Origin: an uncultured Sphingomonas sp. | GTDB lineage: Bacteria; Pseudomonadota; Alphaproteobacteria; Sphingomonadales; Sphingomonadaceae | Assembly (NCBI RefSeq): GCF_913776855.1 | Contig: NZ_CAJYQD010000001.1 | Coordinates: 44,736 to 108,735, forward strand | DNA length: 64,000 nucleotides | Reading direction: 5' to 3' | Shown: in pieces, positions 1 through 64,000 of the stretch | Position numbering within the stretch: position 1 is the stretch's first letter | Layout of the letters: every line of letters starts with the position of its first letter | Notes under the pieces: model-generated | Databases searched by the model: none | The model's input: only the letters and a program-made list of their open reading frames with translations | Told to the model about the DNA's origin: nothing | Program-made: the position numbers and the translations under genes

Positions 1-2
1 TG

Positions 3-2003
3 GACACGACCAGCCGCGAATGGCGGATGCTGGTGGATTCGAAGAAGGTCGGCACCGGCGCCGCATTGTCCGAAGCGGAAAAGATGCAGCGCGAGCGAGA
101 CCGGTCGCTGACCGGCAAGCGCGGCATCCTCGCCTATGACTGGGCGCCCGACGGGAAATCGATCCTCGTGCCGCTCGATGGCGACCTGTATCTCGCATCG
201 ATCGAAGGCGAGGTGCGTCGCCTGACCAACAGCGACAGCGGCGAGCTGAACCCGGTGGTCAGTCCGGACGGCAATTATGTCAGCTTCGTCCGCGACCAGA
301 ACCTCGTCGCGCTGAACCTGAAGAGCGGCAAGGAAATCGCGCTCACCACCGAGGGCAAGGACACGGTCCATTTCGGCGAGGCGGAGTTCGTTGCGCAGGA
401 AGAGATGAGCCGTCGCACCGGCTATTGGTGGTCGCCGAACGACAAGCTGGTCGCGGTCGAGCGGTTCGACGAAGCGCCGGTCGGCATCGTCACCCGGTCG
501 GCGATCGGCGCCGAAGGGACGAGCATCTACCAGCAGCGCTATCCGAAGGCGGGCACGCCCAACGTGCTGGTCGAGCTGTATGTGATGAAGCCGGACGGGT
601 CGGGCAAGGTGAAGGTCGATCTCGGCCCCGATCCCGACATCTATCTGGCGCGGGTCGACTGGACCTCCGATGGCAAGGCGCTGCTGGTCCAGCGACAGGA
701 CCGGGCGCAGACGAAGCTCGACATGCTGACGGTCGATCCGGCGACCGGCAAGGCGAGCGTGCTGTTCACCGAGGAATCGGGTCCGAAGAGCTGGGTCAAC
801 CTGTCCGACGCCTATCACCTGATGAAGGACGGCAGCCTGATCTGGTGGTCGGAGCGTGACGGATATGGCCATCTGTACCGCTGGCAGGCGGGCAAGTGGA
901 CGCAGCTGACCAAGGGACCGTGGATGGTCGCCGACCTGGCGGGGGTCGACGAGGCGAAGGGGCGCGTCTATTTTCTGGCGAACAAGGACGATGCGCTGGA
1001 GCGGCAGCTGTACCGGGTCGACCTGTCCAAGCCGGGTAATGTCACGCGGATGACCGAGGCGGGCTGGACCTATGGCGCGTCGATGGACGGCAAGGCGTCG
1101 CGGCTGATCGTCACCCGCTCCAATCCCGACCAGCCGGCGCAGACCTATCTGGCCGATACCAGCGCCAGGCGGATCGCGTGGATCAACGAGAATGCGCTGA
1201 CCGGCGATCACCCCTATGCGCCCTATGTCGCCAGCCATCGCCCGACCCAGTTCGGCGAGATCAAGGCCGCCGACGGATCGGTGCTGCACTGGAACATGAT
1301 TACGCCGAAGCTGGAGCCGGGGAAGCGCTATCCGGTGTTCTTCTCGCACTATGGCGGGCCGGGCAGCCAGGTCGTGCGCCGGGCATGGGGCGGGGCGCTC
1401 CGGCAGTATCTGGTCGATCAGGGCTGGATTTGGTTCGAGATCGACAATCGCGGGTCGCCCGAACGCGGCAAGGCGTTCGAGAACCAGATCTGGCACGCGA
1501 TGGGGTCGGTCGAGGTCGAGGACCAGATCGCCGGCGCCAATTACCTGAAGACGCTGCCCTTCGTCGCGTCGGACAAGATCGCGACCTATGGCTGGTCCTA
1601 TGGCGGCTATATGACGCTGAAGATGCTCGAAAAGGCGCCGGGCGTGTTCGCGGCGGGCGTGGCGGGCGCGCCGGTGTCGCGCTGGGAACTGTACGACACC
1701 CATTATACCGAGCGGTACATGGGCGATCCGCGCACCGTGCCCGAAGCCTATGCCACGTCGGCGGCGGTGGCGGACGCGGCGAAGATCACCGATCCGTTGC
1801 TGCTGATCCACGGCATGGCCGACGATAACGTCGTGCTGGAGCATTCGACCGCGATGATGGCGGCGATGCAGAAATCGGCGACGCCGTTCGAACTGATGCT
1901 CTATCCGGGGCAGACCCACCGCGTCGGCGGACCGGGCGTCAGCGAGCATCTGTGGAAGACGATCCTGAACTTCCTCGACCGGCAGGTGAAGGACGGAAAG
2001 TGA
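3..2003 (+). CDS. S9 family peptidase (dipeptidyl peptidase IV-like), 5'-truncated by window edge
   Basis: Frame is open upstream of the first ATG to the window edge (DTTSREWRMLVDSKK...); DPPIV beta-propeller plus C-terminal GWSYGGYM nucleophile and HGMADDNV motifs. Confidence 0.93.
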   Translation, partial: DTTSREWRMLVDSKKVGTGAALSEAEKMQRERDRSLTGKRGILAYDWAPDGKSILVPLDGDLYLASIEGEVRRLTNSDSGELNPVVSPDGNYVSFVRDQNLVALNLKSGKEIALTTEGKDTVHFGEAEFVAQEEMSRRTGYWWSPNDKLVAVERFDEAPVGIVTRSAIGAEGTSIYQQRYPKAGTPNVLVELYVMKPDGSGKVKVDLGPDPDIYLARVDWTSDGKALLVQRQDRAQTKLDMLTVDPATGKASVLFTEESGPKSWVNLSDAYHLMKDGSLIWWSERDGYGHLYRWQAGKWTQLTKGPWMVADLAGVDEAKGRVYFLANKDDALERQLYRVDLSKPGNVTRMTEAGWTYGASMDGKASRLIVTRSNPDQPAQTYLADTSARRIAWINENALTGDHPYAPYVASHRPTQFGEIKAADGSVLHWNMITPKLEPGKRYPVFFSHYGGPGSQVVRRAWGGALRQYLVDQGWIWFEIDNRGSPERGKAFENQIWHAMGSVEVEDQIAGANYLKTLPFVASDKIATYGWSYGGYMTLKMLEKAPGVFAAGVAGAPVSRWELYDTHYTERYMGDPRTVPEAYATSAAVADAAKITDPLLLIHGMADDNVVLEHSTAMMAAMQKSATPFELMLYPGQTHRVGGPGVSEHLWKTILNFLDRQVKDGK

Positions 2004-2008
2004 CCTGT

Positions 2009-2039
2009 CCGCCGCCCGGCCGATCCGGTCGGGCGGCGG
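2009..2039 (+). terminator. GC-rich hairpin downstream of the S9 peptidase gene
   Basis: ccgccgcccg...cgggcggcgg inverted repeat directly after the stop; weak T-tract. Confidence 0.5.
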
Positions 2040-2104
2040 CCGCGACTTTACAAAAGCTGCGAAAGGGCTATTCCGCGCGCAAGATTTGATCGCGGAGTAA
2101 GCAA

Positions 2105-3130
<1,026 letters not shown>

Positions 3131-3146
3131 TCCCGGTCGATGCGCT

Positions 3147-3171
3147 GTCCCCCGGACCGGTTCCGGGGGAC
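3147..3171. terminator. Perfect 10-bp stem hairpin after asd
   Basis: gtcccccgga-ccggt-tccgggggac; no clear T-tract. Confidence 0.45.
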
Positions 3172-3287
3172 CCATCGGAAGCGGTGCGACGCGGCCCGTG
3201 TCGATCGGTACGATGGCGTACCCCGAACGACGGTCGGCACCCTCGTTTCCTAAGACGGTCTTAACCGTGCGCGCGTAATGTTTGCGC

Positions 3288-3989
3288 ATGGACACGCAGA
3301 GTATCCGGGATGGCGCGCTATACCTTGGCGCGTGGGAAGCGATCTGCCGGTCGCAGGCCGTGGTCGAGTTCGCGCTGGACGGCACCGTGCTGTGGGCGAA
3401 CGACCTGTTCCTCGAAACGATGGGCTATGCGCTGGCGCAGGTGCGCGGGCACCACCACCGCATCTTCTGTCGCCCGATCGACAGCAATTCCGCGGACTAT
3501 GCGCAATTCTGGCGCAAGCTTGGGCAGGGCGCGTTCGACAGCGGGCTGTACCGCCGGGTCGACCGGCAAGGCCATGATATCTGGTTGCAGGCGACCTATA
3601 ATCCCATCCTCGATCCCGATGGCAAGCCGTCGTCCATCGTCAAGATCGCGACCGACCTGACCCGGCAGGTGCTGCTGGAACGCGAGGTGCAGACGCGCCT
3701 CGACGAGGGGCAGCGGTTCCGGACGCGACTGGAGGGACAGGCGGATGCGCTGCGCACGGTGATGACGCAGCTGGCGGCGATCGTGACGTCGATCGGCGAC
3801 ATCACCGCGCAGACCCGCCTCGTCGCGCTGAACGCGGCGATCGAGGCGGCGCGGGCGGGCGAGGCCGGGACCGGCTTTGCGGTCGTCGCGCGCGAGGTGA
3901 AGTCGCTGGCCGAGGATATTCGCCGCGCGACCGAACGCGCATCGACGATGTTGCGCGACAACGAAATGGCCGGCGCGATCGCGGCCTGA
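3288..3989 (+). CDS. Soluble PAS domain / short methyl-accepting-type signalling protein
   Basis: N-terminal PAS ([16 protein letters not shown]), then MCP tip motif ([33 protein letters not shown]); no TM helices. Confidence 0.85.
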
Positions 3990-3993
3990 CCGA

Positions 3994-4599
3994 TCAATAG
4001 CCGGTGTAGCGCCCCGGCCGATGCCATGCGATCAGGATGCCGCTGATCGCCGCCGCGCTGAGTGCCGACCACGCGACCCTGGTCGGGGCGACGACCGCGA
4101 ACGACGCGGCGAGGATGGCGAGGTCGATCGCGATCTGCGTCCGCCCGGCATTCCATCCACGCGTCCGTTGCAGCCACAAGGTGACGACGCCCGTGCCGCC
4201 GACGCCGGCGTCATGCCGGGCGAGCGCGAGGATGCCCATGCCGATTACCGTGCCGCCGGCGATGGCGGCAAAGGCGGGGTGCACCTCGACAATGCGAAAG
4301 CCATAGCGGGCCATGGTCGAGAACACGGCGATGCCGGCATTGACCGCGATGGTGCGCCACATGAAGCGCGATCCCATCGCACGCTTCGCGAACAGGAAGA
4401 AGGGCACGTTGATCAGCGTGAACAGCACGCCGGTCGGCAACGGGACCAGATAGGATACCAACAGCGCCACCCCGGCGATGCCGCCCGTCACCAGCCCGGC
4501 CGCGTGGAGCATCGCCAGGCCAAGCGCGATCATCACGCACCCGACGATGATCGCATAGACATCTTCGGAACGGCTGTGCGGCACGGCGCTGTGGGGCAA
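3994..4599 (-). CDS. YitT family membrane protein (start uncertain, TTG)
   Basis: Multi-TM protein with GLVTGGIAGVALL and GVGGTGVVTLWLQ motifs typical of YitT/DUF161. Confidence 0.8.
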   Translation of the reverse strand: MPHSAVPHSRSEDVYAIIVGCVMIALGLAMLHAAGLVTGGIAGVALLVSYLVPLPTGVLFTLINVPFFLFAKRAMGSRFMWRTIAVNAGIAVFSTMARYGFRIVEVHPAFAAIAGGTVIGMGILALARHDAGVGGTGVVTLWLQRTRGWNAGRTQIAIDLAILAASFAVVAPTRVAWSALSAAAISGILIAWHRPGRYTGY

Positions 4600-4778
4600 G
4601 GCGGGGGCGATGGCGTGGTCTCCGGGCTGGCCGACATCCTCTCCCGCTTGTTCTTTTGTTGCTTCGGATACTAACTTGATTTCGTGCGCCGGTGAAGTGG
4701 CAAATGGCGGGGCAGCGGCTCGACAGGTGCGATCGGTCCGCGCATAGCCCCTTTCCGCAACCCCAATCCAAGGACCGC

Positions 4779-5543
4779 ATGATCGTGAGCCAGCCCCCTG
4801 TCACTACCCATCGTTTCGCGAGCTTCGACGGGGTCGAGATCGCTTGGGCTGAGATGGGCGAGGGGCGGCCGGTCGTGCTGATCCACGGCTATTTCAGCGA
4901 TGCCGCGACCAACTGGATCAAATATGGCCATGCGGCGAAGGTTGCGGCACTGGGCCGACGGGTCATCATGCCCGACCTGCGCGCGCACGGAAACAGCGCG
5001 CGGCCGCATGATGCGGCGGCCTATCCGCCCGATGCACTGGCCCGTGACGGGATGGCGCTGCTCGCCCATCTGGGGCTGAGCGACTATGATCTGGGCGGCT
5101 ATTCGCTGGGCGCCCGGACCGTCGTGCGGATGGTCACGATGGGCGCGGCGCCGGGGAAGATCGTGCTGAGCGGCATGGGGCTGGAAGGGTTGCTCGACAC
5201 CGGGCGGCGCGCGGCGCATTTCCGCCGCATCCTGACCAACCTCGGCAGTTTCGAACGCGGATCGCCGGAGTGGATGGCGGAAGCGTTCCTGAAGACGACT
5301 GGCGGTGACCCGGTGGCATTGCTCGGCATCCTCGACACGTTCGTCGATACCTCGCGGGAGGCGCTGGCCGCCATTGCCCAGCCGGTGCTGGTGCTGGCGG
5401 GCGAGGAGGATGACGATAATGGCAGCCACCGCGCGCTGGCCGAACTGCTGGGCGATGCGCGGCTGGTCGAGACGCCGGGCAACCATATGAGCGCGGTGGT
5501 GAAGCGTGAGCTGGGCGACGCGATCGCGGCGTTTCTGGCGTAA
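4779..5543 (+). CDS. Alpha/beta fold hydrolase
   Basis: HGYFSD oxyanion region, GGYSLGAR nucleophile elbow, terminal PGNHMS His motif. Confidence 0.88.
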   Translation: MIVSQPPVTTHRFASFDGVEIAWAEMGEGRPVVLIHGYFSDAATNWIKYGHAAKVAALGRRVIMPDLRAHGNSARPHDAAAYPPDALARDGMALLAHLGLSDYDLGGYSLGARTVVRMVTMGAAPGKIVLSGMGLEGLLDTGRRAAHFRRILTNLGSFERGSPEWMAEAFLKTTGGDPVALLGILDTFVDTSREALAAIAQPVLVLAGEEDDDNGSHRALAELLGDARLVETPGNHMSAVVKRELGDAIAAFLA

Positions 5544-5547
5544 ATTT

Positions 5548-5678
5548 CCTCCCCGGAACGGGGAGGGGGACTGCCCCGCAGCGGTGGTGGAGGGGGCTGT
5601 CCCCGCAACGCAACCGGAGTGGATGCCGATACCCCCCTCCACCAGCTGCGCTGGTCCCCCTCCCCGTACCGGGGAGGA
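5548..5678. repeat. Paired imperfect inverted intergenic repeat, about 48-bp arms
   Basis: cctccccggaacggggaggggg...gtggaggggg and its approximate reverse complement ccccctccacc...ccccctccccgtaccggggagg, between convergent genes. Confidence 0.8.
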
Positions 5679-6347
5679 TTACTTTACCGGCTGCTCATAC
5701 TGCTCCAGCACCCATTCCTCTTCCTGCGCGCTGGCGATCCAGTCCTGCATCCACGGGTGCTGCAACAGGGTGATGATGTACCCCATCGCGAACCGCGGGC
5801 ACGGGAGCGAATAGGTGACGATGCGCGTCGCGACCGGCGCGAACATGATGTCAGCCGCGCCGAATTCGCCGAACAGATAGTCGCCGCCCTGGCCGAAGCG
5901 GGCGCGGGCCTGCGCCCACAGTTCGTAAATGCGTGACAGGTCGGCGGCGACGTCGGCGTCGGGCTGGGTCGGATCATAGACCTGGCGGACGTTCATGCTG
6001 TGCTTGCGGCGGAGCGCTGCGAAGCCCGAATGCATTTCCGCCGCCATCGACCGCGCCATCGCGCGTGCCGCCGGATCGGCCGGCCAGAACTTCTCGCCGC
6101 CCGATTTCTCGTTCAGATATTCGACGATCGCTAGGCTGTCCCATACGACGATGTCGTCGCCATCCCAGAGGATCGGCACCTTGCCCGACGACGGCGCGAA
6201 TTCGTCGCCCTCGCGGCGCTTGTCCCAGTCGGCATCGTAGAGCGGCACGACGACCTCCTCGAACGGCAGGCCCGACAGCTTGGCCGCCAGCCAGCCGCGC
6301 AGCGACCAGGAGGAATAGGCCTTATTCCCGATGATGAGCTTCAGCAT
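5679..6347 (-). CDS. Glutathione S-transferase family protein
   Basis: MLKLIIGNKAYSSWSLRGWLAAKLSGLPFEE...GKVPIL...DSLAIVEYL GST N-terminal domain. Confidence 0.93.
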   Translation of the reverse strand: MLKLIIGNKAYSSWSLRGWLAAKLSGLPFEEVVVPLYDADWDKRREGDEFAPSSGKVPILWDGDDIVVWDSLAIVEYLNEKSGGEKFWPADPAARAMARSMAAEMHSGFAALRRKHSMNVRQVYDPTQPDADVAADLSRIYELWAQARARFGQGGDYLFGEFGAADIMFAPVATRIVTYSLPCPRFAMGYIITLLQHPWMQDWIASAQEEEWVLEQYEQPVK

Positions 6348-6423
6348 GGGCCGGGTCGTGCCATGCGCGGGCGGCCATGTCGAGCGATTGGAACCTGGGC
6401 CGGAACGATCCGTTGGCAAGACC

Positions 6424-7041
6424 ATGGCGGAGAACGAAAAAAGCGGCGATCCGCACAGCGTGGGGGAAGTCCTCGACCGATTGAAGGAACTGGGCGAGCA
6501 GGCCGGCGAGGACAAGGTGAAGCTGGGCGACACGCTGGAGGCGCTGGGCCAGCGGGCGTACGGCCCGTTCTTCATCATCTTCCCGCTGATCGACATCTCC
6601 CCGGTCGGCGGTATTCCCGGCCTGCCGACCGCGATGGCGGTGGTGATGATCCTGCTGGCGGTGCAACTGGTGCTGGGACGCCGGCATTTGTGGCTGCCGG
6701 GCTTCCTTGCCCATCGCGGGCTGAAGGGCGAAAAACTGGTCAGGGTTGCCGACAAGACGCGGCCGATCGCCCGGCGGATGGACCGGTGGTTTCACGGCCG
6801 CCTGCCCGCACTGACCAGTGGGCCGATGGTGAAGGTCGCAGGGGTCGCGGTGATCCTGCTGTGCCTGACGGTCCCGCCGCTGGAACTGCTGCCCTTCGCC
6901 AGCACCGCGCCGATGGCGGCGATCATGGCGTTCGGGATCGCGCTGCTGGTACGCGACGGGGTGTTGATGATCGTGGCGTGCGCGTTGTCGGTGGGGGCGG
7001 TGGCGCTGGGGGCGGGGTTGTTCGCGTCTAGGGACGGATAG
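6424..7041 (+). CDS. Exopolysaccharide biosynthesis protein ExoD-like
   Basis: Family-typical GQRAYGPFFIIFPLIDISPVGGIPGLPT and following TM segments. Confidence 0.88.
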   Translation: MAENEKSGDPHSVGEVLDRLKELGEQAGEDKVKLGDTLEALGQRAYGPFFIIFPLIDISPVGGIPGLPTAMAVVMILLAVQLVLGRRHLWLPGFLAHRGLKGEKLVRVADKTRPIARRMDRWFHGRLPALTSGPMVKVAGVAVILLCLTVPPLELLPFASTAPMAAIMAFGIALLVRDGVLMIVACALSVGAVALGAGLFASRDG

Positions 7042-7052
7042 AAACGCCAACA

Positions 7053-7128
7053 TATCCCCGCGCAGGCGGGGATCCAGAGCCACGAACGTCACGCTCTATT
7101 ACCCTGGATCCCCGCCTGCGCGGGGATA
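7053..7128. repeat. 25-bp perfect inverted repeat (REP-like palindromic unit pair)
   Basis: tatccccgcgcaggcggggatccag (7053-7077) and exact reverse complement ctggatccccgcctgcgcggggata (7104-7128). Confidence 0.9.
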
Positions 7129-7142
7129 CGTACCGGCCGTCG

Positions 7143-7811
7143 TCAGCCGATCGATTCGATCACCGCCGCGCGCAGTTCGGCGATGCCCATGCCCTTCTCG
7201 CTCGACGTCGAGATGACGTCCGGATGCGCCGCCGGACGCTTGCGAACTTCCTCGCCGACCGCCGCGTACACGTCTTCCAGCTCGGTCGCCTTGATCTTGT
7301 CGGTCTTGGTCAGGACGATGCGATAGCTGGTCGCGGCCTTGTCCAGCATCTCGAACACTTCGCGGTCGACATCCTTGATGCCGTGGCGCGAATCGATCAG
7401 CACGAGGGTGCGCTTCAGCACCTGCCGCCCGCGCAGATAGTCGTTCACCAGATAGCGCCACTTGCGGACCATGTCCTTGGGCGCCTTGGCGAAGCCGTAT
7501 CCGGGCATGTCGACGAGGCGCAGCCGGAGCGGCGTGCCGATGTCGAAGAAGTTCAGCTCCTGCGTCCGCCCCGGTGTGACCGAGGTACGGGCGAGCGAGG
7601 TGCGACCGGTCAGCGCATTCAGCAGCGACGACTTGCCGACGTTCGACCGGCCGGCGAACGCGATTTCCGGTACGTCGGGTGCCGGCAGGTAATCGAGCGA
7701 CGGCGCCGACTTCAGGAACTGGATCGGTCCCGCGAAAACCTTGCGCGCCGCTTCGATCTGGTCGGGATCGAAGCGGTCGTCGCCCGGCGGGGGAGGCGGC
7801 AGGTCGTTCAC
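7143..7811 (-). CDS. engB: Ribosome biogenesis GTP-binding protein YihA/YsxC (EngB)
   Basis: [15 protein letters not shown]-loop, [18 protein letters not shown] start overlaps yidC stop. Confidence 0.94.
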
Positions 7812-9511
7812 TTCGCCGGGGCCTGCTTGAGCGCCGGATGCCGCGAATAGAGCAGCTGCTGCTGCGCGATGGTCAGCAGGTTTGACGTGATCCAGTACAC
7901 CTGCAGGCCGACCGCGAACGGGGCCATGATGAACATCAGCACCCACGGCATCAGCCCGAAGACCTGCTTCTGCATGTCATCCATCGGCGCCGGGTTCAGC
8001 TTGAACTGGAAGTACATCGAGATGCCGAGCAGCACCGGCACGATGCCGATCGCCAGGAAATGCGGCGGGGTGAAGTCGAGATAGCCGAACAGGTTCAGGA
8101 TCGTCGCCGGATCGGGCGCGGACAGATCCTTGATCCAGCCGACGAAGGGCTGGTGTCGCATCTCGATGGTCAGCAGCAGCACCTTGTAGAGGGCGTAGAA
8201 GATCGGAATCTGGATCAGCGTCGGCAGGCAGCCGGCGACGGGGTTCACCTTCTCCGTCTTGTAGAGCGCCATCATCTCCTGCTGGAGGCGCGGCTTGTCG
8301 TCCTTGTAACGCTCCTGCAGCACCTTCAGCTTGGGCTGGATCGCGCGCATCGCGGCCATCGAGGCGAACTGGCGCTGGGCGATCGGGAACATCAGGCCGC
8401 GGATGGTCAGCGTCAGCAGGATGATCGCCACGCCGAAATTGCCGACCATGCGGAACAGCCAGTCGAGATAGACGAAGATCGGTTCCTCGACGACACGGAA
8501 CCAGCCCCAGTCGATCGAACGCGAGAAATAGGGCACGCCCTGTTCCTCGTACGCATTCAGGACCTTGTTCTCCTTTGCGCCCGCAAAGAAGCGCGCGCTC
8601 TGCGTCATCGCCTGGCCGGGGTTCAGCGTGGCGAGGGTGGGCGAGCGGTAATCCGCCTGGTGCCGCTGGTCGCCGCCCTTCAGCGACAGGCCGTGCTGCA
8701 CGTTCTGATCGGGGATCAGCGCGGTCATCCAATAATGGTCGGTGAAGCCCAGCCAGCCGCCCTTCGCGCTGAAGGTCGTGGGCGTGGCGTCAATGTCCTT
8801 ATAGTCGACGTCGAACTTCACGCCGTTGCCCGCTTCGTAGATCGGGCCGACCTGGATGGTCATCGTGTCCTTGTCGACCGGCGAACCGCGGCGGCTGAGC
8901 AGCCCATAGGTCGCGACCTGCACCGGCTGCGTGCCCGTGTTCACGATGCTCTGGCGCACGGTGAACATGTAATTGGCGTCGACCGAAATCTGCATCAGAT
9001 AACGCTGGCTGCCCGCCTGAGTCGTGAGCGTGACCGGCGTGGTCGGCGTCAGCTTGGTGCCGCTGGCGGTCCACAGCGCATCGGCGGGCGGCGGGGTGAT
9101 GCCGGTGCCGCTCCAGCCGAACTGCGCGAAATAGGCGTCGGCCGTGCCTGACGGCGACAGCAGCCGGACCGGGGGCGAATCCTTGGCGATGGTTTCCTTG
9201 TGGCGCAGCAGCACCAGGTCATCGATCCGCCCGCCGCGCAGGTTGATCGACCCGCGCACCGCCGGGGTTTCGATCTGCACGCGGGGGCTGTCACGCAAGA
9301 CCACCGCCCGGTCGCGAATCGCGTTCGCGGTGTCGGCGGCGGGATCGGTCGCGGGATTGGCGACGGGCTTGCTCTTGCCGTCCTCCAGCTTCGTTACCGG
9401 CGGGTTCGCGGCCGGGAAGAAATGGTTGGCGATATACGGCCAGCCGAACAGCACCAGCGCAGCCAGCACCGCGAACAGCAGGAAATTCTTCTGGTCGTTC
9501 TTCACGTACAA
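7808..9511 (-). CDS. yidC: Membrane protein insertase YidC
   Basis: N-terminal [22 protein letters not shown], periplasmic domain, conserved C-terminal insertase domain. Confidence 0.97.
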
Positions 9512-9527
9512 TCCTTACGGCGCAGAC

Positions 9528-9788
9528 TCAGGGCACCGGATCGTGGCCGTGCCCGCCCCAGGGGTGACAGCGCGCGATCCGTTTGGCGGCCAGCCACGCC
9601 CCCTTGATCGCGCCATAGCGGGCAAGGGCGGTGATTGCATAGGCCGAACAGGAGGGTTGATAGCGACACGACGGCGGCAGGATCAGCGACGGACCCAATT
9701 GCCACGCGCGAGCGACCAGCATCAGTGCGCGGGCGGCGATGCCCGGACGGAGGGGCCCCGGATGCGGCGGATCGCCGGCGTCGGTCAC
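9528..9788 (-). CDS. yidD: Membrane protein insertion efficiency factor YidD
   Basis: [46 protein letters not shown]. Confidence 0.95.
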
Positions 9789-10120
9789 CGGCGAACCTTG
9801 CGCAAAGCCTTGGAAAGGTCCGATTTCAGGTCGTCGAACGGGCGTTCGATGCCGCTTGCCCGGCCGATCAGGACGTGATCGGCTCCAGCAATGCCCTGTT
9901 CAGGCAGCAGCTCTGCGGCAAGCGCGCGAAAACGCCGCTTCATCCGGTTGCGGACGACGGCGTTTCCGACCTTTTTCGATACGGTAATGCCGATTCGCAT
10001 CGCCTGGGGCGGCGTATCGGCCAGTTCGTCCGGCTTGCGGTTGCGCACCAGCAGGACGAAGCCGGGCATGGGTGCCCGGCGTCCGCCATTCGCCGCCAGA
10101 TAGTCCCGGCGGCGAAGCAT
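9785..10120 (-). CDS. rnpA: Ribonuclease P protein component
   Basis: [24 protein letters not shown] signature; between rpmH and yidD. Confidence 0.94.
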
Positions 10121-10125
10121 TTTGA

Positions 10126-10260
10126 TCAGGCCGACAGCTTCTTGCGGCCGCGGGCACGACGCGCGCGGATCACATTGCGGCCACCCGGAGTCGCCATGCG
10201 CGAGCGGAAGCCGTGACGACGTGCGCGCACCAGGTTGCTCGGCTGAAAAGTCCGCTTCAT
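10126..10260 (-). CDS. rpmH: 50S ribosomal protein L34 (44 aa, absent from the ORF track)
   Basis: Translated by hand: [44 protein letters not shown]. Confidence 0.97.
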
Positions 10261-10295
10261 CACTCATTCCCCGGTATTCAAAACTGCCAGAACGT

Positions 10296-10318
10296 AAAAA
10301 GCCGCCAATGACGGCGGC
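10296..10318 (-). terminator. Rho-independent terminator
   Basis: On minus strand: gccgccgtcattggcggc followed by TTTTT. Confidence 0.75.
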
Positions 10319-10368
10319 CGCGTGGTGGGTCCCTTAGCCATGGCGGGCGTCCAAGTCAACGCCGGCCG

Positions 10369-10614
10369 TCACGCACCGGCCCGCATCCGCCGCCGTTTGG
10401 CACTGGCGCGGCGCAGTGCCCGGTCGGACAGGGCGCGCAGCCGTGGGTGCCGCCGGAGCAGCCGGGCGAAGCGATGGCGTGCCCAGCGCGAATTGCGCAG
10501 GATCAGGGCGGTACCGGCGGCGAAGGTGAAGATGCCGGCAGGTCCCGGCAGCACCGCGACCAACGGCGTCACCAGGATCAGCACCACACCGACGATCACC
10601 AGTGGAATCCGCAT
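10369..10614 (-). CDS. Small membrane protein, PGPGW-like
   Basis: MRIPLVIVGVVLILVTPLVAVLPGPAGIFTFAAGTALILRNS...; followed by a T-tract terminator. Confidence 0.65.
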   Translation of the reverse strand: MRIPLVIVGVVLILVTPLVAVLPGPAGIFTFAAGTALILRNSRWARHRFARLLRRHPRLRALSDRALRRASAKRRRMRAGA

Positions 10615-10726
10615 CACATGCCGCCATGCCAGTCGTGTGTTGCGGTGACAAGACGGTCGCGACGGACCGTTCCCTATCGGCGGAAAGCGGCTATGGACCG
10701 CACGAGGGAAACGGGGGCAGGGCAGC

Positions 10727-12232
10727 ATGGTCGCGATCGTATCGACGGCGGCGTATCTCGGGCTGGAGGCGCGGCGGGTCGAGGTACAGGTGCAACTGGC
10801 CAGTGGCGTACCGGCCTTCGTCGTCGTCGGGCTGGCGGACAAGGCGGTGGGCGAAAGCCGCGAGCGGGTGCGCGCCGCGATCGCCGCCATCGGCCTGTCG
10901 CTGCCGCCCAAGCGGATCACGGTGAACCTCTCCCCCGCCGACCTGCCCAAGGAAGGGTCGCATTACGACCTGCCGATCGCGCTGGGCCTGCTGGCGGCGA
11001 TGGGGGTGGTCGATGCGGAGGCGCTGTCCGACTATCTGATCGTCGGCGAACTGAGCCTCGACGGGCGAATCGCCGGGTCGCCGGGCGTGCTGCTGGCGGC
11101 GATGCTGGCGAGCGGGGAGGGGCGGGCGCTGATCTGTCCGGCGGTACAGGGGGCGGAGGCGGCGTGGGCCGGAACGTCGGTGGTGGCCGCGCCCGACCTG
11201 CTGTCGCTGCTCAACCACCTGAAGGGCGAGCAGCTCCTGTCGATGCCACAGCCCGGCGGCGCGGAGGACGCGTGGAGCGGCACCGACCTGAAACAGGTGA
11301 AGGGGCAGGAGACGGCGAAGCGTGCGCTGGAGATCGCGGCGGCAGGCAACCACAACCTGCTGATGGTCGGGCCGCCGGGCGCGGGCAAGTCGCTGCTCGC
11401 CTCCTGCCTGCCCGGTATCCTGCCGCCGCTCGATGCGGCCGAGGCGCTGGAGGTGTCGATGGTCCAGTCGGTCGCCGGCACGCTGGCCGGCGGGCGGATG
11501 ACGCGGATGCGACCGTTCCGTTCGCCCCATCATTCGGCGTCGATGGCGGCGCTGACCGGCGGGGGGCTGAAGGTGAAGCCGGGCGAGATCAGCATGGCCC
11601 ATCTGGGCGTGCTGTTCCTCGACGAGCTGCCCGAGTTCCAGCGCGCGGTCCTCGATTCGCTCCGCCAGCCGCTGGAAACCGGTGAGGTCAGCGTGGCGCG
11701 GGCGAATGCGCATGTCACCTTTCCGGCGCGAGTGCAGCTGATCGCGGCGATGAACCCGTGCCGCTGCGGCCATCTGGGCGATCCGGCGCTGGCCTGTGCC
11801 CGCGCGCCGCGCTGTGCCGCTGATTACCAGGCGAAGGTGTCGGGGCCGTTGCTGGACCGGATCGATCTGTCGATCGAGATGGCGGCGGTAAGCGCCGCCG
11901 ATCTGGTGCTGCCGCCCCCCACCGAGGGATCGGCCGAGGTCGCCGCGCGGGTGGCGGCGGCGCGCGACGTGCAGCGGGCGCGCTACGCTGCCGATGGCGT
12001 GCGGACCAATGCCGAGGCGGACGGCGCGGTGCTGGAACGCGCCGCCGCACTCGACGAACCGGCCCGCGCGCTGCTGGCGCAGGCGGCGGAGGCGATGCGG
12101 CTGTCTGCGCGCAGCTTCCACCGGGTGTTGCGGGTCAGCCGGACCATCGCCGATCTGGGCGGTTTCGAGACGATCGGACGGGCGCAGGTGGCCGAGGCGC
12201 TCAGCTATCGTCGGCGCGCGCCGACCAATTGA
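10727..12232 (+). CDS. YifB family Mg chelatase-like AAA ATPase (ComM-like)
   Basis: Full-length YifB architecture: VGLADKAVGESRERVRAA, GPPGAGKSLLA Walker A, FRSPHHS, C-terminal SARSFHRVLRVSRTIADL. Confidence 0.95.
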   Translation: MVAIVSTAAYLGLEARRVEVQVQLASGVPAFVVVGLADKAVGESRERVRAAIAAIGLSLPPKRITVNLSPADLPKEGSHYDLPIALGLLAAMGVVDAEALSDYLIVGELSLDGRIAGSPGVLLAAMLASGEGRALICPAVQGAEAAWAGTSVVAAPDLLSLLNHLKGEQLLSMPQPGGAEDAWSGTDLKQVKGQETAKRALEIAAAGNHNLLMVGPPGAGKSLLASCLPGILPPLDAAEALEVSMVQSVAGTLAGGRMTRMRPFRSPHHSASMAALTGGGLKVKPGEISMAHLGVLFLDELPEFQRAVLDSLRQPLETGEVSVARANAHVTFPARVQLIAAMNPCRCGHLGDPALACARAPRCAADYQAKVSGPLLDRIDLSIEMAAVSAADLVLPPPTEGSAEVAARVAAARDVQRARYAADGVRTNAEADGAVLERAAALDEPARALLAQAAEAMRLSARSFHRVLRVSRTIADLGGFETIGRAQVAEALSYRRRAPTN

Positions 12233-12243
12233 GGGAGCGCAAT

Positions 12244-12444
12244 GTGGCGGAATATTGTTGCGAGCAGATGCAGGACGATCTGGAGCGGCGCTGCTCCCTG
12301 CACGACGATCGGTCGGACTGTCCCGACGCGCTGATCGGACGGACGAATGGCGGTTACGGTTTGATGATCCATGACGGCGGATCGTCGATGATCGGCATCG
12401 CCTATTGCCCGTGGTGCGGCGCGCGGTTGCCGGAGCGGGAATGA
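12244..12444 (+). CDS. Small CCxxM...CPWCG protein (DUF6980-like)
   Basis: VAEYCCEQMQDDLERRC...CPDAL...GYGLMIHDGGSSMIGIAYCPWCGARLP; alternative TTG start 12229. Confidence 0.65.
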   Translation: MAEYCCEQMQDDLERRCSLHDDRSDCPDALIGRTNGGYGLMIHDGGSSMIGIAYCPWCGARLPERE

Positions 12445-12525
12445 TCACGCCGGCCGATTGACCGGTTGCGTTCGTCGCTACGGATTGCGAGACATTACGC
12501 CAGGGTAACAAGGGGGGAAGCCGAA

Positions 12526-12918
12526 ATGGAATGGATGATCCTGCCACTGCGGCGCTATTTCGAAGTGCGCGGCCGGTCACGGCGCATGGAATATTGGATG
12601 TTCACGCTGTTTTCGATGCTGGTCGGGATCGCGGCGACGTTTATCGACGCGGCGATCGGCTTCGGATGGGAAGACACCGGTCCCGTCGGCGGCCTGACCA
12701 GCCTCGCGCTGCTGATTCCGGGCTTTACCGTCTGGTTCCGCCGACTGCACGACACCGATCGTTCGGCATGGTGGCTGCTGCTTCTCCTCCTCCCGATCAT
12801 CGGCTGGATCTGGCTGTTCGTCCTGTCGGTGACTGAAGGTACGCGTGGGGCCAACCGGTTCGGGCCGGACCCCAAGGACCCCTATGGCAGCGTCGATATC
12901 GATCGCGTGTTTTCGTAA
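12526..12918 (+). CDS. DUF805 domain-containing membrane protein
   Basis: RYFEVRGRSRRMEYWMFTLFS... and GFTVWFRRLHDTDRSAWW motifs. Confidence 0.9.
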   Translation: MEWMILPLRRYFEVRGRSRRMEYWMFTLFSMLVGIAATFIDAAIGFGWEDTGPVGGLTSLALLIPGFTVWFRRLHDTDRSAWWLLLLLLPIIGWIWLFVLSVTEGTRGANRFGPDPKDPYGSVDIDRVFS

Positions 12919-12960
12919 CGGTTGCGGGGGCACGTCGCTTCGGCTAACGCGCCCCTGCGT

Positions 12961-13045
12961 GCCCCTGTGGTGAAATTGGTAGACGCGTCCGACTCAAAAT
13001 CGGATTCCGCAAGGAGTGCTGGTTCGAGCCCGGCCAGGGGCACCA
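12961..13045 (+). tRNA. tRNA-Leu (anticodon CAA), encoded CCA
   Basis: Acceptor gcccctg/caggggc, anticodon loop CTCAAAA in tccga/tcgga stem, long variable arm, GGTTCGAGCCC T arm, 3' ACCA. Confidence 0.95.
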
Positions 13046-13108
13046 ATTTCCGCGCTTCGCCCGGTGCCTTAACCGGGCGTTAGCCTCTTTTCCGCTATCA
13101 TCGCGCGC

Positions 13109-13480
13109 ATGAGCGATTCGCCAGAAGGTCCGTTTCCTCCGCGTGCGCGCCGGGATAGCGTGTTCCTGAAGGCGCGGGTCGAATCCAGCACCATCGTTGT
13201 CGAATGCCGGGTGCGCAACCTGTCCGAATCGGGTGTCTGTATCGACAATCCGGTCGACCTGTCCCCCGGTAAGCGGGTGCTGGTGACGATGGGCGCGCTA
13301 CACCATCTCGAAGGCTGGGTTCGCTGGGCGCATGACGGCCGGGCGGGGTTGGCGTTCGAAAACGGACATATCGATGTCGCAGAGGCGCGCCGTCCGCGCG
13401 GCACGGTAGAGGCGGTACCGCAGCATCTCGCGGGCTGGCTTTCGCAGATGCATAATCCCTATCAGCGGCGAGGCGGCTGA
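13109..13480 (+). CDS. PilZ domain-containing protein
   Basis: RRDSVFLKARV ... VRNLSESGVCIDNPVDLSPGKRVLVTM PilZ pattern. Confidence 0.85.
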   Translation: MSDSPEGPFPPRARRDSVFLKARVESSTIVVECRVRNLSESGVCIDNPVDLSPGKRVLVTMGALHHLEGWVRWAHDGRAGLAFENGHIDVAEARRPRGTVEAVPQHLAGWLSQMHNPYQRRGG

Positions 13481-13493
13481 GCCTTTCGGCGCC

Positions 13494-14969
13494 TCACGCC
13501 GCGCTGCGGCAATAGCTGTCGATGAATTGCTGGTGCGTCGGCAGGCGCGCGACCGTGGCGGCGATGGTCGTGCGCAGTCCGTCCAGTACCGTGGCCAGCT
13601 CGCCCGGCGGCATCGCCCGCGCCAGCGGATGCCAGGCGGCGGGCGTCAGCCGCTGGCCCAGCATCACCTGCGTCCACGACCCGGTGCGGAACAGGTCGTC
13701 GGCGGATTGATAGGTGTGCGCACCTTCCGCGAACAACGCGATGCGTTCGGCCAAACTGTCGGGCAGCGCGATTTCGCGGCGTTCGCGCCAGAACGGTTCG
13801 GGCCGCTGGTTCAGATGGTAATGGAGCAGCACGAAGTCGCGCACTGCTTCGATCTCGCGCCGGGCCTGGTCGTTGAAGCGGGTGCGGGCCGCGGCACCCG
13901 GATGGCCGAAGGGGAGCAACTGCACCAGCCGGGTCAGTGCGATCATCACCAGGTGCAGGCTGGTCGATTCGAGCGGCTCGACGAAGCCGCTCGACAGGCT
14001 GAGCGCAACGCAGTTCCGCTCCCACATCGCCAGCCGCCGCCCGGTGCGGAATCGGATCAGGCGCGGTTCGGTCAATGCCTGTCCCTCGATCGACGCCATC
14101 AGCCGGTCGTGCGCGGCATCGTCGCCCAGATGACGGGAGCTGTAGACCAGCCCGTTGCCGATCCGGTGCTGCAGCGGGATCTGCCAGCGCCAGCCGGCAT
14201 CATGGGCGATGGCGCGGGTATAGGGGACGGCGGGGCCGGTCGCGCGGGTCTGCACCGCCAGCGCCCGGTCGGTCGGCAGCCAGGCGCCCCAATCCTCGAA
14301 CCCCACGCCCAGCGTCTGTTCGATCAGCAGCGCGTGGAAGCCGGTACAGTCGAGGAACAGGTCGCCCGCGATCCGTTGTCCATCGTCCAGCACCAGCGCA
14401 GCGATGTCGCCGCCGGCGCCGTCGCGTTCGACCCGCGCGATACGCCCTTCGATCCGCGTCAGTCCCTGCGCTTCGCTACGCGCGCGCAGATAGGCGGCAT
14501 AGCGGCCGGCGTCGAAATGATAGGCGTAGTTGAGGGGGGTGTCGGGGCCGCCGAGGAAGCGCCCTGCCTCTGCGGCTTCATGTTCGAGGCAATAGGCGCC
14601 GATGTCCGCCGCCGCCCCCTGCGCGTGCGCCTCCAGCCAGAAATGCTGGAAATCACCCATCCAGGTCGAGCGCCCGACCTCTCCGAACGAATGGACGTAG
14701 CGGTCGGTCGCGCGCGCCCATCCTTCGAAGGAGATGCCCAGTTTGAAGCTGGCCCCGGTCGCGGCCATGAAATCGCGTTCGTCGAGGCCCAGCAGCGCGT
14801 GGAAGCTGCGGATGGTGGGGATAGTCGCTTCCCCCACGCCGACCGTGCCGATCGCGTCGGATTCGACCAACGTCACCTCGACCAGCCCGGCCAGCTGCCG
14901 CGTCAGCAGCGCCGCCGCCAGCCAACCGGCAGTGCCGCCGCCGGCAATCACGATCCGCTTGGGACTCAT
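13494..14969 (-). CDS. Flavin-dependent tryptophan halogenase family protein
   Basis: GGGTAGWLAA FAD motif, VGEATIPT, SFKLGISFEGW (catalytic Lys region), WRWQIPL (WxWxIP), EPLESTSLHLV. Confidence 0.93.
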   Translation of the reverse strand: MSPKRIVIAGGGTAGWLAAALLTRQLAGLVEVTLVESDAIGTVGVGEATIPTIRSFHALLGLDERDFMAATGASFKLGISFEGWARATDRYVHSFGEVGRSTWMGDFQHFWLEAHAQGAAADIGAYCLEHEAAEAGRFLGGPDTPLNYAYHFDAGRYAAYLRARSEAQGLTRIEGRIARVERDGAGGDIAALVLDDGQRIAGDLFLDCTGFHALLIEQTLGVGFEDWGAWLPTDRALAVQTRATGPAVPYTRAIAHDAGWRWQIPLQHRIGNGLVYSSRHLGDDAAHDRLMASIEGQALTEPRLIRFRTGRRLAMWERNCVALSLSSGFVEPLESTSLHLVMIALTRLVQLLPFGHPGAAARTRFNDQARREIEAVRDFVLLHYHLNQRPEPFWRERREIALPDSLAERIALFAEGAHTYQSADDLFRTGSWTQVMLGQRLTPAAWHPLARAMPPGELATVLDGLRTTIAATVARLPTHQQFIDSYCRSAA

Positions 14970-15982
14970 CGGTTCAGCCTTTGCAACAGCTTCGCGCGCA
15001 GCCGCCGGGCGGCGACGGGATCGAGCGGGGCGAGGTCGCCCTGCATGGCGGGTGGCAGATGGTCGCGCGCATCGTCGCCGCCGCTCCAGATATAATGGTC
15101 GAACATCGAGGCCCATGCCGCCCGCTCTGCCGCCGGGCGTTCCCGCAAGGCGAGCATTGCGTGGAGCAGGGTCGTCATCGGGCTGTCGGCAAAGGCGGGG
15201 GCGTCGTTCCACCAGTAATTGACCATGACGTTGAAGCGGCCCAGCGCCTCGACATTGTGCCACCAGAGGGCCGGATAGAAGAGGACGTCGCCCGACTCCA
15301 GTTCGGCGACCTGCGCATTGGCCAGCGCTTCGGCGAAGCGGGGATAACGCTCGAGGTCGGGCGCGCGCAGGTCGACCATGCTTACCACCTGTCCGCCGGG
15401 CGTCGGCTCCAGCGGGCCGGGATAGAGGTTTGCGACCTGATCGGGCGGGAACAGGGTGAAGCGGCGCCGTCCGACCAGACAAACCGCAAGGTTGTTCGAC
15501 AGGTCGTAATGGGTCGCGGCGACGGTGCGGTTGCCGATCCAGATGCTCGCCAGCGGCGCGGCCCGGCCGGGGGACGGCGGCGGCAGCGACAGGTCGTTGT
15601 CGCGGCGCAGCCCCGGCAGATAGGTGTCGAGGTCGGTCGATCCGATATAGAAAGCGGGCGCATCGGGATCATCGAGATGGTCGGCAATCCGGTCGAGATA
15701 GGCCGACAGGCCGACCCGCGCGGCGTCGAAGTTCAGCCCCGACCAGTCGTCGCGGTAGAAGAAGCGTCCACCGATCGATGGCGCGCCGGTATAGCCGACG
15801 ATGGGACGCCCGCCGTCAAATTGCTTGAGATAGGCGATGGCGTGGTCCGCACCCGCTTCGCCCGCCGCGGCCAGCGGCCAGGCGGCGGCGAGGCCGCGCA
15901 AAATGACCGGTTCGTTTGCGGCGAGGAGCGCCGGCAGGTCGACCCTTTGTGCGCCATCGATGCTGCGGACCGGACGCACCAT
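14966..15982 (-). CDS. Cupin-like (JmjC-type) domain protein, candidate Fe(II)/2OG oxygenase
   Basis: EPVILRGLAAAWP, THYDLSNNLAVCLVGRRRFTLFPP (HxD), FYPALWWHNVEAL (distal His); ATGA overlap with halogenase start. Confidence 0.88.
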   Translation of the reverse strand: MVRPVRSIDGAQRVDLPALLAANEPVILRGLAAAWPLAAAGEAGADHAIAYLKQFDGGRPIVGYTGAPSIGGRFFYRDDWSGLNFDAARVGLSAYLDRIADHLDDPDAPAFYIGSTDLDTYLPGLRRDNDLSLPPPSPGRAAPLASIWIGNRTVAATHYDLSNNLAVCLVGRRRFTLFPPDQVANLYPGPLEPTPGGQVVSMVDLRAPDLERYPRFAEALANAQVAELESGDVLFYPALWWHNVEALGRFNVMVNYWWNDAPAFADSPMTTLLHAMLALRERPAAERAAWASMFDHYIWSGGDDARDHLPPAMQGDLAPLDPVAARRLRAKLLQRLNR

Positions 15983-15984
15983 GG

Positions 15985-16674
15985 TCAGTTGCCGTGACGC
16001 TGTTGCCGCCGGTCGATCAGCCGGGGAATATTGTCGAGCGACGCACTGGCCATGAAGGCGGCGCGCAGCGCCCCGCTGGCGTGCAACGATGCCAGCTGAT
16101 CGGCGGTGAGCGCGTCCAGTGCATCGTCGGCGATGACGAGGATGTCGGTGATGGCGCACGTCCGCCCGTCGCCCAGGTCGAGTTCGATGGTGGTCGGGCG
16201 CAGCAGGTCGGCGGACTGCCATGCCGCGAACAGCGGGGCGTTGATCTGCTGCCCTTCCTGGATCACGTCCAGCACCGCTTCGACATGGGCGAGATAGGGA
16301 GCGGTGCCGCCCTGGGGTAGATAAAGTGGATTGCCGTCGCCGCCGCGTGCCACGCGCGGATCGTCGAGGTCGAGCGTAATGCCGCCGCTCTCCCGGTCAC
16401 GCGCGAACGGTCCGCGCTGGCGGACGGCGGGGACGTAGCTGGCGTGCCAGCCGCCATCGTCGCCGAGGAAGAGATTGTCGTCGGGGTCGAGACCGAGCAG
16501 CGCCACGGCATAGATGCCGCCCCGGTCGTCGTGGCGGAACAGGATCGGATAGTCGCGCTGGGCCGCTTCGAATTCATTGGGGAACAGCAGCACCTGGTTG
16601 ACGGCATCGCCATGCGCCGGGCCGTGCGCGACGACGACGGTCAGGTCGTGATGATCGACATTGTTGATGGGCAT
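15985..16674 (-). CDS. SapC family protein
   Basis: Matches remembered SapC features (EFEAAQRDYPILFR, ALLGLDPDDNLFL); position between TonB receptor and cupin is typical. Confidence 0.87.
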   Translation of the reverse strand: MPINNVDHHDLTVVVAHGPAHGDAVNQVLLFPNEFEAAQRDYPILFRHDDRGGIYAVALLGLDPDDNLFLGDDGGWHASYVPAVRQRGPFARDRESGGITLDLDDPRVARGGDGNPLYLPQGGTAPYLAHVEAVLDVIQEGQQINAPLFAAWQSADLLRPTTIELDLGDGRTCAITDILVIADDALDALTADQLASLHASGALRAAFMASASLDNIPRLIDRRQQRHGN

Positions 16675-16737
16675 GGGGGGCATCGACACGCGGACCTTTC
16701 GTTGGGCGCGGCGCAGGGTAGGGCAATGCCGGACGAT

Positions 16738-16774
16738 GGAAAGGGGCATCCTTCGCAAAAGGACGCCCCTTTCC
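16738..16774. terminator. Hairpin in the TonB receptor-SapC intergenic gap (attenuator or mRNA-stabilising candidate)
   Basis: ggaaaggggcatcctt-cgcaaa-aggacgcccctttcc; one internal mismatch, no T-run. Confidence 0.55.
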
Positions 16775-16790
16775 AGTCGGTTGGCCGCGA

Positions 16791-19700
16791 TCAGAAGCGG
16801 TAGCGCGCCCCGAGCAGGAAGCGCGGCTTCAGTTCCTGAGCAAAGACCAGTGCGTTGCGGTCGCGCCCATATTGCACCAGCGGCTCGCTGGTCAGGTTCA
16901 CGCCTTCGATCGACAGCGCCATGCGGTCGTTCAGGTCATAGCTGATATTGAAGTCCAGCGTACCGAACGGCGCGACGAACAGCGGGTTGCGGCTGTCGCC
17001 CTGATTGGTCGCGGCAAGGAACTTGTCGCGCCAGTTATAGGTCACGCGGGCGGACAGGCCGCTCTTGTCGTAGATGATCGACCCGTTGGCACTGTCGCCC
17101 AGACCGGTCAGCGCGAACACGTTGACGCTGGGGTCGGCGGCGATGTCGGCATTCACGTCGCCATAGACCTTGGTGTACGACGCCTGCACGCCGAACCCGG
17201 TATTGCCGAAGAAATGCTGACCCGCGAGTTCGAAGCCATAGATATGGCCGTCGCGGTTGTTGACCGGCTGCGACACCGCGAAATTGTAGAGCGGGTCCTG
17301 CGCGTTGCCGTAGATGTCGACCGCCTGCAGGATCGAGTCGACAAAGCCCTGGTTCAGCGCACCGCCGGCGTTCCGGTTCGCTTGGAACGTCGCGTCGGCC
17401 TGGGCGGTGTTGCCGCCGTTCTGCTGGAGCAGCGCGGTGTAGGTGAACAGGTTGACGTCGCTCAGGTCCGCCGCCAGCGCGCGCAGGCGATCGGCTGCGG
17501 TACCCGACCGGGTGCCTGCCGCCCCCGACGACGGGTCGCGCAGGTCGAACAGGGTGCGGTTGAACACGCCCGTGCCGATGAAGTTGCGTACCCGCTTGTC
17601 GAAGAAGCCAAGCGAGACATAGCTCGACGGCTTATAATACCACTCCACCGACAGGTCGAAATTGTCGGAGACCAGCGGCAGCAGCCCGGCATTGCCCGAA
17701 TTGCCGGTGGGACGACCGCCCAGCGCCGTCGGACGGCTTGGCGCACCAGCCGTCGTCGAGGCGAAGAGATTGCCGTAATCCGGCCGGGCGAGCGTGCGGC
17801 TGGCCGAGGCACGGGCGACGAAATTGTCGAACACCTCGATATTGAAGTCGATCGCCGGCAACAGGTTCTGGTAATGACCCCGCTGCGATACGGTCGATAC
17901 CGAGTTGGAGATCACCGACGAGAAGTCGTTGTCGGCATCCCATTTGATCGCCGACGGGGTCGCCTGGAGCGCGGTCGAGCGGACCTTCGTTTCCTCATAG
18001 CGCGTGCCGAACAGCAGGTTGGCGGTGCGCCCGGCAATCTCGCCCTTCCACGTGATCTGTCCGTATACGCCCCACACGGTTTCGCCGACGCGGTCGTAAT
18101 CGTTGGCGGTCGTGTTGATCGGGTTGGCGGCGTAGAATTTCGAGAAGATGTCGTTCAGCGCGACGGCGTTGCCGCGGAAGGCGGTGCGTTTTACGTCCGC
18201 CGTATTGAACCGGTCGAACTTGCAGTCGAGACAGAAGGTCTTGACCACGTTCGAGGCGAGCCGCTGGACGATGCCCGGATCGGTGATGCCCCAGTCGCCC
18301 AGCTGCTGCTGCGTCTGCACCCGCGCGCTGGTCATGACTGAATCGGTATAGGTGCCGCCGACATCGAACCGGCTGCCGCCGCCCAGATCCCAGCCGAGAT
18401 CGGCGCGACCGCCGTTGATCCGCTGGCGCTGGGTCGCCGAGTTGGTGCGCGCGATCTGCGTGCCGAGATCGCCGATGTCGAGGACGCCGTTGCCGTTGCC
18501 GTTGATCCGGTCGTTGATCGTCTGCGTCACGCGGGGGAAGCCGCTGCTGTAATCGATCGCCTGGCTGTCGATGACCGGCGCGCCGAGTGAGATCAGCGTC
18601 GCCGAGGTGCCGTTCGGGGCATCCGGCGTCGAACGTGAGACGGCATGATAGCCATCGAGGTTCAGCGTCAGACGATCGGTCATCTGCCATTTGCCGTTCA
18701 GGCCATAGGACTGGAGCTGGGTCTTGGTCGCGCGGAACTGCTGTTCGAAGCCCTGGTCCTTCACGCCGTTGATCGATTCCGAAATGAAATCGGGCGTGGC
18801 GATGACGTCGTTGCCGTTGAAGACGATGCGGCCGAACGGGCGGTTGAACCAGTTGGTCTGTTCGCTGCGCTGCTCCTCCAGCCGGTTCTGCGCGAACAGC
18901 GCGTCGGCGGTGAAGGTCAGCCCTTCGGTCGGCGCGAACTGCAGCACGGCCTGGCCGTTGATGCGCTCGCGCTTGTTTTCCGAGAACTGGTAGCGGCTGT
19001 CGTTCGGGATCAGCGTGAACGGCGTGGTCGGCCGGTTCTCGATCTGGGTCTGCGCATTGACGTAGGGGCCGGCGGGATTCAGCACGGCCGAGGTCGGGAC
19101 CACCGTGAAATAATTCGGCGCGCTCTGGGCCGAGGTGCTGTCGCGACGCTGGTAGCTGCCGAATACCGACAGGCCGAAGGTGCGGGCGTCGTTACGCCAG
19201 CTCATCAGGCCCGACACTTCGGGAAGGACGCGGGCGCCTTCGCCCTGCATGGTGCTGACGTCGTGCAGCGCCTTGACCCCGAATGATCCGGTCACGCCGT
19301 CTTCGCGCGCTTCCAGCGGCTTGCGGGTGACGACGTTGATCGCCGCGCCGATACCGCCCGATGGAATCGCAGCGCGCCCGGTCTTGTAGACCTCCAGTGC
19401 CGATACGCCTTCCGAGGCAAGGTTCTGGAAGTCGAACGAACGCCCGGTGCCGCGGGCGAAATCGCCGGCGCCGCTGGTGTCGACGTTCGAGGCGGGCAGC
19501 TGGCGTCCGTTCAGCGTGACGAGGTTGAAGCCGCCGGAGAAGCCGCGAACCGAAACCTGCGAACCTTCCCCGTTCACCCGGTTGATCGACACGCCGGTGA
19601 TGCGCTGCAACGACTCGGCGAGGTTGGTGTCGGGGAACTTGCCGATGTCCTCTGCGCTGATCGCGTCGACGACGCCGGCCGAATTGCGCTTGATATCGAT

Positions 19701-19934
19701 CGCGCGGTTCAGCGAAGCGCGGATGCCGGTGACGACGATCTCTTCGCCTTCCTGCACCGGATCCTGGCCGGTCGGTTGTACGGTGCTGCCGGTCGTGCCT
19801 TCGGTGGTGCCGGGTTGGGCATTGACGGCGGTGTCGCCGGTCTGCGCGGCGGCGATGCCGGGCGCTGCGAGCAAGGCGGCAAGCGTGATGCCCGAGGCGC
19901 TGCGCGCCAGCGTGCCGAGAAGATGACCCCTCAT
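16791..19934 (-). CDS. TonB-dependent receptor
   Basis: Signal peptide, EEIVVTGIR TonB box, plug domain (GKFPDTNLAESLQRITGVSI), C-terminal ARYRF beta-signal. Confidence 0.95.
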   Translation of the reverse strand: MRGHLLGTLARSASGITLAALLAAPGIAAAQTGDTAVNAQPGTTEGTTGSTVQPTGQDPVQEGEEIVVTGIRASLNRAIDIKRNSAGVVDAISAEDIGKFPDTNLAESLQRITGVSINRVNGEGSQVSVRGFSGGFNLVTLNGRQLPASNVDTSGAGDFARGTGRSFDFQNLASEGVSALEVYKTGRAAIPSGGIGAAINVVTRKPLEAREDGVTGSFGVKALHDVSTMQGEGARVLPEVSGLMSWRNDARTFGLSVFGSYQRRDSTSAQSAPNYFTVVPTSAVLNPAGPYVNAQTQIENRPTTPFTLIPNDSRYQFSENKRERINGQAVLQFAPTEGLTFTADALFAQNRLEEQRSEQTNWFNRPFGRIVFNGNDVIATPDFISESINGVKDQGFEQQFRATKTQLQSYGLNGKWQMTDRLTLNLDGYHAVSRSTPDAPNGTSATLISLGAPVIDSQAIDYSSGFPRVTQTINDRINGNGNGVLDIGDLGTQIARTNSATQRQRINGGRADLGWDLGGGSRFDVGGTYTDSVMTSARVQTQQQLGDWGITDPGIVQRLASNVVKTFCLDCKFDRFNTADVKRTAFRGNAVALNDIFSKFYAANPINTTANDYDRVGETVWGVYGQITWKGEIAGRTANLLFGTRYEETKVRSTALQATPSAIKWDADNDFSSVISNSVSTVSQRGHYQNLLPAIDFNIEVFDNFVARASASRTLARPDYGNLFASTTAGAPSRPTALGGRPTGNSGNAGLLPLVSDNFDLSVEWYYKPSSYVSLGFFDKRVRNFIGTGVFNRTLFDLRDPSSGAAGTRSGTAADRLRALAADLSDVNLFTYTALLQQNGGNTAQADATFQANRNAGGALNQGFVDSILQAVDIYGNAQDPLYNFAVSQPVNNRDGHIYGFELAGQHFFGNTGFGVQASYTKVYGDVNADIAADPSVNVFALTGLGDSANGSIIYDKSGLSARVTYNWRDKFLAATNQGDSRNPLFVAPFGTLDFNISYDLNDRMALSIEGVNLTSEPLVQYGRDRNALVFAQELKPRFLLGARYRF

Positions 19935-20040
19935 GCGAAAACTCCCCTGAAGCGTGGTGCGGTTCGGTCCGCCCATCGTGTCGCCGGAATGTCCGGTCGT
20001 GGTAACGCTATCATCTTGTCCAGCGCTGTCAATCAACCAA

Positions 20041-20085
20041 ATCGGATAACATCCTGTGATAGCTCGATAATATCCGGTATCCGAT
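20041..20085. promoter_or_regulatory. Dyad-symmetric candidate operator upstream of the TonB receptor
   Basis: atcggata (20041-20048) and tatccgat (20078-20085) flanking ggataacatcc and cgataatatcc half-site-like elements. Confidence 0.35.
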
Positions 20086-20230
20086 CTTGGCGGGTTTGGG
20101 TCGGCTGCGATCACGTGAACGCGCTCGCTGCGGCGTTAACCAGAAATTATACGACCCGTACTAGCACGGACCGACGGAGAGAGCTGGGCAACCCAGGGGG
20201 GGGCGTTACGGCAATCGTTGGAGCTGTTGA

Positions 20231-21694
20231 ATGCTGGGCTGGTTTCGCAAGAATGCCCCTATCCGGACGAAATTCGTCTTCATGGGGGGCATCTATACGC
20301 TCCTGACGGCGATCCCCGTTGTGGCAACGGTCGCAGCGGTCAACGGCCTGGCGTCGCCATCGCTGTTGATCGGCGTCGCGCTGGCCGCACTCGTGACGAC
20401 CATCGTGCTTACCGCCGTATTCCGCAGCGCGGTCTGCGACCCCTATGTCGATTCGGTGGTCGGCATGGAAGCGATCGCCGCCGGCGACCTGTCGCGCCCG
20501 ATCGACTATGTGGCGTATCAGGACTGCATCGGTCGCATGGCGCGCGCGATGCAGGTGTTCCAGGCCAATGGGCAGGCGGTCAAGGACGCTGCGCAGGGAC
20601 AGCAACAGGTGGTCGGCCGGTTGGGCGAAGGCCTGTCGCGGCTGGCCGCAAGCGACGTCAGCTATCGCATCGCCGAAACCTTTCCCGCCGATTACGAACG
20701 GCTGCGCACCGATTTCAACGCGGCGATGGACGCGGTGTCGGAAGTGCTGGCGGCGGTGCGCGAAGCAACCAGCGGCATCAACGACGGTGCCAACGACATT
20801 CGTGAGGCATCCGACGATTTGTCGCAGCGGACCGAGCAGCAGGCCGCAAGCCTGGAAGAGACGGCCGCCGCGATGGACCAGATCACCGGAACCGTGCGCG
20901 AAACGGCGGCCGGGGCGACCCGCGCCCACACCGTGGTCAACGAAACCCGCGACGAGGCCGAACAATCGGGCGACGTCGTGCGCCGCGCCGTCGATGCGAT
21001 GCACGGGATCGAGCGCGCGTCGGGCGAGATTGGCGACATCATCACCGTGATCGACGGCATCGCGTTCCAGACCAACCTGCTGGCGCTGAACGCCGGGGTC
21101 GAGGCCGCCCGTGCGGGTGATGCCGGCAAGGGCTTTGCCGTCGTCGCATCCGAAGTACGCGCGCTGGCGCAGCGGTCGGCCGATGCGGCCAAGGACGTGA
21201 AGACCAAGATCAACGCGTCGTCCGAACAGGTCGCGACCGGCGTCGAGCTGGTCAGCGAAACCGGCAAGGCGCTGCAACGGATCATCGGCCGCATTGGAGA
21301 GATCAGCGCGCTGGTCGGCACCATCGCGACCTCCGCCGATCAGCAGGCGACCGGGCTGCAACAGGTCAATACCGCCGTCAACGAGATGGACGGCGTGACG
21401 CAACAGAATGCCGCGATGGTCGAACAGGCCACCGCCGCTGCCCGCCGCCTGGCCGAAGAGGCACAGGAACTGACGCGGCAGGTGAACCGCTTCACGCTGG
21501 CCGCCGGGGCATCCGCCGGTGGCGGCATGTCGTCGTTCCGGGGCGCGCCGACGCAGAGCGCAGTCCATCGGCTGCAGGCCCGCGTGGCACAGGTCAGCCG
21601 CGACATGGCGCCGCCGCCGCGTCGAAAGGTCGCCGCCAGCGGCGGTCCTGCCGTCGCCGCTATGGTCGATGACGACGACTGGACCGAATTCTGA
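20231..21694 (+). CDS. Methyl-accepting chemotaxis protein
   Basis: Two N-terminal TMs, HAMP, signalling tip (AFQTNLLALNAGVEAARAGDAGKGFAVVASEVRALAQRS), C-terminal DWTEF pentapeptide. Confidence 0.95.
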   Translation: MLGWFRKNAPIRTKFVFMGGIYTLLTAIPVVATVAAVNGLASPSLLIGVALAALVTTIVLTAVFRSAVCDPYVDSVVGMEAIAAGDLSRPIDYVAYQDCIGRMARAMQVFQANGQAVKDAAQGQQQVVGRLGEGLSRLAASDVSYRIAETFPADYERLRTDFNAAMDAVSEVLAAVREATSGINDGANDIREASDDLSQRTEQQAASLEETAAAMDQITGTVRETAAGATRAHTVVNETRDEAEQSGDVVRRAVDAMHGIERASGEIGDIITVIDGIAFQTNLLALNAGVEAARAGDAGKGFAVVASEVRALAQRSADAAKDVKTKINASSEQVATGVELVSETGKALQRIIGRIGEISALVGTIATSADQQATGLQQVNTAVNEMDGVTQQNAAMVEQATAAARRLAEEAQELTRQVNRFTLAAGASAGGGMSSFRGAPTQSAVHRLQARVAQVSRDMAPPPRRKVAASGGPAVAAMVDDDDWTEF

Positions 21695-21735
21695 CCCGAA
21701 CGCCCGCCTGCGACCTCCTTCCACGGGACACTCCG

Positions 21736-21999
21736 ATGACCATCGCCCTTCCTGCCATATTAGACACTCCCGCCGCCGCCCCGCTGCGCCAGACGCTGCG
21801 CGATGCGATCGGCACCGGCCGCCCGATCCAGCTCGACGCGTCGGGGGTGGAGCGGATCGGCCAGGCGTGCCTGCAGGTGCTGGCCGCCGCTGAAGTCGCG
21901 GCGGAAGAGGCCGGTCAGCCATTCCACATCACCGGCGCAAGCCCTGTGTTCGCTGATATGGCGACGCTGGCGGCGCTCGACACCCTCCTCGCCGCCTGA
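21736..21999 (+). CDS. STAS domain-containing protein
   Basis: About 87-aa protein with STAS pattern (IQLDASGVERIGQACLQVLAAA), between mcp and cheA. Confidence 0.85.
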   Translation: MTIALPAILDTPAAAPLRQTLRDAIGTGRPIQLDASGVERIGQACLQVLAAAEVAAEEAGQPFHITGASPVFADMATLAALDTLLAA

Positions 22000-22014
22000 T
22001 CCGGAGCGAAGCCC

Positions 22015-24204
22015 ATGGACCTCGACGCAATCCAGCAGATCTTCTTCCAGGAATGTGAGGAAGGCCTTGCCGCGATGGAGGGCAACTTCACGTTGCTGCG
22101 CGACGGCGATCGCGATTCGGAAACGATCAACGCCGTGTTCCGCTGCGTCCATTCGATCAAGGGCGGGGCAGGGGCGTTCGGGCACGAGCGCCTGCAGGCC
22201 TATACCCATCAATATGAAACGCTGCTCGACCTGATCCGCAACGGTACGCTGGAGCTGACGCCCGCGCTGCTCGACGTGGTGGTGGGGGCGTTCGACGTGC
22301 TGTCCGACCATGTCGCGGCCGCGCGTGACCATGATACGCCGCCGTCCGATGCGGCGATGCTGGAACGGCTGGCCGCGGCGGCCGGGGGCGACACCGCTCC
22401 GAAGGCCGCCGCAACCCCCGCTCCCGACATCGCTCCGGCGGCCGCGGTGTCAGATGACTTCGACGACCTGATGTCGATGCTGGGCGATGTCGCGCAGTCG
22501 GAGGACGGCGCGGACGCGGCCAATGGCTGGCGCCTGCGCTACACGCCGGGGGCCAAGGCGTTCGAACATGGAGCCGAACCGCTGCTGCTGCTGCGCGAGC
22601 TGACGATGCTGGGGGGCAAGGTCACGCTTTGCGACCGGGCCGCGCTGCCCCCGCTCGACATGATGGAACCCGAGTGCGGCTATCTCGCATGGGACGTGGC
22701 ATTGCCGGCCAGCGTAGCCGAGGACGATATCCGCGCGGTGTTCGAATTCGGCGATCCGACCGCGATCACGTTGATGCAGGGCGATGCCGCGCCGGCCATG
22801 GCTGAAGATAGCGTCGATGCGCTGTTCGACCTGTTGGATTCGTTCGACGTGGCTCCTGCGCCGGTCGCGGTCGTCGAGGAACCGGCTGTCGTGGCATCGC
22901 CGCCTCCGCCGCCGCCGCCTGCGCCGGCACTGGTCGTTGCGCCGGCGCCCACACCCGCTCCGGTTGCGGCGGAGCCGGCCGCGCCGCGTGCCGTGGCGCC
23001 GAGCGCACCGGCGGCACCGCCCGCACAGACCATCCGCGTCGACCTCGACAAGCTCGACCGGCTGGTCAACCTGGTCGGCGAGCTGGTGATTACCCAGGCG
23101 ATGCTCGCGCAGCGGCTGGCCGAGAACCAGATGGGCGGCATTTCCGAACTCAGCGACCTCGAGCATCTGACGCGTGAGCTGCAGGAATCGACGATGGCGA
23201 TCCGCGCGCAGCCGATGAAGACCGTGTTCAGCCGCGTGCCGCGCATCGTCCGCGAACTGGAGGGCGAAACCGGCAAGCGGGTCCGCCTCGAGGTGGATGG
23301 CGAGATGACCGAGGTCGACAAGACCGTGGTCGAGCGTATTGGCGAGCCGCTGACCCATCTGATCCGCAACGCGGTCGACCACGGCCTCGAAATGCCCGAC
23401 GTTCGCGTCGCCGCGGGTAAGCCGGCCGAGGGCGTCGTTCGCCTGGCGGCGGCGCATCAGTCGGGGCGGATCGTCATCACCGTGTCCGACGATGGACAGG
23501 GCATCAACCGCGCGCGCGTGAAGGCGAAGGCGATCGAGAAGGGCATCATCATGCCCGATGCCGTGTTGAGCGATGAGGAGATCGACAATTTGATCTTCGC
23601 GCCCGGTTTTTCGACCGCGGCGGCGATCACCAACGTCTCCGGCCGGGGCGTCGGCATGGACGTGGTGCGCAAGAACATCCAGGCGCTGGGCGGTCGCATC
23701 GGCATCCAGTCGCGCGAGGGCTTCGGGTCCAGCTTTTCGCTCAGCCTGCCGCTGACGCTGGCGGTGCTGGACGGCATGATCGTGACCGTTGGCCAGCAGA
23801 CCTTCGTCATTCCGCTCGGCCATATCGTCGAAAGCCTGCGCCCTGACGACGACACGCTCAGCCGGCTGGGTCCGGACGGGACGCTGCTCGACGTGCGCGG
23901 GTCGTACGTGCCGGTGCTGCGCATCGCCGACTATCTGGGCATCGAGGGGGCGGAGCGGAACCCGACCAATGCCGTGCTGATCGTGGTCGAGGGCGACCAT
24001 GGCCAGGCCGCGCTGCTGGTCGACACGATCCAGGATCAGCGGCAGGTCGTGGTCAAGAGCCTCGAGGCGAATTACCAGGCGATCGACGGCGTAGCCGGGG
24101 CGACGATCCTTGGCGACGGGCGCGTCGCGCTGATCGCCGATGTCGATGCGCTGACCACCCGCGGCCGCTTCGCCAACCGTCCGTCGGCGGCGCTGGCGGC
24201 ATGA
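22015..24204 (+). CDS. cheA: Chemotaxis histidine kinase CheA
   Basis: P1 VHSIKGGAGAFG, Pro/Ala-rich linker, LVNLVGELVI dimerisation, HLIRNAVDHGLE, GRGVGMDVV, C-terminal CheW-like domain. Confidence 0.97.
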   Translation: MDLDAIQQIFFQECEEGLAAMEGNFTLLRDGDRDSETINAVFRCVHSIKGGAGAFGHERLQAYTHQYETLLDLIRNGTLELTPALLDVVVGAFDVLSDHVAAARDHDTPPSDAAMLERLAAAAGGDTAPKAAATPAPDIAPAAAVSDDFDDLMSMLGDVAQSEDGADAANGWRLRYTPGAKAFEHGAEPLLLLRELTMLGGKVTLCDRAALPPLDMMEPECGYLAWDVALPASVAEDDIRAVFEFGDPTAITLMQGDAAPAMAEDSVDALFDLLDSFDVAPAPVAVVEEPAVVASPPPPPPPAPALVVAPAPTPAPVAAEPAAPRAVAPSAPAAPPAQTIRVDLDKLDRLVNLVGELVITQAMLAQRLAENQMGGISELSDLEHLTRELQESTMAIRAQPMKTVFSRVPRIVRELEGETGKRVRLEVDGEMTEVDKTVVERIGEPLTHLIRNAVDHGLEMPDVRVAAGKPAEGVVRLAAAHQSGRIVITVSDDGQGINRARVKAKAIEKGIIMPDAVLSDEEIDNLIFAPGFSTAAAITNVSGRGVGMDVVRKNIQALGGRIGIQSREGFGSSFSLSLPLTLAVLDGMIVTVGQQTFVIPLGHIVESLRPDDDTLSRLGPDGTLLDVRGSYVPVLRIADYLGIEGAERNPTNAVLIVVEGDHGQAALLVDTIQDQRQVVVKSLEANYQAIDGVAGATILGDGRVALIADVDALTTRGRFANRPSAALAA

Positions 24205-25064
24205 GCCGGGCCGCCGCCCTCACCGACAATCGCGCGCGCGAATTCGCGTTCGATGCCGGCGACCACCGCGCCATCGCGGCGCTGGTGTATGACGAGGTCG
24301 GAATCCTGCTGCCCGATGGCAAGGCGCAATTGGTCTATGGCCGGATCGCCCCGCGCGTGCGGGCGTGCGGGCTGACCAGCTTTGCCGACTATGTGACCCG
24401 GATCGGCCGCGATGCCGAGGAACGCGGCCGCGCGATCGATGCGCTGACGACGAACCACACCAGCTTCTTTCGCGAAAACCATCATTTCGAGGATTTCGTG
24501 GAGCGGATCTGGCCGCCGCTGGCCGACCGGCTGGCAAAGGGGGGCCGGGTGCGGCTGTGGTCGGCGGCGTGTTCGAGCGGGGAAGAACCCTATTCGTGGC
24601 TGATGGCGATGTTCGGCACCGACCGCGCCGCCGCCCAACGACTTTTGAAGACCGACCTGCGGATGCTGGCGACCGATGTGTCGCCCAGCGTGCTGAACAC
24701 CGCGCGCGCCGGCCGGTATTCGAAGGAAACGATGCGGACCGTACCCGCGTCGCTGCGTTCCGTGTGGACCGGGGGGGACGGCGACAGCCTTGTCGTCGAT
24801 CCGGTCCTTCGCGACGCGATCGCGTTCAAGCCGCTAAACCTGCTCGGCGACTGGCCGTTCAAGGGGCGGTTCGACACGATCTTCTGTCGCAATGTGATGA
24901 TCTATTTCGACGAGCCTACCAAAGAGCGCCTGCTGGCGCGGCTCGGCGAGCGGTTGGAGGTTGGGGGGATGCTCTATATTGGTCACTCGGAGCGGCTGAT
25001 CGGCCCGGTGCAGGACAAGTTCCGCTGTATCGGCCGCACCGCCTATCAGAAGATCGCCGCATGA
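24201..25064 (+). CDS. cheR: Chemotaxis protein methyltransferase CheR
   Basis: TNHTSFFRENHHF, LWSAACSSGEEPYS, FDTIFCRNVMIYFD. Confidence 0.96.
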   Translation: MSRAAALTDNRAREFAFDAGDHRAIAALVYDEVGILLPDGKAQLVYGRIAPRVRACGLTSFADYVTRIGRDAEERGRAIDALTTNHTSFFRENHHFEDFVERIWPPLADRLAKGGRVRLWSAACSSGEEPYSWLMAMFGTDRAAAQRLLKTDLRMLATDVSPSVLNTARAGRYSKETMRTVPASLRSVWTGGDGDSLVVDPVLRDAIAFKPLNLLGDWPFKGRFDTIFCRNVMIYFDEPTKERLLARLGERLEVGGMLYIGHSERLIGPVQDKFRCIGRTAYQKIAA

Positions 25065-26095
25065 GCGTCCGGACCCTCATCGTCGATGATTCGATGGCGA
25101 TGCAGGCGATCATCCGCCGCCGGCTACTCGCTGATCCGGGAATCGAAGTCGTCGGTACCGCCGCCAGCGCCGACGAGGCCCGCGCGCAGATCAAGGCGCT
25201 GGACCCCGATGTCGTGACGCTGGACATCGAAATGCCGGGGATGAGCGGCCTGGACTTCCTCGAACGGCTGATGCGCCTGCGCCCGACGCCGGTGGTCATG
25301 CTGTCGACGCTAACCGCACAAGGGGCGGAGGCGAGCCTGACCGCGCTGGAGCGCGGCGCGTTCGACTGTTTCGACAAGACCCGGCTGATGGCCGGGACCG
25401 ACGCGGCCTGCACGTCGGAACTGACCGAACTGGTCCGCGCCGCCGCCACTGCGCGTCCCGCCGCACGCGCGACGCCGGTCCGCGCTGTGCCGGTGCAGGA
25501 ACGGGCAGGCTATACCCCGCGTCCCGGCGCGATGATCGCGATCGGCGCGTCGACCGGCGGGGTCGAGGCGCTGATCGAGCTGTTGTCGAGCTTTCCGGCG
25601 AACTGCCCGCCGACCGTTATCGTCCAGCATATGCCCGCGACCTTCACCCCCAGCTTTGCCGCACGCCTCAACCGCCTGTGCGCGCCAAGTGTCGAGGAAG
25701 CGCGTGCGGGCGCACCGCTGACGGTGGGCAAGGTCTATCTGGCGCCCGGTGGCGAACGGCATATGGAGATCGGCGGATCGGGCGAGCGCCGCCATTGCCG
25801 CCTGGTCGAAGGCGACAAGGTGAACGGCCACCGCCCGTCGGTCGACCGGCTGTTCCATTCGGTCGCGCGCCTTGCAGGGCGCGATGCGACCGCCGCGATC
25901 CTGACCGGCATGGGCTGCGACGGGGCGGAGGGGATGAAGGCGATGCGCGGCTGCGGGTCGATGACCTTCGGCCAGGACAAGGCGACCAGCGTCGTTTACG
26001 GGATGCCCGCCATCGCCCATCAGATCGGCGCGGTCGCCGAACAGCTGCCGCTGCGTCGCATCGCCCAGCGGCTGCTGGCGGAATGTGCTGCATGA
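25061..26095 (+). CDS. cheB: Protein-glutamate methylesterase CheB (catalytic residues present)
   Basis: Receiver domain plus GASTGG, QHMP and TGMGCDGAEGM catalytic motifs. Confidence 0.96.
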   Translation: MSVRTLIVDDSMAMQAIIRRRLLADPGIEVVGTAASADEARAQIKALDPDVVTLDIEMPGMSGLDFLERLMRLRPTPVVMLSTLTAQGAEASLTALERGAFDCFDKTRLMAGTDAACTSELTELVRAAATARPAARATPVRAVPVQERAGYTPRPGAMIAIGASTGGVEALIELLSSFPANCPPTVIVQHMPATFTPSFAARLNRLCAPSVEEARAGAPLTVGKVYLAPGGERHMEIGGSGERRHCRLVEGDKVNGHRPSVDRLFHSVARLAGRDATAAILTGMGCDGAEGMKAMRGCGSMTFGQDKATSVVYGMPAIAHQIGAVAEQLPLRRIAQRLLAECAA

Positions 26096-26640
26096 GCGCC
26101 TTGTCGGCCCGCGACGGTCTGCGCCGGCTGACGGTGGCGCAGGGCGAGATGAAGGTCAGCGACGAACGCGATGTCGTGTTGACGACGGTGCTGGGCAGCT
26201 GCGTCGCGGCGTGCTTCTATGATCCGGTCGCGCACATCGGCGGGATCAACCATTACCTGCTGGCCGATGGCAATGCGTCGGACCCCGCATCGATGCAGCG
26301 TTACGGCGTCTATGCGATGGAAGTGCTGATCAACGCGATGCTGGCGCGCGGCGCCGCGCGGTCGCGAATGCGTGCGCGCATCTTTGGCGGGGCGACGATG
26401 CGCGCGGGTTTCCGTGACATCGGCGGCGCGAACATCGCCTTTGCGCGGCAGTTCCTGCGCGACGAACGCATCGCGCTGGTCGGCGAGGATGTGGGGGGCA
26501 CGCAGGCCCGCCGGGTCGAATTTCGCGCGGCGGTCGGCCTGGCGCGATGCCGGTCGGTCGTCGACACGGCGCCACCGCCGATCGTCGTGCGCACACCGCC
26601 ACCGCCACCCGCCGCCGTCGGCGACGTGGAGTTTTTCTGA
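26092..26640 (+). CDS. cheD: Chemoreceptor glutamine deamidase CheD
   Basis: LGSCVAACFYD and GGINHYLL motifs; Pro-rich tail ending GDVEFF. Confidence 0.94.
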   Translation: MSALSARDGLRRLTVAQGEMKVSDERDVVLTTVLGSCVAACFYDPVAHIGGINHYLLADGNASDPASMQRYGVYAMEVLINAMLARGAARSRMRARIFGGATMRAGFRDIGGANIAFARQFLRDERIALVGEDVGGTQARRVEFRAAVGLARCRSVVDTAPPPIVVRTPPPPPAAVGDVEFF

Positions 26641-27035
26641 TGACCGAATTTGCACCGAGGGAGCCTCTAGCCGTGGCCAAGACGATCATGACCGTGGACG
26701 ATTCGCCCAGTATGCGGATGCTGCTGCGGGTCGCGCTGACCGATCTGGGATATAGCGTCGTGGAGGCCGAGGACGGCGTTCACGCACTGGAGAAGCTGGA
26801 CGGGTTTCAGCCCGACCTGCTGATCACCGACATCAACATGCCGCGCATGGACGGGTTCGGCCTGATCGCCGAGGTCCGCGGGCAGGGGCGTCGCAGCCTG
26901 CCGATCCTCGTCCTAACTACCGAGAGTTCCGACGAAAAAAAGCAGCGCGCACGCGATGCCGGTGCTACCGGCTGGATCGTCAAGCCGTTCCACCCCGAAA
27001 AGCTGGCCGCCGCGATCCGGCGCGTCCTGCACTGA
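26640..27035 (+). CDS. CheY-like single-domain response regulator
   Basis: TIMTVDDSPSMR, DLLITDINMPRMDG, LTTESS, WIVKPF. Confidence 0.95.
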   Translation: MTEFAPREPLAVAKTIMTVDDSPSMRMLLRVALTDLGYSVVEAEDGVHALEKLDGFQPDLLITDINMPRMDGFGLIAEVRGQGRRSLPILVLTTESSDEKKQRARDAGATGWIVKPFHPEKLAAAIRRVLH

Positions 27036-27061
27036 TCCTGCTGCGCGATAAGGAGCTTCCC

Positions 27062-27499
27062 ATGTCCCGCCAACTCATCACCTTTCAGCTGGGCGACCAG
27101 ATCCTCGGCGTCGACATCATGGCGATCCGCGAGATTCGTGCCTGGTCGCCGGCCACCCCGCTGCCCAACGTGCCGCCCTATGTGCGCGGTGTCGTGAACC
27201 TGCGCGGTGTCGTGCTGCCGGTGTTCGACCTGCGCCACCGGCTGAACTGGGGCGTGACCGACCCGTCGGCGCGCCATGTCATCATCGTCGTGCGGATCGG
27301 CGAACAGCTGCAGGGGATCATCGTCGATGCGGTGAACGACATCGTGTCGATCCATCCCGACGCCATGCAGCCGGTGCCCGACATCGGCGACGCCGAAGCG
27401 TCGCGATTCCTGGAAGGGTTGGCGACCATCGACAACCGCATGATCCTGGTGCTGGCGCTCGACCGACTGGTCGACCAGCCTGTCGCCGAAGCCGCTTGA
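27062..27499 (+). CDS. cheW: Chemotaxis coupling protein CheW
   Basis: TFQLGDQILGVDIMAIREI, PYVRGVVNLRGVVLPVFDLR. Confidence 0.96.
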   Translation: MSRQLITFQLGDQILGVDIMAIREIRAWSPATPLPNVPPYVRGVVNLRGVVLPVFDLRHRLNWGVTDPSARHVIIVVRIGEQLQGIIVDAVNDIVSIHPDAMQPVPDIGDAEASRFLEGLATIDNRMILVLALDRLVDQPVAEAA

Positions 27500-27532
27500 A
27501 GTACCGCGTAACTTTTCTGGGACAATCACATC

Positions 27533-28534
27533 ATGCCTGCTAGCACCAAGGTCCTCGTCGTCGACGACTCCCTGACCATGCGGGCGCTCATATCGGGCGC
27601 GCTCGAACGGATTCCGGGTGTCGAGGTCGTCGGACTGGCCGATGGCGCCGAGGAAGCGCGCTCGATGGTGGCGTCGCTCAAGCCGCATGTCATGACGCTC
27701 GACGTCGAGATGCCGGGCATGAGCGGCATCGAATATCTGGCCGAGATCATGGAATCGAAGCCGATGCCGGTCATCATGTTCTCGACCCGCACGACCGATG
27801 GCGCGGGCGAGACGATCGAGGCGCTGCGCCTGGGGGCGATCGACTGCCTGCCCAAGCCGCGCGTGGCGGCCCCGGCCGAACTGAACGCGATCATCGCCAA
27901 GCTCGGCAAGCGCATCAAGTCGGCGCGCAACGCGCCGGTGAAGGTTCCCAAGGTCGCCAGCGCCGCGCGGCCGATCGACTGGAACGGCCGCCTGCTGGTG
28001 GTCGGCGGCGATGCGTCCAGCACCGCATCGATGTTCCACCTGTTCGGCCAGTTCCCGCCGAACTGCCCGCCGACGATCGTCGTCCAGCATCTGGGACCGG
28101 GCCTGGTCGAGGGCATGGTGGAAAAGCTGGGATCGCAGGTCGCGCCAAAGGTCGTGGTGGCGCAGGACGGCATGGCGATCGAACAGGGCACGATCTATTT
28201 CGCGCCGCAGGGTGACCATCACCTCGTTGTCGATGCTTGGCCCTCAGGCAAGCTGCGGTTGCTGGCGCGCGATCCGGTGGCGGGTGAGCGGCCGTCGATC
28301 TCGCTGCTGTTCGCCGCAGCCGCCAAGGCGGCCGGATCGAACGCGGCGGGCGTGCTGTTCCTCGATGGCAGCGAAGATGGCGGCGGCGGGTTGAAGGCGA
28401 TGCTGGGCGCGGGCGGCTATGCCTTTGCCCCGGCGGAGACCGGCGGCGGGCATACGCTGTCGCGCGGCATGGTGACGCAGCCGGTGCCGGCCGATGGTCT
28501 CGCCGCCGGCGTGCTGAAGCTGTGTTCGAAATGA
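27533..28534 (+). CDS. Second CheB-like protein; esterase domain lacks the GxSxG serine (putative pseudo-methylesterase)
   Basis: Intact receiver domain; GASTGG of the neighbouring CheB aligns without gaps to GGDASS here; QH and acidic-loop D retained. Confidence 0.85.
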   Translation: MPASTKVLVVDDSLTMRALISGALERIPGVEVVGLADGAEEARSMVASLKPHVMTLDVEMPGMSGIEYLAEIMESKPMPVIMFSTRTTDGAGETIEALRLGAIDCLPKPRVAAPAELNAIIAKLGKRIKSARNAPVKVPKVASAARPIDWNGRLLVVGGDASSTASMFHLFGQFPPNCPPTIVVQHLGPGLVEGMVEKLGSQVAPKVVVAQDGMAIEQGTIYFAPQGDHHLVVDAWPSGKLRLLARDPVAGERPSISLLFAAAAKAAGSNAAGVLFLDGSEDGGGGLKAMLGAGGYAFAPAETGGGHTLSRGMVTQPVPADGLAAGVLKLCSK

Positions 28535-28809
28535 GCGGGGTCGCGTTCCCCGCCGCCTCGCCCGCGCTGGGCGAGGCGCTGGCCGGCGAGCTGGAGCGGG
28601 CTTCGCGCCTGCTCGGCGAGCTGGCGTTCGAGCTGGGCAGCGACGAAACGACGCTGCGCCGGCACCTGACCGGCCTGCAGTCGATCGACCATGTGACGCA
28701 GATCTTGCTGAACATCGCGACCGTGCTGCGCGCGGGCGAGGGAACGGATCAGCTGGCCGGGGTTACGCTGGAGGATGTCGCGGGACGATTGCGCGCGAGC
28801 CTGAATTGA
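28531..28809 (+). CDS. Hypothetical 92-aa helical protein, candidate CheZ-like phosphatase
   Basis: ATGA-coupled to cheB2; contains TGLQSIDHVTQILLNIATVL (LQxxDxxxQ). Confidence 0.7.
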   Translation: MSGVAFPAASPALGEALAGELERASRLLGELAFELGSDETTLRRHLTGLQSIDHVTQILLNIATVLRAGEGTDQLAGVTLEDVAGRLRASLN

Positions 28810-28814
28810 TCGGC

Positions 28815-28888
28815 TGGTGCCCCGTGCAGGAATCGAACCCGCGTCTCTTCGTTACAAAGGAAGCCGTTTACCATTAACGTAACGGGGC
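28815..28888 (-). tRNA. tRNA-Thr (anticodon UGU), encoded CCA
   Basis: Minus strand GCCCCGT...ACGGGGC A CCA; D arm CGTT/AACG, anticodon loop TTTGTAA, T arm GCGGG-TTCGATT-CCTGC. Confidence 0.85.
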
Positions 28889-28930
28889 ACGCCGCGTGCC
28901 ATCTACCAAGCGGCGGGTCGGACCACAATC

Positions 28931-29803
28931 TCAAACCACACTGAAGGTCCAGCCCTCGGTCCGCGCGACATGGGCCGTCAGCGCGGGCGGCGACCAGAGC
29001 GCCGGATCCTGCGCGACCGCCCGCAACCAGGCGGCGCTCAGCAACGCGTCGGTGGCATGATCGTCATAGCGCGGCGACGGTTCATGCGGCGGGCTGCCCA
29101 GCACCTTGAGCGCCTCGTCCAGTTGATCTGCGTCCCGCAGCTTGCTCCGCCCGGCGCGTATGCCAGCGGCCCGTGCGGCGATGGTGGTATAGAGTTCGAC
29201 GATGACCGGCCCCGATGCCGGCAGCGGATCGAACGGCCATACCGGTATCCGTCCGCCCAGCCGGTGCAGGACCCGCATTCCCGTCAGGCTAGATTTGCCG
29301 ACCTGCGCCGCGCCGACCAGGTTGAAGCAGCTGGTGGGGGAGAATCCCGCCGCCCGCTGCCGTTCCTCGCACAGCCGCAACCGGCCGCGTCCCTGTCCGA
29401 AACGGTCGCCGCACGCCTGGTGACGGCGGAAATGGCGCGACAATTCGGCATCGTTGACCACCGACGTCGCCGCCAGATGCGGATCGTCCGCCGCCACCGC
29501 GTCGACCATCGCCCAGAGCGCGCGCGCATCGTCCGGCGAGTCCGCCCAGCCGGGAAAATAGCTGCCGGCGTCGACGAAGGGCAGGGCGGGCGACAGGTCC
29601 AGCCCGATCAACATGTCGGCGCCTGTGTCGGCCAGCATCGTCATCCAGTCGAGAACGGCCTGCCGCGACCATCCGCCCTGCTGCGCCATCAGCACCGGGC
29701 CGCCACGGCCGGCCTCCGCTACCGCCACCGCCAGCCCCGCCGGACGCGCGACCGCCTGTCCCGACCAGTCGATCGCGGCGAAACGGGCAAAGCGCCGGGT
29801 CAG
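28931..29803 (-). CDS. Predicted RNase H-like nuclease/DUF429-like protein (start uncertain)
   Basis: RFARFAAIDWSGQ...MLIGLDLSPALPF...RYDDHATDALLSAAWLR acidic motifs. Confidence 0.6.
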   Translation of the reverse strand: MTRRFARFAAIDWSGQAVARPAGLAVAVAEAGRGGPVLMAQQGGWSRQAVLDWMTMLADTGADMLIGLDLSPALPFVDAGSYFPGWADSPDDARALWAMVDAVAADDPHLAATSVVNDAELSRHFRRHQACGDRFGQGRGRLRLCEERQRAAGFSPTSCFNLVGAAQVGKSSLTGMRVLHRLGGRIPVWPFDPLPASGPVIVELYTTIAARAAGIRAGRSKLRDADQLDEALKVLGSPPHEPSPRYDDHATDALLSAAWLRAVAQDPALWSPPALTAHVARTEGWTFSVV

Positions 29804-30171
29804 GGCCGCTCGCCGCGGTCGAGGCGCTGCCGCGCCGTCGCCCGGTCCCACCATGCCCGTTCCAGCAACCGTGCGATCCGATCGCCCGCACCCGTGCCGT
29901 ATCGCACCAGGATTGCCGGCCAGTCGCGATAATGATCGGTCTGCCAGAAGGTCGCGGGGTCGGTGTCGAGCAGCACCTCCTTCTCCGCCGGGGGGACGTG
30001 CAGCACGAAACTGCCGGGATCGGGCGCGGTCGTCCCGGCGAGTGTCCGTCCGCGAAAGCGCAGCGCCGGCTGACCATAGCTGGTACCCAGTTCGACGCCC
30101 GGCAGCATCAACCCGACCCCGACGACCTCCACCCAATCCTTCACGATGTCTGCCGCCGTTCGTCCCACCAC
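29800..30171 (-). CDS. MmcQ/YjbR family protein
   Basis: PGVELGTSYGQPALRFRGRTLAG...HYRDWPAILVR YjbR fold motifs. Confidence 0.8.
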   Translation of the reverse strand: MVGRTAADIVKDWVEVVGVGLMLPGVELGTSYGQPALRFRGRTLAGTTAPDPGSFVLHVPPAEKEVLLDTDPATFWQTDHYRDWPAILVRYGTGAGDRIARLLERAWWDRATARQRLDRGERP

Positions 30172-31454
30172 GCCATGCGCTCGGCGATGCGCTGTTCGAA
30201 CCCGCGTCTGGTCGGTTCGTAGAAGCGCGCCGGGGTCATCTCCTCGGGCCAGTAATTCGCGCCCGAAAATCCGTCCTGATGGTCATGGTCATAGGCATAG
30301 CCCTTGCCATAGCCGATATCCTTCATCAGCCGGGTCGGCGCGTTGAGGATCGAGGGCGGCGGCATCAACGACCCAGTTTCGCGCGCCGATTTGAACGCGG
30401 CCTTCTGCGCCGTGTACGCCGCGTTCGATTTGGGCGCGGTGGCGAGGTACAGGCACGCCTGCACGATCGCCAGTTCGCCCTCCGGACTGCCGAGAAATTC
30501 ATAGGCGTCCTTGGCGGCGAGGCACTGGACCAGCGCCTGCGGATCGGCGAGGCCGATGTCTTCGCTGGCAAAGCGGGTCAGCCGCCGCAGGACATAGAGC
30601 GGTTCCTCGCCCGCGGTCAGCATCCGCGCCATGTAATAGAGCGCGGCCTGCGGGTCCGATCCGCGCAGCGATTTGTGGAGCGCGGAGATCAGGTTGTAAT
30701 GCCCCTCGCGATCCTTGTCATAGACCGCGACCCGCCGTTGCAGCAGTGCCGACAGCCCGGCGGGATCGAGGGGTTCGGGCAGGTCAATCGAAAACAGCGT
30801 CTCGGCCTGATTGAGCAGAAACCGGCCATCGCCGTCAGCACTCGCCACCAATGCCGCGCGGGCGGCATCGTCGAGGGGGAGGGGCCGCTCCTCCAATGCT
30901 TCGCCGCGCGCCAGCAATTCGTTCAGCGCGTCGGCGCCCAGCCGGTGGAGGATCAGCACCTGCGACCGGCTGAGCAACGCGGCGTTGAGTTCGAACGACG
31001 GGTTTTCGGTCGTCGCGCCGACCAGCGTAACGGTGCCGTCCTCGACATAGGGCAGGAAACCGTCCTGCTGCGCGCGGTTGAAGCGGTGGATTTCGTCCAC
31101 GAACAGCAACGTGCGGCGCCCCAGCCGGCCATGTTCACGGGCCTCCGCGAACACCTTCTTCAGGTCGGCGACGCCGGAAAAGACCGCCGAAATCTGGGCA
31201 TAGCGCAGGCCCACCGCATCGGCGAGCAGTCGGGCGATCGTCGTCTTCCCCGTACCGGGCGGTCCCCACAGGATCATCGACGACAGCTTTCCCGCCGCAA
31301 CCATTCGTCCGATCGCCCCCTCCGGCCCGGTCAGGTGATCCTGTCCGACGACCTCGGCCAGCGTGGTCGGACGGAGGCGATCGGCAAGCGGCCCACCAAT
31401 GGGAGTGTCGGGCGCGGGCGCGGGCGGGGCGAAGTCGGCGAACAGGTCGGACAT
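30141..31454 (-). CDS. rarA: Replication-associated recombination protein A (RarA/MgsA AAA ATPase)
   Basis: GPPGTGKTTIARLLADAVG, FVDEIHRFNRAQQDGFLPYVEDGTVTLVGATTENPSFELN, KGYAYDHD...NYWPEEM. Confidence 0.96.
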   Translation of the reverse strand: MSDLFADFAPPAPAPDTPIGGPLADRLRPTTLAEVVGQDHLTGPEGAIGRMVAAGKLSSMILWGPPGTGKTTIARLLADAVGLRYAQISAVFSGVADLKKVFAEAREHGRLGRRTLLFVDEIHRFNRAQQDGFLPYVEDGTVTLVGATTENPSFELNAALLSRSQVLILHRLGADALNELLARGEALEERPLPLDDAARAALVASADGDGRFLLNQAETLFSIDLPEPLDPAGLSALLQRRVAVYDKDREGHYNLISALHKSLRGSDPQAALYYMARMLTAGEEPLYVLRRLTRFASEDIGLADPQALVQCLAAKDAYEFLGSPEGELAIVQACLYLATAPKSNAAYTAQKAAFKSARETGSLMPPPSILNAPTRLMKDIGYGKGYAYDHDHQDGFSGANYWPEEMTPARFYEPTRRGFEQRIAERMAWWDERRQTS

Positions 31455-31512
31455 GGCCCTGCATATAGGGCGCGCGAAAAAACCGCGAAACACCTCTTGC
31501 AACAACCTGTTT

Positions 31513-31541
31513 AAGATATATCTTCTCTACCAAGATATATC
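31513..31541. promoter_or_regulatory. Candidate PadR/NfeR-type operator: AAGATATATCTT palindrome plus AAGATATATC repeat
   Basis: Perfect 12-bp palindrome at 31513-31524 and a 10-bp repeat at 31532-31541, 19-bp periodicity, immediately upstream of a padR start. Confidence 0.7.
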
Positions 31542-31546
31542 GGAGA

Positions 31547-32092
31547 ATGAATATGCGATTTGGAATGGGATATGCTTCGTGGACCGGCGCGCCGGGGCCG
31601 GGTGGTCGGGGACGACATGGCGGCGGCCCGCGTGGCCGGGTGCTGGGCGGTGACGAACTGAAGCTGGTGCTGCTGGCGTTGATCGCGGAGGCGCCGCGCC
31701 ACGGATACGACCTGATCCGCGCGGTCGAGGCACGCACCGGCGGTGCCTATGCGCCCAGCCCCGGCGTGGTCTATCCGACGCTGACGCTGCTGACCGACAT
31801 GGGATTGATCGAGGAACAGGCGAGCGACGGTGCCCGCAAGCTGTTCGCCGCGACCGAAGTCGGCACCGCGCAGCTGGCGCAGGATGCCGAACGGGTCGGC
31901 GACCTGTTCGCGCGGCTGGAGGCGCTGGGCGAACATCGTGCCCGCACCGATGCCGGTCCGATCCACCGCGCCCGCGCCAATCTGCGCGCCGCGCTCCACC
32001 ACCGGCTCGCCGGGCCGGATGTCGACACCGATACCCTCCACGCCATTGCCGCCATCCTCGACGAAGCGGCCCAGAAGGTTGAACGTCTATGA
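31547..32092 (+). CDS. PadR family transcriptional regulator (NfeR/YqjI-like)
   Basis: HGYDLIRAVEARTGGAYAPSPGVVYPTLTLLTDMGLIEE winged-helix signature. Confidence 0.92.
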   Translation: MNMRFGMGYASWTGAPGPGGRGRHGGGPRGRVLGGDELKLVLLALIAEAPRHGYDLIRAVEARTGGAYAPSPGVVYPTLTLLTDMGLIEEQASDGARKLFAATEVGTAQLAQDAERVGDLFARLEALGEHRARTDAGPIHRARANLRAALHHRLAGPDVDTDTLHAIAAILDEAAQKVERL

Positions 32093-32406
32093 CCGATCAC
32101 ACTACCCGCGCGGCGGTGCCGACCGCGAACGCCAGCCGCTACCTCCAGCAGCTGTGCAAGCACTGGCAGCACAACCTGACCGTCGAGTTCGACGCGAACC
32201 ACGGCACCGTCACGTTTCCGCGCGATGCGCGCGGGGCCAGCCATCCCGGCGAAGCCATGGTGACGTTCGACGCTGCGGCGGACGCCCTCGACGTCCGGAT
32301 CGATGCGACTTCGGCAGAACAGCTAGACGGGCTGAAGGACGCGGTGGCACGGCATCTCGATCGCTTTGCGTTTCGCGAGGCGCCGCTTCGCTTCGACTGG
32401 CAATGA
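32089..32406 (+). CDS. DUF2218 domain-containing protein
   Basis: RYLQQLCKHWQHNLTVEFDANHGTVTFP...LDRFAFREAPLRFDWQ; ATGA overlap with padR. Confidence 0.85.
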   Translation: MTDHTTRAAVPTANASRYLQQLCKHWQHNLTVEFDANHGTVTFPRDARGASHPGEAMVTFDAAADALDVRIDATSAEQLDGLKDAVARHLDRFAFREAPLRFDWQ

Positions 32407-32437
32407 TCCGGGGCGGGGTGTCGTGCGTTCGGTCGGT

Positions 32438-32704
32438 ATGACCGATACGATCGACACTCTGCGCGCCCGGATGGAGGCAGCCGCCGCCGCGATGGATTTC
32501 GAAACCGCGTCGCGGTTGCGCGACCGGATCAACCTGTTGCGCGGCGGTGCCGATCCCGACGCGGTACAGGCAGCCGATACCAGCGGGCTGACGCGACAGC
32601 AGCCGGGTGCGATGGGTCTGGGCACCAGTCGGCAGCGGGTCGATCCGCCCGCCGGCTGGACGCCGCCCAGGAAACCGGACTTGATGGTCACGCGCAAACG
32701 CTGA
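32438..32704 (+). CDS. UvrB/UvrC motif-containing small protein
   Basis: LRARMEAAAAAMDFETASRLRDRINLL UVR motif. Confidence 0.8.
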   Translation: MTDTIDTLRARMEAAAAAMDFETASRLRDRINLLRGGADPDAVQAADTSGLTRQQPGAMGLGTSRQRVDPPAGWTPPRKPDLMVTRKR

Positions 32705-32762
32705 GGTACCGACTAATTTTCACCGCCATCGAACCGAACCGCGCCGGCAGCGTTCGTCCGGT

Positions 32763-33191
32763 ATGAAGCGATATGTTGTAACTTCGCGCGAATCCGGGCA
32801 TAGGGTCGCGATGCGCAGTTCCGTCGCCCGTTCCTGGTTGCACGAAGGTCGACTCGACCGGTTCGGCATGATGCTGTCCGGCCTGTGCGCGGTGCATTGC
32901 GTCACGACCATTGCAGTAATGGCGATGCTGGCATCGGTCGGTGGGACGCTGCTGCATCCTGCGATCCATGAAATCGGGCTGTTGCTGGCGGTATTGCTCG
33001 GCATCGTTGCGCTGGGGGCGGGCTATCTGCGCCATGGGCGGAAGCTGCCGACGATGATCGGTGGCGTGGGTCTTGCCGTGATGGCGTTGGCGCTGACGCT
33101 GCCGCATGGCGTGCCGGAAGCGATCGCGACCCTGACCGGAGTCGGCCTGCTGGCGTTCGGTCATCACCTGAACCGCCGGGCCGGTTGCTGA
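32763..33191 (+). CDS. MerC domain-containing membrane protein
   Basis: LDRFGMMLSGLCAVHCVTTIAVMAML, several TMs. Confidence 0.8.
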   Translation: MKRYVVTSRESGHRVAMRSSVARSWLHEGRLDRFGMMLSGLCAVHCVTTIAVMAMLASVGGTLLHPAIHEIGLLLAVLLGIVALGAGYLRHGRKLPTMIGGVGLAVMALALTLPHGVPEAIATLTGVGLLAFGHHLNRRAGC

Positions 33192-33231
33192 CCTGCTTGC
33201 CGCTGGGCCGCCATGCGCCTATCTCGCTGAC

Positions 33232-33693
33232 ATGGCGCACGAACATCACGAACATCACGGGGCCGCTTGGAACAAGGCGGCGGAAGCCGCGCTGATCCGC
33301 GCCGGCGAACAATGGACCGCGATGCGCGCGAGCATCTTCGACGTGCTGGCATCGTTCGAAAAGCCTGCTTCCGCCTATGACATCGCCGATGCCGTGTCGA
33401 AGGCGCAGGGACGCCGCGTCGCACCCAACAGCGTCTATCGCATCCTCGACCTGTTCGTGAACGCGAACCTGGCGCGACGGGTCGAAAGTGCCAATGCCTA
33501 TCTGGCGAACACCCATCCCGATTGCGTCCACGACTGTATCTTCCTGGTCTGCGACAAATGTGGACAGACCACGCATATCGACGATGACAAGATCACCGGG
33601 ACCGTCCGTGCCGCAGCGTCGGGGGCAGGGTTCAAGCCGGTGCGGCCGGTGATCGAGGTGCGCGGAACCTGTGCAGATTGCGACCAGAACTGA
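33232..33693 (+). CDS. Fur family transcriptional regulator (Zur-like)
   Basis: FUR winged helix; HPDCVHDCIFLVCDKCGQTTHIDD and CADC zinc-site motifs; 5' HEHHEHH. Confidence 0.88.
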   Translation: MAHEHHEHHGAAWNKAAEAALIRAGEQWTAMRASIFDVLASFEKPASAYDIADAVSKAQGRRVAPNSVYRILDLFVNANLARRVESANAYLANTHPDCVHDCIFLVCDKCGQTTHIDDDKITGTVRAAASGAGFKPVRPVIEVRGTCADCDQN

Positions 33694-33779
33694 GCCTTTC
33701 CTGAAGCATGGGCGTGGTTTGTCCGGACGGGCGGGCGCCGGCAATCGACAGTCGGTTCCACCTGCGCTAGTCAGGCCGG

Positions 33780-35702
33780 ATGGCCGACCCACTTAGCACG
33801 CCGCTGCTCGACACCGTTCAAACGCCCGCCGACCTCCGCAAGCTGGCCCCCGGTGACCTGCGGCAACTCGCCGACGAATTGCGGCAGGAAACGATCAGTG
33901 CGGTCGGCACCACCGGTGGGCATCTGGGGTCCGGCCTTGGCGTCGTCGAACTGACCGTCGCGATCCATTATGTGTTCGACACGCCGGCCGACCGGCTGGT
34001 GTGGGACGTCGGCCACCAATGCTATCCGCACAAGATACTGACCGGCCGCCGCGACCGTATCCGCACGCTGCGCCAGGGCGGCGGGCTGTCGGGCTTCACC
34101 AAGCGGTCGGAAAGCGAATACGACCCGTTCGGTGCGGCGCACAGCTCGACCTCGATCTCGGCAGCCTTGGGCTTTGCCGTCGCCAACAAGATCGCGGGCA
34201 CGCCGGGCAAGGGCATCGCCGTGATCGGCGACGGCGCGATGTCGGCCGGTATGGCGTATGAGGCGATGAACAACGCCGAACAGGCGGGCAACCGGCTGGT
34301 CGTGATCCTGAACGACAACGACATGTCGATCGCGCCACCGGTGGGTGGCCTGTCCGCCTATCTGTCGCGCATCGTGTCGAGCCGCGAGTTTCTGGGCCTG
34401 CGTGAGGCGTTCAAGAAGATCGCCCGCAAGCTTCCGCGCCCGCTGCACACCGCCGCGCGCAAGACCGACGAGTTCGCCCGCGGCATGGCGACCGGCGGTA
34501 CGTTGTTCGAAGAGCTTGGCTTCTACTATGTCGGCCCGATCGACGGTCATAATCTCGACCACCTGATCCCCGTCCTCGAAAACGTCCGCGATGCGGAGGA
34601 AGGCCCGATCCTGGTCCATGTCGTGACCAAGAAGGGCAAGGGCTATGCCCCGGCCGAGGCGGCGGCCGACAAATATCACGGCGTCCAGAAGTTCGACGTG
34701 ATCACCGGCACGCAGGTGAAGGCCCCCGCCGGCCCGCCGCAATATCAGAACGTGTTCGGGCATACGTTGAGCAAGCTGGCCGAAACCGATCACCGCATCT
34801 GCGCGATCACTGCGGCGATGCCGTCGGGCACCGGGCTGGACCGCTTTGCCAAGGAGCATGGCGACCGCTTCTTCGACGTCGGCATCGCCGAACAGCACGC
34901 GGTGACCTTTGCCGCCGGTCTGGCGGCGCAGGGAATGCGCCCGTTCTGTGCGATCTATTCGACCTTCCTGCAACGCGCCTACGACCAGGTCGTGCATGAC
35001 GTGTGCATCCAGAACCTGCCCGTCCGCTTCGCGATCGATCGCGCCGGGCTGGTCGGGGCGGACGGTGCGACCCATGCCGGCAGCTTCGACGTGACCTATC
35101 TCGCGACCCTGCCCAACATGGTGGTGATGGCCCCGGCGGATGAGGCGGAACTGGTCCACATGACCTATACCGCCGCCGAATATGACGCCGGCCCGATCGC
35201 GGTACGCTACCCGCGCGGCAACGGCGTCGGCGTGGCGCTGCCGGAGGTTCCGCAGAAGCTGGAGATCGGCAAGGGGCGGCTGGTCCGCGAGGGCGCCAAG
35301 ATCGCGATCCTGTCGCTCGGTACCCGGCTGGAAGAGGCGCTGAAGGCCGCCGATGCGCTGGAGGCGAAGGGACTGTCGACCACCGTCGCCGACCTGCGCT
35401 TTGCCAAGCCGCTGGACGAAGCGATGATCCGCCGCCTGCTGACCACGCATGAAGTGGCGGTGACGGTCGAGGAGGGCGCGGTCGGTGGCCTCGGTGCGCA
35501 CGTCCTGACCTTTGCCAGCGACAACGGCCTGATCGATGCGGGGCTGAAGCTGCGCACGATGCGCCTGCCCGACAGTTTCCAGGACCAGGACAGCCCGCAG
35601 AAGCAGTATGACGAAGCCGGCCTGAACGCGCCGCAGATCGTCGACACCGTGTTGCAGGCGTTGCGCTGGAACGATAGCGGAGCCGCCGAAGTCCGCGCAT
35701 GA
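33780..35702 (+). CDS. dxs: 1-deoxy-D-xylulose-5-phosphate synthase
   Basis: [59 protein letters not shown]. Confidence 0.97.
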
Positions 35703-36100
35703 CCGGCGGACAGAAGGCGGCGGCGATCATCGCGCTGGCGGTGGTCGCGCTTGCCTGGTTCAACTGGCGGATGTGGCGACAGTTTCGCGCAGCCAAGGCG
35801 TATCGCGCCGGGTGGAGCGCGGCCGATTTCGACGCGATGGTCGCGGGCAACGGCGTATCGCCCGGCGTCGCTGCGCTCACTCGCGAACTGGTCGCGCCCT
35901 GTTATGGCGAAGGCGTCGTGCCGCATCCCGACGACGACTTTGCTCGTTTCCTGATGATCGACGACGAAGAGGTCGCCGATCTGGTCGAGGCGGCGTGGGG
36001 GCGGCTGGGGCTGACCATGCCGACCCCGGCCGATCCGGTCGAACTGCCACCGATGAAGGACGTTCGCGACCTCGCGGTGTATCTCCAATCAGTGGTCTGA
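35699..36100 (+). CDS. Hypothetical protein with one N-terminal TM helix
   Basis: ATGA overlap with dxs; start codon and length consistent with a real gene. Confidence 0.7.
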
Positions 36101-36103
36101 GCG

Positions 36104-36778
36104 TTACCGCAGGAACTGCCCTTGTGCCGCATCGGTGGCGTTGACCGCCAGCACCGACCGCGCGTCGCTGGGCAGCCGGACATGGCCGTGCCCGTCGCCC
36201 GATGCCGCGATCACCCGGTCGAGCAATTCTTGGCCTTCCTCCCACCAGCCGATGCCGCTGGCGGCGTTCAGATGCCCCTGCGCCCCGGCATCGACGAAAT
36301 GGCTGCCCCAATCGACCGCCATCGAATGGGCGCGTTCGATCGACACCCACGGATCGTCGGTCGAAGCGACCACCAGCGAGGGAAAGGGCAGGGCGAAGCG
36401 CGGCGTCGGGGCAAACCCCTGCAACTCCACCGGTGCGCCCGCCCGATCGACATCCGCGGGTGCGACCAGCAGTGCGCCCGCGACCGGCCATCCATAGGGC
36501 TGACCCGATAGCTGTGCCCACCACGCTACCGCGAGACAGCCGAGCGAGTGAGCCGCCAATACCACCGGTGCCTGCGCCTGCCGGATGGCTTGGTCCAGCT
36601 TCGTCACCCACGCATTGCGCAACGGCCGCGACCACAGGCCCAGTTCGACCCGTGCGGTGTCGGGCCGCGACTGCTCCCAGAGCGTCTGCCAATGCGACGG
36701 GCCAGAACCGTTCAGGCCGGGCACGGTCAACACCGTGGGCAGGCCGGTCAGGGGAGTCGAAAACTGTGCCATCGTCAC
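36104..36778 (-). CDS. RBBP9/YdeN family alpha/beta hydrolase
   Basis: VPGLNGSGPSHWQTLWEQ, AHSLGCLAVAWWA, GAQGHLNAASGIGWWEEG. Confidence 0.88.
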   Translation of the reverse strand: MTMAQFSTPLTGLPTVLTVPGLNGSGPSHWQTLWEQSRPDTARVELGLWSRPLRNAWVTKLDQAIRQAQAPVVLAAHSLGCLAVAWWAQLSGQPYGWPVAGALLVAPADVDRAGAPVELQGFAPTPRFALPFPSLVVASTDDPWVSIERAHSMAVDWGSHFVDAGAQGHLNAASGIGWWEEGQELLDRVIAASGDGHGHVRLPSDARSVLAVNATDAAQGQFLR

Positions 36779-36953
36779 GCTCCTGCACTTTTTGGGGTTC
36801 GACAGGGTGGAAGCCGCCGGCCAGGCTCAGGGACAGGGATTGGGTCCGGGCAGCTTCCTGCGATCAATCTATCCCTACTTATTCGATAGGCAATAGCCAA
36901 TCGACCAGTCGATCAAGGGTTGCGACGGGCGGAAAGCCGCGCCATGCGGGGCC

Positions 36954-37742
36954 ATGGCAAAGCAACGTGCGGACCAGATGCTCGTCGATCGCGGCCTGGC
37001 CGAAAGCCGGACGCGGGCGCAGGCGCTCATCATGGCGGGGCTGGTGTTCGTCGGCGATCGCAAGGTCGACAAGCCAGGGCAGCAGCTGGGCGCCGACGTC
37101 GCGCTCGACGTGCGTGGGCGCGATCATCCATGGGTGTCGCGCGGCGGGATCAAGCTGGCCCATGGCCTCGACCATTTCGGCTGGGATGTGCGCGACACGG
37201 TGGCGATCGATGTCGGGTCGTCAACCGGCGGCTTTACCGACGTGCTGCTGACGCGCGGCGCGGCGCGGGTCTATGCGGTCGACAGCGGCACGAACCAGCT
37301 GGCGTGGAAGCTGCGGCAGGACCCGCGCGTCGTCGTCCACGAACAGTTGAGCGCCCGGCTGCTGACCGACGCGCATGTCCCCGAACCGGTCGATCTGGTC
37401 GTGTGCGACGCCAGCTTCATCGCGCTGGCAAAGGTGCTGGCCGTGCCGCTGACCTTCGTCAGGCCCGGCGGCCGGTTGCTGGCGCTCATCAAGCCGCAGT
37501 TCGAGGCAGGCCGTGAGGAGGTCGGCAAGGGCGGCGTGGTGCGCGATCCGGCGATCCATACGCGCGTATGCGATGCCGTTGCCGACTGGCTGACCGGGCT
37601 TGGCTGGCGGGTCGAAGGGGTCGATCCCAGCCCGATTACCGGTCCGGAGGGCAATATCGAGTTCCTGATCGGCGCTCATGCGCCCGAATCGGCCGCTTTG
37701 GCTTGCAATGATGCACCGCACACAGCAAGCGTCACGCGCTGA
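36954..37742 (+). CDS. tlyA: TlyA family RNA methyltransferase
   Basis: S4 domain (RADQMLVDRGLAESRTRAQALIMAG), VSRGGIKLAHGLDHF, VGSSTGGFTDVLL. Confidence 0.93.
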   Translation: MAKQRADQMLVDRGLAESRTRAQALIMAGLVFVGDRKVDKPGQQLGADVALDVRGRDHPWVSRGGIKLAHGLDHFGWDVRDTVAIDVGSSTGGFTDVLLTRGAARVYAVDSGTNQLAWKLRQDPRVVVHEQLSARLLTDAHVPEPVDLVVCDASFIALAKVLAVPLTFVRPGGRLLALIKPQFEAGREEVGKGGVVRDPAIHTRVCDAVADWLTGLGWRVEGVDPSPITGPEGNIEFLIGAHAPESAALACNDAPHTASVTR

Positions 37743-37781
37743 ACGGCGGCGCAGCGGGCGCGGCCGGTACTGGGGTGCGGG

Positions 37782-38336
37782 ATGAACGAGATCGCGTCGA
37801 AGTGGCAGTTGCGATCGGGGTTTCTGCGGCGTGCGGTGGTTTGCGTGCCATTGATCCTGCTGCTGGGCTTCACATCGGGACAGCTGGTCGTCGCCGGCGA
37901 TGCGAACGGTTGGTACCGGATGCTGGACCTGCCGGCGATCCGGCCGCCCAACTGGGCGTTTCCGATCGTATGGACGATCCTGTACCTGATGCTCGGTATC
38001 GCGCTTGCCGTCGTCCTGAACGCGCGCGGGGCGCGGGGGCGGGGGCTGGCGATCGCGTTGTTCGTCGCGCAGCTGGCGATGAACCTCGTCTGGTCGCCGC
38101 TGTTCTTCGGCGCGCATCGCGTGACACTCGCACTGTACCTGATCGTGGCGCTGTTCTTCACCGCGCTCGCCACCACCTTTGCCTTTGGTCGTATCCGGCC
38201 GCTGGCGGCATGGCTGCTGGTGCCGTATCTGGCGTGGCTGGTGATCGCGTCGGCGCTCAACTGGCAGATCGACCGGCGCAATCCGAATGCGGAAACCCTT
38301 GTGCCGCCGGCTCATTCCACCCAAATCACGCTTTAG
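37782..38336 (+). CDS. TspO/MBR family protein
   Basis: WYRMLDLPAIRPPNWAFPIVWTILYLMLGIAL, LVWSPLFFG, LVPYLAWLVIASALNWQI. Confidence 0.93.
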   Translation: MNEIASKWQLRSGFLRRAVVCVPLILLLGFTSGQLVVAGDANGWYRMLDLPAIRPPNWAFPIVWTILYLMLGIALAVVLNARGARGRGLAIALFVAQLAMNLVWSPLFFGAHRVTLALYLIVALFFTALATTFAFGRIRPLAAWLLVPYLAWLVIASALNWQIDRRNPNAETLVPPAHSTQITL

Positions 38337-38381
38337 AGACGGTCGGCGCGACGGGCGCCCGACCAACCGGAAGGAATTTCC

Positions 38382-38678
38382 ATGCAGTCCGACAATCGCC
38401 TGTTCGACGATTTCGCCAAGTTCGTGAACGGTGCGGCCGGCACTATCGCCGGCATGGCGCGTGAGGGTGAGGCCGCCGCACGCGAACGGGCCAAGACGTT
38501 CCTCGGCGGCATGGATTTCGTCAGCCGCGACGAATTCGAAGTGGTCAAGGCGATGGCCGTCGCCGCCCGTGACGAGGCCGATGGGCTGCGCGCCCGGCTG
38601 GACGCACTGGAGGGCAAGACCGTTACCGCCGCCGCGCCGTCGATCGACAGCACGGGCGCTGGCGAAGGCGCGCTCTGA
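38382..38678 (+). CDS. Accessory factor UbiK family protein (BMFP-type)
   Basis: NRLFDDFAKFVNGAAGTIAGMAREGE...DFVSRDEFEVVKAMAVAARDEADGLRARLDALEGK. Confidence 0.88.
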   Translation: MQSDNRLFDDFAKFVNGAAGTIAGMAREGEAAARERAKTFLGGMDFVSRDEFEVVKAMAVAARDEADGLRARLDALEGKTVTAAAPSIDSTGAGEGAL

Positions 38679-38744
38679 TCCGTTGCCCCGCGCCTCACGC
38701 CGTACCGCGTGACGCCGGGCACGCGAACGGCTAAAGACGTGGGG

Positions 38745-39245
38745 ATGATATTGGACGAAGTGGAAGAGGACGGCGACGACGCCGTACCGATCGATACGCT
38801 GGAGCGCTATTTCGCAGCGCACGGCTGGAAACACGAGCGCGACGGCGACGAGATCGTCGCGCATGTAAAAGGCAGCTGGACCGAATTCGAACTGCGCGCG
38901 ATCTGGCGTGGCGAGGATGGCGTGCTGCAATTCCTGGCGTTGCCCGATGTTCGCGTCGCCGACGAACGGCGCGCGGCGATCTATGAAACCATCGGCTTGA
39001 TCAACGAACAGCTGTGGATCGGCCATTTCGAACTCTGGTCGTCGAGCGGCATCCTGCTCTATCGCCACGCCGCGATGCTGCCGGAGGAGCCGGTGCTGAC
39101 GATCGACCAGGCCGAGATGATGATCGACGCCGCGATCGACGAATGCGAACGCTTCTACCCGGTGTTCCAGTTCGTGTTGTGGGGCGGCAAGTCGCCGAAG
39201 GAAGCGATCGCCGCCTCGATGATCGAGACGCAGGGCGAGGCATGA
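38745..39245 (+). CDS. YbjN domain-containing protein
   Basis: LERYFAAHGW...AIYETIGLINEQLWIGHFELWSSSGILLYRHA...VLWGGKSPKEAIAAS. Confidence 0.88.
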   Translation: MILDEVEEDGDDAVPIDTLERYFAAHGWKHERDGDEIVAHVKGSWTEFELRAIWRGEDGVLQFLALPDVRVADERRAAIYETIGLINEQLWIGHFELWSSSGILLYRHAAMLPEEPVLTIDQAEMMIDAAIDECERFYPVFQFVLWGGKSPKEAIAASMIETQGEA

Positions 39246-40048
39246 GCGCACTGGCCGGACCGTTGTGGCTGATCGGTTGCGGCAATATGGGCGGCGCGAT
39301 GCTGGAGCGGTGGATCGCCGATGGCGTCGATCCGGCGGCGATCACCGTCGTCACCCGCTCACCCCGCGACGTGCCGGCCGGCGTGACCCACGCGACCTCG
39401 ATCCCACAGGACGGCCCGCCGACGATCGTCATGCTGGCGATCAAGCCGCAACAACTGGATGAGGTCGCGCCCGACCTGGCCCCCTGCATCGCCGGCGTAC
39501 CGTTGCTGATCTCGATCCTCGCCGGGGTCGAGGAGGCGGCGCTGGCGCGAAGGTTGGATGCCGGCACCATCGTTCGCGCCATGCCGAACCTGCCGGTCGC
39601 GATCGGGCAGGGGGTGGTCGCGCTCCATTCACACGGACAGGACGATGCCGCCCGCGCTACCGCAGCCGGGCTGATGGCGCCATTGGGGCTGGTCGAATGG
39701 ATCGATGATGCCGCGCTGTTCGATGCGGTGACTTCGCTGTCGGGCTGTGGTCCGGGTTTCGTGTTCCGCTTCATCGACGCGCTGGCTGCAGCCGGTGCCG
39801 GGCTCGGCCTGCCCGCCGATCAGGCGCAGCGTCTTGCCATCGCGACGGTCCAGGGCTCGGCGACGATGGCTGCCGGATCGGACGTCTCGCCTGCGACCTT
39901 GGCGGATCAGGTCGCAAGTCCGGGCGGATCGACGCGACAGGGGCTGAATGTGCTGGACGACGGCGATACCCTGAAGCGCCTGCTGGCGGCAACGCTCGCG
40001 GCGTCCGAACGGCGCAACGCGGAAATGGCGGCTGCGGCGCGGGGCTGA
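39242..40048 (+). CDS. proC: Pyrroline-5-carboxylate reductase
   Basis: LIGCGNMGGAMLERW, AIKPQQ, RAMPNLPVAIGQGV, SLSGCGPGFVFRFIDAL, VASPGGSTRQGL. Confidence 0.95.
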   Translation: MSALAGPLWLIGCGNMGGAMLERWIADGVDPAAITVVTRSPRDVPAGVTHATSIPQDGPPTIVMLAIKPQQLDEVAPDLAPCIAGVPLLISILAGVEEAALARRLDAGTIVRAMPNLPVAIGQGVVALHSHGQDDAARATAAGLMAPLGLVEWIDDAALFDAVTSLSGCGPGFVFRFIDALAAAGAGLGLPADQAQRLAIATVQGSATMAAGSDVSPATLADQVASPGGSTRQGLNVLDDGDTLKRLLAATLAASERRNAEMAAAARG

Positions 40049-40066
40049 GGCTTTGCCCTCTACGTC

Positions 40067-40088
40067 CATCGCAGCGAGGGCTGCGATG
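40067..40088. terminator. Hairpin between convergent proC and marR genes
   Basis: catcgcag-cgaggg-ctgcgatg, perfect 8-bp stem. Confidence 0.45.
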
Positions 40089-40110
40089 ACGGGTGGTTCG
40101 AAGGTGGAGG

Positions 40111-40611
40111 CTACCTCCCCAGTGCCGCCACCGCCGCCTTGTCCCCCGCCGGGATAAGGCCCTCCAGCACCGCCCAGAAGCCGCTGACCGCATCCTGCCC
40201 CGCGCCCGAATAGGCGCGCGACAGTTTCGCGTTGAGCATCTCGTACAGCCGCGCTTCCAGCGCCTGCCCCTCGGACGTCAGCTTCAACAGCCGCTGGCGC
40301 GCGTCGCGATCGCCCGCCCTGCTTTCGACCAGCCCGCGTCCCGACAGGTCGTTCAGCACGCGCCCGAGCGACTGTTTGGTGATTGCCAGCAACCGCAACA
40401 GCTCGCTGACCGACAGGTCCGGCCGACGCGCGATGAAATACAGTGCGCGATGATGCGCCCTGCCCAGATTTTGCGCCGCCAGTTCCTCGTCGATGCTGCG
40501 GGTCAGGTGGCTATAGCCGAAATAGAGCAGCTCGATCCCGCGTCGCACCTCGGCCTCGCGCAGGAAGAGGGCGGAGGCGGTCATGGGTTGTGCGGAAGAT
40601 GGGGCAGTCAT
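40111..40611 (-). CDS. MarR family transcriptional regulator
   Basis: ALYFIARRPDLSVSELLRLLAITKQSLGRVLNDLSGRGLVESRAGDRDARQRLLKLT. Confidence 0.9.
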   Translation of the reverse strand: MTAPSSAQPMTASALFLREAEVRRGIELLYFGYSHLTRSIDEELAAQNLGRAHHRALYFIARRPDLSVSELLRLLAITKQSLGRVLNDLSGRGLVESRAGDRDARQRLLKLTSEGQALEARLYEMLNAKLSRAYSGAGQDAVSGFWAVLEGLIPAGDKAAVAALGR

Positions 40612-40669
40612 GTTGACCATTTGTGCCATCCGGCCTACGCCACCGCAAGCATTCATCCAAGAGGACGCC

Positions 40670-41758
40670 ATGACGCAGCCGAGCTTCGCCTTCGAACCCC
40701 ATGCGACCCCGGTCGCGGCGAGCGAGCGGGCCGCGCGGATCGTAAACCCCGGCTTCGGCCGCGTCTTTACCGACCATATGGCGACGATCCGCTGGTCGGA
40801 GGACAAGGGCTGGCACGACGCGAAGATCACTGCGCGCGCGCCGATCGTCATGGATCCGGCCGCTGCCGTCCTTCACTATGCGCAGGAAATCTTTGAAGGG
40901 CTGAAGGCGTATACGCTGCCCGATGGCGGCGTCGCACTGTTCCGCGCCGAACAGAATGCCGCGCGCTTCCGGCGTTCGGCGAAGCGCCTCGCCATGGCCG
41001 AACTGCCCGAGGACCTGTTCGTCGCTTCGTGCCGCGAACTGACGCTCGCCGAGCGTGACTGGATTCCGGCCGGGGAGGGCAGCGCGCTCTATCTCCGCCC
41101 GTTCATGATCGCCAGCGAGACGTTCCTCGGCGTGAAGCCGTCGGCCGAATATCTCTACTGCGTCATCGCCTCGGCGGTCGGCAATTACTGGCCGGGCGGT
41201 GCGAAGAGCGTGTCGCTTTGGGTGTCGAAGGAGTTCACCCGCGCCGCGCCGGGCGGCACCGGCGACGCCAAGTGCGGCGGCAATTATGCCGCCAGCCTGC
41301 TCGCCCAGTCGGAAGCGATCCGGCAGGGCTGCGATCAGGTCGTGTTCCTCGATGCGGCCGAGCGTCGCTGGGTCGAGGAACTGGGCGGCATGAACATCTT
41401 CTTCGTGTTCGATGACGGCACGATGCTGACCCCGCCGCTGACCGGCACGATCCTGCCCGGCATCACTCGTGATTCGATCCTGACGCTGGCGCGCGATGCC
41501 GGGATCACGGTGCGCGAGGAGCGCTATTCGATCGACCAGTGGCAGGCCGATGCCGCCAGCGGCCGTCTGGTCGAGGCATTCGCCTGCGGCACCGCCGCCG
41601 TCGTCACGCCGATCGGCAAGGTGTCGTCGGCGGACTTCAGCTTCCAGATCGGCGATGGTCAACCAGGCGAGCGTACGCAGGCGCTGCTGAAGCAGCTGAC
41701 GGACATTCAGCGGGGACGGAGCAACGACCCGCATGGCTGGATGCAACGCATCGGGTGA
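40670..41758 (+). CDS. ilvE: Branched-chain amino acid aminotransferase
   Basis: ILHYAQEIFEGLKAY-type motif, CGGNYAASL, AFACGTAAVVTPIG. Confidence 0.95.
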   Translation: MTQPSFAFEPHATPVAASERAARIVNPGFGRVFTDHMATIRWSEDKGWHDAKITARAPIVMDPAAAVLHYAQEIFEGLKAYTLPDGGVALFRAEQNAARFRRSAKRLAMAELPEDLFVASCRELTLAERDWIPAGEGSALYLRPFMIASETFLGVKPSAEYLYCVIASAVGNYWPGGAKSVSLWVSKEFTRAAPGGTGDAKCGGNYAASLLAQSEAIRQGCDQVVFLDAAERRWVEELGGMNIFFVFDDGTMLTPPLTGTILPGITRDSILTLARDAGITVREERYSIDQWQADAASGRLVEAFACGTAAVVTPIGKVSSADFSFQIGDGQPGERTQALLKQLTDIQRGRSNDPHGWMQRIG

Positions 41759-41759
41759 G

Positions 41760-42027
41760 CCACAGCCCTTTCCCTTCAGGGGAGAGGGTTGGGAGAGGGG
41801 CTGGCCGCCGGCCGCGGCTTATGGGGAAGCGACGAGCGCCAGGGCCTTCCGTTCTTTGCCCCATTCGTTTGCTTCGGAAGGCTGTAGAGAACCGAAGTCG
41901 CGAAGGCGTCGCCCCAAGCGACCAGTTCTCGACTGCCGCTTCTCGACAAGCTCGAAGCTGCTCGAACCGAACGGGGTGGCATGGAATCCGTCCTCCCGGC
42001 CGGCGCCGGGACGACTGGCGTGCTGCG
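41760..42027. repeat. Mosaic of intergenic repeat units
   Basis: Contains ccctttcccttcaggggagagggttgggagagggg and cttctcgacaagctcgaagctgctcgaaccgaacgg repeat-like units; no supported ORF. Confidence 0.6.
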
Positions 42028-43206
42028 TTACAAGACCTCGAACAATCCCGCCGCGCCCATGCCGCCGCCGACGCACATCGTGATGACGACGTACTTCACC
42101 CCGCGCCGCTTGCCTTCGATCAGCGCGTGGCCGGTCATCCGCGCACCCGACATGCCGTACGGGTGCCCGATCGAAATCGCGCCGCCATTGACGTTCAACC
42201 GATCGTTCGGGATGCCCAGCACGTCCTGGCAATGCAGCACCTGCATCGCGAACGCCTCGTTCAGTTCCCACAAACCGATATCGTCGGTCTTCAGCCCGAA
42301 GCGTTCAAGCAGCTTCGGCACGGCATAGACCGGACCGATCCCCATCTCGTCGGGCCGGGTGCCCGCCACCGCCATGCCGACATAGCGGCCGAGCGGTTGC
42401 AGCCCGTGCGCGTCGGCGATTGATTCCTCCATCAACACACAGGCCGATGACCCGTCCGACAGCTGGCTGGCATTGCCGGCAGTGATGACCGCCTGTTCGC
42501 CCATGACGGGTTTCAGCGCCCGCAACCCCTCGATCGTCGTATCGGCGCGGTTGCCTTCGTCCCTGGTCAGCGTGACCTCACGGGTCGATACTTCCTTGGT
42601 CACCTTGTCCACCAGGTTCATCGTCGCGGTTATGGGCACCAGTTCGGCATCGAACCGCCCGGCAGCCTGCGCGGCGGCAGTGCGCTGTTGCGACTGCAGC
42701 GCATAGGCGTCCTGCCGTTCGCGCGAGATGCCGTAGCGCTGCGCGACGATCTCTGCGGTCTGGAGCATCGGCATGTAGATGTCGCCATGCATCGCCAGCA
42801 ATTCCGGGTCGGGCGCCACGCGCATCTGGGGCGTCTGGACGAGGCTGATCGACTCCACGCCCCCGGCGACGCATATGTCCATCCGGTCATGGACGATCTG
42901 CTTGGCGGCGGTGGCGATCGCCATCAGTCCGCTGGCGCATTGCCGGTCGATCGACATGCCCGACACACTGATCGGCAGGCCGGCGCGCAGGGCCGCGGTG
43001 CGGGCGATGTTGTTCGCCTGATGCCCCTGTTGCAGCGCCGCGCCGATCAGCACGTCGTCGACCTCCGCCCCTTCGATGCCCGCGCGCTCCACGGCGGCGC
43101 GGATCGAATGGGCGGCCAGCGTTGGCGCGGGCAGGTTGTTGAACGCCCCGCGATAGGCGCGGCCGATCGGCGTGCGGGCGGTCGAGACGATGACGGCAGA
43201 GCGCAT
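42028..43206 (-). CDS. Acetyl-CoA acetyltransferase / thiolase
   Basis: [59 protein letters not shown]. Confidence 0.95.
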
Positions 43207-43223
43207 GGGAAATCCTCGGGGCT

Positions 43224-43679
43224 TCAGGTGAAGAACTGGCTGATCCATTCGGCGATCAGCGCGGGTTTGTCGGTGCCGTCGACTTCCACGGCATATTCGG
43301 TCGTCCGCTGCCACTGGCCGGGGCGCTTTTCCTCCAGGGTCAGCAGGGTGAAGCGGCCGCGGATGCGCGATCCGGACCGGACGGGGTTCAGGAAGCGGGT
43401 GCGGTTGCCGCCGTAATTGACTTCTATCCGTGCGCTAGAGATTCGGGGCTGGTCGCTCAGTGCGGCCAGCCGGGGCATCAGCGACAGCAGCAGGAAGCCG
43501 TGCGCGATGGTCCCGCCAAACGGCGTCGCGGCGGCGGCGATGGGGTCGACATGGATGAACTGCCGATCGCCGGTCGCATCGGCAAAGGCATCGATCATCG
43601 CCTGATCCAGCACGATCCAGTCGGATCGCCACACGGCGCCGATCTGCGATGCCAGTACCTGTGCCGTGATGTCGGCCAC
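43224..43679 (-). CDS. MaoC family dehydratase
   Basis: [33 protein letters not shown] hot-dog hydratase motif. Confidence 0.93.
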
Positions 43680-43803
43680 TGCGATCCTCTCCCGATCTTT
43701 CGGGTGATCATAGTGACGGTGGAATGCGTCGCAAGCCGAAACGCACCAGTAAATCTAAAAGTGGCCTGATGCCGTAGGGTTTTGGCAGACCTGATCTTCT
43801 AAA

Positions 43804-44958
43804 TCATGGCTGCGCCGGCTCTGGATCGATGATGCTGCCGTCCGCCCGCGCGGCAAGATTGACCTGCGTCGGATAGGCGATCTCGATCCCTTCGGCAGCA
43901 AAGCGGCGCAGGATCGCGACGCCGACCGCCGTCCGTCCCTCGTAGAAAGCGGCGTAATCCGCTCCGGCTGAATCGAACAGCAGTTCGAAATCGATGCTCG
44001 ACGCGCCGAAGCCGATCAGGCCGCAGCGGACGAAGGCGCGATCCTGCGCTTCGACCACCTCGCGCAGCATGGCGGGGATGCGTGCGCAGGTTTCGGCGTC
44101 GGTCTGATAGGTGACGCCGATCACGAACGACGCCCGGCGGTGGGCGCGGCGGGTATTGTTGGTGATTTCCTTGTCGAGCAGGTTCTTGTTCGAAATGATC
44201 CGCTCTTCGCCGGTGACCGAGCGGATGCGTGTCGATTTCAGCCCGATTTCGGCGATTGATCCGTTGGTCTGGTCATAGCTGACATTGTCGCCGCGCCGGA
44301 ACGGCTTGTCGAAGATGATCGACAGCGCCGCGAACAGGTCGGCAAAGATGCCCTGCGCCGCCAGGCCGATGGCGATGCCGCCGACGCCCAGCCCCGCGAC
44401 CAACCCCGTGACGTTCACGCCAAGATTGTCCAGCACGACGATCAGCGCGATGGCGAACAGCGCGAACGTCACCAGCAGCCGGATCAGTCCCATGGCGGAT
44501 GCCAGCGCCTCGCCATGATAGCTGTCACTGGCGGTCCGCCGTTCGACCGCGCCCAATATGACCTCGCGCGCCCAGATCGCGGCCTGAAATACGGCGGCGA
44601 CGGTGAAGAGGAACTCGATCGTCGCGGTGACCATCGGCGGCGCGCTGGCATAGCCATCCACCAGTTTCGCGGCGAGCATCACCATGAAGAACAGCCCGGT
44701 TCGCCCGATGGCCCGGCCCACGACGCTGCCCCATCCGGTACGATTGTCCTGTGCCAGCTTCATGCCCCAGCGGCGCAGCAGCAACAGGACCACGACGATC
44801 AACGCGCCTATACCCAGCGCCACGAGGACCTGCAGCCAATTCTCGGCGATCCACCGCGCGGCGTCCTGCAACAACAGCCGGGCCTGCGCCTGCGCCTGTT
44901 CGGCGTTGAATCCCCGTTCGACCGTCGCGGCGGGTGACGCGCTGTTCTTGACGCTCAT
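43804..44958 (-). CDS. MscS family mechanosensitive ion channel
   Basis: GLGVGGIAIGLAAQGIFADLFAALSIIFDKPFRRGD, IGLKSTRIRSVTGEERIISNKNL. Confidence 0.93.
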   Translation of the reverse strand: MSVKNSASPAATVERGFNAEQAQAQARLLLQDAARWIAENWLQVLVALGIGALIVVVLLLLRRWGMKLAQDNRTGWGSVVGRAIGRTGLFFMVMLAAKLVDGYASAPPMVTATIEFLFTVAAVFQAAIWAREVILGAVERRTASDSYHGEALASAMGLIRLLVTFALFAIALIVVLDNLGVNVTGLVAGLGVGGIAIGLAAQGIFADLFAALSIIFDKPFRRGDNVSYDQTNGSIAEIGLKSTRIRSVTGEERIISNKNLLDKEITNNTRRAHRRASFVIGVTYQTDAETCARIPAMLREVVEAQDRAFVRCGLIGFGASSIDFELLFDSAGADYAAFYEGRTAVGVAILRRFAAEGIEIAYPTQVNLAARADGSIIDPEPAQP

Positions 44959-44967
44959 ATTGTCCTT

Positions 44968-45996
44968 TCAGGCAGCTGCGGCGAGGCTCTCTTGCCCCTC
45001 CAGCAGCGCGATCAGCCCGCGTTCGTGGCGGCTGAGATATTTGGCGGTGCGCGGCAGGCGCAACGCGTTGCGAAACGCGCCTTGCCCATCCTTCACCAGA
45101 TCGATCAGCAAGGGATGGACATAGGATTTGCGCGCGATCGCCGGGGTATTGCCCAGTGCATCGACCACCGGACCCAGCATCGTCTTCAGGCTGATGTCCG
45201 CATCGGCCTCCGCCAGCGTCGTGAAGGCGAGGACGCTCGCCCCCCAGGTCCGGAAATGCTTGGCGGTGAAGTCGCCCCCCATCGCGTCGCGGATATAGGC
45301 GTTGACGTCGCTGGAGGTGACCGGATGCGCTTCCCCCTCGGCATCGACCCAGCGGAACAGATGCTGGCCTGGCAGGTCCTGGCACTTGCGCACGAAGCTG
45401 GCGAGCGAGCGATCGGTGATGGTCAGCAGGCGCATCTTGCCCGACTTGGCGCGGTATTGCAGTTTCAGCCGGGTGCCGGTCAGCTTTGCGTGCCGCTTGC
45501 GCAGCGTCGTCGCGCCGAAGCTCTTGTTGACGCGTGCATAGCCTTCGTTCCCCACGCGCACCCGGCCCAGATCGAGCAGCCGCACCACCGCCGCGACCGC
45601 CCGGTCCCGCGACAGCGCACGCCTGGCAAGATCGCGTTCGACCCGCGCACGAAGCTTCGGCAGGGCATGGCCGAACGCGGCGCAGCGGTCGTATTTCGCG
45701 CTTTCCTGCGCCGCGCGGAAATCGGCGTGGTAGCGATATTGCTTGCGGCCCTTCTCGTCCCAGCCGATCGCCTGGATATGGCCGGCGGGGTCGGGACAGA
45801 ACCATGCGTCGCGATAGGCGGGGGGCAGGCCGACGGCATTCAATCGATCGATCTCGTCGCGATCGGTGATGCGGTTGCCATCGGCATCGTAGTAGCCCCA
45901 GCCACGCGTCAACTTGCGCCGCGTGATGCCCGGCGCCTCGCAATCGGAAAAGACGCAGCCGGCGGGGCAGGGTAGGTCGTCGTCGGCTGGTTCCAT
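44968..45996 (-). CDS. DNA topoisomerase IB
   Basis: VRVGNEGYARVNKSFGATTLRKRHAK, AKHFRTWGASVLAF, NTPAIARKSYVHP (catalytic Tyr). Confidence 0.94.
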   Translation of the reverse strand: MEPADDDLPCPAGCVFSDCEAPGITRRKLTRGWGYYDADGNRITDRDEIDRLNAVGLPPAYRDAWFCPDPAGHIQAIGWDEKGRKQYRYHADFRAAQESAKYDRCAAFGHALPKLRARVERDLARRALSRDRAVAAVVRLLDLGRVRVGNEGYARVNKSFGATTLRKRHAKLTGTRLKLQYRAKSGKMRLLTITDRSLASFVRKCQDLPGQHLFRWVDAEGEAHPVTSSDVNAYIRDAMGGDFTAKHFRTWGASVLAFTTLAEADADISLKTMLGPVVDALGNTPAIARKSYVHPLLIDLVKDGQGAFRNALRLPRTAKYLSRHERGLIALLEGQESLAAAA

Positions 45997-46105
45997 CGGG
46001 CTGTCCCTGCGTATGTCCCGATCAATGTTCGGCTCGTCGCTTCGTTCCGGAACCCGCGCAGGAGCAACCGGTTACGACGGGACCACCCCGCACAGGAGTT
46101 TCCCC

Positions 46106-46660
46106 ATGGCCGACCTCGCCAATGCCCGCGTGCTGATCCTCGCCACCGACGGGTTCGAGGAATCCGAACTGTTCGATCCGCGTCAGGCGCTGCTGGATGC
46201 CGGCGCGACCGTGACGCTCGCATCGATCAAGACCGACCCGATCCAGGGCGTCGTCAACGACAGCGAAAAGGCGCGGAAGATCACCCCCGACCTGACGCTG
46301 GACGCGGTCGATACCGAGGCGTTCGACATGCTGCTGCTGCCCGGCGGCGTCGGCAATCCTGATGCGCTGCGTATTCAGGAACGCGCGGTCGAGATCGTCA
46401 GCGAGTTCATGGACGACGACAAGATCGTTGCCGCCATCTGCCATGCGCCATGGCTTCTGGTCGAAGCCGATGTGGTCGATGGGCGTCGCGTGACGAGCTG
46501 GCCGTCGGTGCGCACCGACCTGGAAAATGCCGGCGCCGATGTCGTGGATGAAGAGGTCGTGATCGACGGCAACCTCATCACCAGCCGCAAGCCCGACGAC
46601 ATCCCCGCCTTTTCGAAGGCCGTGATCGAGGCGTTGCAGAACGAACTGACCGAGGCGTGA
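46106..46660 (+). CDS. PfpI/DJ-1 family type 1 glutamine amidotransferase-like protein
   Basis: VLILATDGFEESELFDPRQAL, LLLPGGVGNPD, VAAICHAPWLL. Confidence 0.95.
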   Translation: MADLANARVLILATDGFEESELFDPRQALLDAGATVTLASIKTDPIQGVVNDSEKARKITPDLTLDAVDTEAFDMLLLPGGVGNPDALRIQERAVEIVSEFMDDDKIVAAICHAPWLLVEADVVDGRRVTSWPSVRTDLENAGADVVDEEVVIDGNLITSRKPDDIPAFSKAVIEALQNELTEA

Positions 46661-46666
46661 GACGAG

Positions 46667-46688
46667 GGGGCGGGTTGCGGCCCGCCCC
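46667..46688. terminator. Hairpin between convergent genes
   Basis: ggggcggg-ttgcgg-cccgcccc perfect 8-bp stem overlapping the acyltransferase stop. Confidence 0.5.
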
Positions 46689-47746
46689 TAAGTCGCGACT
46701 GCCACGCGCCGTCGATCCCCCCGCCGGTTGAGCCAGATCTGCGCCGGCCGTTCGACCCCGCGATACAGCAGCTCCGACGACGCGATCACTGCGATGACAT
46801 ACAGCGCCAGCACCCATAGCGGCGCATCGGTCGCGTCCTGTACCAGTATCAGCTTGAACACGAACCACAGCAGGAAGTGGCCGAGATAGGTCGCATAGCT
46901 GATTTCACCCAGCCGATAGATCGGCCGCCATTCCAGGGGGTTACCGCGGCGGTTCGACGTTATGCCGGCGGCCAGCAACAGGCAGGCGAGCGCGGCCGGC
47001 AACGACTGTGCCTCCGACAGCAGCTTCAGCCCCCATGCCGCCACCAGCCCCAGCGCAAGCGTCACCGCGATCACCGCGATCCGGTCGCGCCCCTGCCAGC
47101 GCAGCCACAGCGCCCCGATCGCGGTACCGGCGGCGAACTGGATCACGCAGCGCGCGACGGCAAAGCGTTGCAGCTCGCTGCCCAGGCCATCCTGCCCGCA
47201 CAGCGGCAGGATGCCGAACAACAGGATCGCGACGAAGCCGATCAGCACGATGCTTGGCAGCTTTCGCCAGTCCAATGCGACCGCCAGCAGCGGGAACAAC
47301 AGATACGCGGCGGATTCGGCGGAGATCGACCAGGCGGGATCGTTCCACTTCAGCGGATCGACGAACCCCCAGCTTTGCAGCAGCACGAAATGCAGCGGCA
47401 GTTCGGCAAAGGGAAAGCGATCGATATTGCGGCCGGTCGCCGCCAGCACGCTTGCGAGCAGCACCGCGCAGGCCAGCACGAACAGATGCAGCGGCCAGAT
47501 GCGCGCCATCCGTTTCCACAGGAACCGCCCCGCGACCGGGAGACCTCCCTCGGCAAAGCGTCGCCCCCACGACAGCCAGATGACGAAGCCCGACAGCAGG
47601 AAGAAGAAATCGACCGCCAGATAGCCCTTGGCGATCGCCGATTCGACGACCGGATGCATCTCCGCCATCGATCCGCGCAGGTGGAACAGCACGACCCACC
47701 ATGCGGCCAGCCCCCGCGCACCGGTCAGCGCCTTCAACTCGTTCAT
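46688..47746 (-). CDS. Acyltransferase family protein (OafA/YrhL type)
   Basis: LTGARGLAAWWVVLFHL, FFFLLSGFVIWLSWGRRF, multi-TM. Confidence 0.92.
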   Translation of the reverse strand: MNELKALTGARGLAAWWVVLFHLRGSMAEMHPVVESAIAKGYLAVDFFFLLSGFVIWLSWGRRFAEGGLPVAGRFLWKRMARIWPLHLFVLACAVLLASVLAATGRNIDRFPFAELPLHFVLLQSWGFVDPLKWNDPAWSISAESAAYLLFPLLAVALDWRKLPSIVLIGFVAILLFGILPLCGQDGLGSELQRFAVARCVIQFAAGTAIGALWLRWQGRDRIAVIAVTLALGLVAAWGLKLLSEAQSLPAALACLLLAAGITSNRRGNPLEWRPIYRLGEISYATYLGHFLLWFVFKLILVQDATDAPLWVLALYVIAVIASSELLYRGVERPAQIWLNRRGDRRRVAVAT

Positions 47747-49098
47747 GCGGTCACCGCCCCCTTCTTGCGCCGCTGGATCGGCACCCACGCCTGATCGGCC
47801 CGTTTGCGCGCCAGATAGGTGTCGAGGCCGATCTGTGCGCCGATCAACATGAACACGAACGGCTGGAACGCGATCGCCACGAAATTCGCGCCGAACAGAT
47901 ACACGATGTGCCCGTTCTGCAGCGCGGCGGCCAGCGGCACCACCCACGCTTCGTCGTCAGCGGCCTTGGCATAGCGGCGCCGCAGCACCTCCATGCGGAA
48001 CAGTCCGCCCAGATTGATCAGCAGCCAGAGCGCCAACCCCGGATAGCCCTGTTCGCCCAGCATCTCGAAATAGGCGGAGTGATAGGCGCGCCCGGCATCG
48101 ACCTCCAGGCTGCGCTCGACCGTCTTGTTGCCCGCCTCGCCGACCACCGCGACCTTTTCATAGCGGATGCGGTTCTGGAGATAGGCGACGAAGCCCCCGC
48201 CGAACGGGTTCTGCTTTACGTAATCGAGCGTCCACATCCACACCGCTAAGCGCGTCGATGCCGACGCGTCGGACTGATAGGTCCCGATCGTCTCCATCCG
48301 CTGGGTAAAGGCAGAGGGCAGGAACGGCACCGCCATCATCCCCGCTGCACCGGCCAGCGCCAGATAGGTCAGCCGCCGCTTCACATCGCGCAGCATCAGC
48401 ACGCCCAGCAGTACGATGCACAGCAATCCCGTGCGCGTCGATGTGCCGACGGGGATCAACATGCAGGAAAAGATCAGCGCATAGCAAAAGGCGCGCACCC
48501 GCCAGTCGGGCGGGAATACCGTGCCGAATTTGCTGAACCACAGGATCAGCGGGATGATCGCGATCGCGACCGTCGAGATCGTCGACCCTTCGTACAGGCC
48601 GGCATTGTTCGACACCATCAGGTTCAATTCGCCGTATCCGCCACCCGACCCCAGCGTCTTGATCCCGCCGACGATGATGATCGACGCGGCCGACAGCACC
48701 ATGAACAGCAGCAGCGATTCGATGCGCAGCTTGGTCCTGAGCGTCAGCGGCAGGAAGATGGCGAAGGCCAGCGCCTTCCACACCCATTCCCATTTGAACT
48801 GCGCCTCGACCGGAAAGTCCGCAGTTTTCGTCGTCCAGAAACAGTAAAGGAGCAGCGCGAGCATCAGGAACTGGCGCGGCGCCATGCGCGTATCGCGCTT
48901 GTCGTCCACCGCGACCCACGCCAGCACGGCAAGGCCGCACGCGATCAACGATATCGGGATCGAATTGAGCAGCAGATAGGTCAACCGCTGCGGCGACACG
49001 ATGTCGATATAGACATAGGTCAGTACGAACACGAACGGCTTGCGAAAGCCGGCGGCGAACAACAGTCCCAGGAATGCGACGAAGACGAGGTCACGCAC
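47743..49098 (-). CDS. Putative O-glycosylation ligase, exosortase A system-associated type (O-antigen ligase family)
   Basis: MRDLVFVAFLGLLFAAGFRKPFVFVLTYVYIDIVSPQRLTY start typical of this subfamily; Wzy/WaaL-like TM topology. Confidence 0.85.
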   Translation of the reverse strand: MRDLVFVAFLGLLFAAGFRKPFVFVLTYVYIDIVSPQRLTYLLLNSIPISLIACGLAVLAWVAVDDKRDTRMAPRQFLMLALLLYCFWTTKTADFPVEAQFKWEWVWKALAFAIFLPLTLRTKLRIESLLLFMVLSAASIIIVGGIKTLGSGGGYGELNLMVSNNAGLYEGSTISTVAIAIIPLILWFSKFGTVFPPDWRVRAFCYALIFSCMLIPVGTSTRTGLLCIVLLGVLMLRDVKRRLTYLALAGAAGMMAVPFLPSAFTQRMETIGTYQSDASASTRLAVWMWTLDYVKQNPFGGGFVAYLQNRIRYEKVAVVGEAGNKTVERSLEVDAGRAYHSAYFEMLGEQGYPGLALWLLINLGGLFRMEVLRRRYAKAADDEAWVVPLAAALQNGHIVYLFGANFVAIAFQPFVFMLIGAQIGLDTYLARKRADQAWVPIQRRKKGAVTA

Positions 49099-49231
49099 CG
49101 AAGCGATCCCGTCCTTTGCGTGGGCTATCGCCCCGCACGCGTTCGTCGTCGAGGTCCGGCCGCCGCAGCAGTCGCCACGCCGCGAACAGCATCAGCAAAT
49201 GGGTCAGCCCCAGCGAGAAATTGTCGATCAT
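49091..49231 (-). CDS. Putative 46-aa small membrane protein
   Basis: MIDNFSLGLTHLLMLFAAWRLLRRPDLDDERVRGDSPRKGRDRFGA; overlaps ligase start; short, so weak support. Confidence 0.35.
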   Translation of the reverse strand: MIDNFSLGLTHLLMLFAAWRLLRRPDLDDERVRGDSPRKGRDRFGA

Positions 49232-49353
49232 CGGCGTGGGGCCCCTAACGTCACCCGCAGTGATAACGGATACGGGTTGATGCGACGTTAAGCGATCGGC
49301 CAGGCGGGGGTCGAGGGGGCGATCCGTCCGCCCCAAGCTGGAGGATACCCCTG

Positions 49354-50496
49354 CTATCCCCGAACGATCTTCAGATATGCGTCCAGCACCGACTGGCTCG
49401 CCGTATCCCAGCGATAGCCCTTCGCAGCCTCATGCCCCACTAGCCCCATGCGCCAGCGCAGGTCGGCATCTTCGCACAGCCGCGCGATCGCATCGGCATA
49501 CGCGGGGACGTCGCGCGGCGGCACCAGGAAGCCGGTCGTCCGGTCCTCGACCATGCCCACCGCACCGGTCGCGCGGGCGGCGACGACGGGCACGCCGGCG
49601 GCCATCGCCTCCAGCGTGACGTTGCCGAACGTTTCGGTGATCGAGGGATTGAAGAACACGTCCATCGACGCGACTGCACGGCCCAGATCGTCGCCCGCCT
49701 GGAACCCGGCGAATACCGCGTGCGGGACGCGTTCGGCGAACCAGTCGCGCGCCGGGCCTTCGCCGATCACCAGGATGCGGTGCTTGGTGCCGCGCCGCTG
49801 CAATTCGGTCGCAACCTCCGAGAAGACGTCGAGACCCTTTTCCAATACCAGTCGCCCGAGAAAGCTGACCGCCACCTCGTCGTCGCCGATGCCGAGCGAG
49901 CGCCGCCAGTCGAGATCGCGCATCGCCGGGCTGAACCGTTGGTGATCGACCCCGCGCGACCAGATGCCGATGGGCGAGGTCACGCCCCATTCGCGCAGCA
50001 GGTCGGCCATGCCGCGGCCGGGTACCATCACCTGGTCGGCGCGATTGTAGAACCGCTTCGACAGCGCGACCGCCATCGGCTCCAGAAACCCGATGCCGTA
50101 ATATTGCGGATAGGTTTCGAAGCGCGTGTGAAGCGAGGCGAGTGTCGCAATCCCGTTGTCGCGGCCCCAGCTAAGCGCACGATGCCCGAGGATGTCGGGG
50201 GCGGAGACATGGACGATGTTCGGCGCGAAAGCCGTCAGGTCGGCGCGCGTCTTCGCGGTCAGCCCGCGTGCCAGCTTATATTCGCCACGTCCGCCGGGCA
50301 TCCCGTACGCCGGCACGCTGACCAGATCACCGGTCGGCGGAAACGCCGGCCTGTCGGTCGTCGGCGAATAGACGCGTAAGGTGACGCCATGGTCGAGCAG
50401 GTGACGTGCAAGGCGGTTGAGCGCCTGGTTGGCGCCGTCACGGACATAGTTATAGTTTCCGCTGAACATCGCGACGCGGAGCTGGGAAGGCTTCAT
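49354..50496 (-). CDS. Glycosyltransferase family 4-like protein
   Basis: FSGNYNYVRDGANQALNRLARHL, VIGEGPARDWF, FFNPSITETFGNVTLEAMAAGVPVVAARATG. Confidence 0.93.
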   Translation of the reverse strand: MKPSQLRVAMFSGNYNYVRDGANQALNRLARHLLDHGVTLRVYSPTTDRPAFPPTGDLVSVPAYGMPGGRGEYKLARGLTAKTRADLTAFAPNIVHVSAPDILGHRALSWGRDNGIATLASLHTRFETYPQYYGIGFLEPMAVALSKRFYNRADQVMVPGRGMADLLREWGVTSPIGIWSRGVDHQRFSPAMRDLDWRRSLGIGDDEVAVSFLGRLVLEKGLDVFSEVATELQRRGTKHRILVIGEGPARDWFAERVPHAVFAGFQAGDDLGRAVASMDVFFNPSITETFGNVTLEAMAAGVPVVAARATGAVGMVEDRTTGFLVPPRDVPAYADAIARLCEDADLRWRMGLVGHEAAKGYRWDTASQSVLDAYLKIVRG

Positions 50497-50589
50497 CCGC
50501 GTGCCCATAGCGCCGGAACGCTCCGTACGCCACCGGAACGCTTGGCCGCTGCAACGGGTTGACCCGCCTGTCAAACAGGAGCGGACAGG

Positions 50590-50802
50590 ATGAGCGACAG
50601 CTACAAGAAGGGCCAGAAGGTCAAATGGTCGTGGGGCAACGGTACGGCGGAGGGCAAGGTCGAGGAGCGCTTCGACCGCCGTGTGCAGCGGACGATCAAG
50701 GGGAGCAAGATCACGAAGAACGGCACCAAGGACAATCCCGCCTATCTGATCGAGCAGGATGACGGGACGAAGGTCCTGAAGAGAGGCAGCGAACTCGACT
50801 GA
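50590..50802 (+). CDS. DUF2945 / HVA1 tudor-like small protein
   Basis: KKGQKVKWSWGNGTAEGKVEERF...KNGTKDNPAYLIEQDDGTKVLKRGSEL. Confidence 0.88.
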   Translation: MSDSYKKGQKVKWSWGNGTAEGKVEERFDRRVQRTIKGSKITKNGTKDNPAYLIEQDDGTKVLKRGSELD

Positions 50803-50840
50803 TATTCCCCTTTCGTTCCGCATCTGCTAAGGGCGCGCGC

Positions 50841-52208
50841 ATGGCAAAACCCCAGAAGCGCTATGTCTGCCAGCAATGCGGATCGGTATCCTCGAAATGG
50901 GCGGGACAATGCGCCGATTGCGGCGACTGGAACACGCTGGTCGAGGATGCCGGCGCGGTCGTCACCCCGTTTTCGGCGCGGCATAATCTGCAAAGCGGCG
51001 GACGGCCGATCCTGTTGTCGGGGCTCGATACCGACATCGCGCTGCCCGACCGGCTGAAGACCGAGATTACCGAACTCGACCGGGCGTTGGGCGGCGGCTT
51101 CGTGGAAGGATCGGCGACGCTGATCGGCGGCGATCCCGGCATCGGCAAATCGACCCTGCTGTTGCAGGCGGCGGCCAAGCTCGCGCTGGCGGGCAAGGGC
51201 GTTGCCTACGTCTCGGGCGAAGAGGCCGCCGATCAGGTCCGGCTGCGCGCCCGCCGCCTCGGCCTCGGCAACGCGCCGGTGCAGCTGGCGGCGGCGACGT
51301 CGGTGCGCGACATCCTGACCACGTTCGGGGGATCGGCCGCGCCGGACCTGCTCATCATCGATTCGATCCAGACGATGCACAGCGACCTGATCGAAGGGGC
51401 GCCGGGTACCGTCAGCCAGGTGCGCGCCTCCTCGGGCGAACTGATCCGCTTCGCCAAGGAACGCGGCACCGCCGTCGTGCTGGTCGGCCATGTGACCAAG
51501 GACGGGTCGATCGCCGGCCCACGCGTCCTCGAACACATGGTCGATACCGTGCTGGCGTTCGAGGGGGAGCGCAGCCACCAGTATCGTATCCTGCGCGCGA
51601 TGAAGAACCGCTTCGGTGGCACCGACGAAATCGGCGTCTTCGCGATGGAAAGCGAAGGATTATCGGAAGTTTCAAACCCTTCGTCGCTGTTCCTGACAAG
51701 CCGTGACGAGAATGTCACCGGCACCGTCGTCTTCCCCGCACTGGAGGGGACCCGCCCAGTGCTGGTCGAGGTGCAGGCGCTGACCGTCCGCTTGGCATCC
51801 GGCGCGACGCCGCGGCGTGCGGTGGTCGGCTGGGACTCGGGGCGGTTGGCGATGATCCTCGCGGTATTGGAGGCACGCTGCGGCCTGGCGTTTGCGACCG
51901 CCGAAGTCTATCTCAACATCGCTGGCGGCTACCGCGTGACCGACCCCGCCGCCGATCTGGCCGTGGCGGCAGCGCTGGTGTCGGCGCTGTCCGAACGACC
52001 GGTCCCGTCCGATGCGATCGTGTTCGGCGAAATCGCGCTGTCGGGGGAGGTCCGCCCCGTGGCGCATGGCGCGCTCAGGCTGAAGGAAGCCGGCAAGCTC
52101 GGCTTTTCACGCGCGCTTGCCCCCGCGGCCCAGGCGGAGGGCGGGGCAGTCAAGCTGTCCGGGTTCAAGGACCTGCCGAGGTTCGTCGACTACATGCTTG
52201 GCCGCTAA
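50841..52208 (+). CDS. radA: DNA repair protein RadA
   Basis: CQQCGSVSSKWAGQCADCGDWNTLVE zinc finger, GGDPGIGKSTLLLQ, KNRFGGTDEIGVF, C-terminal Lon-like domain. Confidence 0.97.
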   Translation: MAKPQKRYVCQQCGSVSSKWAGQCADCGDWNTLVEDAGAVVTPFSARHNLQSGGRPILLSGLDTDIALPDRLKTEITELDRALGGGFVEGSATLIGGDPGIGKSTLLLQAAAKLALAGKGVAYVSGEEAADQVRLRARRLGLGNAPVQLAAATSVRDILTTFGGSAAPDLLIIDSIQTMHSDLIEGAPGTVSQVRASSGELIRFAKERGTAVVLVGHVTKDGSIAGPRVLEHMVDTVLAFEGERSHQYRILRAMKNRFGGTDEIGVFAMESEGLSEVSNPSSLFLTSRDENVTGTVVFPALEGTRPVLVEVQALTVRLASGATPRRAVVGWDSGRLAMILAVLEARCGLAFATAEVYLNIAGGYRVTDPAADLAVAAALVSALSERPVPSDAIVFGEIALSGEVRPVAHGALRLKEAGKLGFSRALAPAAQAEGGAVKLSGFKDLPRFVDYMLGR

Positions 52209-52210
52209 TT

Positions 52211-52230
52211 CCTCCCCGGCACGGGGAGGA
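52211..52230. repeat. Single-hairpin copy of the cctccccgg-n-acggggagg intergenic repeat
   Basis: cctccccggcacggggagga right after the radA stop; same core as both arms of the 5548-5678 repeat. Confidence 0.7.
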
Positions 52231-52291
52231 TCAGTGATGCGATCGACACCATCACCTCGACAATTCCCCCACCGCCCGGCATAGCCGCCCC

Positions 52292-52813
52292 ATGGGCCTG
52301 ACTTCGCTCGACATCGCCGTCCTCTGCACCGTTGGCGGCGCTGCGGTGCTGGGCTTTTTGCGCGGCTTCGTCACCGAAGTCCTGTCGCTGGCTGCCTGGG
52401 CGCTGGTCGTGTTGCTGCTGAAACTGTTCCACACGCCCGTTGCCGCCGCGCTGGTCGGACCGACCGGGACGGCGGGCGGTGCGGCGACCCTGGCCTTCGC
52501 GCTGATCGCCGGTACAGGCTATTTCGCCGGGCGGCTCGTCGCCAACGGCATTGGTGCGCGCACCCGTGCCTCGGTCCTGGGGCCCGTCGACCGTGCGCTC
52601 GGCTTCGGCTTTGGTGCGCTGAAAGGGTTGATCCTCGTCAGCCTCGCATTCCTGCTGCTGCTGCTCGCGGCCGACTTCATCGGCGGCGGTTCGACCCGCC
52701 GGCCGCTTTGGATCAAGAACGCGCGTACTTATCCGCTGCTCAATGCCACCAGCACCAGCGCCGTCGACTTCATCGACCGTCGCCGCCGGGGCGAACCGGT
52801 GTTCGGGGAATAG
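52292..52813 (+). CDS. CvpA family protein
   Basis: LTSLDIAVLCTVGGAAVLGFLRGFVTEVLSLAAWALVV, four TMs. Confidence 0.92.
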   Translation: MGLTSLDIAVLCTVGGAAVLGFLRGFVTEVLSLAAWALVVLLLKLFHTPVAAALVGPTGTAGGAATLAFALIAGTGYFAGRLVANGIGARTRASVLGPVDRALGFGFGALKGLILVSLAFLLLLLAADFIGGGSTRRPLWIKNARTYPLLNATSTSAVDFIDRRRRGEPVFGE

Positions 52814-52866
52814 AAAAAGCCGGGCATCGACTCGCCACCGTCACGATTGCGCCCTACATCCGACGG

Positions 52867-53304
52867 GTGAGCGCAAACCTGTACAACACCGACATCCTCC
52901 GCCTTGCTGCCGAAACCGCGCAGGCCGTCCGCCTTTCCGATCCGCACGCTTCCGTCGAAAAGCGCTCGCCCATCTGCGGCAGCCGGGTGACGGTCGATAT
53001 CGCGGTGGGCGATGATGGACGTGTCGCTGCGGTCGGGATGCTGGTGCGCGCCTGCGCGCTGGGGCAGGCATCGTCGGCGTTGCTGGCGCGCGCGATCGTC
53101 GGCAAGTCGCCGGCGGACCTCGCCGCCGCGAGCGAGGCATTGGCCGCCTGGCTGGCGGGGGAGGGCGACCTGCCCGACTGGCCTGGCCTGGCATTGTTCG
53201 AACCGGCCCGTCCGCACAGCGCCCGTCACGCTTCGATCCGGCTCGCCTTCGAAGCCGCTGCCGAAGCCGCACGCCATGCCGCCGACCAACGGGCCGCCGC
53301 CTGA
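52867..53304 (+). CDS. Iron-sulfur cluster assembly scaffold (NifU-like) protein, GTG start
   Basis: ICGSRVTVDI...RACALGQASSALLARAIVGKS. Confidence 0.82.
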   Translation: MSANLYNTDILRLAAETAQAVRLSDPHASVEKRSPICGSRVTVDIAVGDDGRVAAVGMLVRACALGQASSALLARAIVGKSPADLAAASEALAAWLAGEGDLPDWPGLALFEPARPHSARHASIRLAFEAAAEAARHAADQRAAA

Positions 53305-55088
53305 TGGAACATGGCACCGCGTCGCTGCTCCATGATTTCGCGCCGCTCTTGGGCGCGGCGCTGGTGTTCGTCCTGATCTTCCGCAAGCTGGGTTTGGGTG
53401 CGACGCTTGGCTATCTCGTCGCCGGCTCGGTCGTCGGGCCGCAGGTGCTGGGGCTGGTCGGCAACGCCGAATCGAAGCTCGCCATTGCGGAACTCGGCAT
53501 CACGCTGCTCCTGTTCCTCGTCGGCCTAGAGCTGTCGCCGTCGCGCCTGTGGCAGATGAAGCGCGACATTTTCGGCCTCGGCCTGATGCAGGTCGTGCTG
53601 TGCGGCGTCGCGATCACCGGAGTCGTATGGCTGGCGACCCATTTCAGCTGGGCCGCCGCGCTGGCGCTCGGCCTGCCGCTCGCCCTGTCGTCGACGGCGC
53701 AGGTCCTGCCGATGCTGCAATCGGCGGGGCGCATGAAGACGCCGTTCGGCGAACGGGCCTTTGCGATCCTGTTGTTCCAGGACCTGTCGATCGTTCCGCT
53801 CATCACCATCGTCGCCGCCCTGTCGCGCAATCCCGCGGATGCCGGTGGTCCGCCGGGATGGCAGCTGGCACTGTGGACGGTCGGCGCGGTCGTCGGGCTG
53901 ATCCTTGCCGGCCGCTTCCTGTTGCGCCCGCTCTTCCGCCTGATCGGCAATATGGGCGAGCGCGAAATGTTCGTGTTCGCCGGCCTGTTCACCGTGATTG
54001 CCAGTGCGGCGGTGATGCAGGCGCTGGGCCTGTCCACCGCGCTCGGCGCGTTCATCGCCGGCGTGATGCTGGCCGACAGCCCGTATCGCCACGAGCTGGA
54101 GGCCGACGTCGAACCGTTCCGGTCGATCCTGCTCGGCCTGTTCTTCCTCGCGGTCGGGATGATGCTCGATCTGGGCGCGATCGTCGAGCGACCGGTGTTC
54201 GTCGTCGGCATGGCGATTGCGCTGATCGCGACCAAGGGGCTGGTGATCTTCGGCCTTGGCCGGCTGTTCGGAATGCCGTGGCGCGGGGCGCTCGCGCTGG
54301 GACTGCTGCTCAGCCAGGGGGGCGAATTCGGCTTCGTGCTGTTCGCACAGGCGCAGAACGCGCTGCTGATCGCGCCCGAAGCCGCAAGCGTGTTCGGCGC
54401 GATCGTCACCCTGTCGATGGCGACCACCCCGTTCCTGATGATGGCGACGCGCAAGTTCCGCGCGGACCCCGACAAGAAGCATGGCGACACGCCGGAAGGG
54501 CCGCGCCATGACGGCGCCAGCGCAGTCGTCGCCGGCTATGGCCGTTTTGGACAGACGGTCGCGCAGATGCTGCTGGCGCAGGGGATCAGCGTCACGGTCA
54601 TCGATCGCGATGTGGAAATGATAGAAGTCGCCGATAGCTTCGGCATGAAGGTCTATTATGGCGATGGCACCCGCATCGACCTGCTACGCCTCGCCGGGGC
54701 GCAGGACGCCGCGCTGCTGCTGTTCTGCGTCGATGGCGATCCGTTCGAAATCGACACGATCGAGGCGATCCATCAGGCGTTTCCCGATGCCGGCATCTTC
54801 GTGCGCGCCTATGACCGCCGATCGGTCGTGAAGTTGGCCGGCGCCCCGGTACAGGGCGTGTTCCGCGAAGTCCTCGATTCCGCCGTCACCATGGCCCGTG
54901 CGGCGATGGTCAGTGTCGGGGTCGACGATGGCGAGATCGACCGGACCGAGGACCTGTACCGCAAGACCGATGCGAAGCGTCTGTCGCAGCAGTCCGAAAC
55001 CGGCGATCTTCGCGAAGGACGCGACATGATATTTACCCATGCCCGTGTCGCCGCCGCATCGGGTACGGTGCCGGACGACGCGGCATGA
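53304..55088 (+). CDS. CPA2-type monovalent cation:proton antiporter with TrkA-N domain (KefB/KefC-like)
   Basis: GYLVAGSVVGPQVLGLV, LSSTAQVLPML, VVAGYGRFGQTVAQMLLAQGISVTVIDRD. Confidence 0.93.
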   Translation: MEHGTASLLHDFAPLLGAALVFVLIFRKLGLGATLGYLVAGSVVGPQVLGLVGNAESKLAIAELGITLLLFLVGLELSPSRLWQMKRDIFGLGLMQVVLCGVAITGVVWLATHFSWAAALALGLPLALSSTAQVLPMLQSAGRMKTPFGERAFAILLFQDLSIVPLITIVAALSRNPADAGGPPGWQLALWTVGAVVGLILAGRFLLRPLFRLIGNMGEREMFVFAGLFTVIASAAVMQALGLSTALGAFIAGVMLADSPYRHELEADVEPFRSILLGLFFLAVGMMLDLGAIVERPVFVVGMAIALIATKGLVIFGLGRLFGMPWRGALALGLLLSQGGEFGFVLFAQAQNALLIAPEAASVFGAIVTLSMATTPFLMMATRKFRADPDKKHGDTPEGPRHDGASAVVAGYGRFGQTVAQMLLAQGISVTVIDRDVEMIEVADSFGMKVYYGDGTRIDLLRLAGAQDAALLLFCVDGDPFEIDTIEAIHQAFPDAGIFVRAYDRRSVVKLAGAPVQGVFREVLDSAVTMARAAMVSVGVDDGEIDRTEDLYRKTDAKRLSQQSETGDLREGRDMIFTHARVAAASGTVPDDAA

Positions 55089-55357
55089 AGGGACGGCCGC
55101 TCGGTGGGCGGCCGGGTTTCGCGTTCGCCGCATTGTGCGCGGCCGTTCGGCGTGAAGCCAGCTTCCGGACCCAACTCGCCTTCGCCGCTTCGACCGGTAT
55201 CGCGCTGGAGGGGGTGGTCGATCTGCTGCACCCCGGCCACCATCCCGAAATTGGCGTCGGGAAGGATATCGCGGCAGGCGCGGTGCTGGTGGCTGCCATG
55301 TCTGCCGTGATCGTCGCAGCGGCGATGGTGGTCGACACATTGGAGTTGTTGCGATGA
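55085..55357 (+). CDS. Diacylglycerol/undecaprenol kinase-like protein, shortened core
   Basis: REASFRTQLAFAA and GVGKDIAAGAVLVAAMSAVIV match DgkA ends; the middle about 25-30 aa appear missing; ATGA coupling on both sides. Confidence 0.7.
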   Translation: MKGRPLGGRPGFAFAALCAAVRREASFRTQLAFAASTGIALEGVVDLLHPGHHPEIGVGKDIAAGAVLVAAMSAVIVAAAMVVDTLELLR

Positions 55358-55689
55358 ACTTCCTGCTCCTCGCCGCTGCGCTGTCGGGCGCGATGGCGGT
55401 CGCGGCTGGTGCGTTCGGGGCGCATGGTGCCTCCGGACTCGCTGCCGACTGGTTGAAGACCGGCGGGCAGTATCAGCTGGCCCATGCCATCGCCGCGCTG
55501 GTCGCGATGAACCTCGCCGCGCGCGGGCCGGGCTGGTTGTTCGTCGCCGGTGGCTTGCTGTTCGGCGGGTCGCTTTACGCGATGGCGCTAGGCGGACCGC
55601 GCGGCCTGCTGGGGCCGATAACACCGCTCGGCGGTCTGGCGATGATTCTCGGCTGGCTGTGGCTCGGCTGGATCGCCCTGCGGCGCTGA
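55354..55689 (+). CDS. DUF423 family membrane protein
   Basis: AVAAGAFGAHG...LKTGGQYQLAHAIAALVAM, LFGGSLYAMAL. Confidence 0.92.
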   Translation: MNFLLLAAALSGAMAVAAGAFGAHGASGLAADWLKTGGQYQLAHAIAALVAMNLAARGPGWLFVAGGLLFGGSLYAMALGGPRGLLGPITPLGGLAMILGWLWLGWIALRR

Positions 55690-55771
55690 GCGTGGCGACT
55701 GGCGCCGACGGCTTTTCCGCAAGTGCGGCGTCGGCGCACGCTACGGCCGTCCTCTCCACGACCCGCCGCGC

Positions 55772-56209
55772 TTAATCGACCGCTATGCCATAGGTGTGGA
55801 ATTGCGCGTCGCGTTCCCAACCGGCGCGGACATACAGCGCGTGTGCGGCGCTGTTGTCGACGGCCGTCGATAATGTCATCCGCGCCGCGCCGATCGACCG
55901 GGCATGGTCGCACGCCGCCGCCAGCAATGCTTCTCCAACCCCGCGTCCGCGTGCTTCCGGCGCGACGAACAGGTCGTTCAGGATCAGGGTCGATCGCATC
56001 CGGACGGACGAGAAGCAGGGGTATAGCTGCACGAAGCCCGCGCCGTCGTCGGCCAGCAGGATCACCGATTGATCGCGCTCGATCCGGGCGGTCAGGAACG
56101 CCCGCGCGCCGTCGAGGTCACCGTTCTGGCCATAGAATTGGCGATAGGCGTCGAACAACGGCACGAGCCGATCGAGATGCTGCAACGTCGCACGGCAGAT
56201 AGTCACCAT
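55772..56209 (-). CDS. GNAT family N-acetyltransferase
   Basis: LILNDLFVAPEARGRGVGEALLAAACDHARSIGAARMTLSTAVDNSAAHALYVRAGWERD. Confidence 0.94.
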   Translation of the reverse strand: MVTICRATLQHLDRLVPLFDAYRQFYGQNGDLDGARAFLTARIERDQSVILLADDGAGFVQLYPCFSSVRMRSTLILNDLFVAPEARGRGVGEALLAAACDHARSIGAARMTLSTAVDNSAAHALYVRAGWERDAQFHTYGIAVD

Positions 56210-56369
56210 GGCCTTCCTCGCTCACCGGGACGGAAGTGCCAGCTTCCGCCCGTCCGTGGGATGTTCGCGCAACGACCGAATCGAGCGATTTCCAACGCTC
56301 GACCGTACACCGTCGCGCGTCATCCTACCGCTGCTACATGAACGTACCGCAAATTTCGCCGCTGGCGGG

Positions 56370-57866
56370 CTATTGTCCGAAGCGACCCTTGCTGGCCTGC
56401 GACACCGCTTCGCGCGCGGCGGCGAGCAGCGCGCCGGCCTTCGCCTCGCATTCGCGCTGTTCATAGGCGGGGTCGCTGTCGGCGACGATGCCTGCACCCG
56501 ACTGGACGTGCATCATCCCGTCCTTGACCACCGCGGTGCGCAGCACGATGCACGAGTCCATCGACCCGTCGGGGCTGAAATAGCCGACGCCGCCTGCATA
56601 GGCGCCGCGCCGTTCCTGCTCCAGTTCGGCGATGATCTGGCACGCCCGGACCTTGGGCGCCCCCGACACCGTACCCGCCGGAAATCCGGCGAACAGCGCG
56701 TCGAGGGCATCGGCATCGGACCGTAACGTGCCGACCACGTTCGACACGATGTGCATGACATGGCTGTAGAATTCGACGGTATAGCTGTCGGTCACCCGCA
56801 CGCTGCCGGTCGATGCCACCCGTCCGACATCGTTGCGGCCAAGGTCCAGCAGCATCAGATGTTCGGCGCGTTCCTTGGGATCGGCGAGCAGGCTGGTGCG
56901 GTTCGCCTCGTCTTCCGCCGCCGTGGCGCCGCGGGGGCGGGTCCCGGCGATCGGCCGGATCGTCACCTCGCCATCGCGCAGCCGCACGAGAATTTCCGGG
57001 CTGGACCCGGTGAGTGCGAAGCCGGGCAGGTCGAGGTGATAGAGGAACGGCGACGGGTTGATCCGTCGCAATGCCCGGTACAATTCGAACGGTTGCAGCG
57101 GAAACGGCGTGGTAAAACGCTGTGCCAGGACGACCTGAAAAATGTCACCGGCCGCGATATATTCCTTCGCCGCCGCGACCATCTCGCCATAACGGCCGGC
57201 GGGCAGGACGGGGGTCAGCGCCAGGTCCGGGACTTCGGACAGCCGGGCCGGCGCGGGCAGGGCGGCGGCGTCGAGCGCGGCTTCGGTCGCTTCGATCCGC
57301 TCCGCCGCCGCCTCGATGCTGGCGCCGGGCCATACCGGTGCGACGACGAACAGCGTGTCGGACAGCCGGTCGAACACCAGCAGCACGGTCGGCCGCACGA
57401 ACATCATGTCGGGCAGGCCCAGGGCATCCTCCGCCACCTGCGGCAGCGTTTCGACCAGTCCGACCGTCTCGTAACCGAAATAGCCGACCAGACAGGCCAG
57501 CGCGCGCGGCAGGGCGGCCGGCACGTCCATCCGGCACTGTCCGACCAGCGTCCGCAGCGCGGCGAGCGTCGGCTCTTCGCACGCAACGAACGCGGCGCGA
57601 TCGGTCAGCCAGTGGCCATTGATCGCTGCATCATTTCCGTTGCCCCGGAACACTAGGTCGGGGGCCAGCCCCAACAGGCTGTAACGGCCCCGCACCGACC
57701 CGCCTTCGACCGATTCCAGCAGAAAATCGCCCCGCCCCGGCTGGATCAGTTTCAGCGCGGCGGCGACCGGCGTTTCGGTATCGGCCACCCGTGTCGTCCA
57801 CAGCAGCGCCGGTTGCCCGCTGGACAGCGCGGCGCGGGCGGCCTCTACCCCCTCGATCCCGCTCAT
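56370..57866 (-). CDS. trpE: Anthranilate synthase component I
   Basis: GDIFQVVLAQRF, PSPFLYHLDL, GTRPRGATAAEDEA, FPAGTVSGAPKVRAC, YAGGVGYFSPDGSMDSCIVLRTAV. Confidence 0.95.
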   Translation of the reverse strand: MSGIEGVEAARAALSSGQPALLWTTRVADTETPVAAALKLIQPGRGDFLLESVEGGSVRGRYSLLGLAPDLVFRGNGNDAAINGHWLTDRAAFVACEEPTLAALRTLVGQCRMDVPAALPRALACLVGYFGYETVGLVETLPQVAEDALGLPDMMFVRPTVLLVFDRLSDTLFVVAPVWPGASIEAAAERIEATEAALDAAALPAPARLSEVPDLALTPVLPAGRYGEMVAAAKEYIAAGDIFQVVLAQRFTTPFPLQPFELYRALRRINPSPFLYHLDLPGFALTGSSPEILVRLRDGEVTIRPIAGTRPRGATAAEDEANRTSLLADPKERAEHLMLLDLGRNDVGRVASTGSVRVTDSYTVEFYSHVMHIVSNVVGTLRSDADALDALFAGFPAGTVSGAPKVRACQIIAELEQERRGAYAGGVGYFSPDGSMDSCIVLRTAVVKDGMMHVQSGAGIVADSDPAYEQRECEAKAGALLAAAREAVSQASKGRFGQ

Positions 57867-59815
57867 TGTGCCGGCGCGGGGGTGGCCCCGCCGACCAGCT
57901 CGTTCCGGACGCGGTTGATCGCCTGCTCGTTGCGCTTCACCCCGACCTGACGGCGCACCGCCTCGACGAATTGCTCGGCATATTCGCCACCGGTCATGCG
58001 ACTCAGTTCGCGTCCGACACCGGTAATCGCCGCCTTGTCGTTCGTCGCATCGCCGCGCTGGATGTCGTCGAGATAGACGATCAGCCAGCCTTCGCCGTTC
58101 GGTGCCGCGGTCAGCTTGGCCTTTTTCGGCGCCATCGAGAACATCAGCTGGAGTGCGGCGGGCACCTGCTGTCCCAGCTGCGACAGCTGCGCGCGCGATG
58201 CGGTAACCGGACGCGGAGCGGGCAGGCGCGTACCCGACTGGGCAACGGCGGTGCCGATCGGCATCCCGCCATTCACCTTGGTCAGGATTTGCTGCGCCAC
58301 CGCGCGGGCTGCCTTCAGTGCCTGGTCCTGCTTGTACTGGCCGATCACCTGCTCGCGAATTTCCGCAAGCGGGCGCGGGGCGGCGCGGGTCACGTCACCG
58401 GTCGACACGAGGGCGAAGGTGCCATCGGCGGCGGTCTGTACGATCTGGGGCGCATCGCCGGATTCGGCGGCGAAGCCGGCTTCGATGATCGGGGCCAGCG
58501 CAGGGTCGGGCTGTGCCGGCTTCAGCGGGTCGATGCCCTGCGCCGTAACCGGGGCGGTCGCCTGTGCCGACAGCTTGGAGTCCTTCACGATTTCATCGAA
58601 CGTCGCGCCATCGGTGATGCCGCCGTCGATCTTTTCCTGGACGGCTCCCAGCGCGGTCGCGCCCTTGGTCTTGGTCAATTCGGCGACCAGTTCCGGACGG
58701 GCCTGTTCAAGGGTCTTGCCCGGCACCTGCGTGACCGCGTCGACCTTCAGCACCACGAAGCCCAGCGGCGACTGGATCGGCCCGGCGACCGCACCCTGCT
58801 GTGCACCGAACGCTGCGTCCGCGACGGCAGGCGAGGTCTTTCCGGCCAGCTGCCCCTTGGTCTGCCCGGTGAAGTTGGTCGCTTCGAGGCCGATCGCACC
58901 GGCAGCGGCGGTCAGCGCCTGTCCGCCGCGGACGGCCTGCGCCAGCTTGTTGGCAGCGGCCTGATCGGCAACGACCACCTGCGACACACTCCGCGTCTGC
59001 GACGGTGCGAATCGAGCCGCGTTGGTGCGATAGGCGGCCTGGATTTCCGCATCGGTCGGCGCCGATTGCGCCAGGACGCTGGCCGGGGTGACGATCGCAT
59101 AGCGGATCACCCGGCGTTCCGGCACGGTATAGCGCGCGCGATTGGCGGTGTAATAGGCCTGCAACTGCTGGTCGGTCGGTGCCGCCGGCGCCGGGAAGGC
59201 GGCGGTCGGCACGATCGCGACCTGCCCGCTACGCGCCTCCTTGGCGAGCGAGGCATAGGGCAGGGCCAGCTGCTGCGGCAGGTAGCTGCTCTCCAGCGTG
59301 CGGGCGAGCATCAGGCGGGTAAGCGTGGCACGGCGGATATCGTCGCGCAACTGCTGCGGCGTGATGCGGGCACGGGCCAGCGCCTGTTCGAACGTGCGTT
59401 GGTCGAACTTGCCGTCCAGCCCCTGAAACGCCGGCAGGCTGGCGATCTGTCCGTCTACATAGCGGTCGGACACGACCAGCCCGTGATCCTGCGCGAACTG
59501 GCGCAGCGCGAGATCGGAAATGGCCCGGTTCAGCGACCCTTCGAACCCGCCGCGCGCGATGTATTGCGCGGTATCCAGCCCCGGCTGCCGCTGCGCCGCC
59601 TGCTGCACGTCGCCGCGGATGCGCTCGGTCAGCACCGTGTCGGTCAGCTTGTCATCGCCCACGGTCGCAACGGTCGCCCCGTTGCCGCCCAGCGCCGACG
59701 GACGCAGCCCGTTGAGGTCGGCCATGGCAAAGCCGATGGCGATGACCGCCAGCAACAGCAGGCCGACAAAGATGCCGACCTTCGACTTGGTCATGCGCCT
59801 GAAGAAACCGAGCAT
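57863..59815 (-). CDS. PpiD/SurA-like membrane-anchored peptidylprolyl isomerase
   Basis: N-terminal TM anchor MLGFFRRMTKSKVGIFVGLLLLAVIAIGFAMADL, SurA_N-like and PPIC-type regions; overlaps trpE start. Confidence 0.92.
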   Translation of the reverse strand: MLGFFRRMTKSKVGIFVGLLLLAVIAIGFAMADLNGLRPSALGGNGATVATVGDDKLTDTVLTERIRGDVQQAAQRQPGLDTAQYIARGGFEGSLNRAISDLALRQFAQDHGLVVSDRYVDGQIASLPAFQGLDGKFDQRTFEQALARARITPQQLRDDIRRATLTRLMLARTLESSYLPQQLALPYASLAKEARSGQVAIVPTAAFPAPAAPTDQQLQAYYTANRARYTVPERRVIRYAIVTPASVLAQSAPTDAEIQAAYRTNAARFAPSQTRSVSQVVVADQAAANKLAQAVRGGQALTAAAGAIGLEATNFTGQTKGQLAGKTSPAVADAAFGAQQGAVAGPIQSPLGFVVLKVDAVTQVPGKTLEQARPELVAELTKTKGATALGAVQEKIDGGITDGATFDEIVKDSKLSAQATAPVTAQGIDPLKPAQPDPALAPIIEAGFAAESGDAPQIVQTAADGTFALVSTGDVTRAAPRPLAEIREQVIGQYKQDQALKAARAVAQQILTKVNGGMPIGTAVAQSGTRLPAPRPVTASRAQLSQLGQQVPAALQLMFSMAPKKAKLTAAPNGEGWLIVYLDDIQRGDATNDKAAITGVGRELSRMTGGEYAEQFVEAVRRQVGVKRNEQAINRVRNELVGGATPAPAQ

Positions 59816-59944
59816 CCGTGCAACCGATCGAAAGGAATGAAAGGATGCTGCTTTAGAAGGCGGTCGCGCCCGCTTCAAGGTTGCGTAGGCCGCCACATGC
59901 GCTATCGGCTGTAGAACATGTAAAACGCGCTGGGAGCCGTGGGT

Positions 59945-60691
59945 ATGAGTCGTCGCAAGCTGGTGGCTGGCAATTGGAAGATGCACGGGCTTCGCGGGCA
60001 ATTGGCCGAGGTCGCGGCGATCGATGCCGCCGCCGCCGCCGCGCCGGGCGTGGATGTCGCGCTGTGCGTGCCCGCAACGCTGGTCCATGCGGCGTCGGAC
60101 ATCGCGGGAACGATGCAGATCGGCGGGCAGGACGTCCACGCCAATGATCGCGGTGCGCATACCGGGTGCGTTTCCGCGGAGATGCTGGTCGAAGCCGGGG
60201 CGACCATCGTGATCGTCGGCCATAGCGAGCGCCGTGCCGACCAGAACGAAACCAGCCACGACGCCTGGGCGAAGGCCGCCGCCGGGCGCCGCCACGGCTT
60301 GAATGTCATCCTGTGTTGCGGCGAAACCGAGGCGGAGCGCGATGCTGGCCGTGCCGAACGCGTCGTGCAGGCGCAGATCGAGAAGTCGGTGCCGGAAGGA
60401 GCCAGCGGCGACTGGTTCACGCTTGCCTATGAGCCGCGCTGGGCGATCGGCACGGGGCGCACGCCATCCGCCGACGAAATCGCGCAGGTCCATGCGATCG
60501 CCCGTGCCAAGCTGCGTCAGATGGTCGGCGATGCCGCGGACGGCATCCGCATCCTGTATGGCGGATCGGTGACCGGCGCCAACGCCGCCTCGATCCTGTC
60601 GATCGACGATGTCGACGGCGCACTGGTCGGCGGGGCGAGTCTGACCGCCGAAAAGTTCGTGCCGATCATCGAAGCGGCGGCCCGGCTGTAA
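59945..60691 (+). CDS. tpiA: Triosephosphate isomerase
   Basis: KLVAGNWKMHG, VIVGHSERR, YEPRWAIGTGRTPS, YGGSVTGANA. Confidence 0.96.
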   Translation: MSRRKLVAGNWKMHGLRGQLAEVAAIDAAAAAAPGVDVALCVPATLVHAASDIAGTMQIGGQDVHANDRGAHTGCVSAEMLVEAGATIVIVGHSERRADQNETSHDAWAKAAAGRRHGLNVILCCGETEAERDAGRAERVVQAQIEKSVPEGASGDWFTLAYEPRWAIGTGRTPSADEIAQVHAIARAKLRQMVGDAADGIRILYGGSVTGANAASILSIDDVDGALVGGASLTAEKFVPIIEAAARL

Positions 60692-60776
60692 CCAGCGCCT
60701 GCGGAACGGCCAGCGTCAGTGTCGGTTCATCCCTGATATGCTAGGCACCGACTTTGCTCCAACCGGGAAGACGATC

Positions 60777-61184
60777 ATGCGAATCCTCAGTTTGTTGTCG
60801 ATCGCGCTGCTTGCCGCCAGCACGGCACCCGTGACGGCGCGCGAACGTGACAACGCGGCGGGAGAGGCCGCATTGTCGCGGATCACCGATCGGCGCGATG
60901 TCGGCAAGGCGGTCGACTGCATCAACCTGCGCGATATCCGGTCTAGCGAGATCGTGCCGAACACGGCCATCGTCTATCGGATGAACAACGGGACCCTGTT
61001 CGTGAATCGGCCGCAGGGTGGCGCCTTTCTCGACCGGGACGACATTCTGGTGACGCGCACGATCGGCACGCAGCTGTGCCGGATCGATATCGTAAACCTG
61101 CTCGACCGCAATTCGCGCATGATGAGCGGGTCGCTGTCGCTTGGCGACTTCGTACCCTATTCGCGATTGCCGGCACGCAACTGA
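60777..61184 (+). CDS. Hypothetical secreted protein
   Basis: Signal peptide MRILSLLSIALLAASTAPVTA, then a 2-Cys mature domain (VDCINLRDI...TQLCRIDIV). Confidence 0.75.
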   Translation: MRILSLLSIALLAASTAPVTARERDNAAGEAALSRITDRRDVGKAVDCINLRDIRSSEIVPNTAIVYRMNNGTLFVNRPQGGAFLDRDDILVTRTIGTQLCRIDIVNLLDRNSRMMSGSLSLGDFVPYSRLPARN

Positions 61185-61224
61185 TCCTCTTGCGCCCGGC
61201 GTCCGCTTCGCCCATATGGCGCGC

Positions 61225-61315
61225 GGGAGTCGGGCGGACGATGCCGTCGCCAACCCGGTCAGGTCCGGAAGGAAGCAGCCGCAACGATTTCGCAGCGGGT
61301 CGTCCGGCTCCCACC
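61225..61315 (+). ncRNA. ffs: Signal recognition particle RNA, small bacterial (4.5S) type
   Basis: Hallmark ggtcaggtccggaaggaagcagcc apical loop; flanks gggagtcgggcggacga / tcgtccggctccc pair into a long stem; ends approximate. Confidence 0.93.
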
Positions 61316-61316
61316 T

Positions 61317-62624
61317 CTAACGCGGCGCGGCAAGGTCCAGCGCGCGGGTCATCAGCCCGGTAAATTGCAACGTGTCGACGTCCTTCGCAGGATCGTTGAC
61401 GCCGTTCGCCATCGCATACCATCTGCCGTCCTTGCCCTGCAGCAGGAAGGCCATGGTAAGGACGCCGGGTTCCGACCCCCCCTTGTAGCCGACATAGCGC
61501 CAGTGCGCCGTCGCGTCGGGAATGCCCGGATTCTTCGACAGGATCGCCCGCAACTCCGCACCCGCCGGGCCGTCCATATGCCGTCGCAGCCAGTCCATCG
61601 CCCGGATCAGGTCGTTCGGACTGGCGAACCATTCCAGTTCGGCAATGCGTAGCGGCTTTCCGTTCTGAAACAGGTCGCGCGGGATCGCGGCGATCGGGGT
61701 ATCGCGCACCGCGCCGTCGAGGAACGCCCGTCGCGCAGCCGGTGTCAGCGAGAGATAGCGCGCGCCGAGCGCGCCGCCGTCCACGCCTTTCAGCTTGAAC
61801 AGCTCCAGCGCGCCCAGAAACGGCACGTTGCGCGCGCCACCATCGGTAAAGCCGATGACGGGCAGCATCGCTTCCACCTTCGCCCGACCGAGCTGGAACA
61901 GCAGGATGTCGGTCGCGCTGTTGTCGCTGACCGAAATCATCCGCTCGGCGAGTTCCTTTAGTGCGATGCGCGTACCCTTGGGCTGCTGCGCATAGCCGCC
62001 GCCGGGCAGCGCCGACCCGTCGAGCGTGACGACATCGCTCCACTTGCGCTCGCCTGCCTCGATCGAGCGAACCAGTTCGGCGAGGATGACCAGCTTGAAC
62101 GCCGACCCGATCGCAACCGGTGCAGAGGCGTTGCGGGCCTTGCTCAATTGCGGCGGCCCATCCCCCAGTCGCGCCAGCGCGAAAACGCTGGTGCCGGGTT
62201 GGGCGGCGAGGCGTTCGACTACGGCGTCCAGCGTAGGCGCTGCCGGACCGCGCGGTTCCACGCCCCGTGTGAGAAGGCCGGTGATCAAATGATCGCCGCC
62301 GGGGTCGAGCGCAACATCCGCCTTCAAGGTGCCGCGTTCATAGGCGAAGCGCACATGTGCCGCCCAGGGACCGGTTGACTCGATCGCCTCCACCCCGGTC
62401 GGTTTGCCGAGTGCGGTCGTCAGTTGCCGGGCGATGGCGTCGAAACGCGCGCGGGGTACGGCAGCGCGAAACGACGGGGCGAAGGTCGCATCATAGTCGC
62501 CCGCCCCGGACAACACTGCCACGACCTCCCGCGTGCGGCTGTCCATCGTTGCGTCCGCCGGTTGCGCCTGAACCGATGGCGGTGCCATCGCAGCGAGCAA
62601 CATCAGCATGGCGACCATCGGCAT
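61317..62624 (-). CDS. Class A beta-lactamase-related serine hydrolase
   Basis: SAFK (SxxK), SVSDNSA (SDN), YKGGSEPG (KGG in the KTG position); N-terminal signal peptide and accessory domain. Confidence 0.85.
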   Translation of the reverse strand: MPMVAMLMLLAAMAPPSVQAQPADATMDSRTREVVAVLSGAGDYDATFAPSFRAAVPRARFDAIARQLTTALGKPTGVEAIESTGPWAAHVRFAYERGTLKADVALDPGGDHLITGLLTRGVEPRGPAAPTLDAVVERLAAQPGTSVFALARLGDGPPQLSKARNASAPVAIGSAFKLVILAELVRSIEAGERKWSDVVTLDGSALPGGGYAQQPKGTRIALKELAERMISVSDNSATDILLFQLGRAKVEAMLPVIGFTDGGARNVPFLGALELFKLKGVDGGALGARYLSLTPAARRAFLDGAVRDTPIAAIPRDLFQNGKPLRIAELEWFASPNDLIRAMDWLRRHMDGPAGAELRAILSKNPGIPDATAHWRYVGYKGGSEPGVLTMAFLLQGKDGRWYAMANGVNDPAKDVDTLQFTGLMTRALDLAAPR

Positions 62625-62689
62625 CTTCCCCAAAGCTCCTGTCGATCGACAGGCTGCGGCATCGGACAAAGGGCGTCAATCGCCGTATG

Positions 62690-64000
62690 TCAGGCGTCGA
62701 TCACCTCATCGTCCAGGCGCGCGGCGTTTTCCTGGATGAAGGCGAAACGATGTGCCGGGTTGGTGCCCATCAGCCGATCGACCAGGTCCTTCACCGCCGC
62801 GCGTTCCTCATATTCCTGAGGCAGGGTAATGCGGATCATGCTGCGGCTTTTGGGGTCCATCGTCGTCTCGCGCAGCTGGCCCGGATTCATCTCGCCCAGT
62901 CCCTTGAACCGGCCGACCTCGACCTTCTTGCCCCGGAATGCGGTGCGTTCCAGCTCGGCACGGTGGGCATCGTCGCGGGCATAGAGCGACTTGGCGCCGA
63001 CCGTCAGGCGATAAAGTGGCGGCTGCGCAAGATACAGGTGCCCCCGCCGGACGATTTCCGGCATCTCCTGAAAGAAGAAGGTCATCAGCAGCGTTGCGAT
63101 ATGCGCGCCATCGACATCCGCGTCGGTCATGATGACGATGCGTTCGTAGCGCAGCGCATCGGGCTGACAATCCTTGCGCGTGCCGCACCCCGTGGCGAGG
63201 ATCAGGTCGGCGATTTCCTGATTGGCAAGGATTTTCGCGCTGGTCGCGGAGGCGACGTTCAGGATCTTGCCCCGGATCGGCAGGATGGCCTGCGTCTTGC
63301 GATCGCGCGCCTGTTTCGCCGACCCGCCGGCCGAATCGCCTTCGACGATGAACAGCTCGGTGCCGGCCGGATCGTCCGACGCACAATCGGTCAGCTTGCC
63401 CGGCAGGCGGAGCTTGCGCGACGACGTCGCGGTCTTGCGCTTGACCTCGCGCTCCGCCTTGCGGCGCAGGCGTTCGTCCATCCGGTCCAAGACGAGGCCC
63501 AGCAGCGCCTTGCCCCGGTCCATATTGTGGCTGAGGAAATGGTCGAAATGGTCGCGCACCGCCTTTTCGACGAGGCTGGCGGCCTCGACGCTGGTCAGGC
63601 GGTCCTTGGTCTGGCTCTGGAACTGCGGGTCGCGGATGAACACCGACAGCATCAGTTCGCAACCGACGGTCACGTCGTCAGCGGTCATGTCCTTGGCGCG
63701 CTTGTTGCCGACCAGATCGGCGAACCCGCGCAGGCCGCGAACCAGCGCCTGTCGCAGGCCCTGCTCATGGGTCCCGCCATCGGGGGTCGGGATGGTATTG
63801 CAGTAATAGCTGTAGCTGCCGTCACTCCACAGCGGCCATGCCACCGCCCATTCGACGCGTCCCTGTTCGCCCGGAAAATCCTGGCGGCCGGTGAAGAAAT
63901 CCGCCGTCGCGCATTCGCGGCCACCGACCTGTTCGCGTAGGTGGTCGGCAAGACCGCCGGGGAACTGGAACACGGCTTCGGCCGGCACATCGGTTCCAGC
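62690..64000 (-). CDS. parE: DNA topoisomerase IV subunit B, 5' end beyond window
   Basis: EGDSAGGSAKQARDRKTQAILPIRGKILNV, IMTDADVDGAHI, GRFKGLGEMNPGQLRETTMDP; frame open to window edge. Confidence 0.95.
   Translation of the reverse strand, partial: AGTDVPAEAVFQFPGGLADHLREQVGGRECATADFFTGRQDFPGEQGRVEWAVAWPLWSDGSYSYYCNTIPTPDGGTHEQGLRQALVRGLRGFADLVGNKRAKDMTADDVTVGCELMLSVFIRDPQFQSQTKDRLTSVEAASLVEKAVRDHFDHFLSHNMDRGKALLGLVLDRMDERLRRKAEREVKRKTATSSRKLRLPGKLTDCASDDPAGTELFIVEGDSAGGSAKQARDRKTQAILPIRGKILNVASATSAKILANQEIADLILATGCGTRKDCQPDALRYERIVIMTDADVDGAHIATLLMTFFFQEMPEIVRRGHLYLAQPPLYRLTVGAKSLYARDDAHRAELERTAFRGKKVEVGRFKGLGEMNPGQLRETTMDPKSRSMIRITLPQEYEERAAVKDLVDRLMGTNPAHRFAFIQENAARLDDEVIDA

Follow-up and report, generated by a model that had tools for sequence, protein, structure and literature searches.

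In textbook accounts of bacterial chemotaxis, CheB is the feedback enzyme. The window analysed here, a 64,000-nucleotide stretch from an uncultured Sphingomonas sp., carries two copies of its gene in one che operon, the second of which (cheB2) is the subject of this report. Among described systems, the CheB proteins of Salmonella (PDB 1a2o) and Pectobacterium atrosepticum (6ymz) share with CheB2 a receiver joined to a CheB fold over their full length (30-34% identity), the phospho-acceptor set and a che operon context. Unlike them, CheB2 lacks the catalytic triad, Thr165 and Met283, has a shortened C-terminal SVVYGMP stretch and falls below the NCBIfam cut-offs for CheB.

Two further systems bear on the comparison. 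Phosphate sinks are established in alphaproteobacterial chemotaxis, where CheY1 of S. meliloti is a phosphate-sink response regulator, and such a sink has reportedly been modelled for R. sphaeroides. CheB2 may likewise provide an additional receiver that competes for phosphate from CheA, but it differs from these regulators by its conserved CheB-fold output domain. The other system is the phosphatase CheZ, which uses a DxxxQ motif and of which alphaproteobacterial examples with DxxxQ are known (PMC7750401). The small frame following cheB2, orf95, resembles CheZ in its helical make-up, its invariant DxxxQ and its che operon location; it differs in having only 92 aa and in displaying neither a CheZ sequence match nor a significant structural match.

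The che operon

The genes preceding cheB2 in the window are as follows.

20231-21694, + strand: MCP with a C-terminal DWTEF tether at 21677-21691 (Pfam, sequence)
21736-21999, + strand: STAS-domain protein (Pfam)
22015-24204, + strand: cheA
24201-25064, + strand: cheR
25061-26095, + strand: cheB1, CheB with intact Ser-His-Asp (Pfam, alignment)
26092-26640, + strand: cheD (Pfam)
26640-27035, + strand: cheY (Pfam)
27062-27499, + strand: cheW (Pfam)

The window has the order MCP-STAS-cheA-cheR-cheB1-cheD-cheY-cheW-cheB2-orf95, which nearly all Sphingomonas loci share. The receptors encoded there carry W(S/T)EF at their C termini. The C terminus of CheD (window 26620-26640) displays a proline-rich stretch followed by GDVEFF, resembling an aromatic C-terminal tether.

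Domains and active-site residues of CheB2

27533-28534, + strand: cheB2, predicted pseudo-methylesterase response regulator, 333 aa plus stop (Pfam, alignment, model)
27545-27862, + strand: receiver domain (PF00072, alignment)
27872-27934, + strand: alpha5-linker helix with conserved KLGKRIK(A/S)A (helix 114-131 in the model; conservation)
27992-28525, + strand: catalytic-fold domain without a working triad (partial PF01339 match, model, PDB matches)
28010-28012, + strand: Asp160 (GAT), replacing the nucleophile Ser164 (alignment)
28088-28090, + strand: His186, equivalent of His190, kept here (alignment)
28376-28378, + strand: Asp282, equivalent of Asp286, kept (alignment)

CheB2 combines a receiver with the CheB catalytic fold. 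Pfam recognised Response_reg (E 1.8e-20) and CheB_methylest (E 1.3e-23), both above cut-off, the latter as a partial match restricted to profile positions 2-142 of 174. An AlphaFold2 model (mean pLDDT 89.9, pTM 0.87) matched full-length CheB 6ymz and 1a2o over both domains with a TM-score of about 0.8. CheB2 shares its domain order with CheB1 and 36% identity over 302 residues, the triad being intact in CheB1 only. On two NCBIfam CheB models CheB2 scored 225.5 (cut-off 293) and 189.8 (cut-off 342), below both, and CheB1 scored 394.3 and 338.1.

Residue equivalences were derived from HMMER alignments to 1a2o, 1chd and 6ymz and from a MAFFT alignment with 78 relatives. An earlier note, made from this sequence, had claimed that the nucleophile Ser is replaced by Asp while the His, the acidic-loop Asp and the phosphoacceptor and Lys of the receiver are kept, and all of this held. 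Asp160 aligned with Ser164 in solved structures and relatives alike, while His186 and Asp282 occupied the positions of His190 and Asp286, so that the Ser-His-Asp of an active methylesterase reads Asp-His-Asp in CheB2. The position of His186 is occupied by Gln in the S. paucimobilis group. CheB2 has further lost Thr165 and the oxyanion-hole Met283 to substitution, and part of the SVVYGMP stretch close to the C terminus is missing. The receiver is intact, with Asp11/Asp12 (27563-27568), Asp57 (27701-27703) and Lys108 (27854-27856). The alpha5-linker helix lies at the position of the pentapeptide-binding segment of Salmonella CheB; the residues of this site, which is known to be plastic, could not be paired individually.

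The serines of the neighbouring DASST were considered as a substitute nucleophile and rejected: they cannot stand in for the lost residue, because the corresponding loop reads GEAAATQ or GADAANTQ in orthologues, without any Ser.

Loss of the triad across the CheB2 family

Sequences were gathered from one genome-collection scan (78 loci) and from whole-genome searches at family, order, class and genus level. CheB-type frames were sorted by two profile models, one from the CheB1 and one from the CheB2 branch, and identical sequences were removed. Among the distinct sequences from Sphingomonadaceae and outgroups, Ser-His-Asp was intact in 127 out of 127 CheB1-type and in none of 104 CheB2-type proteins. 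This contrast is not circular: the models were built from tree-placed sequences, and the tree placed these independently of the triad, whose columns had been removed. The receiver quartet Asp10/Asp11/Asp56/Lys was present in all 104.

The loss took several forms. DHD was the most frequent state (44 sequences), followed by SQD (14), DQD (12) and EHD (11), then by SRD, SPD and NGD (4 each); GAD, GQD, APD, SGD, GPD, GED, SND, ADD, GDD and a broken EH- were found in one or two sequences each. Asp286 is the sole triad residue kept nearly everywhere. The form in which Ser is changed to Asn and His to Gly was displayed by four loci (L134, L136, L139 and L140).

CheB2 formed one clade (SH-aLRT 100; bootstrap/SH-aLRT 100/100 without the triad columns). 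L127_4726, a wrongly cut CheA/CheR row with a branch length of 10, was present in one tree run, which was used only for the CheB2 clade that the other trees recover as well. Forms with Ser changed to Asp or Glu constituted a single subclade (100/100), found in Sphingomonas and Pacificimonas; the remaining forms had lost the His, sometimes together with a change of Ser to Gly, Ala or Asn. A careful tree nested the Asp/Glu clade among the His-lost forms, and as monophyly of the latter was not rejected (p-AU 0.31), we make no claim about which residue was lost first or about exactly how many losses were independent.

Purifying selection acts on both domains: in comparisons with eight close relatives, dN/dS (Nei-Gojobori) was 0-0.08 for the receiver and 0.03-0.11 for the catalytic domain, resembling CheB1, which argues that the catalytic domain still has a job. 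Receiver conservation in CheB2 of the Asp/Glu clade (0.87) exceeded that in CheB1 from the same loci (0.79), as did conservation of the alpha5-linker (0.70 vs 0.55), and catalytic domains were nearly equal (0.76 vs 0.78). In His-lost CheB2 the catalytic domain was more variable (0.62) than in the Asp/Glu clade.

CheB2 thus unites lost catalytic residues, a loss fixed among its orthologues and purifying selection. The pseudo-methylesterase proposed in the earlier note is strongly supported by the triad counts and by differing routes of inactivation within one clade. Loss of esterase activity is very likely, given the fixed triad loss, the single clade, the selection and the near-fixed synteny, and CheB2 is almost certainly catalytically dead as judged from its sequence. 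A chance substitution or sequencing error behind Asp160 is excluded, because about 100 orthologues share the loss of the triad.

Distribution and gene order

CheB2 was confined to Sphingomonadaceae (in the GTDB sense) and to records carrying sphingomonad DNA. At the thresholds used, none was detected outside this family among 289 class-level and 201 order-level genomes, the two top class-level matches being intact CheB1-like proteins. Three loci filed under Bacillus sp. 2B10, Microvirga sp. SRT01 and Arthrobacter sp. TPD3018 (L012, L018 and L054) displayed typical Sphingomonas-type che operons; their names or assemblies are probably wrong.

In most genus-level genomes scoring for CheB2, a CheB1-level match lay on the same strand, some 2.5 kb further upstream; where it was missing, contigs were short or split, or a second operon was present. 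Some Sphingomonas genomes with two che operons (G701, loci L133 and L141; G604, locus L134) carried CheB1 and a degenerate CheB2 in each operon. In Novosphingobium-like genomes cheB2 lies divergently at the other side of the operon (for example L067, L099, L101, L108 and L110). Rhizorhabdus-like genomes (L066, L069 and L086) displayed only a cheY-cheB2-orf95 trio, apart from cheA, cheR and cheB1; the one such genome searched (G125) has its only CheA at another site and gave eight receptor-type matches as well as flagellin genes. Some reading frames of L086 matched no Pfam family and are probably not real genes.

Small che clusters, composed of a chemoreceptor followed by a CheA-like protein, CheB2 and orf95, were seen at L093:1085-6090 and L095:5111-8739, without an adjoining CheR or active CheB. 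The L093 receptor carries a protoglobin domain, and in its CheA-like protein Pfam recognised HATPase and CheW domains only; no HPt domain was recognised in the CheA-like proteins of these clusters.

The associated frame orf95

28531-28809, + strand: orf95, 92 aa, candidate CheZ-like phosphatase (ATGA overlap with cheB2; predicted helical; motif)

QxxDxxxQ (Gln50, Asp53, Gln57) was invariant among 24 orthologues of orf95. The product is predicted to form a helical hairpin, of which helix 46-68 carries the invariant DxxxQ. It belongs to no Pfam or NCBIfam family, and a structure search gave no significant match. CheZ (PF04344) matched neither orf95 members nor anything in the genome of this organism (85% complete). 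The frame is conserved downstream of cheB2 or cheW in the che operons of sphingomonads, and operons of other types carry it behind cheD. Its sequence suggests that orf95 may be a CheZ-like phosphatase acting on CheY-P or CheB2-P. This frame and the family-wide pattern of triad loss go beyond the earlier note.

Possible roles of CheB2

CheB2 appears to be an ancient CheB paralogue of the Sphingomonadaceae che operon, incapable of the Ser-His-Asp mechanism and kept alongside an active-looking cheB1. The preferred mechanism, to which we give an even chance, is that phospho-CheB2 docks on WTEF-tailed receptors and competes there with CheB1 or CheR. CheA would most likely phosphorylate the receiver, and phosphorylation, by analogy with CheB, would open the two domains. 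Phospho-CheB2 could then dock on the receptors served by CheB1, its alpha5/linker helix engaging the W(S/T)EF tether at the receptor C terminus and the face of its catalytic domain contacting the methylation helices without demethylating them. So docked, it would compete with CheB1, perhaps also with CheR, and adaptation would be slowed or reset depending on the activity of the kinase; it would also draw phosphate from CheA.

Competition at the receptor is preferred because activated Salmonella CheB S164A still binds the receptor, about 2.5-fold more weakly (PMC8609364), and because the operon-encoded receptors terminate in W(S/T)EF. Modelling in that Salmonella work (PMC8609364) placed the receptor pentapeptide on the extended alpha5 helix, and only in activated CheB. 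The receptor decoy, CheB1 antagonist or scaffold put forward in the earlier note is accordingly a plausible role on sequence grounds, helped by the conserved receiver, alpha5 helix and catalytic-domain fold and by the published S164A binding. Three observations pull the other way. The higher variability of the catalytic domain in His-lost CheB2 and the lack of a residue-by-residue match at the pentapeptide site count against receptor competition, and the Rhizorhabdus-like trio apart from cheB1 fits poorly with the simplest CheB1-antagonist model, keeping a sink or an adaptor alive.

The main rival is that CheB2 acts chiefly as a phosphate sink, its receiver taking CheA phosphate from CheY and CheB1 and losing it fast, thereby cutting the signal short in an organism that lacks a recognisable CheZ, while the dead catalytic domain merely tunes the receiver. 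The intact phospho-acceptor site of every distinct CheB2, the conservation of the receiver above that of CheB1, the failure to find CheZ in this genome and the precedent of other alphaproteobacteria all suit this explanation. A sink, however, needs no catalytic domain, and that of CheB2 has kept its fold under CheB1-like purifying selection; we regard a sink as possible but rather unlikely.

It is more doubtful still that CheB2 serves as a scaffold or adaptor, phospho-CheB2 bringing orf95 to the receptors or to CheY-P and so controlling signal termination. The persistence of the isolated cheY-cheB2-orf95 trio, the ATGA overlap of cheB2 and orf95 in the window and the succession cheA-cheB2-orf95 in L093 and L095 speak for such a link, but orf95 also occurs in che operons without adjacent cheB2 (L102, L116, L121, L122, L125 and L128), and the two genes are separated in Novosphingobium-like genomes.

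An esterase or deamidase working by other chemistry, with Asp or Glu as base or nucleophile, would accommodate the near-universal Asp286 and the fixation of Asp/Glu in place of Ser within the Sphingomonas clade. We consider it highly improbable: the twelve distinct DQD members possess neither Ser nor His, in sister forms it was the His that was lost, the Ser position is also seen with Gly, Ala or Asn, and no common alternative catalytic set is visible.

That CheB2 is a decaying, functionless pseudogene, as its lost catalytic residues could suggest, is refuted by a frame that stays open and a synteny that is conserved across about 100 genomes and by dN/dS of about 0-0.11 in both domains. A single broken copy was seen, in Sphingomonas beigongshangi REN5 (L077:8045-9094), where the frame is interrupted near the C-terminal part and two overlapping frames match, perhaps through an assembly error.

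Conclusion

No published pseudo-CheB, that is, a paralogue fixed without its triad, was found in the open-access literature searched. A dead CheB acting as a kinase-controlled receptor shield or competitor together with a CheZ-like orf95 would be a module for adaptation and signal termination undescribed in other chemotaxis systems, a tentative proposal that we hold to be less than probable. A CheB paralogue fixed in the operon, whose triad was lost in various ways while its switch and fold were kept, implies a second, non-enzymatic role for CheB, and the sphingomonad CheB pair could show adaptation tuned by competition rather than by enzyme turnover.

Follow-up and report, generated by a model that had tools for sequence, protein, structure and literature searches.

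How is the CheY-P signal of a flagellar-type che system ended in a genus that is without CheZ and in which CheC and CheX are rarely or never found? Phosphatases of the CheC, CheX and FliY families also terminate such signals in bacteria. The che operon in the window, by which we mean the whole 64,000-nucleotide stretch of Sphingomonas DNA analysed here, offers a testable answer in its last gene, orf92 (28531-28809, + strand), whose product is currently annotated as hypothetical. Translation confirmed that this open reading frame encodes a 92-amino-acid protein carrying TGLQSIDHVTQILLNIATVL. Based on conservation, profile comparison and genomic context, we consider it likely that Orf92 is a minimal CheT-type receiver phosphatase with a CheZ-like DxxxQ motif, most likely acting on CheY-P and probably as a homodimer; a CheZ-like mechanism is plausible.

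All genes of the operon lie on the + strand. It begins with an MCP-type chemoreceptor, named from its sequence (20231-21694), and a small, putatively STAS-type protein in a CheS-like position (21736-21999), followed by CheA (22015-24204; PF02895, E = 1.2e-17), CheR (24201-25064), CheB1 with its catalytic S-H-D intact (25061-26095), CheD (26092-26640; PF03975, E = 1.4e-24), CheY (26640-27035), CheW (27062-27499), whose place in the order is conserved, CheB2 (27533-28534) and Orf92. The ATG of orf92 overlaps the stop codon of cheB2, which bears out the ATGA coupling described in the earlier note. A tRNA-Thr gene (TGT, 28815-28888) is found on the opposite strand immediately after the operon.

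That note had also remarked that no cheZ, cheC or cheX was visible in the cluster, and neither CheZ, CheC nor CheX was found in this genome. Because the assembly is about 85% complete, the absence of CheZ rests on the genus mates: none of 61 genus genomes gave a PF04344 score above cut-off, one sub-threshold match being seen in G020, and CheZ is present in most sampled genomes from other families of the order. Of 22 genus mates sampled for CheC, one had it. The operon context, together with the absence of these phosphatases, fits the earlier proposal of a minimal phosphatase for CheY-P or CheB2-P; descent from CheZ did not hold as far as sequence shows, as described below.

The gene is genuine. 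A scan of species genomes was run from the orthologue alignment with patterns that excluded D53 and Q57, and it placed 53 orthologous loci in named genomes, comprising 50 from Sphingomonas, one from Novosphingopyxis and two labelled Bacillus and Microvirga, which are probably mislabelled. The nearest named relatives, in Sphingomonas sp. Leaf32 and S. hankookensis, are 96% identical over the protein. The orthologue resides just downstream of cheB2 in 52 of the 53 loci, with the 4-bp overlap common to 43, and [LI]Q..D...Q is retained in every one. More distant members were added by searches in relatives, and an alignment of 87 distinct sequences from four sub-groups, combining orthologues, paralogues and proteins in the position of CheT, has only three fully invariant columns: Q50 (codon 28678-28680), D53 (28687-28689) and Q57 (28699-28701). 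A glutamate in helix 1, E20 (28588-28590), is kept in 84 of the 87. It should be noted that the Q..D...Q pattern itself initially served to pick two of the CheT-position entries, L166/L175 and L172, so their agreement in these columns is not independent; the others were found by similarity. The motif is thus not a chance match, and loss of D or Q among orthologues, which had been named as an outcome that would count against a phosphatase, was not seen.

The protein had been expected to be mostly helical, and AlphaFold2 supports this, with helices predicted at residues 11-36, 39-44, 46-67 and 80-91. In the predicted topology, helices 11-36 and 46-67 form a hairpin that is followed by a third helix, 80-91; this last one falls in the C-terminal amphipathic region VTLEDVAGRLRASL (28762-28803), and CheT-position proteins have a third helix that aligns with it. 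A CheT-position protein is predicted with the same topology, two long helices and a third. Both models are monomers of moderate confidence, the mean pLDDT being 75.6 for Orf92 (about 92 over most of the hairpin and low in the third helix) and 72.5 for the CheT-position protein. On a helical wheel, Q50, D53 and Q57 lie 145-175 degrees away from the hydrophobic face of their own helix; D53 and Q57 are therefore probably not buried within the hairpin, an arrangement that would have spoken against contact with CheY, and the wheel suggests that all three residues are exposed. A fold search of both models against the PDB returned generic helical hairpins with no significant match, and CheZ was not among the listed hits; such a search is uninformative for hairpins this short.

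The comparison with CheZ separates chemistry from ancestry. In E. coli CheZ, which reads AQDFQDLTGQ, a single helix carries the Asp and the Gln at a distance of four residues, and the same spacing on a helix face that the wheel suggests to be exposed makes a CheZ-type mechanism plausible for Orf92, with D53 and Q57 as the proposed counterparts of CheZ D143 and Q147. The conserved Gln that precedes the Asp, however, stands at D-3 in Orf92 and at D-1 in CheZ, and Orf92 is less than half the length of CheZ and is without its QDxTGQ core. With regard to the long four-helix-bundle dimer of CheZ, the model of Orf92 is a hairpin predicted as a monomer, with no significant PDB match. The HMM-HMM comparison that had been proposed earlier gave a probability of 0.4% and a score of 15.0 for the family against CheZ, within the shuffle background for both the whole protein and the catalytic fragment, and Orf92 does not match PF04344. 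As far as these profiles reach, we therefore reject a minimal CheZ by descent. Searches of Pfam, NCBIfam and PDB profiles with the protein or the family yielded chance hits only, and weak matches to frames of 400-520 aa in distant genomes were likewise treated as chance. The CheC, CheX and FliY phosphatases (PF04509, PF13690) differ from Orf92 in fold and motif. Aspartyl-phosphate phosphatases of the Spo0E type are also small two-helix proteins acting on receivers and have a different motif; Orf92 gave no Pfam match.

What the profiles do connect Orf92 with are proteins in the position of CheT, which we collected by similarity and by synteny (CheB-CheY-CheD-X, with X followed by FliF in L175/L176). 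In their alignment, A3, an invariant Glu, Gln, Asp and Gln match E20, Q50, D53 and Q57, and hhalign of the family against A3 gave 94% (E = 1.5e-7, score 46.8) over 85 columns, while scores did not exceed 15.7 in 150 column shuffles and reached 14.5 with the reversed alignment. The orthologues alone matched the CheT-position proteins at 75% (E = 2.5e-5). Since the A3 score is above the controls and the CheZ score is in the background, we place Orf92 with the CheT-position proteins, to which it is related at the profile level. Common to both are the invariant Q..D...Q, the Glu of helix 1 and a C-terminal helix. Orf92 is shorter, with 92 residues against about 112-138 for the aligned proteins, and is without the Trp-x-x-Asp segment and the C-terminal Phe-Phe tail that they conserve. 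Its position also differs, as it comes after CheB2, some 2 kb from cheD; CheT usually follows cheD directly, as do the sphingomonad paralogues of Orf92, although we did not treat this placement as part of the sequence definition of CheT. A different small protein with LQSVDRRRQ is found downstream of CheB in another alphaproteobacterium (L137, about 2959-3318 in reverse-complement coordinates) and matches the family profile weakly.

The proposed link to characterised CheT is drawn from this synteny and from the published description of the Sinorhizobium meliloti protein (Agbekudzi et al. 2024), a small che-cluster protein with DXXXQ from bacteria that are described as being without CheZ. In PMC12654446, which cites 10.1111/mmi.15303, S. 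meliloti CheT is stated to carry DXXXQ, to have a CheZ-like predicted structure and to enhance the dephosphorylation of one CheY, and a CheR-CheT complex is reported. The same paper gives the A. fabrum che cluster as atu0514-atu0522, ending in CheD and CheT, and the S. meliloti cluster is described in PMC8429497.

Within the genus, the family is coupled to che clusters of the CheD type. All 32 CheD-positive genomes carry a member, compared with three of 29 CheD-negative genomes (Fisher P = 3e-14, uncorrected for shared ancestry), and these three comprise two PilZ fusions and one fragmented assembly. The 32 genomes, out of 61, hold 33 CheD loci: in 16 the member resides about 2 kb beyond CheD, as in the window, in another 16 its distance from the end of the CheD domain is 113-156 bp, and the remaining locus is at a contig end. 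In the second sphingomonad cluster type the genes run CheY-CheA-CheW-CheR-CheB-CheY-CheD-X, an arrangement close to that of the che clusters of A. fabrum and S. meliloti. Counting against the CheT-type reading, in many CheD-bearing Alphaproteobacteria no such gene adjoins cheD. A second, divergent CheA, with frames of mostly about 770-790 aa and a weaker PF02895 score, occurs in nearly all genus genomes independently of CheD and possibly belongs to a non-flagellar chemosensory system.

Based on these results, we suggest that Orf92 probably serves to turn off the swimming signal in this genus, which is without CheZ. It would end the signal by helping a phosphorylated receiver of the operon, most likely CheY, to hydrolyse its aspartyl phosphate. 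D53 would contact the active site of the receiver, Q57 would orient the attacking water as in the CheZ mechanism, and the C-terminal amphipathic helix may aid docking, probably in the context of a homodimer. A hypothetical protein would thereby become a clear target for mutagenesis.

Other roles for the invariant residues have to be weighed against this one. Instead of being an enzyme, Orf92 could act as an adaptor or docking protein for a partner such as CheR or CheB2, with the Q-D-Q face as its binding surface; the reported S. meliloti CheT-CheR complex points that way, and a helix face with three invariant polar residues could serve as an interface. We find this doubtful, since an Asp and a Gln four residues apart, invariant amid drift, are what CheZ-type catalysis needs, and since CheT itself is reported both to promote dephosphorylation and to bind CheR. 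It is very improbable that Orf92 is a small HPt or other helical protein in which the D-x3-Q match is coincidental. Short helical hairpins are common, the PDB fold search gave non-specific helical hits, and H45 is conserved in the orthologue group, all of which would suit such a protein; however, H45 is replaced by Tyr in most members of the second cluster type, while Q50, D53 and Q57 never vary, and profile searches of Pfam, NCBIfam and PDB gave no HPt match. As H45 is not universal, the family has no invariant histidine to accept a phosphoryl group, and we rejected an HPt identity.

The remaining alternative retains a CheT-type phosphatase and concerns its partner, and it begins from the unusual state of CheB2. 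Judged by its residues, CheB2 is a pseudo-methylesterase. None of the 51 orthologues compared has the catalytic Ser at the position of E. coli CheB Ser164, where 47 carry Asp and 4 carry Glu, and 12 have Gln in place of His190. Every one of the 51 retains D10, D11 and D56 of the receiver. With an intact receiver and a dead esterase site, CheB2 could be a phosphate sink, a role that the earlier note had offered for Orf92 and that Orf92 cannot fill because it is without a receiver domain. Orf92 might accordingly dephosphorylate the receiver of the co-translated CheB2, or be regulated by it, with CheB2 serving as a sink or a receptor-bound timer. The near-constant position behind cheB2, the shared ATGA overlap and the preserved receiver favour such a pairing, but gene order does not give specificity for CheB2. 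Moreover, no CheB2 was seen in the second cluster type, where the family member comes after CheD, nor was one detected in G343, where it comes after CheW; CheB2 is therefore not a required partner, and we regard the pairing as rather unlikely.

If the preferred reading of Orf92 as a CheT-type phosphatase holds, the range of CheT-type proteins would grow beyond rhizobia to take in sphingomonads, where they occur in several sub-types, including one fused to PilZ, and the family would be reduced to three invariant residues. A more speculative and, in our judgement, unlikely extension is that Orf92 and CheB2 form a dedicated sphingomonad module, in which CheB2, associated with receptors and devoid of esterase activity, acts as a phospho-acceptor and Orf92 sets how long it remains phosphorylated, with the same phosphatase domain placed under PilZ elsewhere in the genus. 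The PilZ fusions themselves, in which a CheT-like helical domain follows an N-terminal PilZ domain, are orphan genes of several genus mates and lie outside che clusters (L015, L016, L017, L018, L020, L022 and L025; e.g., L015:1012-1773). PF07238 scored above cut-off in all three of the fusions scanned; their RxxxR motif looks degenerate, and NxSxxG is kept.
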